Assembly: GCA_022778715.1 (NCBI GenBank) | Contig: JALFRW010000005.1 | Location: 229,986 to 293,985, forward strand | Reading direction: 5' to 3' | Source of the DNA: Ezakiella sp. | GTDB taxonomy: Bacteria; Bacillota; Clostridia; Tissierellales; Peptoniphilaceae | Length of the DNA stretch: 64,000 bases | In this document: positions 1 through 64,000 of the stretch, in pieces | Layout of the letters: each line of letters starts with the position of its first letter | Numbering within the stretch: position 1 is the first letter of the stretch | The notes under the pieces: model-generated | The model's input: the letters and a program-made list of their open reading frames with translations, nothing else | What the model was told of the DNA's origin: nothing | Database searches by the model: none | Translations under genes and position numbers: made by a program

Positions 1-2
1 TA

Positions 3-3000
3 AAAGCGAAAGATATTTCAAAAATTTTAGGCGGAAAATTTTTCTATATGGAATTTGATGATGACAATGTGGAAGTTAAATACAATGGCAACACGATAAC
101 CAACTTTAAAGTTAACTTCGATGAATACGATGTCACACCGACAGTTTCAGATGATTATATTTTCACATTCAAATTAAAAAATTCCAACTTCGTCGGTGAA
201 AGGACGATTGCACCAATAAAATATGCATTCTTTAGAGGCGAAACTTTTAAAAACACGGATTATCCAATTGTGATTGAAAACAAATCGGCCTCAAGTGACA
301 CAGGTGACACTACAATCAGTGAAATTCCTATTGAGCTTACAATAAATAATGAATTTAGAGTTAAAAACATACCAAACAACATTGGCAAGTTTACAATTTT
401 AAAGAAAGATATTGCTAAGGATAAGAATGGAAATGATGTTGTGCTGGAAGGTGCAAAGTTCAAGCTGACAATGGTTGACGAAAACGGTGAACCGATTGTG
501 GGAGAACCGCCTGTAGAAATCACGACCAATGAAGATGGTATTGCATTATTTAACAACTTGAAGGTTGGAAAATACAAGCTCGAAGAAACGGAAGCTCCAA
601 GCGGATATGGAAAGAGTTTGATAACTTGGAAAGTTGTGATTGCTGAAGACGGAACCACAACGATAACGCAAGTGTATCCGAAAGGCTATGTAACAGATTT
701 CGAACCGACAGATGATAAATATATTATCACGAACAAAGAAAACAAATTCAGAATTCACAAAGTTGATGCAGTTACTGCTTCAAAGGCGCTTAAAAATGTA
801 GAATTCAAATTGACCAAGAGTAATGAAAACGGTGACATTTTGGAAGGTGCAACATCTGTTACAAAATATACCGACCAAAGCGGGGATTTGATTTTTGACA
901 AGCTGGACGATGGCTATTACAGATTGGAAGAAAGCAATGTTTCCGGCGATTACTACGATTTGCAAATTTTCTATATCGTAAAAGTGGAAAATGGCATAGT
1001 AAGCTATACTAAAGCGCTATTTAAGACAGATAACTATCAAAGAATTACGACCAGTGTTACAACACATGTTAACTACAAGGTTAAGTTCCTTAATAAAAAT
1101 TATGATGCGGACGGAACAGAAATCGCATATCCGGGATTTAGCATAGATTTATATGATGCCAATGAAATCTTTAAATATGACGATGACGTATTGGCGGCAA
1201 CAAATAATAATAGCGGAGATTCGGGCGAATTCAGCAAAAAAACTGATGACACACCTTTAGACAACTCCAGCTACTATGTAAAGCTTAATTATAATGCCGG
1301 CACGGATCCTAATTGGCAAAGTGTTTATATAAAGACTGCAAGTAATGAAATCACAATTCTGAACTTCAAAAAAGGTTTCTATCAGAATGCAAGCGAAATT
1401 GACGGTATTCCGACTCAAGAAATTGTAAACTATCCGAGAGTTCAGGGAAATGGACGTTTGGAAGTCAGAAAATACGACGGTAAGGATTCGTCAATTGCTC
1501 TTGAAGGAGTTAAATTCAGGATCTTCAGTACAAATGGTTATGACAATATTCTGACAACAGATGCAACGGGTAAAATTGAAATAAACAATCTCGACAACGG
1601 ATATTACACCGTTCAGGAAGTTTCAACAGTGGATGGATATGTTCTGGACCAAACGCCAAGACATTTTATAATTGGCGGCACATTCAAAGTTCCGGAAAAC
1701 GTGCAAGGCAAGGATGTAACAAGCCTTGTAAGCTTTGACGGAAAACCAACCATTGAAATGTCAAATGATAAAGGAGACGCTATGAATCCGAAGCAAATAA
1801 AACCGAACGATTCTGAAGCATTTTTCATTAGCAGTAAATTCAAATTTGAAAATCCGGAAGATGAAAATGCGAAGATTAAACCGGGTGACTATTTCTTGCT
1901 GGAACTAAGCGACAATATTAACACCTACGGTATTGCCTCGGAAGATGAATCTTATCTGAAGCTGATTGGACCTATTGGAATTCTTGCAGAAGGGGATTTT
2001 GAAATAAGTGGCGGCAGGAGATATATAAAATACACATTCACAAATTTTGTGAATACTCAATATCCTGAATACGCCGAAACAAACACCACTTATCACATCG
2101 ACCCGCAAGTAGTTTTGCACACTGGAAATCAAAATGTTTATACAAAGCTCAATAACGACACAAGAGCTTTCACAATCAATGTTTTTTATTCAGAAAACAC
2201 TTATAAAGGGTATGTAGCTTATCCGAACTCTGTAAACAGAATAGTTCACGCAGACTGGACAAAAGGAGAATATGAAAATATCATCTATGTAAATAGAGAA
2301 AAACAAAATCTTTCAAATGCAATTTTGAACTTTGGCTATGACGAAATTAACAGCAATTACAACTTGCTTAATATGAACGGCGTTGATTATGAAATCTACA
2401 GAGTAAACAGCAATTACGATGTGTTAAATACAATGCCGGAATCCTATGGTTTAGATTTGAAAAACACAAATTATTATACAAATCAAACCGCAGGTTACAA
2501 TAACAATAACAGCGTTTATGTACAAAATGGCAGATTGTATGTGAACTTTGGCGATGATATGTATAATGGAAATCCGTATATTATAGTTGTTAAAGGCAAG
2601 TTTGACAATTCCGACAAAGGAATGCCGCTAACCACAAGACAAAGACTCAAAGCAGATTATTTATACAATGGTTATTGGTATTTTGGGGAATCTATGAGCG
2701 GAACAAGAACTGACCCGTATTATAACGACAGTGAAACCAACGGCGTAGTGCTTCTAAATGTTAAAAACTATCAAAACAGCATTGAATTCACCAAAGTGGG
2801 AGCAAAGAAATCAGGAGTTTCAAAGCCGGTGGGCTCAGGAGATCAAGAAACGAATATTGTTATCGAAGCAATTGACAACCCGTTAAAAGATGCAGAATTT
2901 GTGCTCGCAAAAGACGAAAACGGCATAGTAGAATATAGAGCGCTATTAAATGGAGCATACACTTGGGTTAAAGATATAGCTAACGCCGAAAAAATCAAAT

Positions 3001-3737
3001 CGGACGAAGTCGGTAAATTTGGCTGGAAAGGTTTGGCACCGGGTTCATATATTGTGTATGAAACGAAAGCGCCAAACGGATACAAATTACCGATCGATGA
3101 TAATGGAAATTTAAAACCTGTTTCAGAGTTTGAAGTAAGCGACGATTATAAAATAGTGTTAAAAGAAGGTTATTCAAGCGTAATCAAAAATTACACTGAA
3201 AATATCGAAGTTGAATTTGAAAAATCCGATAAAGAGCTTGATGCTTTCGGAAATAGAATTACTCTTGAAGGTGCACAATTTGGTCTTTACAAACGCAAGA
3301 AGAACGTAGACGGAAGATATATTGAGCCTGCTCAATATATTCCGGTGGATGACAATATTGACGAAATTACATCAGAAAAGATTTCGCAATTATACACCGT
3401 TGAATCAGGATTTAGAGGATTATTTAAGTTCAAAGTAAAAGTTGACGAAGAATATGCAATAAAAGAACTCAAAGCACCAAAAGGATATCAACTGCCAAAA
3501 GATTTTGTTATCTGCTTTAAGGTTCAAAAAGATGCCGACGGTAACAATCTTGTGTTAATTAAAAATGATGCCGGAGAATGGATTAATAAAGCCGATGGTC
3601 CGGTTTCGGTAGTAAACAACAAGACAGAATATCCGGCAACGGGCGGTATGGGAACGATTATTTTCACTATGATTGGTATGCTTTTGATGGTAGCCTCAGT
3701 AATTTTCTTTAAGAGAAGGGAGGTGCTTGAAATTTGA
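3..3737 (+). CDS. Large LPXTG-type pilus/adhesin protein with repeated Cna-B-like modules, 5' end cut by the window edge
   Basis: Frame is open from base 3 through the ATG at 48, so the true start lies upstream. Repeated Cna-B-like segments (LEGAKFKLT..., LEETEAPSGYG, YETKAPNGYKLP, IKELKAPKGYQLP). C-terminal YPATGG + hydrophobic helix + FKRRE sorting signal. Confidence 0.9.
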   Translation, partial: KAKDISKILGGKFFYMEFDDDNVEVKYNGNTITNFKVNFDEYDVTPTVSDDYIFTFKLKNSNFVGERTIAPIKYAFFRGETFKNTDYPIVIENKSASSDTGDTTISEIPIELTINNEFRVKNIPNNIGKFTILKKDIAKDKNGNDVVLEGAKFKLTMVDENGEPIVGEPPVEITTNEDGIALFNNLKVGKYKLEETEAPSGYGKSLITWKVVIAEDGTTTITQVYPKGYVTDFEPTDDKYIITNKENKFRIHKVDAVTASKALKNVEFKLTKSNENGDILEGATSVTKYTDQSGDLIFDKLDDGYYRLEESNVSGDYYDLQIFYIVKVENGIVSYTKALFKTDNYQRITTSVTTHVNYKVKFLNKNYDADGTEIAYPGFSIDLYDANEIFKYDDDVLAATNNNSGDSGEFSKKTDDTPLDNSSYYVKLNYNAGTDPNWQSVYIKTASNEITILNFKKGFYQNASEIDGIPTQEIVNYPRVQGNGRLEVRKYDGKDSSIALEGVKFRIFSTNGYDNILTTDATGKIEINNLDNGYYTVQEVSTVDGYVLDQTPRHFIIGGTFKVPENVQGKDVTSLVSFDGKPTIEMSNDKGDAMNPKQIKPNDSEAFFISSKFKFENPEDENAKIKPGDYFLLELSDNINTYGIASEDESYLKLIGPIGILAEGDFEISGGRRYIKYTFTNFVNTQYPEYAETNTTYHIDPQVVLHTGNQNVYTKLNNDTRAFTINVFYSENTYKGYVAYPNSVNRIVHADWTKGEYENIIYVNREKQNLSNAILNFGYDEINSNYNLLNMNGVDYEIYRVNSNYDVLNTMPESYGLDLKNTNYYTNQTAGYNNNNSVYVQNGRLYVNFGDDMYNGNPYIIVVKGKFDNSDKGMPLTTRQRLKADYLYNGYWYFGESMSGTRTDPYYNDSETNGVVLLNVKNYQNSIEFTKVGAKKSGVSKPVGSGDQETNIVIEAIDNPLKDAEFVLAKDENGIVEYRALLNGAYTWVKDIANAEKIKSDEVGKFGWKGLAPGSYIVYETKAPNGYKLPIDDNGNLKPVSEFEVSDDYKIVLKEGYSSVIKNYTENIEVEFEKSDKELDAFGNRITLEGAQFGLYKRKKNVDGRYIEPAQYIPVDDNIDEITSEKISQLYTVESGFRGLFKFKVKVDEEYAIKELKAPKGYQLPKDFVICFKVQKDADGNNLVLIKNDAGEWINKADGPVSVVNNKTEYPATGGMGTIIFTMIGMLLMVASVIFFKRREVLEI

Positions 3738-3927
3738 TACCGGAATTGGAGATAGGCAGGGCGCATGACCCATAGCAACCGGGCAGCCTCGATTGAATAA
3801 AAGAGAGTCAAACAAAAAATGAAAAAACAAATATGATAAGTACGGCTTGGCACGATAAAACAAGCAAGGATGAAAAATATAAAAGACAAAACAATATGGA
3901 GCAAATAGAATTTTGAAGGAGAAAATT

Positions 3928-6306
3928 ATGAACAAGAAATTCAAATTTTTAACTGTGCTATTAGCACTAGTAATGGTACTCACAACAGTTGTACCGGCAA
4001 AGGCAGGAGCCGATCTGGGAGACAAAACAAGCAAAGATCCGAATGCTGTAACTTCGACAGTTACGTTGCACAAATTAATGATGACAGAAGCAGAATTAAA
4101 TAATTGGACGCAAGTAGGCGAAGAAAAATATGACGGCACACAAAATCTTGATGAATTTGCACAAAATCTCGGCAAGACATTGACAGAAGTCCCAAATGTA
4201 TATTTTGCATTAAAATTGGAAAAAGGACAAACAGCAGCCAGATTGAAAGCAGATGGCTCGGGAGAATACGAAACTTTTACTTTAACAGAAGATATGTATG
4301 TAAAAGCGGTTAAAACACAAGCTGAATTAAAGGCAGATCCTAACAATTATGATAAAACTTTAACACCTTTAACAGTAAATATTGGAGACCCGGCAGTTTC
4401 ATATGTAGTAGTTACTAATGATGTTGAAGAAGCAGTTGGCGGTCTTACAAAAGGTGACGGTATTAAATTCTTTACTGAACAATTAAAAGGCGTATTTTTA
4501 ATCGACGAAATCACAGAAAAGACTACCTATAAGAATGATGGTTCAGTTATCACAGACTCTAAAGCTGTTCCTGTAAAAATCACTTTACCACTCGTAAATA
4601 GTGAAGGTACAGTTCTAGATGCACATGTTTATCCAAAGAACACAGAAAATAAACCGCAAATCGATAAAAACTTCTTAAAAGAAAATGATTTATCAGTAGT
4701 TGAAGCAAACGAAACAGGAACAACAGCAGGTGCAGAATATGCTAACTATAAAAAGAAAAAGGCATTAGCATCAGCTCAAATTGGTAAGATTGTACCATAC
4801 GAAATTAAAACTGAAATCCCGGCAAAAGCTAAATACAAAACTGCTGTATGGGACGATAAGATGACTGAAGGTCTAACATTTAACAAAACAACAGATACAA
4901 ATATTGCAGATAAAGATAAATTAATTGCTAAGGTTATTTATCAAAGAGCGGACGGTTCTTTAGATACTGACAATGCAGTAACATTAGAAAAAGATAAAGA
5001 TTACACTTTAACAGAAACTGACAATGGTTTTGTTCTTGAATTATTGGAAGGAACAGCAGCTCAAGGAGCTGAAAGAGCAACGGGACTTTATTTAATTAAT
5101 GAACAGGAAAAACCTGTTACAGTTATGATTACCTATTCAGCAACATTAAATGAAAAAGCTGTTGTTGATATTCCTGAATCCAATGATGTTATGTTCCACT
5201 ATGGCAACGACTCTTCATTCGGAAACACACCAATTCCTACAAAACCAAACAATGAAACAGGCAACTTGACTGTTACTAAGAGCTTCCCGGGAGTTACAGG
5301 AGATTGGGTTGAAGGTGAAGAAGTTATAGTTACACTCTACAATGCTCAAACCGGAGAAAAAATCGGTGATACAATCACCTTAACAAAGGATAATCCAAGC
5401 CATACTTGGAAAAATCTTGACAAAGACACTGAATACAAAGTTGTTGAAACCTTTAAACCGGGATACAAAGCAACTTATGGCGTGGACGGAAATGGTAATA
5501 TCACAATTAAAAACGAAAAATCAAATAACCCGGAACCGTTGAATCCGGAAGGACCGAAGGTTGAAACATTTGGTAAGAAATTTGTTAAGACAAATGACAA
5601 AGAAGGAACTGATCAAAAGAGATTGGCAGGAGCAGAATTCTATGTTAAAAACGAAGCTGGAGAGTATCTAGCTTTAAAATCCGGTCAAACAGTTGCAGCA
5701 GAAGTAACTGCTTATGAAACAGCACAAAATAATTATTTAGCATTGGTTAATGCATACAATTCAGCAGTTCTTGAAGCTGAAAAAAATGATACAACGGTAG
5801 TATTCCCATGGACTAACGGAGCAGACACTTATAATACATTGGAAGAACTTAAAGCAAAATTGGAAGAATTAAGAGTTGCACGTGACACAGCTTTTAAAGC
5901 ATCAAGAACAAATTATGTTTGGGTTGCTGATAAAGCAGATGCTCTAGTATTAACTTCCGATATTGAAGGTAGATTTGAAATCACCGGACTTGATAAGGGA
6001 ACTTATCTTTTAGAAGAAAAAACACCACCAACAGGATTTGCTAAAATCGAAGATCAAATATTTGAAGTTGGCCCAGGCACATACACAGCCGGAGAAATTC
6101 ATTATAATAAAGCTGATGAAACTGTGACGGAAGGTGGAACAGAAAAACCTACAGATGCACAAAGAGTAATCAATAAGAAGGTTACAATTCCGCAAACAGG
6201 TGGTATCGGTACAATTATCTTCACAGTTGTCGGTATTCTTTTAATGGGCGGAGCAGCAATTGCTCTTAAGCGACGTAAGGAAGACGAACTAGAAGGTTTA
6301 GCATAG
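3928..6306 (+). CDS. Major pilin / fimbrial backbone protein, LPXTG-type (IPQTGG), Cna-B domains
   Basis: Signal peptide MNKKFKFLTVLLALVMVLTTVVPAKAG; sorting signal IPQTGGIGTIIFTVVGILLMGGAAIALKRRKE; RBS gaaggaga upstream of ATG 3928. ORF-track start at 3913 is an upstream TTG. Confidence 0.9.
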   Translation: MNKKFKFLTVLLALVMVLTTVVPAKAGADLGDKTSKDPNAVTSTVTLHKLMMTEAELNNWTQVGEEKYDGTQNLDEFAQNLGKTLTEVPNVYFALKLEKGQTAARLKADGSGEYETFTLTEDMYVKAVKTQAELKADPNNYDKTLTPLTVNIGDPAVSYVVVTNDVEEAVGGLTKGDGIKFFTEQLKGVFLIDEITEKTTYKNDGSVITDSKAVPVKITLPLVNSEGTVLDAHVYPKNTENKPQIDKNFLKENDLSVVEANETGTTAGAEYANYKKKKALASAQIGKIVPYEIKTEIPAKAKYKTAVWDDKMTEGLTFNKTTDTNIADKDKLIAKVIYQRADGSLDTDNAVTLEKDKDYTLTETDNGFVLELLEGTAAQGAERATGLYLINEQEKPVTVMITYSATLNEKAVVDIPESNDVMFHYGNDSSFGNTPIPTKPNNETGNLTVTKSFPGVTGDWVEGEEVIVTLYNAQTGEKIGDTITLTKDNPSHTWKNLDKDTEYKVVETFKPGYKATYGVDGNGNITIKNEKSNNPEPLNPEGPKVETFGKKFVKTNDKEGTDQKRLAGAEFYVKNEAGEYLALKSGQTVAAEVTAYETAQNNYLALVNAYNSAVLEAEKNDTTVVFPWTNGADTYNTLEELKAKLEELRVARDTAFKASRTNYVWVADKADALVLTSDIEGRFEITGLDKGTYLLEEKTPPTGFAKIEDQIFEVGPGTYTAGEIHYNKADETVTEGGTEKPTDAQRVINKKVTIPQTGGIGTIIFTVVGILLMGGAAIALKRRKEDELEGLA

Positions 6307-6403
6307 TTATTGATTTGTTTTAATAGTTATGTTTAAGGCAAGGTTTGGACAAGTCTTACAGATTTGTCCAAGCTTTGGCATATAAAAAAGGGAGGTAGAT
6401 GCC

Positions 6404-7405
6404 TTGGTTAAAAATAAATTTAGATTATTAAACTTAATATTGGCATTTTGCCTTTTGTTTTCATTTGTTCCGCTTTTGGCGAGTGGCGAGATTCGCGTGA
6501 ATATCAATCTTTGGGATTTTTATGACAGCGAGGAAGTGAAAGAGCTTCTAAAGGATGCTAGCGTGAAGATTTGGCGTATTCAAGATGGAGATATGGAAAT
6601 TTCCGAAAGGAAGGCTTTTGTTAAAAACAATCAAGAGCTTTTAGATTCCGGTTTAAATGAAGATTTAGATTATATTGGCAGGTTTGAACAAGAGAATGGC
6701 GTGGTTAGCGTTATGCTCGCTCCGGGGCTATATTATGCGCGCGTGGTTGGAATTGACAGGGAAAAGATTAAAGTTTCAGATTTTGTTTTTTATGTTTCAG
6801 AGGAAAAGAAAGATAAGGACGGATTGATTGAAATTAATCCAAAACATGAAGTTCCACATAATCCGGATACACCGCCACCTCCGGACAACCCGCCGGACAA
6901 CCCGCCGGAGAATCCACCCGAAATTCCACCGGAGGTACCGCCTGAAACGCCTCCCGAAACTCCGCCATACGGGCCAAGGAAAATGGGACGTGCTTATTTT
7001 AAAAAGATTGATTTTAAGTCAGGAAAGCCGGTTTACGGCGTCGTTTTCAGGGTGACACAAGAGGTGGACGGCAAGCAACAAAATCTTTTAAAAGATGGTA
7101 AGCTATTTACAGTGAAATCAGGTGAGGACGGTTGTTTTGATTGTGTGCTTAATTATGGCGATTATGCACTTTGGGAAATGAAGCAAGCTCCGGGCTATGA
7201 GCAACTTACAGATGCTATTTATTTCACTGTTGACGGAGACGATCCAAGGCTAAGACTTAATATTGAAAATAGACCGTTTGGTAAACGACCACTTCCAAAG
7301 ACCGGCGACTTGGTTTTTCCTATGTTGTTTGTGCTGGGAACTATAGTATTCGTGTTTGGTTTTATTTACCAAAAGAAGAATTTTGAAGTTAAAAAAAATA
7401 ATTAG
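6404..7405 (+). CDS. Minor pilin / LPXTG-anchored protein with proline-rich spacer
   Basis: TTG start with gggaggt RBS, signal peptide, Pro-rich spacer PDNPPDNPPENPPEIPPEVPPETPPETPP, Cna-B-like module, C-terminal LPKTGD + TM + basic tail. Confidence 0.85.
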   Translation: MVKNKFRLLNLILAFCLLFSFVPLLASGEIRVNINLWDFYDSEEVKELLKDASVKIWRIQDGDMEISERKAFVKNNQELLDSGLNEDLDYIGRFEQENGVVSVMLAPGLYYARVVGIDREKIKVSDFVFYVSEEKKDKDGLIEINPKHEVPHNPDTPPPPDNPPDNPPENPPEIPPEVPPETPPETPPYGPRKMGRAYFKKIDFKSGKPVYGVVFRVTQEVDGKQQNLLKDGKLFTVKSGEDGCFDCVLNYGDYALWEMKQAPGYEQLTDAIYFTVDGDDPRLRLNIENRPFGKRPLPKTGDLVFPMLFVLGTIVFVFGFIYQKKNFEVKKNN

Positions 7406-7425
7406 TTTTTTCTAATTTAAAATAT

Positions 7426-7445
7426 GAGCGACTTTTCGGTCGCTC
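7426..7445 (+). terminator. Hairpin downstream of pilin operon
   Basis: GAGCGAC/GTCGCTC stem. A second hairpin (cctacgatt...aatcgcagg followed by attttatttt) lies at about 7458-7490. Confidence 0.5.
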
Positions 7446-7721
7446 GTACATACATATCCTACGATTTTTGCAATCGCAGGATTTTATTTTATATTTTTGG
7501 GTGCGTGTTTCATTCACACGAACAAAGTTCATAAAGTATGTGTAATGAAGGAGTTATTTATGAATGATTTAAGTAGAACGAGATTTTTAAGAAGACGGCA
7601 AGCGTATATCGATAAAAATAATTATAGGATGTTTTATTCAAATTTGTTATTGATAGACATTGAAATTTTGAACAATTACGGTTTGAGGAGTTTTTGTTGA
7701 ACACGATTAATTTGCTTTTTA

Positions 7722-7750
7722 TGGACAAATTGCCACAAAATTGATATAAT
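7722..7750 (+). promoter_or_regulatory. Sigma-A-like promoter of sortase operon
   Basis: TGGACA (7722-7727), 17-nt spacer, TATAAT (7745-7750), directly upstream of ATG 7774. Confidence 0.5.
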
Positions 7751-7773
7751 TAGTTGTAATTAAAGGTGACATT

Positions 7774-10392
7774 ATGAAGGAAGAAATTTCAAAAGATAAA
7801 AACAATGTGAAGAATGGAAAGAAGAGGAGCAAGCTTTCACTGGCACTTATTATTTTGGTCTTTTTGATTGGGCTTTTAGTTTTGTTGTATCCAATTATTT
7901 CCCGTCTTTATTACAGGGTGGAGAGCGGATATCAAGTTGACGATTTCGATAAGGGCGTCCAAAAGCTTTCAAATGACGAGATTATTCGCCGTATGACTTT
8001 GGCACGTGCTTTTAATGCTTCTCTTGTGAACAATATTGAAAAAGATCCATACACCGAGGAACAAAAGGCTGCCGGAAGGGCGGAATACGCAAGAATGCTC
8101 GAGATAAATGAGAAGATTGGACACGTGGAGATTCCGTCAATTGATCAGGATTTGCCAATTTACGCCGGCACGACTGAGGATGTGCTTCAAAAGGGCGTTG
8201 GGCATTTGGAAGGCACAAGTTTGCCGATTGGCGGGACTGACACGCACGCGGTGCTCACTGCACACAGAGGGCTTCCAACGAACAAGCTTTTTACCGATTT
8301 GGACAAGTTAAAAGAGGGCGACGTGTTTTATATTCACAATTTGTCGGAAACTCTTGCATACAAGGTGGATCAAATCAAAGTGGTGGAGCCGAGTCGGTTT
8401 GAAGATTTGCTCGTGGTGAAAGGAAAGGATTATGCAACGCTTCTAACGTGCACTCCATATATGATTAACACTCACCGTTTGCTGGTGCGCGGGGTGAGAA
8501 TTCCTTATGAGGCTGCAGAAAGCGTGGTTATAAATCGTGAGGAAAAGATTTTCCTCCGATATAAAAAGCTTTTTTATATTTCACTTGGCGTGATACTTCT
8601 TCTTATTATTATGATTGTTACCACGAGGCACAGAAGAAACAGATATGCCCGAGCAATCAAGAAGCTTAGTGCCGGGATTGGCGGAATGACTCCGCCGGAC
8701 GGTCCGAATCCGCCGAGTGGACCAAAAGGTTCAGGCGGACCGCCGGATGATGATTCGCCGGGCGGAAGTTCTGATGGCAGGAACGGTTCGCAAACCGGTG
8801 ATGAGAAAGAGGCAAGCGAGGCAAAAGATACAGCTATGGAAGGAAAATATATTTTTGAAGAGCATGTTGATTTGCAGGAAGATTTTAATAATAAGGCAGA
8901 AGAAATCAAGATAAAAGAATTTCCCGGAGAAGATGCGATTGGTGGACTTTTGAAAGAAAATAAAGACCAAAAAAAGGTTGATACTCCGATAGATACAGAA
9001 AATAATGGTGAGGGGGAGGAAGACGTGAAGTTTTTTAATAAAATAAAGAAAGTTCTGATTGAGCCGGATGAAGACGATTATGACGAATACGATGAAGAAG
9101 CTGAGAATAGTGAGGTTATCGAAAAAGAGTCATCAAGTGCTGAAAAAAAGGCTGAAGCTGAAGTGACGAGAGAGGAAAGTGCTGAAGAGTCTACAGTTCA
9201 CGAAGAAAATTCAGGAGAGAAAAAGAAAGACGCTTTTGTGCAACCGGAGTTAACGGAAAAAGAGAAGAAGTCCGATTCATTTTTCAAGAGATTTAGCAAG
9301 AAGAAGGCAAACATGAGCATTTTCTCTGATGAGGACATGAATGTGGATGAGAAAAAAAGAAGAGAAGAAGCAAAACGCATGGCAGAAGAAGCAAAAGCGC
9401 GCTTAGAAAAAGATAAAAACAAACTTCAGGAGCTTGCCCGTCAAAATGGCGTGGATAGTGATGCAGTGAAATCAAATCCTGTGCCTGAAGCAAACGAGAA
9501 TTTCTCGGTGAGAGTGTCCAGCATCGACAATATGGACGAGGACGATCTGGTGCGCGAGTATAAGAGAATTCGTGAGTCTCAAGAGAGAGAAAACGAGATT
9601 GAACGACAAAAAAATCGGGAAAGAGTGAAAAGCGTTAAAGAAGAGATAAGAGAAGAGATAAATAGCGAAGAAACCATCAATACTGAAGACATCAAGGACG
9701 ATGTGAGACGCAAACTCGAACTGGAAAGGACGAGAAATACAGAAAGCAATAAAAGAGAAAGTTTAGAAAGTACAGGCACTGTAAAAAATGCAAGAGTGCG
9801 TGAAGAAAAGCCGACAAAAATAACTCAAATGCATGATGCTCACGAAGAGCTTGTTGATTCGAGAAAGAAAGAAGATGTAAAGACAGAGCGTAAAAAAACA
9901 ACTGAGCAAATTGTAGATACAAAAACTCCAAAGGTGGGAAGAGAAGAAAGCTTTAGCCTAAACTTTGGAGCAGATGCAAAAGCAAGACACGAAGTGGTAA
10001 TAAATGAACCAGTTAGCAAAACTCGTGAAGTACGCACAACGCACGGAGAGTCCATTTGCGTGGAAAGAAAAACGGAAAGGAAAAGAGCTGATACAGAAGA
10101 AAGAACAGCCGGAGAATATATACCGGAACGTGCGAAGAAAGCAAAATATTCTCTAAAGCCTGCTAGTGAAGTAAGAACTGAGAGAATGTCAGAGTCACGG
10201 GTTAATCAAAAGAAAGTAGTGGTGGAAGAAACGCCGGCACAAAGACAAGCTCGTTTGGCAGCGGAAGATTTTGACAGAATGATGGCAGAAAGAAGAAAGA
10301 AGCCGACAAGAGATGTCAAGATTGAAGATGTGAAATTGAAGCAAGAGGCAGATAGGCTAAACCGGTTGAGAGATATTTTTAAAGATGAATAA
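7774..10392 (+). CDS. Class C sortase with a very long charged C-terminal cytoplasmic extension
   Basis: N-terminal TM, catalytic His region (TAHRG), LLTCTPYMINTHRLLVRG catalytic Cys/Arg block, second TM (LFYISLGVILLLIIMIV), then about 570 aa Gly/Pro-rich then Glu/Lys/Arg-rich tail. Confidence 0.9.
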   Translation: MKEEISKDKNNVKNGKKRSKLSLALIILVFLIGLLVLLYPIISRLYYRVESGYQVDDFDKGVQKLSNDEIIRRMTLARAFNASLVNNIEKDPYTEEQKAAGRAEYARMLEINEKIGHVEIPSIDQDLPIYAGTTEDVLQKGVGHLEGTSLPIGGTDTHAVLTAHRGLPTNKLFTDLDKLKEGDVFYIHNLSETLAYKVDQIKVVEPSRFEDLLVVKGKDYATLLTCTPYMINTHRLLVRGVRIPYEAAESVVINREEKIFLRYKKLFYISLGVILLLIIMIVTTRHRRNRYARAIKKLSAGIGGMTPPDGPNPPSGPKGSGGPPDDDSPGGSSDGRNGSQTGDEKEASEAKDTAMEGKYIFEEHVDLQEDFNNKAEEIKIKEFPGEDAIGGLLKENKDQKKVDTPIDTENNGEGEEDVKFFNKIKKVLIEPDEDDYDEYDEEAENSEVIEKESSSAEKKAEAEVTREESAEESTVHEENSGEKKKDAFVQPELTEKEKKSDSFFKRFSKKKANMSIFSDEDMNVDEKKRREEAKRMAEEAKARLEKDKNKLQELARQNGVDSDAVKSNPVPEANENFSVRVSSIDNMDEDDLVREYKRIRESQERENEIERQKNRERVKSVKEEIREEINSEETINTEDIKDDVRRKLELERTRNTESNKRESLESTGTVKNARVREEKPTKITQMHDAHEELVDSRKKEDVKTERKKTTEQIVDTKTPKVGREESFSLNFGADAKARHEVVINEPVSKTREVRTTHGESICVERKTERKRADTEERTAGEYIPERAKKAKYSLKPASEVRTERMSESRVNQKKVVVEETPAQRQARLAAEDFDRMMAERRKKPTRDVKIEDVKLKQEADRLNRLRDIFKDE

Positions 10393-10394
10393 TT

Positions 10395-11351
10395 ATGTCA
10401 AAAAAAGATAAGGATAAAAAGTTAGCGACAAATAAAAATTTAACAACTGATAAAAACAGGACGAAAATTGAAGCAAATAAAATTAAGAACAGGCGTTTAA
10501 AATGGATACTTACGGGAGTGTTTTTGCTTGGATTTTTGATTGCGGTTTATCCTCTAATTTCGCAGTATTATTATCGTCAAGTGGCGATAAATGAGGTTAA
10601 AATTTTCGACGATTTGCAATCAAAGCTCGATGAAGAGGAGATAAAAAACAGAATTCGACTTGCAAATGCGTACAATCGCTCCATTGACCCTACGAGAATT
10701 ATGGACCCTTTTACCGAGGAGGAAAAGGAAGGCCGCCGTGAGTACGCAAAGATGCTTGAGCTTGAGGAGAAGATTGGACACATCGAGATTCCACAAATTG
10801 GTGAGGACTTGCCGGTTTATGCCGGCACTTCGATGGATATTTTGGAGCGGGGTGCCGGACACCTTGAGGGTACGAGTTTGCCGGTTGGCGGACCGAGTAC
10901 GCACGCCGTTGTCACCGCACACAGAGGACTTCCAAAGGCAAAGCTGTTCACTGATTTGAACAAGCTTAAGGAGGGGGATGTGTTTTTTTTCCACAACATC
11001 GAAGGTGTACTTGCGTACGAAGTGGACAGTATTATGACTGTGGAGCCGGATAATTTTGATCCGGTGCTAATTCAGCCGGGGCGCGATCTCATGACACTTT
11101 TAACCTGCACACCATATATGATAAATTCGCATAGGCTTTTAGTTACAGGGCACAGAGTTGAATACACCGAAAATATTACTATAAACAAACGCGCAATGAG
11201 TGATGCTGCAACTTATAGAGAGTATTTAAGAATTGCTCTTGCGGTCATATTTATGCTAATTCTCATTTATATTGTGGAGAGAGTATCGCTAAATAAAATG
11301 AAGAAGATTTTTAGAGAGAATAGAAATAGGCGTGATGGAGATGAAAAATAA
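10395..11351 (+). CDS. Class C sortase
   Basis: Two TM segments, TAHRG, LLTCTPYMINSHRLLVTGHR catalytic motif. Confidence 0.93.
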   Translation: MSKKDKDKKLATNKNLTTDKNRTKIEANKIKNRRLKWILTGVFLLGFLIAVYPLISQYYYRQVAINEVKIFDDLQSKLDEEEIKNRIRLANAYNRSIDPTRIMDPFTEEEKEGRREYAKMLELEEKIGHIEIPQIGEDLPVYAGTSMDILERGAGHLEGTSLPVGGPSTHAVVTAHRGLPKAKLFTDLNKLKEGDVFFFHNIEGVLAYEVDSIMTVEPDNFDPVLIQPGRDLMTLLTCTPYMINSHRLLVTGHRVEYTENITINKRAMSDAATYREYLRIALAVIFMLILIYIVERVSLNKMKKIFRENRNRRDGDEK

Positions 11352-12288
11352 GAACAAGTTTATAATAGGGCGACTTTTGATGGTGATTGGGCTTTTGATA
11401 CCGCTTTTATCTCTAACTACGATTTGTGTAAATGACATGAAAAAAAAATCGGACTACGAGAATTTTGTCGAAAAAGAGAGTACTATTTCAAATGAAGAGC
11501 GCGAAAAGTTGAAGAGCGAAATCGAGAGATACAACGGGAGAGTGCAAGGCATTGAGCCAGGACTGGTGGATCCATTTACGGGCACGGATTTTAAGGCGAG
11601 ATACAACATCAAAGGCGAAGACGATGAAGCATTTTCGTACATCAGAATTCCTAAGATCGATGTGACTTTGCCGGTTTATTTGGGTGCGAGCTATCGCCAT
11701 TTGTCGATGGGTGCAGCTCATGTGGACGGTACAAGCTTGCCTGTTGGTGGCGAAGGCACACGTTCTGTGATTGCCGGTCACCGCGGTTTTTATAAGGATA
11801 CGATGTTTTTGAATCTGCACGAGCTAGAAAAAGATGACATGATTATTTTACGTCGAGAGGACGATATCATGTTCTACAAAGTGACGGACAGCGAAGTGAT
11901 AAATCCTTATGATTGGGACAAGCTGGAAGTACTTGACAAGGAAGATATGCTCACTCTTTTAACTTGTGATCCGATTACACCGCCGAGTCCGTATAGGCTG
12001 ATTGTGAATGCAAAGAGATACTATCCGCCGCAAAAAGAGAATGTGAAAAACACGCTTGTGAAGATTGAAAGCGAACAAATAAGTTCTAACGTGAAAAACG
12101 TTAAGATGGGAGTTTATGCAGCGACGATTTTAATGTGGGCACTTTTGATTTATATTACCGTAGACACTATTTTGAAACTGAAGAATTACAAAGATGCGGG
12201 GTATGTGGCTATGATAGACGACGAAGAAGATGCTGCAGAAAATTCAGAAACCGGCGAAAACAAACCCTATACTAACAAAGAGAATTAG
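11332..12288 (+). CDS. Class C sortase
   Basis: AGHRGFYKDTMFLNL and LLTCDPITPPSPYRLIV catalytic blocks, two TM segments; start GTG 11332 or ATG 11335, overlapping the preceding gene. Confidence 0.92.
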   Translation: MMEMKNKNKFIIGRLLMVIGLLIPLLSLTTICVNDMKKKSDYENFVEKESTISNEEREKLKSEIERYNGRVQGIEPGLVDPFTGTDFKARYNIKGEDDEAFSYIRIPKIDVTLPVYLGASYRHLSMGAAHVDGTSLPVGGEGTRSVIAGHRGFYKDTMFLNLHELEKDDMIILRREDDIMFYKVTDSEVINPYDWDKLEVLDKEDMLTLLTCDPITPPSPYRLIVNAKRYYPPQKENVKNTLVKIESEQISSNVKNVKMGVYAATILMWALLIYITVDTILKLKNYKDAGYVAMIDDEEDAAENSETGENKPYTNKEN

Positions 12289-12401
12289 AAAAAACTGAAG
12301 CGCCTGAAAAAATGAAGAAGACTGAAATAGAAGAGAAAGGGAATAAGTATTAAGCTGACAATAAAAAGAATGCATCAACAACAAAATAGAAGCTTAAACT
12401 A

Positions 12402-12420
12402 GCCTGCAATTTTTTGCAGG
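12402..12420 (+). terminator. Weak terminator-like hairpin after sortases
   Basis: CCTGCAA tttt TTGCAGG followed by tattgcttt. Confidence 0.4.
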
Positions 12421-12563
12421 TATTGCTTTAGAAAATTTTGAATTCAAATAGAATTTATGATAAAAATTTAAACCAGAGGATTAAAAAGTTGCGAAATTGT
12501 AGAGGATATGAAATATGAAGCGACAGAAGAGTTTGAGTGAATGCAAAAAATCGAATAAATTTG

Positions 12564-12592
12564 TTGACTTTATATGAAAAATATGGTATATT
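12564..12592 (+). promoter_or_regulatory. Promoter of rpsF-ssb-rpsR
   Basis: TTGACT (12564-12569), 17-nt spacer, TATATT (12587-12592). Confidence 0.55.
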
Positions 12593-12659
12593 TATAGCTG
12601 GACTTTATGTAAGTTCCTTGCAAGCTTATGCTTGCCGTTAGACCAAAAGGAGGTGTACT

Positions 12660-12944
12660 ATGAACGCTTATGAAACTATGCTTGTTTTTCGTCCTGATGT
12701 AGAAGATGAAAAACGCGAAGCTCTCATTGAAAGACTCAAGGGAATTGTTGCAAAAGAAGATGGTAAATTTTCTGTTGACAATTGGGGGCTAAGAAAACTG
12801 GCATACGAAATCAATGATTATCCGGAAGGATATTATTCAGTGCTTGAATATGAAACAGATCCTGAAGAAATCAAAGAAGTTACACGTGTTTGCCGTATTT
12901 CTGACGTGCTTTTAAGATACATGACAATTGCAAAAGAAGACTAA
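12660..12944 (+). CDS. rpsF: 30S ribosomal protein S6
   Basis: MNAYETMLVFRPD...WGLRKLAYEINDYPEGYYSVLEYE; conserved rpsF-ssb-rpsR order. Confidence 0.97.
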   Translation: MNAYETMLVFRPDVEDEKREALIERLKGIVAKEDGKFSVDNWGLRKLAYEINDYPEGYYSVLEYETDPEEIKEVTRVCRISDVLLRYMTIAKED

Positions 12945-12954
12945 GAGGTGAACT

Positions 12955-13422
12955 ATGAATAATGTAGTTTTGATCGGAAGACTCACAAGAGATCCGGAAC
13001 TAAGATATTTACCTGGCACAAACACTGCAAATTGCACTTTTTCAATAGCAGTGGACAAGGGTTTATCAAAAGAGAAAAAAGCGGAATATGAACAAAAGGG
13101 TTGGGTCACAGCAGATTTTATTAATATCGTTGTCTGGGGCAAAATGGCTGAAGCTGTAAACAACTATGTTGGCAAAGGCAATCAAATCGCTATAAACGGA
13201 CGACTTTCTACCAGAAATTATGAAGACAAACAGGGAAACAGACGTGTTTGGACAGAGGTTGTCGCAACAAATGTTGAGTTTATAGAATGGAAAGACAGAA
13301 ACTCAAACAGTCAAGGTGGATATGGTGCTTCAATGAGTGACATGCCATCGAATAATTTTGACGGCGGATTTGATGACTTTACAGGCTTCGAACCAAAAGA
13401 AGACCCGAATATTCCTTTTTAA
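12955..13422 (+). CDS. ssb: Single-stranded DNA-binding protein
   Basis: MNNVVLIGRLTRDPELRYLPGTNTANCTFSIAVD...; acidic C-terminus ending DPNIPF. Confidence 0.97.
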   Translation: MNNVVLIGRLTRDPELRYLPGTNTANCTFSIAVDKGLSKEKKAEYEQKGWVTADFINIVVWGKMAEAVNNYVGKGNQIAINGRLSTRNYEDKQGNRRVWTEVVATNVEFIEWKDRNSNSQGGYGASMSDMPSNNFDGGFDDFTGFEPKEDPNIPF

Positions 13423-13446
13423 TATTAATTAAGAAAGGAGACAAAT

Positions 13447-13671
13447 ATGCAAAAGAGATTTCGTCCTAGAAAAAAAGTTTGCCAAATGTGTGCAGACAAA
13501 AACGAAACTATCGATTATAAAGATGTCCAAAAATTAAAGAGATACGTCACAGAAAGAGGTAAGATTTTACCACGCAGAGTGACAGGTGCTTGTGCAAAAC
13601 ACCAAAGAAAGATTTCTTTAGCGATTAAACGTGCAAGACAAGTAGCATTATTACCATACGTTGCAGACTAA
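13447..13671 (+). CDS. rpsR: 30S ribosomal protein S18
   Basis: S18 sequence ([63 protein letters not shown]). Confidence 0.97.
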
Positions 13672-13704
13672 TTTTTGTTGGCATACTGATAAATAGATAA
13701 GGTT

Positions 13705-13735
13705 AAAATCCGTCAAACATTCTGACGGATTTTTT
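13705..13735 (+). terminator. Rho-independent terminator after rpsR
   Basis: AAAATCCGTCA...TGACGGATTTTTT. Confidence 0.8.
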
Positions 13736-13783
13736 AGTGGAAAATGCGAAATTAGTAAGATGCTAAAACATAAAAAACTTGCA

Positions 13784-13815
13784 AAAAAAACGATGGAGGT
13801 CATCCATCGTTTTCG
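13784..13815 (-). terminator. Terminator of the minus-strand transglutaminase-like gene
   Basis: CGATGGA ggtca TCCATCG flanked by a poly-A run on the + strand, i.e. a U-tract on the - strand. Confidence 0.65.
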
Positions 13816-13855
13816 GTTGTATATATTGGAGAACTGATTTATGAATTATGTAGCA

Positions 13856-14839
13856 TTAATTTAATTTGGTATAAACAGTGTTGCCGTTATATTTTATGTT
13901 CGAAACAAATGTTGTTGAGGTTTTGTTCCACTTGTGGTCTTTTGCTATGTCTTTGTTGCCAATCAGGAAGTAGTCATACATTCCGTATCCATCCGGTAAA
14001 TCTGTGTCGTTCCAAGTTACGTCAATGTGATACCATTTACCGTCAATCTTTACAAGGTTCCAACTGTGACTTATCCAACCGACTGTTGAATCTGCAGTAC
14101 CAACAATAGATTTACATTCGAGTCCGGCTTTTGATGCGATGATTTCGAACAATTTTGTATATGCTGCGCAGACTCCACGTCCATCTTCCAATAATGCGAA
14201 TGGGTCAAATATTGAAAGTCCGCTTGGAAGAGTAGTTTTACCGGCTGCAAATTCTTCATACGCATATCTGGCATTATTAACTATATATCTATTTATATAT
14301 TTAACTTTTTCTTCGTCTGTCGGTTTTTGGTTAACTTGTGCAACGATTTCATCTATTTTGCTTTCAATATTTCTTTGTTTTGCAGATTTGTTATATTTGA
14401 AATTGAAAACCAATCTAACATTGATGCATTTACCGTTAACAGCACTCCCGTACACATCCGTATCTCCTAAAACTAAACTGCCTGGTAGGCTGCTATCCGT
14501 TTGAATTTTGCCTTGGATTTCTTTTATTACTGCTAGGATTTGTTCTTGGGTCAATTCAGCCACATTGAGCTTTAATTCGTATGTTGGATTTTGACTCATG
14601 ATAGCATTTTTTAAGTTTTCATATTGGTCTATGTAGAGATTTTCTAAATTTGTATGTATCTCTTTGCTCGCTTGATTGCTTGCACCATTATTTGGAGTGA
14701 ATATGTACTCTGGAGCAACTTGTTCAATTTTTATTGGTCGGATTTCCTTTCCAATATCAACTTTATAAAATTCAGGAGGACTTATCAAACTAATTATTGA
14801 TAATGCGCTGATTGTTAAAGATATAAGGTTATAACTCAT
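13856..14839 (-). CDS. Transglutaminase-like domain protein, probably exported or membrane-anchored
   Basis: GRGVCAAYTKLFEIIASKAGLECKSIVG...ISHSWNLVKIDGKWYHIDVTWND: Cys, His, Asp triad of transglutaminase-like superfamily; hydrophobic N-terminus. Confidence 0.85.
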   Translation of the reverse strand: MSYNLISLTISALSIISLISPPEFYKVDIGKEIRPIKIEQVAPEYIFTPNNGASNQASKEIHTNLENLYIDQYENLKNAIMSQNPTYELKLNVAELTQEQILAVIKEIQGKIQTDSSLPGSLVLGDTDVYGSAVNGKCINVRLVFNFKYNKSAKQRNIESKIDEIVAQVNQKPTDEEKVKYINRYIVNNARYAYEEFAAGKTTLPSGLSIFDPFALLEDGRGVCAAYTKLFEIIASKAGLECKSIVGTADSTVGWISHSWNLVKIDGKWYHIDVTWNDTDLPDGYGMYDYFLIGNKDIAKDHKWNKTSTTFVSNIKYNGNTVYTKLN

Positions 14840-15325
14840 ATATATTCTCCTTTTCTTTATAATATTTACGGATTTTTTTATTTTATTATGAATAATAACT
14901 TAAAAAATCGTATTTAATTAAGTAAATTTGAATTATTTTTTAAAACTATGATTAAGTAATAAAATATATTTCTTATCTAATTTATTATTACCATTATACC
15001 CGATATAAATATAAAGTCAACAGCATTTTACTTATATAACTAATAATAAATTTTAAATATAATTAGATATTAATATAATAAATATAAAAATAATAAAATA
15101 TTAAATAAATATAAGCTGAATAAATCACAATAATAATGATTATAATATCGAAATAGTTATATTTAATATAATAGTATTTATATTAAATAATAAAAAAAGC
15201 AAGTTATAAGGAAATTAATTACATATTTAATTATTTAAATATTTCTAAAATTTAATAAATTTTCTTTTTAGAAAAAATATAGATAAAAAGTGTTTGAATC
15301 TGACCAAATAGGGTATATATCTAAT

Positions 15326-15342
15326 GGTCAAAGAAAGTCAAA
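15326..15342 (+). promoter_or_regulatory. Putative CtsR operator upstream of dnaJ-like/clpB
   Basis: GGTCAAA-GAA-AGTCAAA matches the heptad direct repeat RGTCAAANANRGTCAAA. Confidence 0.75.
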
Positions 15343-15353
15343 GAGGTGAGTTA

Positions 15354-16247
15354 ATGGAATATAGAGATTATTATAAAATTTTAGGCGTGGACAAAAACGC
15401 CTCAAAGGATGAAATAAAGAAAAAGTTTAGGGAACTTGCAAAAAAATATCATCCGGATCTAAATCCTGGCGATGCGGAAGCTGAGAAGAAATTTAAAGAA
15501 ATTAACGAGGCTTATGAGGTTTTAAGCGATGATAAGAAGAGAAAGACTTACGACAACTTTGGTTCAAACTATAATTTCCAAGGCGGTCAAAACTTTGATC
15601 CAAGCAGTTATGGTTTCACATACACGAATTTCGGAGGAGGCAGCGGAGATTTTTCAGATTTCTTTAATCTTATTTTCGGCAATATGGGCGGCGGTGAATC
15701 CGCCGGATTTGGAGGGTTTTCCGATATATTTAGTGGCGGAAGTAGACGCAAAAGAGAGACGCCACCTTACGAATCCGTGCTGGATGTTACAGTTGATGAT
15801 TTAAAAAATGGTGCGCTAAAAAGCATTTCTCTAAGCATTAATGGTAAGGTTCACAATATCGAGGTTAAGGTGCCGCGTGGCATGACGCCGGATAAGCGAA
15901 TCAAGGTACGCGGTTCGAAATGGGGAATTGACAGAGATATTTTGTTCTCGGTTGAGGTGAAAGATGCTGGAGAAACTCTTGTGGGTAACGATATTATTAG
16001 AAAGCTTGAAGTTTTACCATGGGAGGCTTATTTTGGTGCTGAGAAGCAAGTGAACGTGAATGGGAAGACAATAAAATTAAAGGTACCGGCACATATTGAG
16101 TCCGGGAAGAAGATTAGAATTAAGAAACAGGGGTTTGAAGATATGAAGGGTAATAAAGGAGATTTGCTTTTTGAAATTGTGATTACAAATCCAAAGAACA
16201 TGTCAAAAGAAAAGGAAGATATATATAGAACCTTATTAGAAGATTAA
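15354..16247 (+). CDS. DnaJ-family co-chaperone (DnaJ/CbpA-like, J-domain plus DnaJ C-terminal domain, no zinc finger)
   Basis: [40 protein letters not shown] (HPD motif); G/F-rich linker; DnaJ_C; no CxxCxGxG repeats. Confidence 0.93.
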
Positions 16248-16263
16248 TTTTTGAAGGAGTACT

Positions 16264-18837
16264 ATGGAAAACAATTATACTATTAAAACTGTTGAAGCAC
16301 TAAATGATGCTGTTAATTTGCGTAAGGAATATGGAAACGCAGAGATTAAGCCGGTGCATTTGTTTTTGGCAAGCTTAAATATTGAGAGCGTTATTAGTTT
16401 AGTTTTATCAAAGCTTAATGTAAATATTAATGAAATTAGAAAAGATACCACGGATATTGTTGAAAATTTAGCCAAAACTTCCGGCGGTGGAAATTATATG
16501 TCACGAGATTTGGACGAGGTTATGAAAGATGCCGACAAGATTAGGTCGGATATGAAAGATGAATACCTAAGCCTTGACCATATTTTGCTTGCAATGATCA
16601 ATAAGCCGTTTGAGCTTAAGGAAATTTTTAAAAAATATAATATTAACAAAAACAATGTTTTGGAGGTGCTTATGAATATTAGAGGTAATCAAAATATAAA
16701 TACAGACAATCCGGAATCCACTTTGGACGCATTAAATCGTTTTGGCAGAGATTTAGTTAAAATTGCAAGAGAGGGAAAAATGGATCCTGTGATTGGCAGG
16801 GACGAAGAGATTAGAGATGTTATTAGAATTTTGTCGAGAAGGACGAAGAACAATCCTGTCTTGATTGGCGAGCCGGGCGTTGGTAAAACTGCAATTGTGG
16901 AAGGACTTGCACAAAGGATTGTGAAAAACGATGTGCCAACAGGTCTTCGCGATAAGACAATTTACGAGCTGGATATGGGCGCTTTGATTGCCGGAGCTAA
17001 ATACAGAGGCGAATTTGAAGAGAGATTAAAGAGTGTTTTAAATGAAGTGAAAAAGAGCGATGGAAAGATAATTTTGTTTATAGACGAAATTCATAACATC
17101 GTGGGCGCCGGTAAGAGCGAAGGGGCAATGGATGCTGGCAACCTCTTAAAACCAATGCTTGCTCGTGGCGAACTTCACACAATCGGGGCTACTACTTTGG
17201 ATGAGTACAGAGAGTACATCGAAAAGGATGCTGCGCTTGAAAGAAGATTTCAAAAGGTTTATGTGGGCGAGCCATCTGTCGAGGACACGATTTCTATTTT
17301 AAGAGGACTTAAAGAAAAATATGAAGTGCACCACGGAATCAGAATTTCTGACGGCGCGGTGATTGCTGCCGCAACGATGAGTGCAAGATATATTTCTGAC
17401 AGATTTTTGCCGGATAAGGCAATCGACTTGATGGATGAAGCGAGCGCTCTTGTGAGAACGCAAATTGACTCCAGTCCGGTTGAGATTGATGAGTATGAAA
17501 GAAAGATTCTGCAACTTGAAATTGAGAGAGAAGCGTTGAAGAAAGAAACAGACGAGGCTTCCATGAAGAGACTCGATAATATAGAAAAAGAAATTGCAGA
17601 TAACAAGAAAAAATACGAAGCCCTCCGCGAAAAATGGGAAGAAGAAAAGAGCGAGATTGAAAAGGTTAAAAAAGTTAAAACAGAAATCGATGAAGTGAAG
17701 ACTCAAATTGAGCAAGCTGAAAGAAATTATGATTTGGAAAAATCAAGTGAACTCAAGTTTGGACGTTTGCCAAAGCTCATGGAAGAGCTTAAAAAGCTGA
17801 ACGAAAATTCAGATAAAGATAAGCTTTTAACAATGGAAGTGACTGAAGATACTATTGCACAAGTGGTGAATGAATGGACGGGCATTCCTGTGGCAAAGCT
17901 CACTTCAACTGACCGAGAAAAGCTGCTTCATTTGGGAGATGAGCTTCATAAGAGAGTAATTGGCCAAGACGAAGCTGTGGAAAATATTGTGGATGCAATT
18001 TTAAGAAGCAGAGCAGGACTTCAAAATCAAAATAGACCTGTGGGCAGCTTTATTTTTCTAGGACCAACCGGTGTGGGCAAGACAGAGCTTTCGAAAGCTT
18101 TAAGCGAATATTTGTTTGATGACGAAAAGAACATGGTTCGAATCGACATGAGTGAATATATGGAAAAATTCTCAGTGTCACGATTGATTGGTGCGCCTCC
18201 GGGATATGTAGGCTACGAAGAAGGGGGTCAACTAACTGAAGCAGTGAGACGTCGTCCATATTCTGTAGTGCTTTTTGATGAAATCGAGAAGGCTCATCCG
18301 GATGTGTTTAATCTGCTTTTGCAAGTACTGGACGATGGCAGACTTACCGACAACAGAGGTAGGGTGGTCGATTTTACAAACACGATTTTAATTATGACTT
18401 CAAACATCGGTTCACCACTTTTGCTCGGCGGAGTTGATGAAGAGGGAAACATTAAAGAAGATGTGAAAAACAAAGTGATGGAAGAGTTAAGAAACAATTT
18501 CAGACCTGAGTTTTTAAACCGTGTGGACGGAATTGTTATGTTTAAACCGCTCACCGTGGATAATATGTACAAGATTATAGATATTTCGATTAACAGTTTA
18601 AACGGAAGACTCGCTGACAGAGGGATTGTTTTGCATTTAGATGAAAGTGCAAAAGAATTTATTATAAGTCAAAGTTACGATCCAAATTACGGCGCAAGAC
18701 CTATTAAGAGATACATTTCAACAGTAATTGAAACTGAACTCGCAAAGAGAATTATCAAGGGAGACATTGTGGATAACAGCGATGTGGACGTTAGTGCAAA
18801 AGACGAAAAATTAAATTACGAAGTGAGAAGAGGTTAA
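16264..18837 (+). CDS. clpB: ATP-dependent chaperone ClpB
   Basis: Two AAA+ modules (GEPGVGKTAIVEGLA, GPTGVGKTELSKAL), coiled-coil middle domain, Clp-N domain. Confidence 0.96.
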   Translation: MENNYTIKTVEALNDAVNLRKEYGNAEIKPVHLFLASLNIESVISLVLSKLNVNINEIRKDTTDIVENLAKTSGGGNYMSRDLDEVMKDADKIRSDMKDEYLSLDHILLAMINKPFELKEIFKKYNINKNNVLEVLMNIRGNQNINTDNPESTLDALNRFGRDLVKIAREGKMDPVIGRDEEIRDVIRILSRRTKNNPVLIGEPGVGKTAIVEGLAQRIVKNDVPTGLRDKTIYELDMGALIAGAKYRGEFEERLKSVLNEVKKSDGKIILFIDEIHNIVGAGKSEGAMDAGNLLKPMLARGELHTIGATTLDEYREYIEKDAALERRFQKVYVGEPSVEDTISILRGLKEKYEVHHGIRISDGAVIAAATMSARYISDRFLPDKAIDLMDEASALVRTQIDSSPVEIDEYERKILQLEIEREALKKETDEASMKRLDNIEKEIADNKKKYEALREKWEEEKSEIEKVKKVKTEIDEVKTQIEQAERNYDLEKSSELKFGRLPKLMEELKKLNENSDKDKLLTMEVTEDTIAQVVNEWTGIPVAKLTSTDREKLLHLGDELHKRVIGQDEAVENIVDAILRSRAGLQNQNRPVGSFIFLGPTGVGKTELSKALSEYLFDDEKNMVRIDMSEYMEKFSVSRLIGAPPGYVGYEEGGQLTEAVRRRPYSVVLFDEIEKAHPDVFNLLLQVLDDGRLTDNRGRVVDFTNTILIMTSNIGSPLLLGGVDEEGNIKEDVKNKVMEELRNNFRPEFLNRVDGIVMFKPLTVDNMYKIIDISINSLNGRLADRGIVLHLDESAKEFIISQSYDPNYGARPIKRYISTVIETELAKRIIKGDIVDNSDVDVSAKDEKLNYEVRRG

Positions 18838-18858
18838 GATTTCTTAACCTCTTTTAGT
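18828..18858 (+). terminator. Terminator after clpB
   Basis: AAGAGGTTAAG atttc TTAACCTCTTTT. Confidence 0.75.
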
Positions 18859-18901
18859 TTAAAATGCCCATTTCGGGGTAAAATTTAATTGAGGTGTTAA
18901 A

Positions 18902-19168
18902 ATGAAAATAACGTTGACAAAAAATGCGAAAATTAGATTTCATGAATTAAATCCAAAATACGTGAGAATATATATTGTAAAATTCTCATGATGTGGTGCT
19001 ACTCTGGGCGTGCTCCCGGATGAACTACGCGATAATGACGAGCTTATCGAAACAGAAGGAATCAAATTTATCATCAACAGGGATGTGCTTGAAGTCGTGG
19101 AAAGAGACGTCAAAATTGATTTCATTCCAGAAGGTTTGAGGCGCGGTTTCAAAGTGTTTTTAGATTAA
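18902..19168 (+). CDS. Candidate selenoprotein: HesB/IscA-like protein with in-frame TGA (Sec30) followed by Cys
   Basis: Continuous reading frame from ATG 18902 to TAA 19166-19168 interrupted only by TGA 18989-18991: MKITLTKNAKIRFHELNPKYVRIYIVKFS(U)CGATLGVLPDELRDNDELIETEGIKFIINRDVLEVVERDVKIDFIPEGLRRGFKVFLD. Hairpin CTGGG-CGTGCT-CCCGG (19004-19019) sits at bSECIS distance after the UGA. Confidence 0.7.
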
Positions 19169-19179
19169 TAATAATGAAA

Positions 19180-19215
19180 AATCACTTGTATTAATCACTT
19201 GTATTATGGTATAAT
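19180..19215 (+). promoter_or_regulatory. Promoter of pncB overlapping a 13-bp tandem repeat
   Basis: AATCACTTGTATT x2 (19180-19192, 19193-19205); TTGTAT (19186-19191), 18-nt spacer, TATAAT (19210-19215). Confidence 0.5.
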
Positions 19216-19233
19216 ACTAACAAGGGGGTTAAT

Positions 19234-20679
19234 ATGGAAAATCTTGAACGCAATTTAACTCTTTTAGCTGACTTTTATGAATTTACAATGGCAAATGGTT
19301 ATATCAAGCTCGGAAGAGGAGATAAAACAGGATATTTTGATTATTTCTTTAGAAGAGTGCCGGATGACGGCGGATATGCCATTTTTGCGGGACTAACTCA
19401 ACTGATTGAGTATTTAGAAAATTTGAAATTTAACGATGAAGATATAGAGTATTTTAAGAGCAAGGGAATTTTCTCTGACGAATTTTTGCAAACGATGAGA
19501 AATTTCAAATTTACTTGCGATGTTTGGGCGGTGAAGGAAGGTTCAGTAATTTTCCCACACGAACCAATTGTTACAGTTAAAGGGCCGCTCTATCAAGTTC
19601 AAATGATTGAGACGATGCTTTTGTTAATTTTAAATCACCAATCTCTTGTGGCAACAAAGACATCTAGGATTGTGCGAGTGGCAAATGGCAGAGATGTGAG
19701 TGAATTTGGAAGCAGGCGTGCGCACGGAGCTGACGCTGCAAACTATGGAGCAAGGGCGGCATATATCGGAGGGGCGGTAGCAAGTGCCAATGCATATGCC
19801 GATAGACATATGGGGATTCCTGCAACGGGCACAATGGCTCACTCGTGGGTGCAAAGTTTTGACTCGGAGCTTGAAGCTTTTCGCGCTTATGCAGAAGTTT
19901 ATCCGGATAGCTGTTTGCTACTTGTTGACACGTACGATGTGCTTAGGTCCGGAGTTCCGCATGCAATTAAAGTGTTTGATGAGCTGAAAGCAAAAAATCA
20001 CAAACCGATCGGTGTTAGAATTGACTCGGGAGATATTGCATATCTCACAAAGGCAACGAGAAAGATGCTGGACGAAGCGGGATATGAAGATGCCGTTATA
20101 GTGGTATCAAATAGTATGGACGAGCACAAGATTAAAGATCTCTTAAACCAGGGAGCAAAGATAGATGCTTTCGGCGTGGGTGAAAGACTCATTACCGCAA
20201 AGAGCGACCCGGTCTTTGGTGGTGTTTATAAGCTTGTGGCTATGGAAAATGATGGAGAAATAATTCCTAAGATTAAAATTTCCGAAGATGTTGAAAAAAT
20301 AACAAATCCGGGATTTAAACAAATTTATAGATTATATGATAAAGAAACCGGATATATGGAAGCAGACCTCGTTACACTTCACGACGAAGAAGCTCCAAAT
20401 GGGGAACCACTTGAAATTTTCCATCCATTATTCACATGGAAGAGAAGTGTTGTCTCAAATTATGAAGCTGTACCTCTTTTGACACAAATTTTTAAAGAGG
20501 GCAAACTCATTTACAAAAATCCGGATATTGAAGAGATCAGAAATTATGCAAAAAGTGAACTGGACAGAGTGTGGGAAGAAGTGAAACGCTTGGATTCTCC
20601 CCACGCATATTATGTCGACTTGTCACAAAAATTATATGATGTTAGATTTAATCTTTTAAAAGAGAGAAATGATTTATGA
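19234..20679 (+). CDS. pncB: Nicotinate phosphoribosyltransferase
   Basis: TLLADFYEFTMANGYIK, SEFGSRRAHG, GTMAHSWVQSF, GVRIDSGD motifs. Confidence 0.94.
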   Translation: MENLERNLTLLADFYEFTMANGYIKLGRGDKTGYFDYFFRRVPDDGGYAIFAGLTQLIEYLENLKFNDEDIEYFKSKGIFSDEFLQTMRNFKFTCDVWAVKEGSVIFPHEPIVTVKGPLYQVQMIETMLLLILNHQSLVATKTSRIVRVANGRDVSEFGSRRAHGADAANYGARAAYIGGAVASANAYADRHMGIPATGTMAHSWVQSFDSELEAFRAYAEVYPDSCLLLVDTYDVLRSGVPHAIKVFDELKAKNHKPIGVRIDSGDIAYLTKATRKMLDEAGYEDAVIVVSNSMDEHKIKDLLNQGAKIDAFGVGERLITAKSDPVFGGVYKLVAMENDGEIIPKIKISEDVEKITNPGFKQIYRLYDKETGYMEADLVTLHDEEAPNGEPLEIFHPLFTWKRSVVSNYEAVPLLTQIFKEGKLIYKNPDIEEIRNYAKSELDRVWEEVKRLDSPHAYYVDLSQKLYDVRFNLLKERNDL

Positions 20680-22370
20680 AAAAAGCTCTTTATCGTGAAC
20701 TCAGACCAAAAAATTGGAAAGATGTCATCGACAAGGATTTGATTGTAGAGGTTTTAAAAAATCAAGTTAAGAATGGAACTACTTCACATGGGTACTTATT
20801 TTGTGGCGTAAGGGGAACGGGAAAGACGAGCTGCGCAAAGATTTTAGCACGTGCAGTCAATTGCCTCAATTTAAATGACGGAGAGCCTTGCAACGAGTGC
20901 GAAAACTGTAGAGAAATTTTGAATGATAGAGCTATTGATGTACTAGAAATAGATGCCGCAAGCAACAATGGCGTGGATAATATCAGAGAGCTAAAGGAGC
21001 TTGGAATTTATCCTCCAACAAATCTTAAGAAAAAAGTGTATATAATAGACGAAGCACACATGCTTTCAAATTCTGCCTTTAATGCACTTTTGAAGATTTT
21101 GGAAGAGCCACCTGAACACTTGATTTTTATTTTGGCAACCACAGAACCGGAAAAACTTCCGGATACCGTTAAATCAAGGCTTCAACGTTTTGATTTTAAC
21201 GGTATTAGAAAAGATGCAATTATAAATAAATTAAAACAAATTGTGAAGGCTTTAAATGAACAAGTGGATGACGAAGTGTTTTCCGTGATTGCGGAAAACG
21301 CGGGCGGCTCAATGAGAGATGCACTTTCTATGCTGGATCAGCTATTTGGCGTGAGTACCAGGCCGATAACAATTGAAGTGGTGACCGACCTATTGGGAAT
21401 CACAGGGTTAACAGAGCTTATGCCACTTTATAGGGCAATTTTTTCAAGAGATAAGATTGCTGCGATAAATGAGAGCAAGAATCTTACAGACAAGGGAAGA
21501 AATCCGGAAAAGCTCGTGTTTACACTGTTAAAATATTCCAGAGATTTACTATTTGTAAAATTTGGCGAGTATAAACTTGTACCAATGAGCAATCTCAAAA
21601 ATCTAAAGTTGCTCGCACAGATGACGACAGACGATGTTCTGATTGACATGACGGAAGAACTCAGAAAACTTTTGGACGAGCTGCAATACGCCTTTGATAA
21701 GGAACTGATTTTTAGCCTTGGAATGCTTGGACTTGCAAATAAATATGACGGTAATGTTATGATGTATCAAACTTCAAAACAATTGGGAATTAATGAGTCA
21801 ACTGAGCCGGCAAAAAAGCTTGAACAAAAAAAAGATTGCGAGTTACAAATTGAAGAAGAGCATATTCAAAATACAAATGTAATACCGGAAATTAAATTTG
21901 AGCGAGATGTTGAAGTAAAAACAGAAGAAAACATTGCTGGTAAGGCTGTAGAATCAAAAAAAGTTATCCCGGTTCACAAAGATACAGCTAGAGGATATAA
22001 AGAAGATAAGCCAATTCAAAATGAAGAGGCAGAAAATATAGATAGTGACGTTATAGACAACAGTTATAATGACGATGGTAGCCTGGAAAACAAACAAGGA
22101 AATGAAATTTTCATGAAAGCGGCAGAAGGAAATCCACTGCTTCAATTTTCATCAGAAAAATATTACAAGAAGCTTGTTGAAAAAAGATTAGTGCTCACTC
22201 CGAAAGATTTTTTAAACGAGGACACGGTTTTGGAGCAATATATGCACGAATTTTTGGAAAATCTAAAGCAAATTCTAGGCGAAGAAGCAACAGTTTATAT
22301 CACACCAAAAGACGAAAATGTAAAAAAAGCAATTGATTTATTTGGCGATAAATTAGAAATTGTAAAATAG
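20676..22370 (+). CDS. dnaX: DNA polymerase III subunit gamma/tau
   Basis: ALYRELRPKNWKDVI, GVRGTGKTSCAKILARAVNC, zinc-binding Cys cluster, YIIDEAHMLSNSAFNALLKILEEPP. Confidence 0.95.
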   Translation: MKKALYRELRPKNWKDVIDKDLIVEVLKNQVKNGTTSHGYLFCGVRGTGKTSCAKILARAVNCLNLNDGEPCNECENCREILNDRAIDVLEIDAASNNGVDNIRELKELGIYPPTNLKKKVYIIDEAHMLSNSAFNALLKILEEPPEHLIFILATTEPEKLPDTVKSRLQRFDFNGIRKDAIINKLKQIVKALNEQVDDEVFSVIAENAGGSMRDALSMLDQLFGVSTRPITIEVVTDLLGITGLTELMPLYRAIFSRDKIAAINESKNLTDKGRNPEKLVFTLLKYSRDLLFVKFGEYKLVPMSNLKNLKLLAQMTTDDVLIDMTEELRKLLDELQYAFDKELIFSLGMLGLANKYDGNVMMYQTSKQLGINESTEPAKKLEQKKDCELQIEEEHIQNTNVIPEIKFERDVEVKTEENIAGKAVESKKVIPVHKDTARGYKEDKPIQNEEAENIDSDVIDNSYNDDGSLENKQGNEIFMKAAEGNPLLQFSSEKYYKKLVEKRLVLTPKDFLNEDTVLEQYMHEFLENLKQILGEEATVYITPKDENVKKAIDLFGDKLEIVK

Positions 22371-22384
22371 AAAGGAAAATATTT

Positions 22385-22714
22385 ATGAGAAATTTTAACG
22401 GCGGCGGTAATATGAAGAACATGATGAAACAAGTTCAAAAGTTGCAAAAAGAGATGGAAGCTAAGAGAGATGAAATTATTGCGAAGGAATTTACAGTTTC
22501 AAGCGGCGGCGGAGTTTGTTCGGTTACTGTGAATGGTAGAAAGGAACTTCAAAAAATCGATCTGAACCCGGAAATCGTGGACAAGGATGATATTGAAACT
22601 CTAAGCGATTTAATCATTGCAGCTACAAATGAAGCTATAAAGCAAGCTGATGAAGAAATGGAAAACGCAATGGGACAATTCACCAACGGCTTTAATGTAC
22701 CGGGACTCTTTTAA
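22385..22714 (+). CDS. YbaB/EbfC family nucleoid-associated protein
   Basis: MKNMMKQVQKLQKEMEAKRDEIIAKEFTVSSGGGVCSVTVNG; located between dnaX and recR. Confidence 0.93.
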   Translation: MRNFNGGGNMKNMMKQVQKLQKEMEAKRDEIIAKEFTVSSGGGVCSVTVNGRKELQKIDLNPEIVDKDDIETLSDLIIAATNEAIKQADEEMENAMGQFTNGFNVPGLF

Positions 22715-23313
22715 TGAGCGATAATATTATAGAAAACTTAACAGACCATTTGGCTAAATTTCCGGGCGTAGGCAGAAAAACAGCGAAACGCTTGGCTTAT
22801 TATATCGTGGACTTGAGTGACGAAGAAGCCTCGGGGCTTATAGATGCAATAAAACTTGCAAAGAGTGGGGTAACAAAATGCAAAATTTGCGGCAATTATT
22901 CTGAAAAAGAAATTTGCGACATTTGCGCAAGTGAATACAGAGATTGTTCGAAATTAATGGTGGTACAAAATCCTAAAGATGTAGACTCTTTCGAAAAAAG
23001 CAAAGTTTACGACGGCAAATATTTTGTCCTGGATGAAGAGGAGATAAATCCACTAAAGGGTATCGGTGCAAAGGAAATCGGGTTAGACCGCTTGGAACAA
23101 CTCTTGAACGAAAACTATGAGATAAAAGAAGTAATTTTAGCTTTAAATGGAAATGTTATGAGCAGTCAAACAGGATTACTTATTAAGGCTGCAGCGAAAA
23201 AGTCAGGCAAGGAGGTTACAAGAATTTCTCAAGGAATTCCGTCAGGGGGCGTGCTTGAATATTTTGATACAGACACTATTAGGGCAGCTTTTTTGGACAG
23301 AAAAGAATTTTAA
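22714..23313 (+). CDS. recR: Recombination protein RecR
   Basis: LAKFPGVGRKTAKRLAYYI, four-Cys zinc finger, Toprim domain, GIPSGGVLEYFDTDTIRAAFLDRKEF. Confidence 0.96.
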   Translation: MSDNIIENLTDHLAKFPGVGRKTAKRLAYYIVDLSDEEASGLIDAIKLAKSGVTKCKICGNYSEKEICDICASEYRDCSKLMVVQNPKDVDSFEKSKVYDGKYFVLDEEEINPLKGIGAKEIGLDRLEQLLNENYEIKEVILALNGNVMSSQTGLLIKAAAKKSGKEVTRISQGIPSGGVLEYFDTDTIRAAFLDRKEF

Positions 23314-23322
23314 GGGGGTATA

Positions 23323-26160
23323 ATGGATAAATTTAAGTTAATTAAGAGCGAATATATTGACGAACTAAAAAGTGAAGCAGAACTTTATGAACATATTAAG
23401 ACCAAGGCAAGCGTTTTAAAAATAAAAAATAGCGACGAAAACAAAGCTTTCGGTATTGGATTTAGAACTGTGCAAAACGATGACACCGGGGTTTGTCACA
23501 TTTTGGAACACTCTGTTTTGAGTGGATCCAGAAAATTTAAAACCAAAGAGCCATTTATGGATTTGGTTAAAACTAGTTTGCAAACATTTGTGAATGCTAT
23601 GACTTTTGACGACAAGACGATTTTCCCGGTCAGCTCTAGAAACGAAAAAGATTTTTTCAATTTGATGGACGTTTATATGGATGCTGTTTTGTATCCGGAT
23701 TTTTACAACAACGAAAAGATTTTCATGCAAGAAGGTTGGCACTACGAAATTGAAAATAAAGACGATCCAATCACCGTGACGGGAATAGTGTACAACGAAA
23801 TGAAAGGGGCAATGAGTCCGGACATTATGCAAGTGATGGTAGATAAAATACCAAGATATCTCTACAAAGATAGCACTTATTCCACCAACTCCGGCGGAGA
23901 TCCTGAATCTATTCCAAGCTTAACATATGAAGATTTGATAAATTATCACAAGGAAAAATATCATCCGTCAAACGCTTACATTTTCCTATATGGAAATGGA
24001 GATATCGAAAAAGAACTCGAGTTTTTGGACGGATATTTGTGCGAATTTGACTACAAAGAAATAAAGGACGAAATGAGAGATATTAAGCCACTTAAAGAAG
24101 AGGTGGCGGTAAATGAAACTTATTTTGGCGAAGAAAAAGAAAACAGTGATTTTCTAGTAGTTGGTTATGTTACAGGTGATTCCACGGACAATTTGAACAA
24201 TATTATTAATGAAGTGCTGTTAAGAGCGCTCTTAACCGAAGAAGGAGCATCAATTAAAGATAGAATTTTGTCTGAAAACTTGGCGACTGACGTGGAAACT
24301 GTTTGGGGAGTTGGAAAGAGGAATAATTTCTGCGTGATTGCAAAGGGCACAGATGAAAAGCATAAGAATGACATTGTTAAGATTATCGATGAGGAAATAG
24401 CAAAAATTGCCGAAAATGGACTTGATGAAAAAGTGTTAAAAGCATTATTGCACCAAATAAAATACGATTTCATTTCATTTAACGATACACCTCTGATGGG
24501 AATTTATTGTTTCATTCGTGCAACCGGTTATTGGAATTACAAATTAAACCCAATCGATTCATTCAAATATAACGAAGCATTTAAAACATTGGAAGAAAAT
24601 CCGACTCTCATCAAAGAATATGTAAAAAAATACATGGGGAAAAACCGCCTAATCATGCTTGCAAAAGCTGACGAGTCTATCGGGCCGAAAAGAGACGAAG
24701 AGCTAAGCAAAAAGTTGGAAGAATTTAAAAAGAGCTTGAGTGACGCGGAAATTGAAGAGCTGATTAAAAAGACAAAAGATTTGCACGAATTTCAAATAGC
24801 TGAAGATTCTTATGAAGCTAAAAATACCATTCCAAAGCTTTCAGTTAAAGACTTGAGTGAAAAGCTTGAAGCTCCATCTGAAATAATTGACGGCAACATT
24901 TCATACAGCGAAAGATTTACTGCCGGTGTCACATATTTGAACGCAGTTTTGCCGATTGAAGATTTGGACAACAAAGATATCATGAGCCTTAAGATGGTGA
25001 CCGATTTAATAGACAAGCTAGATACAAAATCCACCAATTATCACGAACTACAAATGGATATTAATATGCTTGCTTATGATTTTAACTCAACTATTAGTGC
25101 AAGTAAATTCTATGGTAAAAACGAAGCAATGCTTACGATTAGAAAAGTTCTAAGCGCTGATGCAAACGATTTCAAGAAAGCTTATGAACTGTTTAATGAC
25201 GTCCAACTAAACACCGATTTTTCAAATGAAAAACGCATAAAGGAAGTGCTAAATGCAAGAATTGCTGCATTAAAAGTACGTGCAATCCAAGGAGGCATTG
25301 ATATAACAAAGTCTCTTGCAATGAAGGATTTAAACCGTTTGTTTGAAATTTCCGAGCTCTTAAATGGCTATTCATACATTGCATATCTTGAAGAAGTGGT
25401 TGCGCTTGAAGATGGGGTACTCGCTAAATATTTGCAAGATAAATACGAAATATACAAAAAGCTTTATAAGAAAAACGGATATTATCATATTACAAGTGAC
25501 AAGGCTGGCATCGAAATAGCACTCGAAGTGCTGAAAGCTGACGGAGTTTATACAGAAAGAGTGGACAATCACTCGTTTAAGTTTGAAAATAAACCGGGCA
25601 AAACTGCTGCTATCGTAGCGGTGACAGATGTTAACTATTGCATTGACGCTGCAATTTTAGATGGTACAAAGGGCAGCGACAAAATTGCACGAAATATGCT
25701 TTCAAACAATTATTTGCACGACAATATCCGGGCGAAGGGCGGTGCTTATGGAGACGGAATTGATCAAAGCGAAGATACTGTTTATTTTTATTCATACAGA
25801 GATCCAAATCTTGAAAACACATTCCAAGTTTATGAAGAAGCAGCAAAATGGCTTAGAGAAAAAGAGATTTCTCAGGCTGAAATTGATCTTCTAATAATCG
25901 GAAGTTACAACTACTTTGACGCAAATTTAACGCCAAGACTAAGAAGTGTGCGAGATTTCTACGAAAGAATTGTTGGATATACTCATGCTGACAGAGAAAA
26001 AGCTTTAAAAGAAGCATTAAACACAACTAGAGCTGACTTCGTAAATTATGCAGATAGGCTTGAAAAGGCGCTAGAAAACAAAGGGCGTGCAGTGCTTACA
26101 AATAAAGAAGGCTTAGAACGCACAAAAGATATGTGGGAATACACATATAAGATCAATTAA
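23323..26160 (+). CDS. M16C family zinc metallopeptidase (presequence protease-like)
   Basis: Inverted zinc motif HILEH (GVCHILEHSVLSGS), GIVYNEMKGAMS, about 945 aa. Confidence 0.93.
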   Translation: MDKFKLIKSEYIDELKSEAELYEHIKTKASVLKIKNSDENKAFGIGFRTVQNDDTGVCHILEHSVLSGSRKFKTKEPFMDLVKTSLQTFVNAMTFDDKTIFPVSSRNEKDFFNLMDVYMDAVLYPDFYNNEKIFMQEGWHYEIENKDDPITVTGIVYNEMKGAMSPDIMQVMVDKIPRYLYKDSTYSTNSGGDPESIPSLTYEDLINYHKEKYHPSNAYIFLYGNGDIEKELEFLDGYLCEFDYKEIKDEMRDIKPLKEEVAVNETYFGEEKENSDFLVVGYVTGDSTDNLNNIINEVLLRALLTEEGASIKDRILSENLATDVETVWGVGKRNNFCVIAKGTDEKHKNDIVKIIDEEIAKIAENGLDEKVLKALLHQIKYDFISFNDTPLMGIYCFIRATGYWNYKLNPIDSFKYNEAFKTLEENPTLIKEYVKKYMGKNRLIMLAKADESIGPKRDEELSKKLEEFKKSLSDAEIEELIKKTKDLHEFQIAEDSYEAKNTIPKLSVKDLSEKLEAPSEIIDGNISYSERFTAGVTYLNAVLPIEDLDNKDIMSLKMVTDLIDKLDTKSTNYHELQMDINMLAYDFNSTISASKFYGKNEAMLTIRKVLSADANDFKKAYELFNDVQLNTDFSNEKRIKEVLNARIAALKVRAIQGGIDITKSLAMKDLNRLFEISELLNGYSYIAYLEEVVALEDGVLAKYLQDKYEIYKKLYKKNGYYHITSDKAGIEIALEVLKADGVYTERVDNHSFKFENKPGKTAAIVAVTDVNYCIDAAILDGTKGSDKIARNMLSNNYLHDNIRAKGGAYGDGIDQSEDTVYFYSYRDPNLENTFQVYEEAAKWLREKEISQAEIDLLIIGSYNYFDANLTPRLRSVRDFYERIVGYTHADREKALKEALNTTRADFVNYADRLEKALENKGRAVLTNKEGLERTKDMWEYTYKIN

Positions 26161-26540
26161 AAGAAAAACCGGTGTTAAGAGAGTTGCATAAGAAAACAAG
26201 TAAAAATCCAGTAAAATCAACAATTTTAATGATAGTGGGAAAACAGATTAGCTAAAAAAATGAATAACCAAGCGATAAAAGAGATCTCCCCGCAAGTTCA
26301 AGCACTGTTTCTTTATTTGTTTTTCTGTCAGAAAGTAACAGCCTTTCATAGAGGGAGGTTGCCTCTTATGCTTAATTTACGGACGACCAAGCGGTATATT
26401 GGGCTTGGTCATCGGTTTGCTATTTAGTTCTTATGGGCTTTTGATGATAGGAGCGACTGTGATAGCATTTATTGAATTTATAAATGAGAAGATTAAAGCG
26501 CGGTTTAGGCAAATTAGAATTTGAGGAGGAGGAATATACT

Positions 26541-26876
26541 ATGAATATAGGATTTTTGCTATGTGGAGTTTTGGTTATTCCATTTGTGATTATAGGAGTG
26601 TTATTTGCAATATTTAAAGAAAAAGCGGCTAAATTTGTTTCGGGATTTAATTCATTACCGAAAGAAGAACAGGCATTGTATGATAAAGCTCATATTTCTC
26701 GTGATATAAAAAATCAGTGTTTTACATGGGCTGGCATAATGTTAGTAGGAGCAGTGTTGTCTTATTTTTTAACACCATATATGGCTATTCCGGCTTTTAT
26801 TATTTGGCTCGTTTTATTTTTCAAAGAGTTTCACTTTGACACGCACAAAGCATTTGAAAAATATTTATTAAAATAA
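26541..26876 (+). CDS. Small membrane protein (DUF3784-like)
   Basis: Three hydrophobic segments, FKEKAAKFVSGFNSLPKEEQALYDKAHISRDIKN; RBS gaggagga upstream of ATG 26541. Confidence 0.6.
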   Translation: MNIGFLLCGVLVIPFVIIGVLFAIFKEKAAKFVSGFNSLPKEEQALYDKAHISRDIKNQCFTWAGIMLVGAVLSYFLTPYMAIPAFIIWLVLFFKEFHFDTHKAFEKYLLK

Positions 26877-27000
26877 ATTCCAGTTTATCTAGCTTAGCGA
26901 ACTATAAGTTCATAAGAGATAAGACCTATAAAACTTGTACGAATATTGTAGGGTAGGAAAAGAAATCTTCCTCTATACTAAAATAAAGGTGGGAATCAAA

Positions 27001-27822
27001 ATGAATATTATCAAGTCGTTTAACAATACGATTGATTATCTTGAAACCGTTCTTGATGATGAGATCGATGAAAAGAAAGTAACTCAGCTATCAGGATATT
27101 CGTATTCAATGTTTAGCCGCTTGTTTTCCATTCTAACTGAAATGACACTTTCAGAATATTTAAGAAGCAGAAGATTAACGGAAGCTGCAGTTATTTTAAG
27201 AGATACGGACGAAAAGATTATTGATATTGCATTCAAATTCGGATACGAGTCATCAGATTCATTTGGAACAGCTTTTAAGAATTTTCACGGATTTACTCCT
27301 TCTGAGGTAAGAAATGGGAAACCATTCAAATTAGTATCACGAGTACAATTAGCACTTAGTGTAAGAGGAGGAAGAAGTATGAATATTACAATTCAAAAGA
27401 AAAAAGCATTTACAGTTGCAGGAGTAAATGAACAAAACATCAATTCGGCATTATGCCCAAGTGTCTGGGATAAGCTATATAAAGAATATAGCCACGATGA
27501 ACTTTTAGGTTTAGGAAGTGGTCAAAGTGTAGGTGTTTGCCACGATATAGAAAATCCAAGCACAATAAACTATATGGCAGGCTATATCGTGAATGATGTA
27601 GATAAAGCAAAAAGTATAGGCTTAGATGTTTTGAAAGTTGAAGAGGCGGAGTATGCCGTTGTAGAGTTAACAGGAAGTGTTCCGGAATGCATTCATAACG
27701 GCTGGAAATATGCGATGGAAGTGTTTTTCCCCGAGCATGGCTATGTCCATTCGGGAAAACCTGACTTTGAATATTATTATGAAGGTGATATGAATAGCAA
27801 AGACTATAAAATGGAACTTTGA
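27001..27822 (+). CDS. AraC-family regulator with C-terminal GyrI-like effector-binding domain
   Basis: HTH_18-like region (VTQLSGYSYSMFSRLFS...IIDIAFKFGYESSDSFGTAFKNFHGFTPSEVR) followed by GyrI-like domain (PECIHNGWKYAMEVFFPEHGYVHSGKPDFEYY). Confidence 0.88.
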   Translation: MNIIKSFNNTIDYLETVLDDEIDEKKVTQLSGYSYSMFSRLFSILTEMTLSEYLRSRRLTEAAVILRDTDEKIIDIAFKFGYESSDSFGTAFKNFHGFTPSEVRNGKPFKLVSRVQLALSVRGGRSMNITIQKKKAFTVAGVNEQNINSALCPSVWDKLYKEYSHDELLGLGSGQSVGVCHDIENPSTINYMAGYIVNDVDKAKSIGLDVLKVEEAEYAVVELTGSVPECIHNGWKYAMEVFFPEHGYVHSGKPDFEYYYEGDMNSKDYKMEL

Positions 27823-28471
27823 ATTCCGATAACTAAAGCTTAAAAAACCTGTTGTCGAGCTGAATAAGACTAAATATAGGATATGTAAGGCGATTAAGAA
27901 ATAGAAATCTTGGTCGCTTTTCTTATGCAAAAAATTAAGAAGAGAGGAGGTAAAATGATCTCATGTTTGCAGATTGAAACCGAAAAAACCTTTTGCAAAT
28001 TCCCTTGACGGCACTCCGGACAGTTCTTTTAACGTATACTGTCTGTGTTTAGTACGTTTTTTAGCCTTTATATCGCTGTAATCAATCTTGACAAAATAGC
28101 CATCAATGAGAATTTTGTGAGCATAGGTGGAGAAGCGGTGTGTTCTCATCTGCTGAATTTTTAGGACAATCATTTCCCTTATCGTACGCCGTCAATGGGG
28201 AGAAACCAAAACATTTCGTACTTTGTTTGGCATTTTTTCACGGTCGTTTACATAATAAGGGTTTGTGACTATCCAAATAAGCAAACACCGTAGCACCCGG
28301 CAGGATGGGCGAGAGCGTTAATAGGGAGTGTGCCTAAACTCCTACGCTTGCTGCGGCATATCTTTTATCACTACTACAGTAGACACCCTGTATTTTTCCA
28401 AACCTATAAGAAAAAGTTCAAGAAAAATTCTTGCCAGATTCTTGAAAAGTCTACGGTGATTCGTATATAAT

Positions 28472-28830
28472 GTGTGTTTTAATACTATTCAAAAACTGGC
28501 TCCGAAAAAATATGGCATTTTCTTCATCGTAGTCCTCGCTGTGATTGTGGCGATTTTACTTTGGTATGTCGGATTTTATATTGACGAGCCGCTTAAACGA
28601 GTGTTCGTCATACTTCATACTTTGATTTATATCGGGCTTTTTGGGGCATGGGTATCTTCGTCAGTAACCGGATTATCCAGCCGCAGGTGCGCCATTATCT
28701 GGTTGTCATTTCCGTGCTTATGGGATTTTGGATCGCCGTCCGAGGGATTTGGAGCAGTTCCAAGTGGGACAAGGAAAAAACAAGGACTATCTCAATAAAT
28801 ACTAACGCAAGCACAAGTATAAAATAGGCT
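28472..28830 (+). pseudogene. Frameshifted N-terminal fragment of a membrane sensor (7TM histidine kinase N-terminal-like)
   Basis: KYGIFFIVVLAVIVAILLWYVGFYIDEPLKRVFVILHTLIYIGLFGAW, then a frame change near ggggcatggg, continuing GIFVSNRIIQPQVRHYLVVISVLMGFWIAVRGIWSSS in another frame; no kinase domain follows. Confidence 0.5.
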
Positions 28831-28897
28831 AAAGTGACTTATCAGCCTATTTATGATATAATATATCTTAACAATAAAACGGATAAGGGGTAATAAT

Positions 28898-29110
28898 ATG
28901 ACAATTTCTTATAAACCATTATGGCACTTATTGGTAGAAAGAGAAATGAACAAAGAAGACTTAAAAAGAGCTGCAAACATAACAAGCAACATAGTTTCAA
29001 GAATGAGCAAAAACTCTTATGTGAACTTAGAGTCACTAGAAAAGATTTGCTTGGCATTGGATTGCAAGATAGAGGAAGTTGTAGAAATTCATAGAAATGA
29101 GGTGGAATAA
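28898..29110 (+). CDS. Cro/CI-type helix-turn-helix regulator (YozG-like)
   Basis: LWHLLVEREMNKEDLKRAANITSNIVSRMSKNSYVNLESLEKICLALDCKIEEVVEI; 3 nt upstream of the methyltransferase gene. Confidence 0.85.
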   Translation: MTISYKPLWHLLVEREMNKEDLKRAANITSNIVSRMSKNSYVNLESLEKICLALDCKIEEVVEIHRNEVE

Positions 29111-29112
29111 AA

Positions 29113-30903
29113 TTGGGAAATCTATCACAAAAAAGAAGAGCTGAAATGCTTGAATACCTAAATCATCTAAAAGAAATTCATACAGACGATGAAAGTAGAA
29201 TTGCACTTAGCAAGATTGAAACAGCTTTAACCGAGAAAAAATATGGACTCGTTTGGGAAGAACACGAGGAAGAAGTAGATAAAAAGCTTGTTCACAACAT
29301 ACCAGTGTTTAAAGAAGTTGAAGAAAGAAAAATCGTAGCCGATGAAAATGCATATTTTAACTTTCTTTTAGAGGGGGATAATCTACATTCACTTAAATTA
29401 TTAGAAAAAACTCATAAGGGCAAAATTGATGTCATCTATATTGATCCACCTTACAATACTGGAAATAAAGATTTTATTTATGATGATAATTACATTGGAA
29501 CAGACGATGGATACAGACATTCAAAATGGCTATCATTTATGAATGAAAGATTAAGGATTGCTAGGAAATTATTGTCAAATGAAGGTGTTATTTTTTGCTC
29601 GATTGGAGATGATGAACTATCACAATTTAAAATTATTTTAGATGAAATTTTTGGAGAAGATAATTTTATTAATCTAGTTTCAGTAAAAACAAAGAATGCT
29701 GCAGGTGCAAGTGGCGGAGGTCAAGACCTCAAATTGAAAAAGAACTTAGAATATTTATTGATATATTCCAAAGATATAAAATTTTCACCTGAATTTAATA
29801 CAGTATATAAATTGACAGAAATTGAAGAACTTTTAGACTATTACAAAGAAAATGATATTAGCTGGAAATATACATCTGTGTTAGTGAATCCAGGTACAAA
29901 AAAATATATTGGTTCTACTGTTGACGGAGCAGGAGATGAGATTAAAATCTACAAAAGACTAAATCCTATATTCATGAGCGTAAATCAAATAGCTAAAAAA
30001 GATAATATATCTGTAAGAGAAGTTTATAAAAAATATTTTAATCAAATTCATATGACAGCAATGCCACAAAGCTCTATACGAAAAAGAGTAGTTGATTATA
30101 TAGGAGAAGATAATCTTGATAGGGAGTCTTTATATAGCATAGAATATATCCCAATAAGCGGAAGAAATAAAGGTAGGCTATATGAACAGTTCTATAAGGG
30201 TCAAAAGCTTCGTTTAATTGCGTGGTTCGCCGATGTAGGAGTTAGCAATAATGATGGAGTATTTAAAAAAGATATTGAGGGAACTTATTGGGATGGCATT
30301 GAATTAAATAATCTTTCTAAAGAGGGTAGTGTAAAATTTTCAAATGGGAAAAAACCTCTTTCTCTATTAAATAGAATAATAAAAATGTATAAGTATAAGG
30401 ACGCCATTATTTTAGACTATTTCGCAGGCAGTGGGACTACGGGACATGCAGTTATGCAGCTTAATAAAGAAGATGGTGGAAACAGGAAATATATTCTTTG
30501 TACTAACAATGAAAACAATATTTGCGAAAAAATAACTTATCAAAGAATGAAAAATATTCAAGAAGAACTACCTCATAATCTTAAATACTATAAAACAGAG
30601 TTTATACCAAAACTTTCAGAAGATGAGGAAATTTTATCTTCTAAACTTCTTGATTATATCAAGGAAATGGTAGAGCTTGAAAATATGTGTGAGATTGATG
30701 GGAATAGTAGAAGAATCATTTTGTCTGATGAAGATTTAAATATAGCACTTACTGAAATGGAAGAAGGTGGTGCTCTATACATTCCATCATTCATCTTACT
30801 AACCAATGAAATCAAGGATAGTATCGAAGAAAGAAAACTTGAAGTTGTCACTATCCCAGATTATTATTTCACAGAAGAATTAAGAGAGGTGAACGAATTA
30901 TGA
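29113..30903 (+). CDS. Type III restriction-modification DNA adenine methyltransferase (Mod)
   Basis: IDPPYNTGNKDFIYDDNY (motif IV) upstream of DYFAGSGTTGHAVMQLN (motif I), beta-class order. Confidence 0.93.
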   Translation: MGNLSQKRRAEMLEYLNHLKEIHTDDESRIALSKIETALTEKKYGLVWEEHEEEVDKKLVHNIPVFKEVEERKIVADENAYFNFLLEGDNLHSLKLLEKTHKGKIDVIYIDPPYNTGNKDFIYDDNYIGTDDGYRHSKWLSFMNERLRIARKLLSNEGVIFCSIGDDELSQFKIILDEIFGEDNFINLVSVKTKNAAGASGGGQDLKLKKNLEYLLIYSKDIKFSPEFNTVYKLTEIEELLDYYKENDISWKYTSVLVNPGTKKYIGSTVDGAGDEIKIYKRLNPIFMSVNQIAKKDNISVREVYKKYFNQIHMTAMPQSSIRKRVVDYIGEDNLDRESLYSIEYIPISGRNKGRLYEQFYKGQKLRLIAWFADVGVSNNDGVFKKDIEGTYWDGIELNNLSKEGSVKFSNGKKPLSLLNRIIKMYKYKDAIILDYFAGSGTTGHAVMQLNKEDGGNRKYILCTNNENNICEKITYQRMKNIQEELPHNLKYYKTEFIPKLSEDEEILSSKLLDYIKEMVELENMCEIDGNSRRIILSDEDLNIALTEMEEGGALYIPSFILLTNEIKDSIEERKLEVVTIPDYYFTEELREVNEL

Positions 30904-33104
30904 TATTAGATTTATTTGATTTTCAAACAGATGCCAAAAACTATCTTTTGGATAAAACGACAGATCCAAATGCAAAAAGAAAAATAATTGTAAAAAGTCC
31001 GACCGGGTCTGGAAAAACAATAATTCTACTTTCTTATATCTATGATTATCTTCTATGGCAGGACCCTAACAAGGTATTTATCTGGCTTACTCCAGGAAAG
31101 GGAGATTTAGAGGAACAGTCAAAGGAAAAAATGGACGACTTTATTCCTCATGCAAAATCTGCTAATATACATGATGCCTTACTTCAAGGTTTCAAGGGTG
31201 GTTATACCTATTTTATAAACTGGGAAATGATAACTAATAAAAAGAATAATGCACTTAAAGATAGTGAAAAGAAAAATCTTTTTGAAAGAATTGCAGAAGC
31301 ACATAGGGAACAACTTTCTTTTATCACAATTATTGACGAGGAGCATTTGAATAACACTTCAAAAGCAGATGATATTTTGTATGCCCTTAATTCAGATAGA
31401 GAGATAAGAGTATCGGCAACAACAGTCAAGAACCCAATGGCAGAATTTTATGAAATACCAGAAGAAGAGGTAATAAATTCTGGTCTTATAACAAAGGCAC
31501 TTTACATCAATCCTGGTATTGAAGCTGACGAGATGGACGACCTTGAAAGTGAAACTATTTATCTTATACAAAAAGCAGATGAAAAGAGAAAAGAAATTAA
31601 AGCCGAGTATGAGAAAATAGGAGAAAAAATCAATCCTTTAGTCATTATACAATTCCCAGATATGAGTGAGTCCTTAGTTAATTTTGTAGAAGAACACCTA
31701 ACAAATATGGGTTACGCCTATAAAAATAAAATGCTTGCTAAGTGGTTAAGTGAGGAAAAAATAAATACACTTGATGTTACAGATGAAGACTCCAAATCGA
31801 ACTTTTTAATTATGAAACAAGCTATATCAACGGGTTGGGATTGTCCGAGAGCAAAGATACTTGTTAAACTTCGTGAAAATATGACAGAAACCTTTGAAAC
31901 GCAAACAATAGGACGCATAAGGAGAATGCCAAGAGCAAGGCACTATGACAATGACTTATTAGATTTTTGCTTCCTCTATACATTCGATGAAAAGTACAAA
32001 GAATCTGTTATACAAGGTGGAAACGCCTATGAAGTTAAGAGGTTATTTTTAAAAGACAAGTGCAAAGATTTTGAACTTGTAAAAGAATATAGAAATAAAG
32101 ACTATCAGTTTGTAGATGAAGTATTAGTTCGAGATAGAGCTTATGACTATTTTAAAGAAAAATACAAACTAACCAACATTAAAAAGGACAATGAAAAATT
32201 ATTAGAGTCTTATGGTTTTGTAATGGGAACAAAAGTTATATCTACCTTTAGAACTGGTAAGTTTATAAAACTCAAAGATATTGTTGATGAAAAGCAAGGT
32301 GAAAATAGGGAGATAGCCTATGAAGTATCAACTCACGATCATGGAATTGATTGTTTGCACGCAGTTGATATGATAAAAAAAGTCACTGGTGTTCCCTCTA
32401 ACAAGATGAGAGCAATTCTTCAACATCTTTTCCATAAAAATATACCATCAAGCAAGAAGTTGTTAAATCTTTCTAATCGTGAGTGGTACGCTTTTATGAT
32501 AAATAATGCCTATAAACTTAGAGATGACTTTTTAGATTTAGCTGCAATTTCTAATGAAAGACAAATGCAAATCTTGGATAAGAAAACTGAAAAGTGGAGA
32601 TTGCCTTTAGAAGATTTTTATAAGTATCTTCCCTATGAAACAGAAGTAGTGGAGTATGAGAAAAATGCTTATAAAGAATACAACACTTCTATGACAACAT
32701 CCCAGTTTAGATCGACTTCAGAACAACTCTTAGAAAACTATCTTGAAAGTAGAGATGATGTAGATTGGTACTATAAAAATGGAGATACAGGTAGGCAATA
32801 TCTATCAATTATTTACGGTAATAATCTAAGCAAAGAATATCTTTTTTATCCAGACTATATAATCAAAAAGAAAAATGGAGATGTATGGATAATTGAAACT
32901 AAAGGTGGAGAAAGAAAAGGTGTAAGTAAAAATATTGATACGCAGATCGAAAATAAATTCTATGCTTTTAAGGACTATGCAGATAGGCATAAAATAAAGT
33001 GGGGGTTTGTAAGAGATAAAGATACAAGACTCTATATTAACAATACAGACTACACAGAAGAAATGAATAATGAGAATTGGAAAAGACTAGAAGACTTATT
33101 CTAA
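30900..33104 (+). CDS. Type III restriction endonuclease subunit (Res), DEAD-like helicase plus PD-(D/E)XK nuclease
   Basis: SPTGSGKTIILLSY Walker A, IDEEH, ISTGWDCPRAKILVKLRE, ETQTIGRIRRMP; C-terminal YPDYIIKKKNGDVWIIETKGG. Confidence 0.93.
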   Translation: MILDLFDFQTDAKNYLLDKTTDPNAKRKIIVKSPTGSGKTIILLSYIYDYLLWQDPNKVFIWLTPGKGDLEEQSKEKMDDFIPHAKSANIHDALLQGFKGGYTYFINWEMITNKKNNALKDSEKKNLFERIAEAHREQLSFITIIDEEHLNNTSKADDILYALNSDREIRVSATTVKNPMAEFYEIPEEEVINSGLITKALYINPGIEADEMDDLESETIYLIQKADEKRKEIKAEYEKIGEKINPLVIIQFPDMSESLVNFVEEHLTNMGYAYKNKMLAKWLSEEKINTLDVTDEDSKSNFLIMKQAISTGWDCPRAKILVKLRENMTETFETQTIGRIRRMPRARHYDNDLLDFCFLYTFDEKYKESVIQGGNAYEVKRLFLKDKCKDFELVKEYRNKDYQFVDEVLVRDRAYDYFKEKYKLTNIKKDNEKLLESYGFVMGTKVISTFRTGKFIKLKDIVDEKQGENREIAYEVSTHDHGIDCLHAVDMIKKVTGVPSNKMRAILQHLFHKNIPSSKKLLNLSNREWYAFMINNAYKLRDDFLDLAAISNERQMQILDKKTEKWRLPLEDFYKYLPYETEVVEYEKNAYKEYNTSMTTSQFRSTSEQLLENYLESRDDVDWYYKNGDTGRQYLSIIYGNNLSKEYLFYPDYIIKKKNGDVWIIETKGGERKGVSKNIDTQIENKFYAFKDYADRHKIKWGFVRDKDTRLYINNTDYTEEMNNENWKRLEDLF

Positions 33105-33116
33105 GGAGATAAAATA

Positions 33117-33734
33117 TTGATAGAAAGTAGACCTGAGTTTGATAAAATCACATCGTTTGATGAGTTTAATAAATACTATTGGTATCATGAAGAACTTTCA
33201 CAGATATGCAAGTCATTAGGATTAGAATACAGAGGTATAAAACAGGAACTCAATTATATTATTGAACAGTACTTTAAGGGTGATTTGATTAAAAAGTCAT
33301 CAATAAAAAATGAAAAGAAACAAGTAGAAACTATTACCTTAGATACTTCATTACTTGAATGCGGGTTCTCCTTTAACACACATTTCAGAGAGTATTTCTC
33401 AATTTTAACAGATGTTTCGCCATTTAAATTTACTGCTGATATGGCTACTGCTTGGAGAAAAGTAAAAAGAGAAAATGATTTGAGTTTTACAATTCAAGAT
33501 ATGCTCAAAGTTTATTATGGAAAATCAGATTATGCTAAGTATGATAATTCGGTTTGTCAATGGAATCAATTTTTAAAGGATTTTTGTGCAGACGAAAATA
33601 GTTGTAACTACTCTAATAAAATACAAGTAGCTGCAATTCTTTGGAAAGAAGTTAGAGATTCAAAAAACAAAAAAGTTTATTCACGAGAACTTATAAAAAA
33701 ATATAAGGATAAAATAGAAGACTATCACAAGTAA
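33117..33734 (+). CDS. SAP-like / DUF6434-like protein linked to Type III R-M
   Basis: SFDEFNKYYWYHEELSQICKSLGLEYRGIKQELNYIIEQYFKGD (SAP-like) and FSFNTHFREYFS... repeat-like C-terminus; 12 nt after res; TTG start. Confidence 0.55.
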   Translation: MIESRPEFDKITSFDEFNKYYWYHEELSQICKSLGLEYRGIKQELNYIIEQYFKGDLIKKSSIKNEKKQVETITLDTSLLECGFSFNTHFREYFSILTDVSPFKFTADMATAWRKVKRENDLSFTIQDMLKVYYGKSDYAKYDNSVCQWNQFLKDFCADENSCNYSNKIQVAAILWKEVRDSKNKKVYSRELIKKYKDKIEDYHK

Positions 33735-33778
33735 ACAGAAACTATTTTTTTGAATGAAAAAAATTAATACAGATAGAT

Positions 33779-33817
33779 GTTAGGCGATAGAAATTAAAAA
33801 ACTCTATCGTCTTTTTT
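33779..33817 (+). terminator. Terminator after the R-M gene set
   Basis: GGCGATAGA...TCTATCGTC followed by ttttttatttt. Confidence 0.65.
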
Positions 33818-33838
33818 ATTTTAAGAAAGGAGTTTTGA

Positions 33839-34321
33839 ATGAAAAAATTAGAACAAATAAGACAAGAATCAAAAGAAATAAAAGATAAAATTGATGATAC
33901 AGAAGAAAGATTAAGGCAACTAAAAAATCAAGAACAAAAGATATTAAAACAAGACATAGTAAAAAGAAGAAAAGAAAGAACTCATAGACTCATAACAAGA
34001 GGAGCAATCTTAGAAAGCCTTATAGAAAAAGCAAAGGAACTAAGAAGACTTGCAGATAAAATGGTCACACTCGGCAAGAGAAATGATCTACACGCAAAAA
34101 GACAAGTCAACTCATTCCTATTCGATAATGAGGCAGCAAAAAAAGTATTCACAGAATATAACGCTAAGTATGAATCAAGAAACGGTGGATATACAAGAAT
34201 TATTAAAACAGGTGTACGCCGTGGCGATGCAGCTGAAATGTGTATAATTGAAATGGTATTAATTTTAAAGACGGTTCTGAACCGTCTTTTTGTTTACATA
34301 AAATCTTTGGCTCTACACTAA
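33839..34321 (+). pseudogene. Chimeric ORF: DUF3847-like N-terminus joined to C-terminal half of ribosomal protein L17
   Basis: MKKLEQIRQESKEIKDKIDD...HRLITRGAILES (DUF3847-like) then IEKAKELRRLADKMVTLGKRNDLHAKRQVNSFLFDNEAAKKVFTEYNAKYESRNGGYTRIIKTGVRRGDAAEMCIIEMV (L17 C-terminal half). Confidence 0.8.
34267..34291 (+). terminator. Terminator hairpin (L17-associated copy 1)
   Basis: AAAGACGGTT ctg AACCGTCTTTTT. Confidence 0.8.
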
Positions 34322-34411
34322 TAGCAGTAGGAATATATCACAACTATTGACAAAGAGCCAATTAAGAATTACGATATAAGATATGGATTACATATCTTAT
34401 GAAACGCAAAT

Positions 34412-34558
34412 ATGATTAGGGGGCAGCTTAAATTTAAATATAAGGATTTAATCATTAACATGAGAATAAATTCATTTAATACTTCTGATGATAAAGAGTT
34501 TAAGGATTGTGATTATCATAAAAATTGTGGAAAGATGTGGTTTGTAAATGAAAAATGA
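34412..34558 (+). CDS. Possible small Cys-containing peptide overlapping the ABC exporter start
   Basis: ORF MIRGQLKFKYKDLIIN-MRINSFNTSDDKEFKDCDYHKNCGKMWFVNEK (internal ATG 34460); stop overlaps ATG 34548 of the next gene. Weak RBS. Confidence 0.3.
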   Translation: MIRGQLKFKYKDLIINMRINSFNTSDDKEFKDCDYHKNCGKMWFVNEK

Positions 34559-36164
34559 TTTGAAGATTAAAAAGAGAAATATGCGTAGGATTGTGAATGC
34601 ACCTGGTTTTATATTGCTACTTTCTCTTTGTTTGTTTTCAGCAATTTTATTTGTCTTTGCACCAATTACACTTAATAATGTAGTTGAGAATGTTGGTTCG
34701 ATTGGTGTTAAAGATATTTTAATGGTAATTGGACTTCTTGTTGCAGGTTATATTGTTGATTTTATTTCTGTATTTACAAAAAATCAATTAATTCAGCAAT
34801 ATCATGGAAGAGCGAGTGATGTTTTATATAAAGATGTTTTTAAATTAAAATATGATAAATATATTACCGATGGTCCAACAGCAATTAGAGAGTTTGTATA
34901 TAATGCAGCTGAGGCATACGCGTCATTTTATTTTGATGTAATACCAACACTTGTTGTAAATATTGTTACAATTGTAGTTACAATATATTTAGCGTGGACA
35001 CTTAATCATATTGCTGCAATTTTGATGTTTATAACACTTCCTATCCATTACTTTGGATTTAAAATACTTAATAAAAAGCTTGCGGAATTATCTGTCAATT
35101 TAAGAAACGCAAGTTCAGAATCGCACAGAAATATAAATTCTGTTGTGTCGCAAGTGGATTTTATAAAACAAAATCCAGAGAATGAAAGACTTCTTCCAAC
35201 GCTTGCAAAAAACATCTTAAGATCAGAAGGCGTACGTAAAAAAGTTAATTATGTTGCAAATGGTGTATCAGGATTATTAATTGGTTTAAATCAAATAATT
35301 CAAAATTTAACTATAATCTTCCTAGCAGCACTTGCTCTCTCAAATAAGGATGCATTTGGCGGAGTTGTTTATGTAATGCTTGTATTTCCTTATTTTTCAA
35401 ATGCAATTAGAGGATTATCGTGGACAAATCTTGGCTTTGCAGATGTAAAGGCGGCAGATGATTATTTAAAAACACTTATTGAATTTAAAGAAGAAGACGG
35501 TGTTATGGATATGCCACAAGATATTAAATCAATAAAATTTGATATAAAATCTGTGGATATTTTAGACAAAAATCTATTAAATGATATTAAGATGGAGTTT
35601 AAAGCTGGGGATATTGTCGGCATAATGGGTGAGAGTGGAACAGGAAAAAGTACACTTGTAAAATTAATTCCTAAATATAGAAATGCAAAGGGAATTTATA
35701 TAAATGAGATACCTATTGAAGATATCAAAAATTCTGAATATCTAAAATCAATATCTTATTATTCACAAAATACACCGATAATTACAGATACGATTTATAA
35801 CAATTTAAATTTTGGACGAAAACCGATTGCAAAAGAAATTTATGAGAATATGCCATTTTTGTCGAAATTTAAAAATCTTGATGAAATAATTGTAGAAAAT
35901 GGCGCCAATTTATCGGGTGGGGATAAACAGCGTATCGCACTTTCAAGATATTTTACAGAAGATGCAAAAATTGTAATACTTGACGAACCAACAAGTTCGC
36001 TTGATAAAGAAACCGAAACTGAACTAATGAGCGAAGTATTAAAAAATGTTGATGATAGAATAATTTTTATCATTAGCCATAACAAAGATATCATGAATTA
36101 TTGCACACATGTAGTCGAAATAAAAAATAAAACAGTTAAAGTAACAGAAAAACCAAAGGCGTAA
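34548..36164 (+). CDS. ABC transporter, fused permease/ATPase
   Basis: Six-TM-like N-terminus; GESGTGKSTLVKLI Walker A, LSGGDKQRIALSRYF signature, IVILDEPTSSLD Walker B. Confidence 0.9.
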   Translation: MKNDLKIKKRNMRRIVNAPGFILLLSLCLFSAILFVFAPITLNNVVENVGSIGVKDILMVIGLLVAGYIVDFISVFTKNQLIQQYHGRASDVLYKDVFKLKYDKYITDGPTAIREFVYNAAEAYASFYFDVIPTLVVNIVTIVVTIYLAWTLNHIAAILMFITLPIHYFGFKILNKKLAELSVNLRNASSESHRNINSVVSQVDFIKQNPENERLLPTLAKNILRSEGVRKKVNYVANGVSGLLIGLNQIIQNLTIIFLAALALSNKDAFGGVVYVMLVFPYFSNAIRGLSWTNLGFADVKAADDYLKTLIEFKEEDGVMDMPQDIKSIKFDIKSVDILDKNLLNDIKMEFKAGDIVGIMGESGTGKSTLVKLIPKYRNAKGIYINEIPIEDIKNSEYLKSISYYSQNTPIITDTIYNNLNFGRKPIAKEIYENMPFLSKFKNLDEIIVENGANLSGGDKQRIALSRYFTEDAKIVILDEPTSSLDKETETELMSEVLKNVDDRIIFIISHNKDIMNYCTHVVEIKNKTVKVTEKPKA

Positions 36165-36236
36165 ATATTTTGCATGCGTTATAGTATATTTGCTAGAATA
36201 AATTAAGTGCAATATAAAAACGAAGGAGGAATGCTC

Positions 36237-37808
36237 ATGAATTACAAAAAATATATATTAAAGAATAAATGGGCATTTCTATCTGTTGTATTTTTGCAAA
36301 TTATTATGTGGGGCTGCCAGGTTCTAGTGCAGCTTTTTGCAATAAATGCTTTTGATGGTGCTATTAAGCTAAATTTTAATTTATTTTTAAAATGGACAGT
36401 CATTTCTTTTATTACATGGGGAATATATTTTCTTATATGTAGCTTTGAAGCATATAAAAGAGCAGATGCAATTAGAATATTTAACAACGATGTTAGAAAT
36501 GATATCTATTTAAGTGTTTATAATGATACTATTTCAAATATATATAAGTCGGACAAGAGTGATTATATTTCGTATGTAACACATAATATAAATGAGATAA
36601 CAAGACTTTGTTGGGAGCCACTATTTAATATGTTGGGAAGAATTGCACAGATTTTGTGGAGCATAATTGCTCTTATTTATATTGATATTTATCTTTTTAT
36701 ATTTGCAATAATTACAACATTAATTATGTGGTATATGCCAAAGATCTTTGAAGACAAATTTGAAAAGTTAGGTGAAGAAAATTTAAAAGCTCAATCAATT
36801 GCAATGGGGAAATTTAAGGATTTATTATATGGCATAAGTATACTTAAAATACTAAATAGAAAGAATTGGTATGTTTCAAAAGGTGCAAAGGCAAGCAATA
36901 TTAGTGAAGATGCAAAATTCAGGCAAAATTATATTGTGGAAATTTTAGAATGCATTATGGGTTACATTAGTGTATTTTTGCAAGTTTTATCAGAAGTTTT
37001 AGTTGTTGTGCTTGCGGTTTACGGAAGGATTGGTGTGGCTGTAATAGCAGGAGCTGCAAATTTGATTGGCGGAGTAAGTAATGGATTAAATAATTTTGTA
37101 AATGCAAAAAATAGTATTATGCAGTCAAGATCATATTTTGAAATTATTAAAGACAATAATATTAAAGAAAGGGAGTTAAGTTTTAAAGATAAAATAGAAT
37201 TAAAAAATATTTCTTATAGTTATGATGAAAAAGAAATTTTAAATAATATAAATATGGAATTTAAGAAAAATCATAAATATGCAATAGTTGGAAAATCTGG
37301 CAGTGGCAAGTCAACAATTTTAAAAATTATAATGGGCATTATTGATGACTATGAAGGCGATGTACTTTATGATGGTGTGGCTAAAGAAAAAGATGCGATT
37401 GATTATAATATCGGATATGTTTCACAGGATATATATTTATTTAATGATACAATAAGAGAAAACCTAACCCTTGGTAAAAGTTTTTCGAATAATGAAATTA
37501 AAGATGCACTTAAAAAATCCTCATTACAAAACTTTTTAGAATTCCAAGCAAATGGATTGGATACAATAGTTGGAGATGATGGCAAGAGTATCTCTGGTGG
37601 AGAAAAACAAAGAATTGCAGTTGCACGATCGCTATTACAAGGATGCGATATGCTTTTAATTGATGAAGGAACAAGTGCGCTTGACAAAGAAAATCGAGAG
37701 ATAATAGAAAACACTCTTTTGAATGATAAAAATTTAACGCTCATAATGGTCAGTCATCATCTGAATGATGATATGATAATAAAATTTGACAAAGTGTATG
37801 AGATTTAA
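36237..37808 (+). CDS. ABC transporter, fused permease/ATPase
   Basis: GKSGSGKSTILKIIMG, ISGGEKQRIAVARSLL, MLLIDEGTSALD; RBS gaaggagga before ATG 36237. Confidence 0.9.
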   Translation: MNYKKYILKNKWAFLSVVFLQIIMWGCQVLVQLFAINAFDGAIKLNFNLFLKWTVISFITWGIYFLICSFEAYKRADAIRIFNNDVRNDIYLSVYNDTISNIYKSDKSDYISYVTHNINEITRLCWEPLFNMLGRIAQILWSIIALIYIDIYLFIFAIITTLIMWYMPKIFEDKFEKLGEENLKAQSIAMGKFKDLLYGISILKILNRKNWYVSKGAKASNISEDAKFRQNYIVEILECIMGYISVFLQVLSEVLVVVLAVYGRIGVAVIAGAANLIGGVSNGLNNFVNAKNSIMQSRSYFEIIKDNNIKERELSFKDKIELKNISYSYDEKEILNNINMEFKKNHKYAIVGKSGSGKSTILKIIMGIIDDYEGDVLYDGVAKEKDAIDYNIGYVSQDIYLFNDTIRENLTLGKSFSNNEIKDALKKSSLQNFLEFQANGLDTIVGDDGKSISGGEKQRIAVARSLLQGCDMLLIDEGTSALDKENREIIENTLLNDKNLTLIMVSHHLNDDMIIKFDKVYEI

Positions 37809-37837
37809 AAATGGCGATGTAAGGATCGCGGAATATA
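37803..37837. repeat. 35-bp direct repeat, copy 1
   Basis: ATTTAAAAATGGCGATGTAAGGATCGCGGAATATA; differs at one position from 38879-38913 over the shared core. Confidence 0.8.
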
Positions 37838-38004
37838 AAATTTATCTCTAACGAAAACATTATTTTTTAATATATTGTAGAGAAATATGAATAGTAGAAA
37901 AGCTAGAATATATGCAATTTATATGATAAAATACAGTTAATGAACAGTTTATCATTTGATGGAGTAGTTCGATTACTGTTTCCAAAAATAAAGTAGGATT
38001 TGAT

Positions 38005-38511
38005 ATGAATTGTAGAGTGAAAAAGAGCATATGCTTAATACTAGCACTTACTTTGATAGTATTTAATTCAATATCTATTAACGCGAATCACAATACTATT
38101 GAGGCAAAAGTATATGACTCATACGAAGAGTTTGAGGCTGATTATAGTTTTCAAACTAGATCAATTGAAGTTGGCACAGTTTTAACGGCAGCAGTAATTT
38201 GAAAATATGGTACTGGAAAGTGTGAGCTTATAATTTTCTGGAGGGGAAAGTATTTATATGGAGAGTTTAAGTGGAATAAAATAGAAATATCTGATAATAG
38301 CATTTTTTCTGACGAAGTATATTTCACAAGTACAAATGGGTATAGGTATTGCCCTGCTAAAAAAATTAGTAATTTCACAGTAGATGATTTTTATTTAGAT
38401 GAAGAAATCGAAAAAGTTAGAATATATGTTGATGATATACAAGGATATAATGTAACAAATGCAAAATGGGATGTTGGTATAACATGGAGAAACACAATAA
38501 CAATAAATTAA
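38005..38511 (+). pseudogene. Secreted protein gene interrupted by in-frame TGA
   Basis: Signal peptide MNCRVKKSICLILALTLIVFNSISINA; TGA at 38200-38202; same frame continues ...AAVI*KYGTGKCELIIFWRGKYLYGEFKWNKIEISDNSIFSDEVYFTSTNGYRYCPAKK... to TAA at 38509-38511. Confidence 0.6.
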
Positions 38512-38978
38512 ACTTTACAAAGCAGCAAGAAAAGTATCTTTTTATAAAGCCTTATTATCGGGACAACGATGAATTGTTAGAATTTATAGAGGAGAATATT
38601 GAGGGCGATTATATAGAATACAGCGATTTAGATATTGGCGACAAGATAACGGTTGATTCGTATTTGCAAGATATCAAAGACGAGTATGGAAGTATCAGTC
38701 TTAAGCTTTATAGAGTAAAAGACATAGAAAAAAATAAGAATTTTATATATGATCCGATAACAAAGAAGAAAAAAGAGTTTCCGATATTGATGCTTGAGGA
38801 GAACAGCGGATTTATATTTGCAAATCAAAATTATCTTTTTATATGGTTGTCGCTTGCACGAGGGGTAAGTAATGATGAATTTAAAAATGGCGATGTAAGG
38901 GTCGCGGAATATTATTTTCATTTGAGAAGTTATTTTCAATTGTATGATGAGAATGTTTTTGAAATGAATAATAAATGA
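38484..38978 (+). CDS. Hypothetical protein, possibly an accessory-island immunity or regulatory protein
   Basis: 165-aa ORF MEKHNNNKLNFTKQQEKYLFIKPYYRDNDELLEFIEENIEGDYIEY...; contains the second copy of the 35-bp repeat. Function unknown. Confidence 0.5.
   Translation: MEKHNNNKLNFTKQQEKYLFIKPYYRDNDELLEFIEENIEGDYIEYSDLDIGDKITVDSYLQDIKDEYGSISLKLYRVKDIEKNKNFIYDPITKKKKEFPILMLEENSGFIFANQNYLFIWLSLARGVSNDEFKNGDVRVAEYYFHLRSYFQLYDENVFEMNNK
38879..38913. repeat. 35-bp direct repeat, copy 2
   Basis: ATTTAAAAATGGCGATGTAAGGGTCGCGGAATATT, inside the 38484-38978 ORF (EFKNGDVRVAEYY). Confidence 0.8.
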
Positions 38979-39081
38979 GATAGTTTTGATAGGTTAGTGG
39001 AAGTTATTGATGATATGAATATTGACTTAGTTATGTAAAAATCTGCTTGATTATATTAGAGCCAGTTAATAGTTGAATTTT

Positions 39082-39107
39082 AAAGACGGTTTTGAACCGT
39101 CTTTTTA
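39082..39107 (+). terminator. Terminator hairpin (near-identical copy of 34267-34291)
   Basis: AAAGACGGTT ttg AACCGTCTTTTT, preceded by the same aatttt. Confidence 0.75.
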
Positions 39108-39406
39108 TTTGAATAATATTAATAAATCGTATTAGATTATTTGAAATCGACTTTAGAAAAGAAAAATTAATAACATAGATATGAAATATTAATAATTTAA
39201 TACGAAAATATATTTTTATAAAGGAAATTTTACATTAATTTTATTCATAATAAAATTAATGCTAATAAAAATAATATTATGAAAAAATAAAATAAAAAAA
39301 GACTTGCATTTTTATATTTTATATGATACATTGTAGTTAATAAATAGTATAATAGTTTACTTAAATAAATTAACATACTATTTAAATATAATTAAGGAGG
39401 ATTGTT

Positions 39407-39886
39407 ATGAAAAGGAAAATTGGGTTTTGTCTTGCTATTATGCTAGTGCTAGCAATGGCAATAGGGGTGTATGCCAAAGTTGATATACTATTTTGGCATT
39501 CAGATGGAACATACGCAAAAACAGAGCATGGAGATTCTTATTTTGCTGACACATACTATGGAGAAGTTTCAGTAAGAGGAACAGATAGAGATATTTGTGA
39601 AAATGACAGAGAATGTTATTTTGAGTGGGTAAGAATTAGATATAATGTACAAGGGGAAATAAGCGAAGTGACAACTTATTCGCATGGACAAAATGATGCG
39701 GTAAAGAGAATTGAGAGAATAACAGTAAAAGATAAGTGGAATAATAAGGCTAAAACTACTGTTCATTATAATTATAAAACTACTCCTTTAAGAGGAAATA
39801 ATGTTCATAGTGTGGGAGACTCAATATATGGTGGTGGAATATTTAGAGATGACAAAATGATCAAAACATGGAAAATTGTTAAATAA
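39407..39886 (+). CDS. Small secreted protein of unknown function
   Basis: Signal peptide MKRKIGFCLAIMLVLAMAIGVYA; two Cys (DICENDRECYF); RBS aaggagg; heads an ABC-transporter operon. Confidence 0.75.
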   Translation: MKRKIGFCLAIMLVLAMAIGVYAKVDILFWHSDGTYAKTEHGDSYFADTYYGEVSVRGTDRDICENDRECYFEWVRIRYNVQGEISEVTTYSHGQNDAVKRIERITVKDKWNNKAKTTVHYNYKTTPLRGNNVHSVGDSIYGGGIFRDDKMIKTWKIVK

Positions 39887-39919
39887 AATTATATGCTGGA
39901 AAATTCCAGCATATAATTT
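39886..39919 (+). terminator. Hairpin between secreted-protein gene and ABC genes (attenuator-like)
   Basis: AAATTATATGCTGG aaaatt CCAGCATATAATTT, 14-bp perfect stem. Confidence 0.6.
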
Positions 39920-39938
39920 TAAAACATGAGGAGTTTTT

Positions 39939-40952
39939 ATGATTAGAAGAAATTATTTATACTTTATATTAACTATTGCTTTTTCTATCATAGCAGTTTT
40001 TGGTATAAACTATTTAGTAGGAAGTGATTTTAGTAATATTTATTATGGGATGACTAGAGATTTTAGATATTTTGAAAAACTTAGGGATAATAATATCACT
40101 CTTGATTTTTTAAAAAAATACGATGACATCAAAGTTATAGCAAAGACAAATAATGATAGTGTTATAGGCGTTTATGATCCTAGTATGTTTTACTATTCTA
40201 ATTCTTCTAAAATTATTTCAAATGGAGAATATAGATATTTTTCAACTTATGATTATAAAAAAAATAGCAATGTTTCGATATTATCATATCCAGTTGTAGA
40301 AATGTTTAATAATGGTATGACTATTAGCCAATCTGAAATAAAATATTTTGAAGAAGAATATAATACAGATATAATACATGTTTTTGATATATATTCTGAG
40401 ATTTTTCAAGCGGAAGAAGATATCAAGATAGCAAAAAATTTATTTTCAATTAATAGAGGGGATATAACCAGTATATATATTGATAGTGATAGCAACCGTA
40501 TTATTAATGAAGCTACTAGCAAGTTAATTAGTGCGGGGTTTAATATAAAAAGTAAAGCCAATTCTATTTATGAGACTATAAAAATATCTTTTAAGGGAAG
40601 ATTATATGTGAAATTTTTTCTGATTAGTACAATATTGTTTTATATTTTATTCATAGTAGTAAGTTTTATATTTTTATCAAAATATAAAATTTATATGAAC
40701 GCTATTAGAATATGTGGGGCTAGTATTAAGGAAATATTCTTAAATAAATTTATTACAAATCTTGTTATAACTTTATTGATATCAACTGTTTCGATGGAAC
40801 TAACTATATTATATTTGGATTCTGTTGATTTATTATCTTTAACAAGGTCAAATATATCGCAGATATATTTGTTGGTTTTAGTCACTATAATTATAGTCAA
40901 TTTTATTAGCTTTGCAATGAATACAATATACTCATTAAGAGAAGTGAGGTAA
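39939..40952 (+). CDS. FtsX-like/MacB-like membrane subunit of ABC transporter
   Basis: N-terminal TM, about 200 aa soluble region, three C-terminal TMs with YKIYMNAIRICGASIKEIFLNKF (FtsX-like coupling region). Confidence 0.65.
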   Translation: MIRRNYLYFILTIAFSIIAVFGINYLVGSDFSNIYYGMTRDFRYFEKLRDNNITLDFLKKYDDIKVIAKTNNDSVIGVYDPSMFYYSNSSKIISNGEYRYFSTYDYKKNSNVSILSYPVVEMFNNGMTISQSEIKYFEEEYNTDIIHVFDIYSEIFQAEEDIKIAKNLFSINRGDITSIYIDSDSNRIINEATSKLISAGFNIKSKANSIYETIKISFKGRLYVKFFLISTILFYILFIVVSFIFLSKYKIYMNAIRICGASIKEIFLNKFITNLVITLLISTVSMELTILYLDSVDLLSLTRSNISQIYLLVLVTIIIVNFISFAMNTIYSLREVR

Positions 40953-40956
40953 ATAT

Positions 40957-41958
40957 ATGATTATTAGACATTCAACTAAGTATATCCTAAATAATAAAAC
41001 AATTTTTATTGTCATACTATTCTTAGTGATAGCCGTTAGTCTTATGGTAACAAGCATGTGCATGGCGATAAGTAATAACAATATTGCAGATTTAAAATTA
41101 AATACACAAACATATTTTGAGCCGGTACCAATATCTTTTGAATTTAATGATTTAGATAGTATGATAAAAGAAACAGATGCATTGTTATCTAAAAATGGTC
41201 AAAGTTACTTTATTTCACAGGATTTAAACGAAAAGTACAATTGTAGAATATTTGTTTTGGTTGGTAATTTTATAGATGATAGTAAGGTAAGATATATATG
41301 GGCAGTTTCTAAAAATAACGATAAACTGAGAAAGGAAGCTGTTAAAGTAAATGATAGTATAGATTATATAAATATTGAAAACCTAAATATTTCTGACTTT
41401 GACACTAAAGATAAAAATTTCTATATGGCAGATTTGAATAAATTGACAGATTATAAATTGACTGTGGATAGTTTTTCTGATGTTATAAATAATTTAAGCT
41501 TTTCAGAAGAGGAAATTAAAAATAAAGTAGCTGAGGAATTTGTTAAAAAATTTGAAGATAAGACTATACGAATTAAATATATAGAGAATAGCAAAGAAAA
41601 TGAGGTTAGCTTTATAATAATATATGTAATACCATTTTTAATTATTGTAATAACTGGTATATATATATCACTTATAATATTTTATAAGAATGTCCTATAT
41701 AAAATGCGTAATGAAAACATTGTGCATATTATATCAGGAGCTACTGTTAAAGATATATTTTTAAGAAATTCTATGTTTATAATAATTATAATGATTTGCA
41801 ATTTTTTATTTTTAACATGGGCAAATACTATTGATAAAGATGCAATAGCGAGTAAAGTTATTCCTATAATATGTATTATAGAATTTGTTTTTGCAGAGAT
41901 TATATTATATATATTAATTAAAAATGAAAATCTTGAAAGATATGTAGGTGGTGAATAG
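40957..41958 (+). CDS. FtsX-like membrane subunit of ABC transporter (second)
   Basis: Same topology; YKNVLYKMRNENIVHIISGATVKDIFLRNSMF in the first cytoplasmic loop. Confidence 0.65.
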   Translation: MIIRHSTKYILNNKTIFIVILFLVIAVSLMVTSMCMAISNNNIADLKLNTQTYFEPVPISFEFNDLDSMIKETDALLSKNGQSYFISQDLNEKYNCRIFVLVGNFIDDSKVRYIWAVSKNNDKLRKEAVKVNDSIDYINIENLNISDFDTKDKNFYMADLNKLTDYKLTVDSFSDVINNLSFSEEEIKNKVAEEFVKKFEDKTIRIKYIENSKENEVSFIIIYVIPFLIIVITGIYISLIIFYKNVLYKMRNENIVHIISGATVKDIFLRNSMFIIIIMICNFLFLTWANTIDKDAIASKVIPIICIIEFVFAEIILYILIKNENLERYVGGE

Positions 41959-42624
41959 GTGATTGAACTAAAAATTTCTAAAAAATATTTTGAAAATACA
42001 AAAGATGAATTATTGGTTTTAGATGAATGCGAGTTTAAAATGGATAGTGGTGAAGGTGTATTAATAGTAGGTGAAAATGGGAGTGGAAAAACATCTTTAT
42101 TAAAAATAATAGGGCTAATTGATAAAAAATATAAGGGACAGTATATTTTTAATGGAATAGATATTGATAGATTAAAAATAACAAAAATACCAAAAATTAG
42201 AAATCGTGAGATTGGATTCGTATTTCAAGATTACAATTTGATTGAAAATGAATCTGTAACTTATAATATATCAATACCTCTTTTTTATAGTGGTAAATTT
42301 AATATTTTTGACAGAAAGAAGCAAATTGAAAAATGTATTTCTCTTTTGGAAATGGAAGATATAAAAAAGAAAAAAGTAAAACATTTGTCTGGGGGCGAGA
42401 AACAAAAAGTTGCAATTGCAAGAGCAATTATAAATGAACCCACAATCTTAATACTGGATGAACCTACAAATGCACTTGCCCCAAGATTAAAAGAGAAGTT
42501 ATTTGACTTTTTAAGGGAATACGTAAATTCTGGTAAAAATGTAATAATGGTAAGTCACGAGTTAAATGAATTTGAGAATTTTACTGTATATAATATGGAG
42601 CATGGAAAGTTAAATAAAGTATAA
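41959..42624 (+). CDS. ABC transporter ATP-binding protein (MacB/LolD-like)
   Basis: GENGSGKTSLLKIIGLIDKKY, VFQDYNLIENESV, LSGGEKQKVAIARAI, ILILDEPTNAL; GTG start. Confidence 0.9.
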   Translation: MIELKISKKYFENTKDELLVLDECEFKMDSGEGVLIVGENGSGKTSLLKIIGLIDKKYKGQYIFNGIDIDRLKITKIPKIRNREIGFVFQDYNLIENESVTYNISIPLFYSGKFNIFDRKKQIEKCISLLEMEDIKKKKVKHLSGGEKQKVAIARAIINEPTILILDEPTNALAPRLKEKLFDFLREYVNSGKNVIMVSHELNEFENFTVYNMEHGKLNKV

Positions 42625-42710
42625 TAATATCAATAAGTTGTAAATCAAAAAGGTTAGTGTTTTGACGGGGAAGTAGAAGTTATTGATTATAGTTATATAG
42701 AATAATGAGA

Positions 42711-42740
42711 AAAAGCTTGTGGTAAATCCACAAGCTTTTT
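42711..42740. terminator. Bidirectional terminator
   Basis: AAAAGCTTGTGG taaat CCACAAGCTTTT. Confidence 0.75.
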
Positions 42741-42765
42741 AAGTTTAAATATTTTGTTTTAATAT

Positions 42766-44012
42766 CTATTGTTCGAAGAGAACTGTTATTATTTTTTCCA
42801 TTGCTTCTTGGTCTTTGACGCCTGCTGTTTCTACTGCGCTGTGCATTCCCCACATTGGGTTTTTGACGTCTACTATTGGGATGTCGAGTTTTGATGTGGT
42901 GATTGATGCAATTGTGGAGCCGCCGCGTTTGTCGGAGCGATTTACAAATGTTTGTGTTTTAACTCCGGCAATACGAGCAAGATTTCTAAACACTGCAATT
43001 GAATTTGCATCTGATGTGTATGCTCCGTTTGCTGCAACCTTTATGACGGGTCCTTCGTTTATGCGTGGACGATTTGTCGGGTCAGCGTAAGACGCAAAGT
43101 TTGGATGCGCTGCGTGAGCTTGGTCAGATGAGATCATAAATTAATTTTTTAGTGCAATTCTATAATCTTCAAAATTTCCACCGTTTGCAATGACGATTCT
43201 TTCTAATGTTTCGCGGAAGAATGGTACGAATGCGCCTTGAGATGTCATGCTTCCGATTTCTTCGTTGTCAGATACATAAGCAACCGCAGTTTTTGATCCA
43301 TCTTTTGCATTTATAAGTGCATTTATATTTGCGTAAGCCATTGCAAGGTTGTCGATGCGTCCTGTCATAAAGAATTCCTTGTCCACTCCTACATATTCAA
43401 ATTTTGTGTCGCAAGTTAAATATAGTTCGTGCGAAATAATTTTTTCGCCAATCTCTTTTTCGATATAAGGGATTAGTTTAAAATCTTTATTTAAGCCGAC
43501 GACAGGAAGTGTGTGTTCTTGTACGTTTATTTCCCAGCCTTTGTTTGCTTCGCGATTCATGTGAATTGCGACTGATGGAATAAACACAATGTTTTCCTTA
43601 GACATATATTTAATTACTTTTAGTTTTAAAGGATCGCCCAAATCAACTGTAACTTTACCGCCGATTGATAGTGGACGATCAAACCATGTTGATAGAAGTG
43701 GGCCGCCATAAACTTCTGTGTTTAACACGGACGACATCTTCTTTTACCATTTCAGGATTTGGTTTTATTCTAAAGCCTGGTGAATCCGAGTGGCTTCCGG
43801 CAATTGTAAAGCCGTTTTTTTGCATCGCTTCCCATTCTAAATGCGATGATTGATGTGTCGTTTTTAATTACATAGTATTTTTTGTGAGGCTCTAATGCCC
43901 ACTTTTCGTCTTCGTGCAATTCTTTGAATCCAGCATCTTGAAGCATCTTTGCTAAGTTTGCAATCGCTTCAAAGTTTAGCCTTTAATTGTCAAAAAATGT
44001 TTTAATATACAT
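42766..44012 (-). pseudogene. M18 family aminopeptidase pseudogene
   Basis: Minus strand: MYIKTFFDN*RLNFEAIANLAKMLQDAGFKELHEDEKWALEPHKKYYVIKNDTSIIAFRMG... (early stop), frameshifts at about 43815 and 43720, in-frame TAA at 43143-43141 (IALKN*FMISSDQAHAAHPN), then intact C-terminus. Confidence 0.85.
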
Positions 44013-44020
44013 TTTTACTC

Positions 44021-44254
44021 CTATTTGTTGAATGTTTGTTTTAGAAAATCGATGATGTCAAGCGATTCATACATCGCTTTGCCGTCAATAAATAAACATG
44101 GCACTTGGTCTTTGCCGCCTTTTTTGATTAAATCTTCTTTGTTTGTACCGTCGTGAATATTTTTCATTTCGAGTTCGATATTATTTTCTTTCATAAAATC
44201 TAAAACTCTAACGCAAAACGGACATTCAGGTTTATAATATAATTTTAAATCCAT
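44021..44254 (-). CDS. Glutaredoxin-like protein
   Basis: LKLYYKPECPFCVRVLDFMKEN...VPCLFIDGKAMYESLDIIDFL. Confidence 0.9.
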   Translation of the reverse strand: MDLKLYYKPECPFCVRVLDFMKENNIELEMKNIHDGTNKEDLIKKGGKDQVPCLFIDGKAMYESLDIIDFLKQTFNK

Positions 44255-45666
44255 TATGACTCCTTAACTATTCTGAACAAAGTCTTAACCATGTGGCCTG
44301 TTCCGCCAGCTGGTTCGTATCTATATGGTGAAGAATTATATGCAGGTCCAGCGATGTCAATATGTGCCCATGGAGTTGTTTTTTCTAGGAATGCACCAAC
44401 AAATTCTCCGGCACTTGAGCTGCCGCCAAATCTTCCGCCACTATTTTTAATGTCTGCAATATCAGATTTATTAAGTTCACGATATTCTTCGCCATAAGGT
44501 AGACCCCATGCCTTTTCGTCTTCAGCAATTGCAGCATCAAGAACGCGTTTTACACATTTGTCGCATCTGCCGATAACGCCACTTCTGTGCATACCAAGTG
44601 CAACAAGACATGCACCAGTAAGTGTTGCAAGGTCAATTAACATCTTTGGTTTGTAATTCTTTTCGCCGTAGAAAACAGCATCTGCAAGTGTCAAACGACC
44701 TTCTGCGTCTGTGTTGTCAACTTCGATAGTAAGGCCCTTCAATGATCCGATAATATCTCCAGGCTTGTACGCACCTCCGTCAACCATGTTTTCGCATGTT
44801 GCAACAATCGCAACAACATTTTTCTTAAGTCCTGCCATTGAAATTGCCTTCATAGCGCCGATTACTGCAGCGCTGCCGCCCATGTCTGATTTCATAGTCT
44901 TCATACCGTCCGATGGCTTCAAGCTATATCCACCTGAGTCGTAAGTTAAACCCTTGCCAACAAGAACAATCGGATCGCCTTCACCCTTCATATATTCCAT
45001 TACAATTAGCTTTGGCTCTTCGTTGCTGCCTCTTGCAACAGACAAAAATGCCTTCATGCCAATTTTTTCAATTTCATCTTTGCCAAAAACTTTAACATTA
45101 ACGCCGTATTCTTTTAAGCTTTCAGCATTTTTTGCAAGAATGCTTGGAGTCATATCATTTGCAGGAGTATTTACAAGATCTCTTGCAAAGATGATGCCTT
45201 GCCATTTGATTAAAAGTTCTTCAAAATCTGCTTCATTTACACCCTCAGCAAATTTAGGGAAGAAGTTAATTTCTTCAAGCTGACTTTTTGGGGATTTTTC
45301 TGATTTATAATTATCAAATTGATAAGTTGAATTCAAAAGTCCCTCAACAATTGCAAGTGCTTGTTTGTTTACGTCTTCAATTCTTGAACGCATTTTAATC
45401 ATAATTTTTTTGGTGCCAAGCTCTGTCAATTTTTGACCAGCCTTCAAAGCGGCTGTTTTAATCTTATCAATAGTAAGATCTTCAAGTTTACCAAGACCAA
45501 CAAAGAGTGCTGGCTTTTCTTCGTCAAGACTTAAAAATACTTCGCCACATTTTGCAGTGAAGAATTTGTTGTTCATAAGTCCTTGCATTCTGCCACAAGG
45601 ATTTTCTACATCGCTTGCAACAAATTTTACATTTAAATCTTCAGTTTCTCTTATAAAAATTTTCAT
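44254..45666 (-). CDS. M17 family leucyl aminopeptidase
   Basis: VGKGLTYDSGGYSLKPSDGMKTMKSDMGGSAAVIG and NTDAEGRLTLADAV motifs. Confidence 0.95.
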   Translation of the reverse strand: MKIFIRETEDLNVKFVASDVENPCGRMQGLMNNKFFTAKCGEVFLSLDEEKPALFVGLGKLEDLTIDKIKTAALKAGQKLTELGTKKIMIKMRSRIEDVNKQALAIVEGLLNSTYQFDNYKSEKSPKSQLEEINFFPKFAEGVNEADFEELLIKWQGIIFARDLVNTPANDMTPSILAKNAESLKEYGVNVKVFGKDEIEKIGMKAFLSVARGSNEEPKLIVMEYMKGEGDPIVLVGKGLTYDSGGYSLKPSDGMKTMKSDMGGSAAVIGAMKAISMAGLKKNVVAIVATCENMVDGGAYKPGDIIGSLKGLTIEVDNTDAEGRLTLADAVFYGEKNYKPKMLIDLATLTGACLVALGMHRSGVIGRCDKCVKRVLDAAIAEDEKAWGLPYGEEYRELNKSDIADIKNSGGRFGGSSSAGEFVGAFLEKTTPWAHIDIAGPAYNSSPYRYEPAGGTGHMVKTLFRIVKES

Positions 45667-45743
45667 AAAAACCTCCTATTACATTCTATACCCCTTTGCT
45701 TGATTTATAAAGCATCTTGAGTATAATAAGAGGATATATTTAA

Positions 45744-45980
45744 AAACAATTTTATAATCAGATTTGAAGATAACGGCATTGGAATTAGCGACAAAGATCA
45801 AGAGAAAATCTTCGAACGCTTTTATACAGTTGACACATCTAGACATATGAAAGGCTCATCAGGTATAGGCTATCGATTGTAAAACATGCAGTTGAAAAAA
45901 TTGACGGAAAAATTTACTTGGAGAGTGTGGAGGGAAAAGGCTCAAAATTTACTGCGAAATACCATATCAATTTTAAATTT
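45744..45980 (+). pseudogene. Remnant of a sensor histidine kinase ATPase domain
   Basis: FEDNGIGISDKDQEKIFERFYTVDTSRHMKGSSGIG then frameshift to SIVKHAVEKIDGKIYLESVEGKGSKFTAKY. Confidence 0.75.
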
Positions 45981-45985
45981 TTATT

Positions 45986-46026
45986 ATACACATCTGTGAG
46001 AAAAATATGCAGATGTGTATTTTTTT
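45986..46026 (+). terminator. Terminator after the histidine kinase remnant
   Basis: ATACACATCTG...CAGATGTGTAT followed by TTTTTT. Confidence 0.75.
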
Positions 46027-46284
46027 AAAATTATGAAATCCATCCAATTAGCATAAAAGAGGCGAAGCATTTAATACAATAAAAGAGATAAATTCGGTAT
46101 CTCAAGTTATGAATTATTTTATGAACGTGAATGTCTGGTTGATGAAATGGATTAAAAGCAGTAGATGAATTGAAGATTGAATATTTTTTTACTTATCAGT
46201 AAAAATCAAAAGGTAAAAAACAGATAATTAAATTTGACAATTGATATTTTATATGTTTTAATATGATAAAGGAAGTATATCAGA

Positions 46285-46389
46285 ATGAAATTACTTAATG
46301 AAGCAGTAACAACTGTAAAGGAAGCTGTAATTTACGTTGAAAAAACAGCACCTATGTGCATAGATTGCACTGGTAATTGTTGGGGGTAG
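46285..46389 (+). CDS. Candidate RiPP precursor peptide, 34 aa, Cys-rich C-terminus
   Basis: RBS aaggaag then ATG: MKLLNEAVTTVKEAVIYVEKTAPMCIDCTGNCWG*; followed by hairpin, radical SAM/SPASM gene and two ABC exporters. Absent from the supplied ORF track (below its size cutoff). Confidence 0.75.
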   Translation: MKLLNEAVTTVKEAVIYVEKTAPMCIDCTGNCWG

Positions 46390-46396
46390 GAGTAAT

Positions 46397-46428
46397 TTAA
46401 GTACAGGTTTAAAATAACCTGTACTTAA
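46397..46428 (+). terminator. Hairpin between precursor and radical SAM gene (attenuator-like)
   Basis: TTAAGTACAGGTT taaaat AACCTGTACTTAA, perfect 13-bp stem, weak U tract. Confidence 0.6.
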
Positions 46429-46502
46429 TAAAGTGGCTGTTAAGGGTCAAAATATCATAACGAGAAATCTTGTTACTAGATATTTCAAAAAAGGAGACAA
46501 GT

Positions 46503-47743
46503 ATGTATAAAGAAAGTATTTACAATTGTTATGTAAAAAAATAAATGGATATTTTGTTTTCAATTCATTCACAAAATCTTTAATAGAAATTGATGATAGA
46601 GATTTTATAAAAAAAGTATTGAATGATAAAAAAAGCGATTATTTTGAGGCCCTTTATAATCAGGGATTCATAGTAGATAGTGATATTAGTGAAAAAAACG
46701 TTCTTAATTATATATATACAAAAAAATATTTTGATAGGGAAAGTCAGGCTTTAATTATAATGCCAACTTTGGATTGTAATTTTAGCTGTCCATATTGTTT
46801 TGAGAAGGGAATCAAATTAACTGAACAAAAAAAATACTTCGAAATAGTCTTAAAATACATAGAAATGAATAAAAACAATTTCAGAAAATTATATTTAGGT
46901 TTTTTTGGAGGAGAACCTTTGCTTAGAAAACAAGAAATTCTAGAATTTTTATTTAATGTAAAAAAAATTTCAAAAGATAGATTTGATATATACTTCTATA
47001 GTTTCTAATGGCTCGCTTATAACTGAAGATTTTTTTATGAATTTTTAAATTATAATTGTCAATATTTTCAAATAACTTTTGATGGTACAAAAGAAAAACA
47101 TAATAAATCTAGAATATTTAACAATGGCGCTGAGAGTTTTGATTTGTTAATAAATAAAATGGAGATGATAACTAAGTTAAGTGTTAACCACGAAAGATTT
47201 AAACCAATAATGAGATTGAATATAGAAAATGAGTCATTGGATGATATACGCAATACACTAAGTTGCATTTCACCAGAATTAAGAAAGCATATTTATGTAT
47301 TGATTAGAAGAGTTTTTAGCACTTGCAGTTATACACCGTCAAAGCTAAACTCATTTACACAAAATATATCGTTACAAGATTTTTATAAAACTTCAAAAGA
47401 ATTAGGTTTTAAAAATTTTAAAAATAGAAATCTATTTTCTTCATGTGAGGCATGTGGTGACTTAAATACAATTCATATACTGCATGATCTTTCAATATAC
47501 AAGTGTGTAAATGATATAAATTTTGAAGGTTCAAAGATTGGATTTTTAAAAGGTAATGGCGCTGTTGAATATGGCTATAGCAAGTTATATAAATGGTATG
47601 AGGCTTCAGATTTTACAAATGATAAGACTTGCTGTGAATGTAGTAAGTCGGCTACATGCTTGGGAGGTTGTATATTGCATAATTTAAAAACAGGCAGAAG
47701 AAATTGCTCAACAATTGAACATATAATTTCAGGATATATTTAA
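46503..47743 (+). pseudogene. Radical SAM/SPASM peptide maturase, disrupted by about three frameshifts
   Basis: Fragments: MYKESIYNCYVKK (46503); KKINGYFVFNSFTKSL...LDCNFSCPYCFEKG...LGFFGGEPLLRKQEILEF (to 47008); SIVSNGSLITEDFFMNF; YNCQYFQITFDGTKEKHNKSRIFNNGAESFDLL...; SPASM-like CEACGD...CCECSKSATCLGGC to 47743. Confidence 0.85.
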
Positions 47744-47744
47744 T

Positions 47745-49421
47745 ATGAAGTTTAAGTTAAATAAGTTTTTTGCATGCAAATCTATATTGGCGTTTCTTTT
47801 GGGACTATATTCTATCTTTATGATTTTCTTTAGAAGTTATATTATTGATTCTGTTAAGAGTGAGTATTTTTTCATAATTCTATTTTCTTTTGTTGGTCTG
47901 GTATTTTTAAAACGTATAATATTAATTTTTGATAAAAAAATATCCGATTATAACTATGAATTTTATAAGTCAGATGTAGAAAGAGAATTAATTAGTAAAT
48001 TCAAAAAAATTGCGATATCAGATATTGAAGATAGTAATGTCAGGGATATGTATGATGCTGCTATTAATGAATCTGGATTTAATAAGGACTTGATTGATAA
48101 TGCTTCGAAAATTATAAAATCGCTCATTATATTTTTAGGAACAATTTTTGTGCTATTTAAATTTTCGGTATTTTATTCAGTTATAGCTTTACTTTTTATA
48201 ATTGTGATGCTATTTATAGAAGCTTATAATTTTAATAAGAGTGGGGATATATGGAAGAATTATCGTGCAAATATGAGGATGGCAAATTATTATTCAAATG
48301 TTTTGATTAATAATGAATTTTTAAGTGAAAGAAAAATTTTTAGAACTGAGACTTTTTTTAATGATAAATTTATTAAAAGTTTTAAATCTGCTGCTGATAA
48401 AAATAAATTAATTGCTACAAGGAGATTTTCAAGAGATTTTATTTTTGAGATTTTATTTGTTGTACTCATAATTTCTTTTATATTTAAATTTGTTAATCTG
48501 CTTAAGATAAATATGATAAGTATAGGTTTATTTATGTCACTTTTTTATCAATTGATTGAGGTTAAGTCCTCTATAAGCGAGATCGTTTTTTCATATTTTA
48601 ATTATAATAATGCACGATTAAAGAAAAATAATTTTGATAATTTTATGAATTTGGAAAATTTTGCAGATGGAAATTTGCCAATCGATAATATTAACACGAT
48701 AGAATTTTGTGATGTGTATTTTTCATATCCAGGGGCAGAAAAATCTGTATTAAATGGTGTTTCATTTAAGTTAATAAATAAAAATTATGGATTAGTTGGA
48801 GAAAATGGCTCAGGAAAATCTACGCTGACAAAATTATTAATGGGACTATATAAGCCGACATTCGGAAAAATATTAGTAAATGGTAAAGATATATCGCAAT
48901 ACAAAAAAACTGATATTAAAAAACTAATTTCGGTTGTTTTTCAAAACTCTTATCATTATCCGGCAAGTTTATATGATAATCTAAGTTTTAATGGTGATAT
49001 GAATTTAAATGATGAAGTGCTTGAAAGTCTGAATATAAATGAAATTATAAATAAACTTCCCAATGGAACTGAAACTAATTTGTCAAATATATCAAGAGAT
49101 TCGGTATCACTATCTGGTGGGGAGTGGCAAAGAGTTGCGATTGCACGTGCTTTATTAAAACAATCTTATTTATATATTTTAGATGAACCAAATGCACTCT
49201 TAGATCCAATTTCAGAATCAAAGATGTATAATAAATATAAAAATATCCTAAGAAATAAAATCTCTCTTTTAATATCGCATAGACTTGGGGCTACGAGTAA
49301 TTTAGATGAAATAATTGTTTTAAAAGATGGGAAAATTTATGCAATTGGGACTCATGAAGAGCTGATGGAGACAGATTATTACTCTAAGCTCTACAACTCA
49401 CAAAAGGAGATGTACTTATGA
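47745..49421 (+). CDS. ABC transporter, fused permease/ATPase (peptide exporter)
   Basis: GENGSGKSTLTKLLMGLYKPTFGKI, LSGGEWQRVAIARALL, LYILDEPNALLDP; directly follows the SPASM fragment. Confidence 0.9.
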   Translation: MKFKLNKFFACKSILAFLLGLYSIFMIFFRSYIIDSVKSEYFFIILFSFVGLVFLKRIILIFDKKISDYNYEFYKSDVERELISKFKKIAISDIEDSNVRDMYDAAINESGFNKDLIDNASKIIKSLIIFLGTIFVLFKFSVFYSVIALLFIIVMLFIEAYNFNKSGDIWKNYRANMRMANYYSNVLINNEFLSERKIFRTETFFNDKFIKSFKSAADKNKLIATRRFSRDFIFEILFVVLIISFIFKFVNLLKINMISIGLFMSLFYQLIEVKSSISEIVFSYFNYNNARLKKNNFDNFMNLENFADGNLPIDNINTIEFCDVYFSYPGAEKSVLNGVSFKLINKNYGLVGENGSGKSTLTKLLMGLYKPTFGKILVNGKDISQYKKTDIKKLISVVFQNSYHYPASLYDNLSFNGDMNLNDEVLESLNINEIINKLPNGTETNLSNISRDSVSLSGGEWQRVAIARALLKQSYLYILDEPNALLDPISESKMYNKYKNILRNKISLLISHRLGATSNLDEIIVLKDGKIYAIGTHEELMETDYYSKLYNSQKEMYL

Positions 49422-51133
49422 AAAACGCACTAAAATCTATAAAGCTTATAATAAAAGTCGCTCCTTATGATTTTATTATGATAATTTTTTCTCTAGCAAT
49501 AAAATTACTCGGTCCAATTATTTATACATTTTCGGTTCTTAAATTATTTAAAGAGGTTGAAAATATTTTACTAGTAGGACATGTTAATGTAAAAACAGTA
49601 GTATTATTTTCTGTTGCATTATTTATTTCCCGCTTTCATAATATATTTTACATGAGATTTTATTCTACCTTTGTAAGCATGCCAAGAATTGAATCTAGAT
49701 TAAAAGAAATTATACACAAAAAGATAGACAGAATTTCTAGTGTTGATTTAATAAATCCAGTAAGTGATACGAAGATAAATCAAGCAATATTTGCTGGAAC
49801 TAATATTTTTAGATTAATGCAGACCTCGCTTGAATTAATTACAACAATAATTTCTAGTTTATCGCTCGTGGCCATTATCCTTAATATTGATATATATTTA
49901 TCAATAGCGATTATTATTGCTCTTATTCCAATTGTAGCATCGCAAATTTACGAATCAAATATCAAAATTGAAAATCGTGATAATAGAATTGAAATTTCAA
50001 GACTTAAAAAGATAAATCAATCAGCAATATCAGGAAATCCACAATTTATAGAAAGTAGAATGAATTTTGCAGATGACTTTTTTCAAGATAAATTTTCACA
50101 TTTTTCAGATGAATATCTTGATTTAATTAAGGGAGAAACTAATTCAATATATAAATTTAATTTAAAACTTATTTTGCTTCATGTCTATTCGAATTCAGTT
50201 GGTCTTGTTGCACCGTCAATTATGCTATATCTAAATAGAATAAGTTTTTCTGAGTTTGGAGGGGTATATTCTGCATGTGATAATATAAAAATGCAATGCG
50301 AAAATATAATTTCACTACTTAATTATGGCAGGCAATTTAGTTATATGGTTAGACCTTATTTTGATTTTATAAATATGAAAGAGCGTGAGGGTGATAAAAT
50401 TCATAATAATGGAACTATAAAATTGCAAGATGTTTCTTTTAAATATAAAAACACAACAAAAAATGCAGTTAGTGAAATTAATTTAGAAATAAAACCTAAA
50501 GAAAAAATTGCAATTGTCGGTATAAATGGATCAGGAAAAACTACTCTGGCCCGTCTTATTATAGGAGAATTATTACCAATAACAGGATCTGTATATCATG
50601 ATGGTATATCTACAAATGAGATTGGCGAAAAATATTTATACAATAGCACAAGTCAGGTTTCTCAATTTTTTAGTAGATATGCATTAAGTTTAAAAGAAAA
50701 TATTTCTTTTAATAATGAAATAAATTTTAGTCAAGAAGACACAAATAAATTTTTAAAAAGAGATGACATAAGCTTAGATAGTATGATGTTAAAGGAATTT
50801 GGTGGACATGAAATGTCAGGCGGAGAATGGCAAAGGGTTGCAATTCTACGAGGATTTAATAAAAGTTCAGATTTAATAACACTTGATGAGCCAACTTCGG
50901 CGATTGATCCGTTAAATGAAAAAGAAATATATGATTTTTTTGAAGAACATTCTAAAAATAAAACAGAAATCATAGTAACGCATCGGATGGGAGCGATTAA
51001 ATACATTGATAGGATTATTGTTTTGGATAGAGGAAATATTGTTGAAGATGGAAATTTTGATGAATTAATCAAACGAGATGGAATGTTTGCAAAAATATAC
51101 AAATCACAGTCTGAAAGCTTTGTTAGGGAATAG
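49418..51133 (+). CDS. ABC transporter, fused permease/ATPase (peptide exporter)
   Basis: GINGSGKTTLARLIIGELLP, MSGGEWQRVAILRGF, LITLDEPTSAIDP; overlaps the preceding gene (ATGA). Confidence 0.9.
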   Translation: MKNALKSIKLIIKVAPYDFIMIIFSLAIKLLGPIIYTFSVLKLFKEVENILLVGHVNVKTVVLFSVALFISRFHNIFYMRFYSTFVSMPRIESRLKEIIHKKIDRISSVDLINPVSDTKINQAIFAGTNIFRLMQTSLELITTIISSLSLVAIILNIDIYLSIAIIIALIPIVASQIYESNIKIENRDNRIEISRLKKINQSAISGNPQFIESRMNFADDFFQDKFSHFSDEYLDLIKGETNSIYKFNLKLILLHVYSNSVGLVAPSIMLYLNRISFSEFGGVYSACDNIKMQCENIISLLNYGRQFSYMVRPYFDFINMKEREGDKIHNNGTIKLQDVSFKYKNTTKNAVSEINLEIKPKEKIAIVGINGSGKTTLARLIIGELLPITGSVYHDGISTNEIGEKYLYNSTSQVSQFFSRYALSLKENISFNNEINFSQEDTNKFLKRDDISLDSMMLKEFGGHEMSGGEWQRVAILRGFNKSSDLITLDEPTSAIDPLNEKEIYDFFEEHSKNKTEIIVTHRMGAIKYIDRIIVLDRGNIVEDGNFDELIKRDGMFAKIYKSQSESFVRE

Positions 51134-51206
51134 AAAACAAATAATTAGCAGGTTTAAGTCTGCTTTTTTGTTGTCGGTTTGTGGTATATAAATAATAGAG
51201 GTGTTT

Positions 51207-51917
51207 ATGAAAATTATTTTATCGCCATCAAAGGAGATGGCGTTTACAGAGAGAAAGAATAAAAAAGTTAAGTTAAACGATATTACTCGTGAAATTTTAA
51301 ATGAAATTCAGAGGCTTTCAAAGGCTGATTTACAAAAGATTCTAAAAGTTAGCGACAAAATTATTGACGAGGTGTATGAGTATTATAATAATTTTGACAA
51401 AGGCGATTCATTTTGCGCGCTTGATATGTATAATGGGATGGCGTTTAAGGAGATGCATTTTAATGCGGAAGAGGTGTATGATGTTGTGATACTTAGTGCG
51501 TTTTATGGTTGCTTAAAGCCGAATGATATTGTCAAGCCATATCGTTTGGATTTCAATGCGAATTTGAAAGTAAATGGTATTAGTCTAAAAAAACTATGGG
51601 TAGATTATTATAATAATTATTTTACAAAAGGCGAAACGATTTTAAATTTGGCGAGCGATGAGTTTTCGTCTATGATTAATAGAAATGATTTTGATTTTAT
51701 AGATTTTGATTTTTATGAAATAAAGGATGGCAAAGAAAAGCGTCATTCAACAATTTCAAAAAAACTTCGCGGCAAGATGGCGAATTTTATAGTTAAAAAT
51801 AAAATTACAAGGCTTGATGATTTAAAAGATTTTAATGATTATGGTTTTGTATTTGATAAAGTAAATTCAAATGATAAATTATATGTATTTAGGAGAATTT
51901 ATAATGAAAGATTTTAA
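51207..51917 (+). CDS. yaaA: YaaA family protein (DUF328, peroxide stress)
   Basis: MKIILSPSKEM...ALDMYNGMAFKEM...ILSAFYGCLKPNDIVKPYRLDF...LNLASDEFSS. Confidence 0.85.
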   Translation: MKIILSPSKEMAFTERKNKKVKLNDITREILNEIQRLSKADLQKILKVSDKIIDEVYEYYNNFDKGDSFCALDMYNGMAFKEMHFNAEEVYDVVILSAFYGCLKPNDIVKPYRLDFNANLKVNGISLKKLWVDYYNNYFTKGETILNLASDEFSSMINRNDFDFIDFDFYEIKDGKEKRHSTISKKLRGKMANFIVKNKITRLDDLKDFNDYGFVFDKVNSNDKLYVFRRIYNERF

Positions 51918-52120
51918 AAAGACAACTGCTGATTTTTATAGAAATATTGCCAAGCAGGATGGGATTAGAAGGACGGAGAAATGGAGCGAAGGCTGGCTCT
52001 GTCACTCGGCTACACAGAAGAAGATTTAGAGCTGGGGGCCAATCTAGGACTGGGTTGTGGCAATCCTATTGAGAATGCAAACCTAAAAGAGTCGGACATT
52101 GTCGTTGACCTTTGCTCGGG
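51904..52120 (+). pseudogene. 5' fragment of an ArsM-like methyltransferase gene, frameshifted and truncated
   Basis: MKDFKKTTADFYRNIAKQDGI... then in another frame [40 protein letters not shown], ending abruptly at the repeat copy starting at about 52119. Confidence 0.6.
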
Positions 52121-52230
52121 GTTTCGTGTCATAATAATGACACAGACAAATAGTCAAGTAAATACCAGGGCTTTAAAGCTTCTGCCAAAGTTTAAAAAAA
52201 TGAATAGTTGATGTGCTGTTTAGAGCGGTT
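52119..52230. repeat. Imperfect direct repeat, copy A (about 110 bp)
   Basis: GGTTTCGTGTCATAATAATGACACAGACAAATAGTCAAGTAAATACCAGGGCTTTAAAGCTTCTGCCAAAGTTT...GATGTGCTGTTTAGAGC; aligns with 53431-53545. Confidence 0.75.
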
Positions 52231-52288
52231 ATTACAAAAATAAATGTTGTAAACAGTACATCAACATAAAGGGAAGGATAGAATAAAT

Positions 52289-52774
52289 ATGCAGAAAGAT
52301 TGTAGTTTTCAAAGTAAAAATAAAAGATTCAGGTATAGAGCTGCAACAATTATTGTTGAAAATGACTGTGTTCTATTTGCCGGAAATGAAATAAATGACT
52401 ATTACTATTCGATTGGCGGAGGAGTTCATATTGGCGAAACGGCTGAAGAAGCCGTGCAAAGAGAAGTGTTTGAAGAAACGGGAATTCATTATGAAATTGA
52501 ACATCTTGCAATTATCCATGAAAATTTCTTTGTTGAGTCTACAGGAAAATATCAAGGATTAGATTCTCATGAAATAGCTTTTTATTTTTTAATGAAATCA
52601 AGAGGGACACAAAAATTAATGAGTAATAGTTTTACTCAAGGAGTTAAAGAAAATATGCATTGGATACCTATTGAAGACCTTGATAAGGTTGTGGCATATC
52701 CTGTATTTATGAAGTCATATTTACAATCTAAACATAAAGAAATTTTACACATTGTGACAGATGAAAGATTATAA
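52289..52774 (+). CDS. NUDIX hydrolase
   Basis: Nudix box GGGVHIGETAEEAVQREVFEETGIHYE. Confidence 0.93.
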   Translation: MQKDCSFQSKNKRFRYRAATIIVENDCVLFAGNEINDYYYSIGGGVHIGETAEEAVQREVFEETGIHYEIEHLAIIHENFFVESTGKYQGLDSHEIAFYFLMKSRGTQKLMSNSFTQGVKENMHWIPIEDLDKVVAYPVFMKSYLQSKHKEILHIVTDERL

Positions 52775-52806
52775 TTATCTAAATTGCAATTTGCGGAGGT
52801 GTTAGC

Positions 52807-53316
52807 ATGAGAATAGAAATAAACAAATTATCTTCAAAATATAAAGTAAAAGAACTAAAGGCATCAGATGCTGCAGCTGTATTAAAACTAGAATGTACAA
52901 ACCCGCTTTATTTTGAGTATTGTCCTCCTGCTCCGAACATACAGAGTGTGTTAGATGATATGAAAGCTTTGCCACCAAAAAAGAGCTTAGAAGATAAATA
53001 CTATATTGGTTTCTTTGAAGAAAAGGAGCTTATTGCTATTATGGATTTGATTCTGTATTATCCTAATGAAGACACCGCATTTATTGGATTATTCATGGTA
53101 TTATCTGATAAACAAGGAACAGGAGTAGGGACAGAGATTATAGGCGAATGTTTCTCAGAATTAAAGGAAATTGGTTTTTCAGCAATCCGACTTGGTTATA
53201 TGAAGGGAAACTCTCAAAGTGCGGCATTTTGGAATAAAAATAATTTCGTACCAAAAGGAATAGAAATCGATAACGGTCAGGGAACAATTGTTATAATGGA
53301 AAGACAATTAAAATGA
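52807..53316 (+). CDS. GNAT family N-acetyltransferase
   Basis: AFIGLFMVLSDKQGTGVGTEIIGECFSELKEIGFSAIRLGYMKGNSQSAAFWNKNNFVPKG. Confidence 0.9.
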   Translation: MRIEINKLSSKYKVKELKASDAAAVLKLECTNPLYFEYCPPAPNIQSVLDDMKALPPKKSLEDKYYIGFFEEKELIAIMDLILYYPNEDTAFIGLFMVLSDKQGTGVGTEIIGECFSELKEIGFSAIRLGYMKGNSQSAAFWNKNNFVPKGIEIDNGQGTIVIMERQLK

Positions 53317-53430
53317 TAATTACATAGAATTGTTACATGAATCTCAGTTTACAATGATAGTAATCCACCTGAATAGATCTAAAAATTAGCAGCTTTAGAC
53401 ATTGATTTTACTATAGGATTTTACAGGTGG

Positions 53431-53545
53431 GTTTCGTGTCATAATAGTGATAGAGGCAAATAGTTATGTAAATACAAGGAGTTCAAGACTTCTACCAAAG
53501 TTGAAAATCAAAAAAATGAGTCGTTGGTGTGCTGCTTAGAGTATC
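53431..53545. repeat. Imperfect direct repeat, copy B (about 115 bp)
   Basis: GGTTTCGTGTCATAATAGTGATAGAGGCAAATAGTTATGTAAATACAAGGAGTTCAAGACTTCTACCAAAGTTG...GGTGTGCTGCTTAGAGT. Confidence 0.75.
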
Positions 53546-53659
53546 CATTTTAACAATGGGTATTGTAAATAGCATACTAATAAAACCAAGGATTCTTTAA
53601 AGGGTCTTATTTTGTGATGAAAATTTAATATGTAAATTTTAGACGATAGAAAGTGTGAT

Positions 53660-53721
53660 TGATATTATACTCCATAAGTAGACAAGGTAAATAACCAAAA
53701 CTACTTATGGATATAATATCA
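53660..53721. repeat. Long inverted repeat
   Basis: TGATATTATACTCCATAAGTAG (53660-53681) / CTACTTATGGATATAATATCA (53701-53721), 19-nt loop, one bulged base. Confidence 0.85.
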
Positions 53722-53942
53722 AAGCTAAGCCTTCTTTTATTTCAATGTTTTATTAAGTCATCGCCTATTGTGCGTTTTTTTATTAGAGGCAAAAATTTTT
53801 GAGATTAAGAGATATGGGAATAATGGGAAAGAAACAGTTAAAATTTTTTTTAATAATATATATTTATGTGTATGTAAAGCAATTTTTATGTCATAAAATT
53901 GTGCAATAAAAAAGCAAGTGTTACCACTTGCTTAAATTGTTT

Positions 53943-54233
53943 TTACTCAGCAACTTCTTCAGTTGCAACCGTAGCCGGATCTTCAGTTTCGTTGTAAACT
54001 TTGAAGATAGCATCTTCTAATCTGCTTCTCATTTCGTTGTTGATTGGGTGACAAATGTCTCTGTATTCGCCATCTTTTGCTTTCCTTGAAGGCATTGAAA
54101 TAAAAAGACCATTAATTCCCTCAACAACTTTCAAATCGTGAACGACAAATTCGTCGTCGAATGATACGCTTGCAACAGCTTTTAATTTTCCGCCGTCAAC
54201 AATTTTTCTAATTCTAACATCAGTAATATTCAT
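53943..54233 (-). CDS. spoVG: Septation protein SpoVG
   Basis: [69 protein letters not shown]. Confidence 0.96.
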
Positions 54234-54440
54234 GTTTTCCACCTCGTAGTAATACTGCATCTTTAAAAGACTACTTAATTATACACCATTTTAAATAAAA
54301 TTTCAACTATTTTAAATAAAAATTAATTTTTTGTAAATAAAAATTTCGATTATTTTAAAATTTGTACGAATTGTGCTGAGCTTGAAAAAGAATTAGTAAA
54401 ATGTTATAATATGTGAGATTTTAATGGAAAAGGAATTGAA

Positions 54441-55817
54441 ATGGATATAGATTTTAAAAAGATTAAAGAAATACATTTTATTGGCATCGGTGGCATTGGA
54501 ATGAGTGCTATTGCTGAAGTTTTGATGTCAAGGGGTTATAAAATTACCGGTTCTGATATGAGAATGAGCCCAATTTGCGAAAAATTGATAAAGGATGGGG
54601 CAGAGATTCATGTGCCACAAAGCAGAGCAAATATAAAAAATCCGGACTTAATTGTTTATACCGATGCAATCAGCGAAGATAACGAAGAACTCATTGCTGC
54701 TAGAAAAAGTGGAATCCAAGTGGTGGATAGGGCTAGCGTTTTGGGAAATATTATGAAGCTGTATAAAAATTCAATTGCAATTACCGGGACTCACGGAAAA
54801 ACGACAACAACTTCCATGCTTGCAACTATTTTTCACCACACTCAGCTTAAGCCGACTATTTTGGTTGGGGGAAATTTAGATGAAATTGGCGGAAATGTGC
54901 TTGTGGGCGATAGAGATTTGCTGCTTTGTGAATCCTGCGAATATAAGGGAAATATATTAAAATATTATCCAAGCACGGCAGTTGTGCTAAATATTGACGA
55001 AGACCATTTGGACTATTACAAGTCGATTTATGAAATTGAGAACACTTTTATTAAATTTATCGAAAAGATGGACGAAAATAGTCTTCTTATTATAAATGCA
55101 GATGAAGCAAATTTAATTAAAATAAAAAATGCGGCTAAAGGAAGAGTCTGGACTTTCGGTTTGCACCAAAATGCAGATTTTAGAGCATTTGATTTAAAAT
55201 TTGACAAAGCTGGCTACCCAAGCTATAAGTTAAAATATAAAGATCAAGTCTATGAAGTGAACTTGCCGGTTATGGGTACACACAATGTGTTAAATTCACT
55301 TGCTGCAATTGCAACTTCGGTTAGTGTTGGATTAACTGTGGAAGAAGCCGTCAGTGAAATTAGCCAATACAAAGCTGTGCACCAAAGACTTGAAAAGCTC
55401 GCTGAAATAAATGGTATTACAGTTATGGACGACTATGCTCACCATCCAACCGAGATCATGGCAAGCTTAAATGCTGTGAAAAACGCACACTACAATCGGG
55501 TGTTCTGCGTTTTCCAACCGCACACATACACTAGAACAAAAATTTTATTAAACGGTTTTGCAGATTCATTTAAACTCGCTGATGAAGTAGTAGTTGTAGA
55601 TATTTACGCAGCCAGAGAGGTTGATAAAAAAGAAGTTCACTCTAAAGATCTCGTGAAAGCGATGGAAGAAAGGGGAATTCATTGTCACTATTATCCGGAT
55701 TTTGAAGGAGCTCTTAGTTTCTTAGAAGATAATTTAAGACCTGGAGATCTATTTATTACAATGGGAGCAGGCGATGTAAATACACTTGCAAAAATGTATA
55801 TTGAAAAAAATAAGTGA
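54441..55817 (+). CDS. murC: UDP-N-acetylmuramate--L-alanine ligase
   Basis: HFIGIGGIGMSAIAEVL, ITGTHGKTTTTSMLATI, MDDYAHHPTEI. Confidence 0.96.
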   Translation: MDIDFKKIKEIHFIGIGGIGMSAIAEVLMSRGYKITGSDMRMSPICEKLIKDGAEIHVPQSRANIKNPDLIVYTDAISEDNEELIAARKSGIQVVDRASVLGNIMKLYKNSIAITGTHGKTTTTSMLATIFHHTQLKPTILVGGNLDEIGGNVLVGDRDLLLCESCEYKGNILKYYPSTAVVLNIDEDHLDYYKSIYEIENTFIKFIEKMDENSLLIINADEANLIKIKNAAKGRVWTFGLHQNADFRAFDLKFDKAGYPSYKLKYKDQVYEVNLPVMGTHNVLNSLAAIATSVSVGLTVEEAVSEISQYKAVHQRLEKLAEINGITVMDDYAHHPTEIMASLNAVKNAHYNRVFCVFQPHTYTRTKILLNGFADSFKLADEVVVVDIYAAREVDKKEVHSKDLVKAMEERGIHCHYYPDFEGALSFLEDNLRPGDLFITMGAGDVNTLAKMYIEKNK

Positions 55818-55844
55818 TTTGAAGCATGTTTTTTTAAAAATATA

Positions 55845-55873
55845 TTGAATTAAAAAGTTAAATATGATACAAT
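55845..55873 (+). promoter_or_regulatory. Putative promoter of the hut leader/operon
   Basis: TTGAAT (55845-55850), 17-nt spacer, TACAAT (55868-55873). Confidence 0.45.
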
Positions 55874-55903
55874 CTAATTAGTGACTATTTCAAGGAGAAT
55901 AAT

Positions 55904-55954
55904 ATGAGAATTCATGAAATTCACAATATAATAGCGAATGAACAACCGAGCTAG
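55904..55954 (+). CDS. Putative 16-aa leader peptide of the hut operon
   Basis: RBS caaggaga then ATG: MRIHEIHNIIANEQPS*; stop codon lies in the loop of the following terminator hairpin. Confidence 0.5.
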   Translation: MRIHEIHNIIANEQPS

Positions 55955-55972
55955 GGCTACGGTTGTTTTTTT
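55941..55972 (+). terminator. Terminator/attenuator upstream of hutH
   Basis: AACAACCG-AGC-tagg-GCT-a-CGGTTGTT followed by T-run. Confidence 0.75.
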
Positions 55973-56009
55973 GACTTTAGCACGATGAAATATTTATTAG
56001 GGGGTAATT

Positions 56010-57545
56010 ATGGATAAAGTTATTTTAAACGGCAACGATTTAACACTACAAGAACTAATTGATGTTACAAGAAAACATAAGCCTGTTGAACTAAGCGAGG
56101 AAGCAACTGCTAGAATTGTAGCGTCAAGAGAAGTGGTAGACAAATTCGTAAAAGAACAGAAAGTTGTTTACGGAGTTACAACTGGTTTTGGCAAATTCTC
56201 GGAAGTTATGATTAAAGAAGAGGAAACAAAGACACTTCAAAAGAATTTAATCATGAGCCATTCATGTGGAGTTGGTGAACCGTTAAAAGAAGAATATGCT
56301 CGTGGAATTATGCTTCTTCGTGCAAACGCTCTTGCAAAGGGTTATTCTGGAATCAGAATTGAAACTGTCGAAACGATTTTAAAAATGTTAAATGCAGGAA
56401 TCACGCCGATCATTCCGGAAAAAGGTTCACTTGGTGCGTCTGGAGATCTTGCTCCACTTTCACATATGGTTCAACCGATGCTTGGACTTGGAGAATGCTA
56501 CTATAAGGGTGAAGTTAGAAAATCAGTTGACGCCATGAAAGAAGCCGGCATCGAAATAGTTGAACTCACAAGTAAAGAAGGATTAGCTTTAATTAATGGC
56601 ACGCAAGTAATGACTTCGATTGGGGGCATTACACTTTATGATGCACTAAATATTTCAAAGATCAGCGACATTGCAGACTCACTCACAATGGAAGCTCTAG
56701 GCGGAATTATTGATGCATATGATGAAAGAATTGCAATGGTTAGAAAACACAAAGGTCTTGAAACAACTTCAAAAAACGTTAGAAAACTTCTGGAAGGTTC
56801 ACAAAATATTACACGTCAAGGAGATGTAAGAGTTCAAGACGCATATAGTTTACGCTGCGTTCCACAAGTTCACGCAGGCTGTAAGGATGCAATTAACTTT
56901 GTTAGAGATAAAGTTGAAATTGAGATGAACTCAGTTACAGACAACCCTATAATATTCCCGGAAGACGAAAAGGCAATTTCAGCCGGTAATTTCCACGGAG
57001 AACCAATGGCACTTCCATTCGACTTCTTAGGGATCGCACTTGCAGAACTCGCAGACATTTCAGAAAGAAGACTTGAAAAAATGGTAAACCCTGCACTTAA
57101 CCACGGACTTCCGGCGTTCCTTTGTTTAAATGGCGGAGTTAACTCCGGATTTATGATTGTTCAATATAGTGCAGCTTCACTTGTAAGTGAAAACAAAGTG
57201 TTATCTCACCCGGCAAGTGTGGATTCTATCCCTTCTTCGGCAAACCAAGAAGACCATGTTTCAATGGGCACAATTGCAGCAAGAAAAGCTAGGGACATCG
57301 CATTTAATACTAGAAAAGTGCTGGCTATGGAAATTTTGGCAGCTTGCCAAGCGATTGATTTGAACAATTCAAAAGACAAACTTGCAAAAGGTACAAGAGC
57401 AGTTTACGACGAAGTAAGAAAGGTTGTAACTTTCAACGAAGTTGATAGAATTATGAACTATGACATTGAAGCTGTTGACAAATTAATCGTTGATGGCATA
57501 TTAATTAAAGCAGCAGAAGACGCTGTCGGAACAATCGAAGTATAA
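56010..57545 (+). CDS. hutH: Histidine ammonia-lyase
   Basis: YGVTTGFGKFSEV, GSLGASGDLAPLSHM (MIO-forming ASG), SVDSIPSSANQEDHVSMG. Confidence 0.97.
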   Translation: MDKVILNGNDLTLQELIDVTRKHKPVELSEEATARIVASREVVDKFVKEQKVVYGVTTGFGKFSEVMIKEEETKTLQKNLIMSHSCGVGEPLKEEYARGIMLLRANALAKGYSGIRIETVETILKMLNAGITPIIPEKGSLGASGDLAPLSHMVQPMLGLGECYYKGEVRKSVDAMKEAGIEIVELTSKEGLALINGTQVMTSIGGITLYDALNISKISDIADSLTMEALGGIIDAYDERIAMVRKHKGLETTSKNVRKLLEGSQNITRQGDVRVQDAYSLRCVPQVHAGCKDAINFVRDKVEIEMNSVTDNPIIFPEDEKAISAGNFHGEPMALPFDFLGIALAELADISERRLEKMVNPALNHGLPAFLCLNGGVNSGFMIVQYSAASLVSENKVLSHPASVDSIPSSANQEDHVSMGTIAARKARDIAFNTRKVLAMEILAACQAIDLNNSKDKLAKGTRAVYDEVRKVVTFNEVDRIMNYDIEAVDKLIVDGILIKAAEDAVGTIEV

Positions 57546-57559
57546 TAAAGGAGGAAATT

Positions 57560-59590
57560 ATGAGTATTTCAAACATTGACATTTCTCAAGCAATGACAAT
57601 TAAATTGCCGGAAACATTGCCACCGGAATTAGAATTTGACCCTAAAATTAGACGTGCACCAAAGAGAGAACTTACACTTTCAAAACACGAAATGAAGCTC
57701 GCTCTTAAAAATGCACTCAGATATATCCCAGAAAGTCTACATGAAAAGCTTGCTCCGGAATTCATGAACGAATTAATGACTCGTGGTAGAATTTACGGAT
57801 ACAGATACAGACCGGCTGGAAACATCAAAGCTAAGCCTATTGATGAATATGAAGGAAAAACTCTTGAAGGCAAAGCTTTTCAACTTATGATGGACAACAA
57901 CTTGGACTTTGACGTTGCACTATATCCATATGAACTCGTAACATACGGTGAAACAGGTCAAGTAGTTCAAAACTGGATGCAATACAGACTAACTCAAGAA
58001 TATTTGAAAGTTATGACAGATGAACAAACTCTCGTTATGATGAGTGGTCACCCAATGGGACTTTTCAAATCCAACAAACAAGCTCCAAGAGTTATTATTA
58101 CTAATGCTTTGATGGTTGGTATGTTTGATGACCAAGAACACTGGGCAAAAGCAATAGCAATGGGTAATGCAAACTATGGACAAATGACAGCAGGCGGATG
58201 GATGTATATCGGGCCGCAAGGAATTGTTCACGGAACATTTAACACAATTCTAAACGCTGGCAGAATGAAACTCGGCATTCCTGCAGATGGAGACTTAGCC
58301 GGACACATTTTTATTTCATCAGGGCTTGGCGGAATGAGCGGCGCACAAGGAAAAGCTGCAAAGATTGCAAAAGCTGTTGGACTTATAGCTGAAGTTGACT
58401 TATCTAGAATCGAAACCAGACTTGAACAAGGCTGGATTGACGAATACAGTAGAGACGTTAAAGAAGTGTTCGAGATGGCAAACAAAGCTGCTTCTCAAAA
58501 AGAACCGCGTTCAATCGCTTACTACGGAAATATTGTGGACTTACTAGAATATGCTGTTAAAGAAAATATTCACATCGAACTTTTGAGCGACCAAACCTCT
58601 TGCCATGTTCCATACGACGGAGGATATTGTCCACAAGGCATGACATTCGAAGAAAGAACAAAGATGCTTGCAACAGACCATGAAGAATTTAAGAGAAGAG
58701 TGGACGAGTCGTTGAAACATCACTTTGAACTTATAAAAACTCTTGTTTCAAGGGGAACATATTTCTTTGACTACGGCAACAGCTTTATGAAAGCAGTTTT
58801 TGATGCTGGGGCAAAAGACATTGCTAAAAACGGCGTGGACGAATCAGAAGGATTCATTTTCCCAAGTTATGTCGAAGATATCATGGGACCAATGCTATTT
58901 GATTACGGCTATGGACCATTCAGATGGGTTTGCCTTTCAGGTAAACACGAAGACTTAATTAAGACGGACCATGCAGCTATGCAATGTATCGACCCAAATC
59001 GTCGCGGACAAGATAGGGACAATTACATTTGGATTAGAGATGCTGAAAAGAATCAACTGGTTGTCGGTAGCCAAGCTAGAATTTTATATCAAGATGCTGC
59101 CGGCAGACTTAAAATTGCACTTCGTTTTAACGAGCTCGTTAGAGAAGGAGAAATTGGGCCAGTAATGCTTGGACGTGATCACCACGACACAGGCGGAACA
59201 GACTCACCGTTTAGAGAAACTTCAAATATCAAAGATGGTTCAAACATCATGGCAGACATGGCAACACAATGCTTCGCCGGAAATGCAGCACGTGGTATGA
59301 GTCTTGTAGCTCTTCACAATGGGGGTGGCGTTGGCATCGGAAAAGCAATTAACGGAGGATTTGGTATGGTGCTAGACGGAAGCGAAAGAGTTGACAACAT
59401 CTTAAAGAGCGCAATGCTTTGGGACACAATGATTGGAGTTTCCAGAAGAAGTTGGGCAAGAAATGAACACTCAATTGAAACCACAATTCTTTACAATAAA
59501 GACGAAAGCAACAATTCACACATCACAATTCCTTATATTGCAAGTGATGAATTGGTAGATAGATTAGTGGAAGAAAGCTTAAATAAATAG
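57560..59590 (+). CDS. hutU: Urocanate hydratase
   Basis: GWMYIGPQGIVHGTF, SSGLGGMSGAQGKAAKIA, DQTSCHVPYDGGYCPQG. Confidence 0.96.
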   Translation: MSISNIDISQAMTIKLPETLPPELEFDPKIRRAPKRELTLSKHEMKLALKNALRYIPESLHEKLAPEFMNELMTRGRIYGYRYRPAGNIKAKPIDEYEGKTLEGKAFQLMMDNNLDFDVALYPYELVTYGETGQVVQNWMQYRLTQEYLKVMTDEQTLVMMSGHPMGLFKSNKQAPRVIITNALMVGMFDDQEHWAKAIAMGNANYGQMTAGGWMYIGPQGIVHGTFNTILNAGRMKLGIPADGDLAGHIFISSGLGGMSGAQGKAAKIAKAVGLIAEVDLSRIETRLEQGWIDEYSRDVKEVFEMANKAASQKEPRSIAYYGNIVDLLEYAVKENIHIELLSDQTSCHVPYDGGYCPQGMTFEERTKMLATDHEEFKRRVDESLKHHFELIKTLVSRGTYFFDYGNSFMKAVFDAGAKDIAKNGVDESEGFIFPSYVEDIMGPMLFDYGYGPFRWVCLSGKHEDLIKTDHAAMQCIDPNRRGQDRDNYIWIRDAEKNQLVVGSQARILYQDAAGRLKIALRFNELVREGEIGPVMLGRDHHDTGGTDSPFRETSNIKDGSNIMADMATQCFAGNAARGMSLVALHNGGGVGIGKAINGGFGMVLDGSERVDNILKSAMLWDTMIGVSRRSWARNEHSIETTILYNKDESNNSHITIPYIASDELVDRLVEESLNK

Positions 59591-59610
59591 ATGCGGACTT
59601 ACCACAAATA

Positions 59611-59640
59611 AAGGACCGCATAATGCGGCCCTTTATTATA
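59611..59640 (+). terminator. Terminator after hutU
   Basis: AAGGaCCGCATAATGCGGcCCTTTATT. Confidence 0.7.
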
Positions 59641-59886
59641 TATATAATATTTTTACTTGTGAATTTCACGATAAGAGCTCGTTTTTATATTATTTGATAA
59701 GTGTAGCGTTAATATGCCGATCCCGAATATTTGATATACATCGTAGTTTTTATCCTGCTTATTGCTCAAAATATTATATTATTAGTATTGTCTAAACAAA
59801 AAGAAAACCGGATTAAAAACATGTTTATTGCAGTTATTCGATGAATTAGTATTATTAAACAAAAATTGAGGAGGATTAAGAAAATT

Positions 59887-60783
59887 ATGGCTAGAATATT
59901 GGAATGTGTTCCTAATTTTTCAGAAGGAAGAGACAAGGAAAAAGTTGAAGAAATTGTAAATGAAATTAGAACTACAGAAGGTGTAAAACTTTTAGATTAT
60001 TCTTCAGACGAAACTCACAACAGAAGCGTTGTAACATTTGTCGGTGAACCGAAAGCAGTTATTGAAGCAGCATTTAAAGCAGCAAAAAAAGCCGGTGAAG
60101 TTATTGATATGACAACTCATGAAGGTGGACATCCAAGAATGGGTGCTATGGACGTCTGCCCGCTTATTCCTATTAATGAAGTTACAATGGAAGAAGCTGT
60201 AGAACTTTCTAAACAACTCGGAGAAAGAATTGGTGAAGAACTGGGAATCAGCGTTTACCTATACGAAAAGAGCGCAACAAAACCTGAAAGAGAAAACCTC
60301 GCAGTGGTTAGAAAAGGTCAGTACGAAGGTATGGCGGAAAAATTAAAGACTCCGGGATGGGAACCGGACTTTGGACCAATTGAATTAAACAAAAAATCAG
60401 GCGTTTCAGCAGTTGGTGCTAGAATGCCGCTCGTTGCATACAATGTAAACCTTGCAACGGACAATGTGGAAATTGCAAAGGCAATTGCTAAAAAAATCAG
60501 AGCAAAAGGCGGTGGATTTGCATACTGCAAAGCTATGGGCTTATTGTTAGAAGATAAAAACTTAGCACAAGTTTCAATGAACTTGGTTGATTACACTCAC
60601 ACCAGTGTTTACCACGCATTTGAATTTGTTAAGAGAGAAGCCGCAAGATACGGCGTTAATGTTGTAAATTCAGAAGTTATTGGGCTTGTTCCAATGAACG
60701 CATTGATCGACGCAGCAAAATGGTACTTGCAAATTGATGATTTCAGTACAAACCAAGTTTTGGAGACGAGATTACATGACTAA
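59887..60783 (+). CDS. ftcD: Glutamate formimidoyltransferase
   Basis: ARILECVPNFSEGRDKEKVEEIV, TFVGEPKAVIEAAF, HEGGHPRMGAMDVCPLIP. Confidence 0.95.
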   Translation: MARILECVPNFSEGRDKEKVEEIVNEIRTTEGVKLLDYSSDETHNRSVVTFVGEPKAVIEAAFKAAKKAGEVIDMTTHEGGHPRMGAMDVCPLIPINEVTMEEAVELSKQLGERIGEELGISVYLYEKSATKPERENLAVVRKGQYEGMAEKLKTPGWEPDFGPIELNKKSGVSAVGARMPLVAYNVNLATDNVEIAKAIAKKIRAKGGGFAYCKAMGLLLEDKNLAQVSMNLVDYTHTSVYHAFEFVKREAARYGVNVVNSEVIGLVPMNALIDAAKWYLQIDDFSTNQVLETRLHD

Positions 60784-62038
60784 AGTCACTCTTATAATTA
60801 AAAATATTTCAGAACTCATCACAGTAGAAGGAAAAAACGAAGCTAGAAGCGGAAAAGCACAAGGCGAAATCGAAAAAATTCATGATGGATTGGTGTTGGT
60901 TTGTGATGACAAGATTTTATATGCAGGTAGTACTAAGGGTGCACCGGAATATGAAGCAGCTGAAAATTGCGAAGTTATTGATGCAACTGGAAAGACTGTT
61001 ACACCGGGACTTATTGACTCGCATACTCACTTGGTTCACGGAGGATCAAGAGAGGATGAGCTTGATATGAAGTTAAATGGAGTAACTTATCTCGAAATTT
61101 TGGAAAGAGGCGGCGGTATTATGTCCACTTTGACCAAAACCAAAAAAATGAGCGAAGACGAACTTTTTGAACAAGCTAAAAAATCAGTTGAAAGACTAAT
61201 TTCATACGGAGTCACTACAATTGAAGCAAAAAGTGGATACGGAATTGATGACTTTGATACCGAGATGAAGCAATTAAAAGTGGCTGATAGACTTGGAGAA
61301 GAGTTGCCGGTTGATATTGTGAAGACATTTATGGCTGCTCACGCAATTCCAGCAAAATATAAACAAAATCAAGGTGAGTTTATCGACATCGTGATAAACG
61401 ATTATTTACCAAAGATTGAAGCATATGGGAAATGCAAATTCTGCGACGTATTCTGTGAGAAAGGCGTGTTTAACGCCGAAGAAAGCAAAAGACTTTTGAT
61501 GGCTGCAAGAGAACACGGATTAATTCCAAAGATTCACGCAGACGAAATTGAAGAAATCGGAGGGACAACAACTGCAAAAGAAGTGGAAGCAATCAGTGCT
61601 GAACACTTGATAAAATGCTCAGAAAAGGGTGTTATGGAATTGAAAGAGGGCGGAGTGATTGCAAATCTACTTCCAGGAACCAGCTTTAATATGGGAGATG
61701 GAATTTTCGCTCCCGCTAGACTTATGATTGAAAAAGAAGTGCCAATCGCAATATCTACAGACTACAATCCAGGCAGCTGCCCAACAGAAAACATTCAACT
61801 TTGCATGTACTTAGCATGTCTAAATATGAAAATGACACCGGCAGAGGTCCTTGTAGCAGTTACGATTAATGGAGCCGCAGCAGTAGACGAAGCTGACATT
61901 AAGGGCTCACTAAGCAAAGGCAAACTAGCTGACATTGCAATTTTTGATGCACCAAATTTCAACTATGTAGTATATCACTTTGGCATAAACCATACAGACA
62001 AAGTTATCAAGAATGGAAAAGTTGTCTACTCAAAATAA
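60776..62038 (+). CDS. hutI: Imidazolonepropionase
   Basis: TPGLIDSHTHLVHGGSREDELDMKLNGVTYLEIL, IHADEIEEIGGT, STDYNPGSCPTENIQL. Confidence 0.95.
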   Translation: MTKVTLIIKNISELITVEGKNEARSGKAQGEIEKIHDGLVLVCDDKILYAGSTKGAPEYEAAENCEVIDATGKTVTPGLIDSHTHLVHGGSREDELDMKLNGVTYLEILERGGGIMSTLTKTKKMSEDELFEQAKKSVERLISYGVTTIEAKSGYGIDDFDTEMKQLKVADRLGEELPVDIVKTFMAAHAIPAKYKQNQGEFIDIVINDYLPKIEAYGKCKFCDVFCEKGVFNAEESKRLLMAAREHGLIPKIHADEIEEIGGTTTAKEVEAISAEHLIKCSEKGVMELKEGGVIANLLPGTSFNMGDGIFAPARLMIEKEVPIAISTDYNPGSCPTENIQLCMYLACLNMKMTPAEVLVAVTINGAAAVDEADIKGSLSKGKLADIAIFDAPNFNYVVYHFGINHTDKVIKNGKVVYSK

Positions 62039-62591
62039 TAAAAAGTGCATCATAATAAGCAAAGAAAATTTACTAATTGACGGAATTGTAAAAAAACTAA
62101 CAGAGCTCGGATACAATTCCATAATAAAAGCACAAGAAAAGCTAGAAGAAATCGACTATAAAACAAGACTGGCGGTTATAGTTAGTGATAAGATTTCAGA
62201 AAGAGAATTAACATTGGTTGAGACTATTTTAAAAAAGTCACTCTACGCAAAGACTGTTCTCGTTCTTGGCGAAACAAATAACACCTGCAAAATGCCGCTT
62301 GAAAAAATCGGACTAGACGGTGCGGTAAGCGCCTTTGATACACCGGAGATTTTTAAAAACGCAATAGAAGCCATTGAAGAGGATAAAAAATATTTCGCGG
62401 AAAGTCTTTCTAAAAAGACGTGTATAATAGAAGAGCATTTAAATAGCCTAACAAAAAGGCAATACCAAATATATGTGTTAAAAAAAGAAAACAAGTCTAA
62501 CAATGAAATAGCAAAAGCATTGGGAGTGACACCAAAGACAATTTCAAACCATCTAACGAAAATAAATAAAATACTTGCTGAAGAAAATTAA
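62013..62591 (+). CDS. LuxR-type HTH regulator with atypical receiver-like N-terminus
   Basis: C-terminal GerE-type HTH LTKRQYQIYVLKKENKSNNEIAKALGVTPKTISNHLTKINKIL; overlaps the hutI 3' end. Confidence 0.8.
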   Translation: MEKLSTQNNKKCIIISKENLLIDGIVKKLTELGYNSIIKAQEKLEEIDYKTRLAVIVSDKISERELTLVETILKKSLYAKTVLVLGETNNTCKMPLEKIGLDGAVSAFDTPEIFKNAIEAIEEDKKYFAESLSKKTCIIEEHLNSLTKRQYQIYVLKKENKSNNEIAKALGVTPKTISNHLTKINKILAEEN

Positions 62592-62596
62592 GAACA

Positions 62597-62640
62597 AAAA
62601 AGCCCTATATAAGAGAAAATTCTAAAATATAGGGCTTTTA
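62597..62640. terminator. Convergent terminator
   Basis: AAAAGCCCTATAT...AATATAGGGCTTTT. Confidence 0.7.
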
Positions 62641-62644
62641 ATTG

Positions 62645-63535
62645 TTATTCTACAGGCTGTTCAGTTAAATATTCATAAAAAGCTTCAGCACCCGGGCTCA
62701 AAGTTTTATTCTTGTGACGAACAATGTAGAACGGGCGATTAATAATCACATCTTTAATGCGAAGTGGAATAATCTTGTTACTCATTTCTGCAAAGCAAGC
62801 ACTGATAAATGCGCCGCCAAAGCCAAGATCAATAAGTTTTACAATTGCTTCATTACTATCAATAGTGGAATGCGGGAGTTTATTCAAATCTGAGTAAGGT
62901 TTATCAACAGAATTCATAAAAGTTTTATAAGTGCCGCTGCCTTGTTCACGTAGCATTAGCGGAATATCTTTTATGTCAGAATATTCAATTTCGCTAAAAG
63001 GAGCAAGGTCCTGGAATCTATCTTTATTTACGAGATAGCAAATTTCATCAGAGAAAATTCTAGTGTACTCCAATGTTGGGTCAGAAAACTTGAAACCAAC
63101 AAAACCAAAATCACAACCACCGCTTTTTACACTGCTAACAACGCTCATGGAATCAAGACCGGTTAAAGAGAAGCTAATATTGTCGTGAGTAGATGAAAAA
63201 TCATGCATTTTCTCAGGTAAGAAAAACAATTTTGGAACGCTTGAAGACAAAATGCTCACATTTCCTTCCATATTAGAAGTTGATACAGAAATTTCCAGTT
63301 TAGCACTTCCCATTGTATACACAACATTTTTTGCGTATTTATAGAAAATTTCACCGGCTTGTGTCATGGTTATAGTATGCCCTAAACGATTGAATAACAC
63401 ACAGTCGAGTTCTTTTTCCAGAATTTGAATGTGAGCCGTTATAGTTGGTTGTGAAACGAATAGTTTATCAGCTGCTTTTGAAAAGCTCTTCAAATCAGCA
63501 ACATACAAAAATGATTCTAAATGTTTTAAATCCAT
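62645..63535 (-). CDS. LysR-family transcriptional regulator
   Basis: MDLKHLESFLYVADLKSFSKAADKLFVSQPTITAHIQILEKELDCVLFNRLGHTITMTQAGEIFYKYA plus LysR substrate-binding domain. Confidence 0.93.
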   Translation of the reverse strand: MDLKHLESFLYVADLKSFSKAADKLFVSQPTITAHIQILEKELDCVLFNRLGHTITMTQAGEIFYKYAKNVVYTMGSAKLEISVSTSNMEGNVSILSSSVPKLFFLPEKMHDFSSTHDNISFSLTGLDSMSVVSSVKSGGCDFGFVGFKFSDPTLEYTRIFSDEICYLVNKDRFQDLAPFSEIEYSDIKDIPLMLREQGSGTYKTFMNSVDKPYSDLNKLPHSTIDSNEAIVKLIDLGFGGAFISACFAEMSNKIIPLRIKDVIINRPFYIVRHKNKTLSPGAEAFYEYLTEQPVE

Positions 63536-63602
63536 AATATTCCTCCTATAAGTATTATAGCAAATAATTTGAAAAAAACAAATATTATTTTTAAAAAAAC
63601 TA

Positions 63603-63630
63603 TTGACAAAACAAAAAAGTAGTTTATAAT
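63603..63630 (+). promoter_or_regulatory. rRNA operon promoter P1
   Basis: TTGACA (63603-63608), 16-nt spacer, TATAAT (63625-63630). Confidence 0.7.
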
Positions 63631-63709
63631 ATTAGAAGTAGCGCCAAAAGATTTAAAATTGCATCAAAAAAAGAATTTAATAAAATTTATAAAAAGTTTT
63701 AAAAAACTC

Positions 63710-63738
63710 TTGACAAAATAAAATTGGCGTGCTATAAT
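63710..63738 (+). promoter_or_regulatory. rRNA operon promoter P2
   Basis: TTGACA (63710-63715), 17-nt spacer, TATAAT (63733-63738). Confidence 0.8.
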
Positions 63739-63882
63739 AATCATTGTCAGCTTGAAAGAGCTGAAAAAGAGAACCTAAACAAAGAAATACATGAAAAGTA
63801 GACAAGAATAAACCTAGAAGTTAATTCTAAGTGGAGAAACCACTATAAAAACGAAAAAGAAGAGCTTGGCTCAAACTTTCGA

Positions 63883-64000
63883 CTGAGAGTTTGATCCTGG
63901 CTCAGGACGAACGCTGGCGGCGTGCTTAACACATGCAAGTCGAACGATGAAGAAGAGAAAGGAAGCTTCGGCAGAAAATCTTTTCAGATTAGTGGCAGAC
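63883..64000 (+). rRNA. 16S ribosomal RNA, 5' end, truncated by window end
   Basis: ctgagagtttgatcctggctcaggacgaacgctggcggcgtgcttaacacatgcaagtcgaacg. Confidence 0.97.

Follow-up and report, generated by a model that had tools for sequence, protein, structure and literature searches.

The HesB-like selenoproteins were recognized about two decades ago. They are small HesB-domain proteins with selenocysteine (Sec) at the position of the conserved HesB/IscA cysteine, and the family TIGR01911 is further characterized by a downstream SECIS-like hairpin, by hosts with the Sec trait, and by the motif U-x-G-P (PMC1794560, PMC13188914). The A-type Fe-S carriers IscA, SufA, and ErpA (PF01521; PDB 1r94, 2d2a, 1nwb) employ three cysteine ligands, namely Cys35 and a C-terminal CxC pair. 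In the archaeon Methanococcus maripaludis, mutagenesis and 75Se labelling served to identify the HesB-like selenoprotein MMJJ_08070 (PMC11097638). Published rules for bacterial SECIS (bSECIS) elements call for a loop of 3-9 nt, a stem of 4-16 bp, a G within the first two loop bases, a distance of 16-37 nt from the UGA, and an MFE of at most -7.5 (PMC13188914).

The locus described here lies in a window of 64,000 nucleotides, by which we mean the whole stretch of DNA that was analysed. At positions 18902-19168, a frame starting with ATG at 18902 is open to the stop codon TAA save for one TGA. We are confident that this gene encodes a HesB/IscA-like selenoprotein and that the in-frame UGA is read as Sec. 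The features of the locus are as follows.

16264 to 18837, + strand: clpB, the upstream neighbour (TIGR03346, 1291 bits)
18829 to 18852, + strand: inverted repeat AGAGGTTAAG-ATTT-CTTAACCTCT followed by TTT, a terminator-like end of the clpB unit as read from the sequence
18891 to 18896, + strand: GAGGTG, a probable ribosome-binding site, likewise read from the sequence
18902 to 19168, + strand: predicted HesB/IscA-like selenoprotein gene, 88 aa, with Sec at codon 30 and TAA at 19166-19168
18989 to 18991, + strand: in-frame UGA, the predicted Sec codon (codon 30), aligned with Cys35 of E. coli IscA
18992 to 18994, + strand: TGT, encoding Cys31, which directly adjoins Sec and would complete a vicinal Sec-Cys pair
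19003 to 19020, + strand: bSECIS-like hairpin with a 6-bp stem (UCUGGG/CCCGGA) and the loop CGUGCU at 19009-19014
19234 to 20679, + strand: nicotinate phosphoribosyltransferase (NAPRTase) gene, the downstream neighbour, kept beside hesB in two relatives of the same genus

With the TGA translated as Sec, the frame reads MKITLTKNAKIRFHELNPKYVRIYIVKFS-U-CGATLGVLPDELRDNDELIETEGIKFIINRDVLEVVERDVKIDFIPEGLRRGFKVFLD. A preliminary description of this DNA had reported a gap in the ORF track and, within it, an 88-codon frame in which the TGA is followed by a Cys codon. All coordinates of that frame were correct, and no ordinary plus-strand ORF of at least 60 aa was found between clpB, which ends at 18837, and the NAPRTase gene, which starts at 19234. 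Ordinary ORF calling would overlook the gene, and so would a search at the cut-offs of the curated families. A similar GAGGTGG is located upstream of the hesB-like gene in another member of the genus (L020). The inverted repeat at the end of clpB was not flagged in a scan for the terminator consensus.

The HesB/IscA domain was recognized by several profiles. The protein matched NF038090 (IscA_HesB_Se) with an E value of 6.6e-14 and 52 bits (curated cut-off 85), TIGR01911 (HesB_rel_seleno) with 1.2e-5 and 25.8 bits (cut-off 66.35), and Pfam Fe-S_biosyn (PF01521) with 1.1e-5 and 26.0 bits (cut-off 26.3). A profile built from 21 relatives matched solved proteins of the IscA fold (E 4e-12), and residue 30 aligned with Cys35 of E. 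coli IscA, the conserved cysteine of the HesB domain. The HesB/IscA-like reading put forward earlier is thus borne out as far as homology is concerned, but the protein is a divergent member that scores below the cut-offs of both curated families, TIGR01911 and NF038090. AlphaFold, run on the single sequence, yielded a model too poor to confirm the fold (pLDDT 56). A search of the genome contigs for related loci returned only one distant, ordinary IscA-like gene.

Within the genus, the gene with TGA at the same codon was present in four of the five other members; the fifth (G049, 71% complete) gave no match to it. That the same-genus relatives retain the in-frame TGA, at a protein identity of 43-53% on both sides of it, is the decisive point that takes the observation beyond chance. 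The aligned column was occupied by U in 48 and by C in 13 of 61 related distinct sequences, and by nothing else, which answers the question, raised in the preliminary description, of whether homologs carry U or C at codon 30. The tree of 33 rows required five changes between Sec and Cys. One genome of the same genus (G048, L073:5877-6666) contains three HesB-like genes in tandem, one Cys and two Sec forms, and one of the Sec forms has C-U.

The gene was associated with selA. At the family level, a credible HesB-like gene was found in 22 of 131 genomes, each of which also had selA; this count leaves out a match in G068 that lies inside a frame of 4606 residues. Among 250 genomes of the order, a HesB-like match was found in 137, selA in 163, and both in 134. 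Hence, selA was present in 134 of the 137 genomes with the gene versus 29 of the 113 without it (Fisher p ~4e-37, a value that ignores kinship). Genomes with Cys-only forms also fall within this association. In the order, the family is almost wholly restricted to genomes with selA, Cys forms included, a pattern worth testing elsewhere with kinship taken into account.

All components sought for Sec incorporation were encoded by the same genome (1.62 Mb, 99.98% complete), where selD, selA, selB, and tRNA-Sec share a stretch of about 5 kb of contig C25. The scores were 586 bits for selA, 333 bits for selD, 346 bits for selB, and 67.9 bits for tRNA-Sec (anticodon TCA), the latter two being above their cut-offs. 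The selD gene (L009:5199-6233) itself contains an in-frame TGA, giving TSGUAAKVG, in which GUAAK fits the known UxxK motif. SelD is thus probably a selenoprotein whose N-terminus was missed by ordinary ORF calling. The glycine reductase genes for GrdA and GrdB (C25:268404-269953; L091, L092) likewise carry in-frame TGA codons, and glycine reductase is perhaps a main reason for keeping the Sec machinery. Judged from the sequences, at least SelD, GrdA, and GrdB of this organism contain Sec, and they were taken as positive controls. The impression that a LysR gene of the window resembles regulators of selenium metabolism found no support, as nothing ties this ordinary LysR-family regulator (62645-63535, minus strand) to selenium.

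The hairpin downstream of the UGA was found exactly as first described, with CTGGG at 19004-19008, the loop CGTGCT at 19009-19014, and CCCGG at 19015-19019, extended by an additional U-A pair between 19003 and 19020. The loop starts 17 nt past the UGA and has GU at its positions 2-3. The loop of 6 nt, the stem of 6 bp, the G at loop position 2, and the spacing of 17 fit the published rules. Its energy, -7.1 kcal/mol for the bare stem and -7.9 kcal/mol with dangling ends, lies at the edge of the -7.5 limit. For this reason, a caller based on MFE folding missed the hairpin, and bSECIS candidates were called by direct enumeration. By this procedure, an equally stable hairpin within the published spacing and loop rules followed only 12 of the 2445 TGA triplets on both strands of the window. 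When the region was recoded synonymously by local codon usage (GC3 0.29), an equally stable core hairpin appeared in 1.3% of 5000 sequences; this low rate is due to codons that are rare here, as the hairpin segment contains the Leu codons CTG and CTC (4.9% and 7.0% of Leu codons, respectively). The sequence GGCGTG at the loop was invariant across four genus members, although one of these, L020, has a weak stem with a mismatch. In several other genera (L028, L030, L033, L036), the best SECIS candidate has the loop UGGAU and is located 25 nt past the UGA, not 17. The likely SECIS may therefore have changed its position within the gene.

Insertion of Sec at codon 30 is very likely on this evidence. 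The hairpin that follows the UGA closely would guide SelB, which would deliver Sec-tRNA(Sec) to the ribosome at this codon. That the gene is short and falls below the curated family cut-offs would also suit a pseudogene, in which an ordinary Cys-type HesB/IscA gene was broken by a change of TGT or TGC to TGA, or a sequencing error at this codon. However, independent assemblies of four other species of the genus have a TGA at this codon, as do most families of the order. The genome also encodes the Sec machinery, and the protein similarity extends over both sides of the TGA. As different species share the TGA, a broken gene or an erroneous base was rejected, and we regard either as extremely improbable. 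Readthrough would yield a protein whatever the residue inserted, so that the TGA could in principle be decoded as another amino acid by general reassignment of the stop codon or by a near-cognate tRNA. A genome with tRNA-Sec and SelB, an aligned residue that is elsewhere only Cys, and a hairpin at the SECIS position all speak against such decoding, which we also consider exceedingly unlikely.

The selenoprotein reading leaves room for different functions. Sec30 would take the place of the conserved Fe/Fe-S-binding cysteine of IscA (Cys35). Its alignment with this residue and the shared domain family are compatible with a true A-type carrier in the role of IscA, ErpA, or SufA that uses Sec as its first ligand. 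Such a role, which would not conflict with a selenoprotein, is nevertheless unlikely: the protein has no C-terminal CxC to supply the ligand pair, the scores are far below the IscA/SufA/ErpA equivalog cut-offs, and the family shows a strong link with the Sec trait. Lacking the CxC of true A-type carriers, the protein probably does not act as a standard Fe-S carrier. A role in selenium handling, for example in delivery or sensing, would explain why Cys forms occur almost only together with selA, and the association in the order points in this direction. The p value ignores kinship, though, and a common anaerobic life could explain the pattern; moreover, 29 genomes have selA without the gene, and the gene is not located near the sel cluster. 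We therefore think a role in selenium handling rather improbable. More likely than the carrier role, though proposed here tentatively, is the function of a redox protein or of a protein binding a labile metal or cluster, in which Sec30 and Cys31 would either share a ligand or be linked reversibly as a selenenylsulphide.

The last proposal draws on a pattern among the relatives. Typical members from the order's other families have GUGGP and end in Cys, whereas the protein of the window has SUCGA and lacks a C-terminal Cys. The x-G-P sequence was present in 36 of the 61 relatives, and the proline is missing here. A Cys vicinal to the Sec/Cys position occurred in 14 of the 61 sequences; a C-terminal Cys was found in none of these 14 versus 37 of the 47 others, and 10 of the 61 members had neither. 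The pattern was noticed post hoc, and its Fisher p values take no account of kinship. Given the well-supported branches, the vicinal state must have changed at least five times. The exchange is seen between sister groups, as in L024 (CC, no tail Cys) versus L025 (US, tail Cys), and also in L026/L031/L035/L037 versus L027/L032. In typical family members, the partner of Sec would be the C-terminal Cys. That a vicinal and a C-terminal Cys never occurred together in the 61 sequences suggests that one may take the place of the other in supplying the partner thiol. It is conceivable, if still speculative, that the protein of the window belongs to a HesB-like selenoprotein subfamily in which a vicinal Sec-Cys pair (U-C, C-U, or C-C in Cys forms) repeatedly replaced the pair of Sec and C-terminal Cys and provides the IscA fold with a redox switch of the selenenylsulphide type. 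The pattern leads to a concrete, testable guess, namely that Sec pairs with a second thiol. Literature searches returned no paper on this divergent subfamily.

In the genus of the window, three species have the gene beside those for NAPRTase and dnaX, and in two of these it lies behind clpB. Elsewhere in the order, the typical HesB-like gene is often part of a conserved cluster with genes for a toprim protein (rnmV-like), rsmA, an ArsR regulator, a glutaredoxin, a CxGCP protein, a holin_4_2-like membrane protein, mgtE, and veg. In this cluster (L081, L082, L083, L085, L086, L089), the glutaredoxin has 76 aa and the CxGCP protein, on the other strand, has 61 residues. The presence of a glutaredoxin nearby is weakly in keeping with a thiol/selenol redox role.

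Compared with the described systems, the protein shares with TIGR01911 its small size, the HesB domain, Sec at the conserved cysteine position, the downstream hairpin, and a host with the Sec trait. The motif U-x-G-P is altered to U-C-G-A, in which U and G are kept and P is replaced by A. NF038090 is its best family match, and all 21 aligned relatives match this subfamily, although naming by the curated cut-off would miss the protein. With IscA, SufA, and ErpA it has the domain in common by profile match and would hold Sec at the Cys35 position, but it differs in the missing C-terminal cysteines. MMJJ_08070 is likewise a HesB-like selenoprotein, with an archaeal host and another SECIS system; this likeness is one of description. 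The gene is thus an unannotated, divergent relative of the established HesB-like selenoprotein family (PMC1794560) and not a new kind of selenoprotein.
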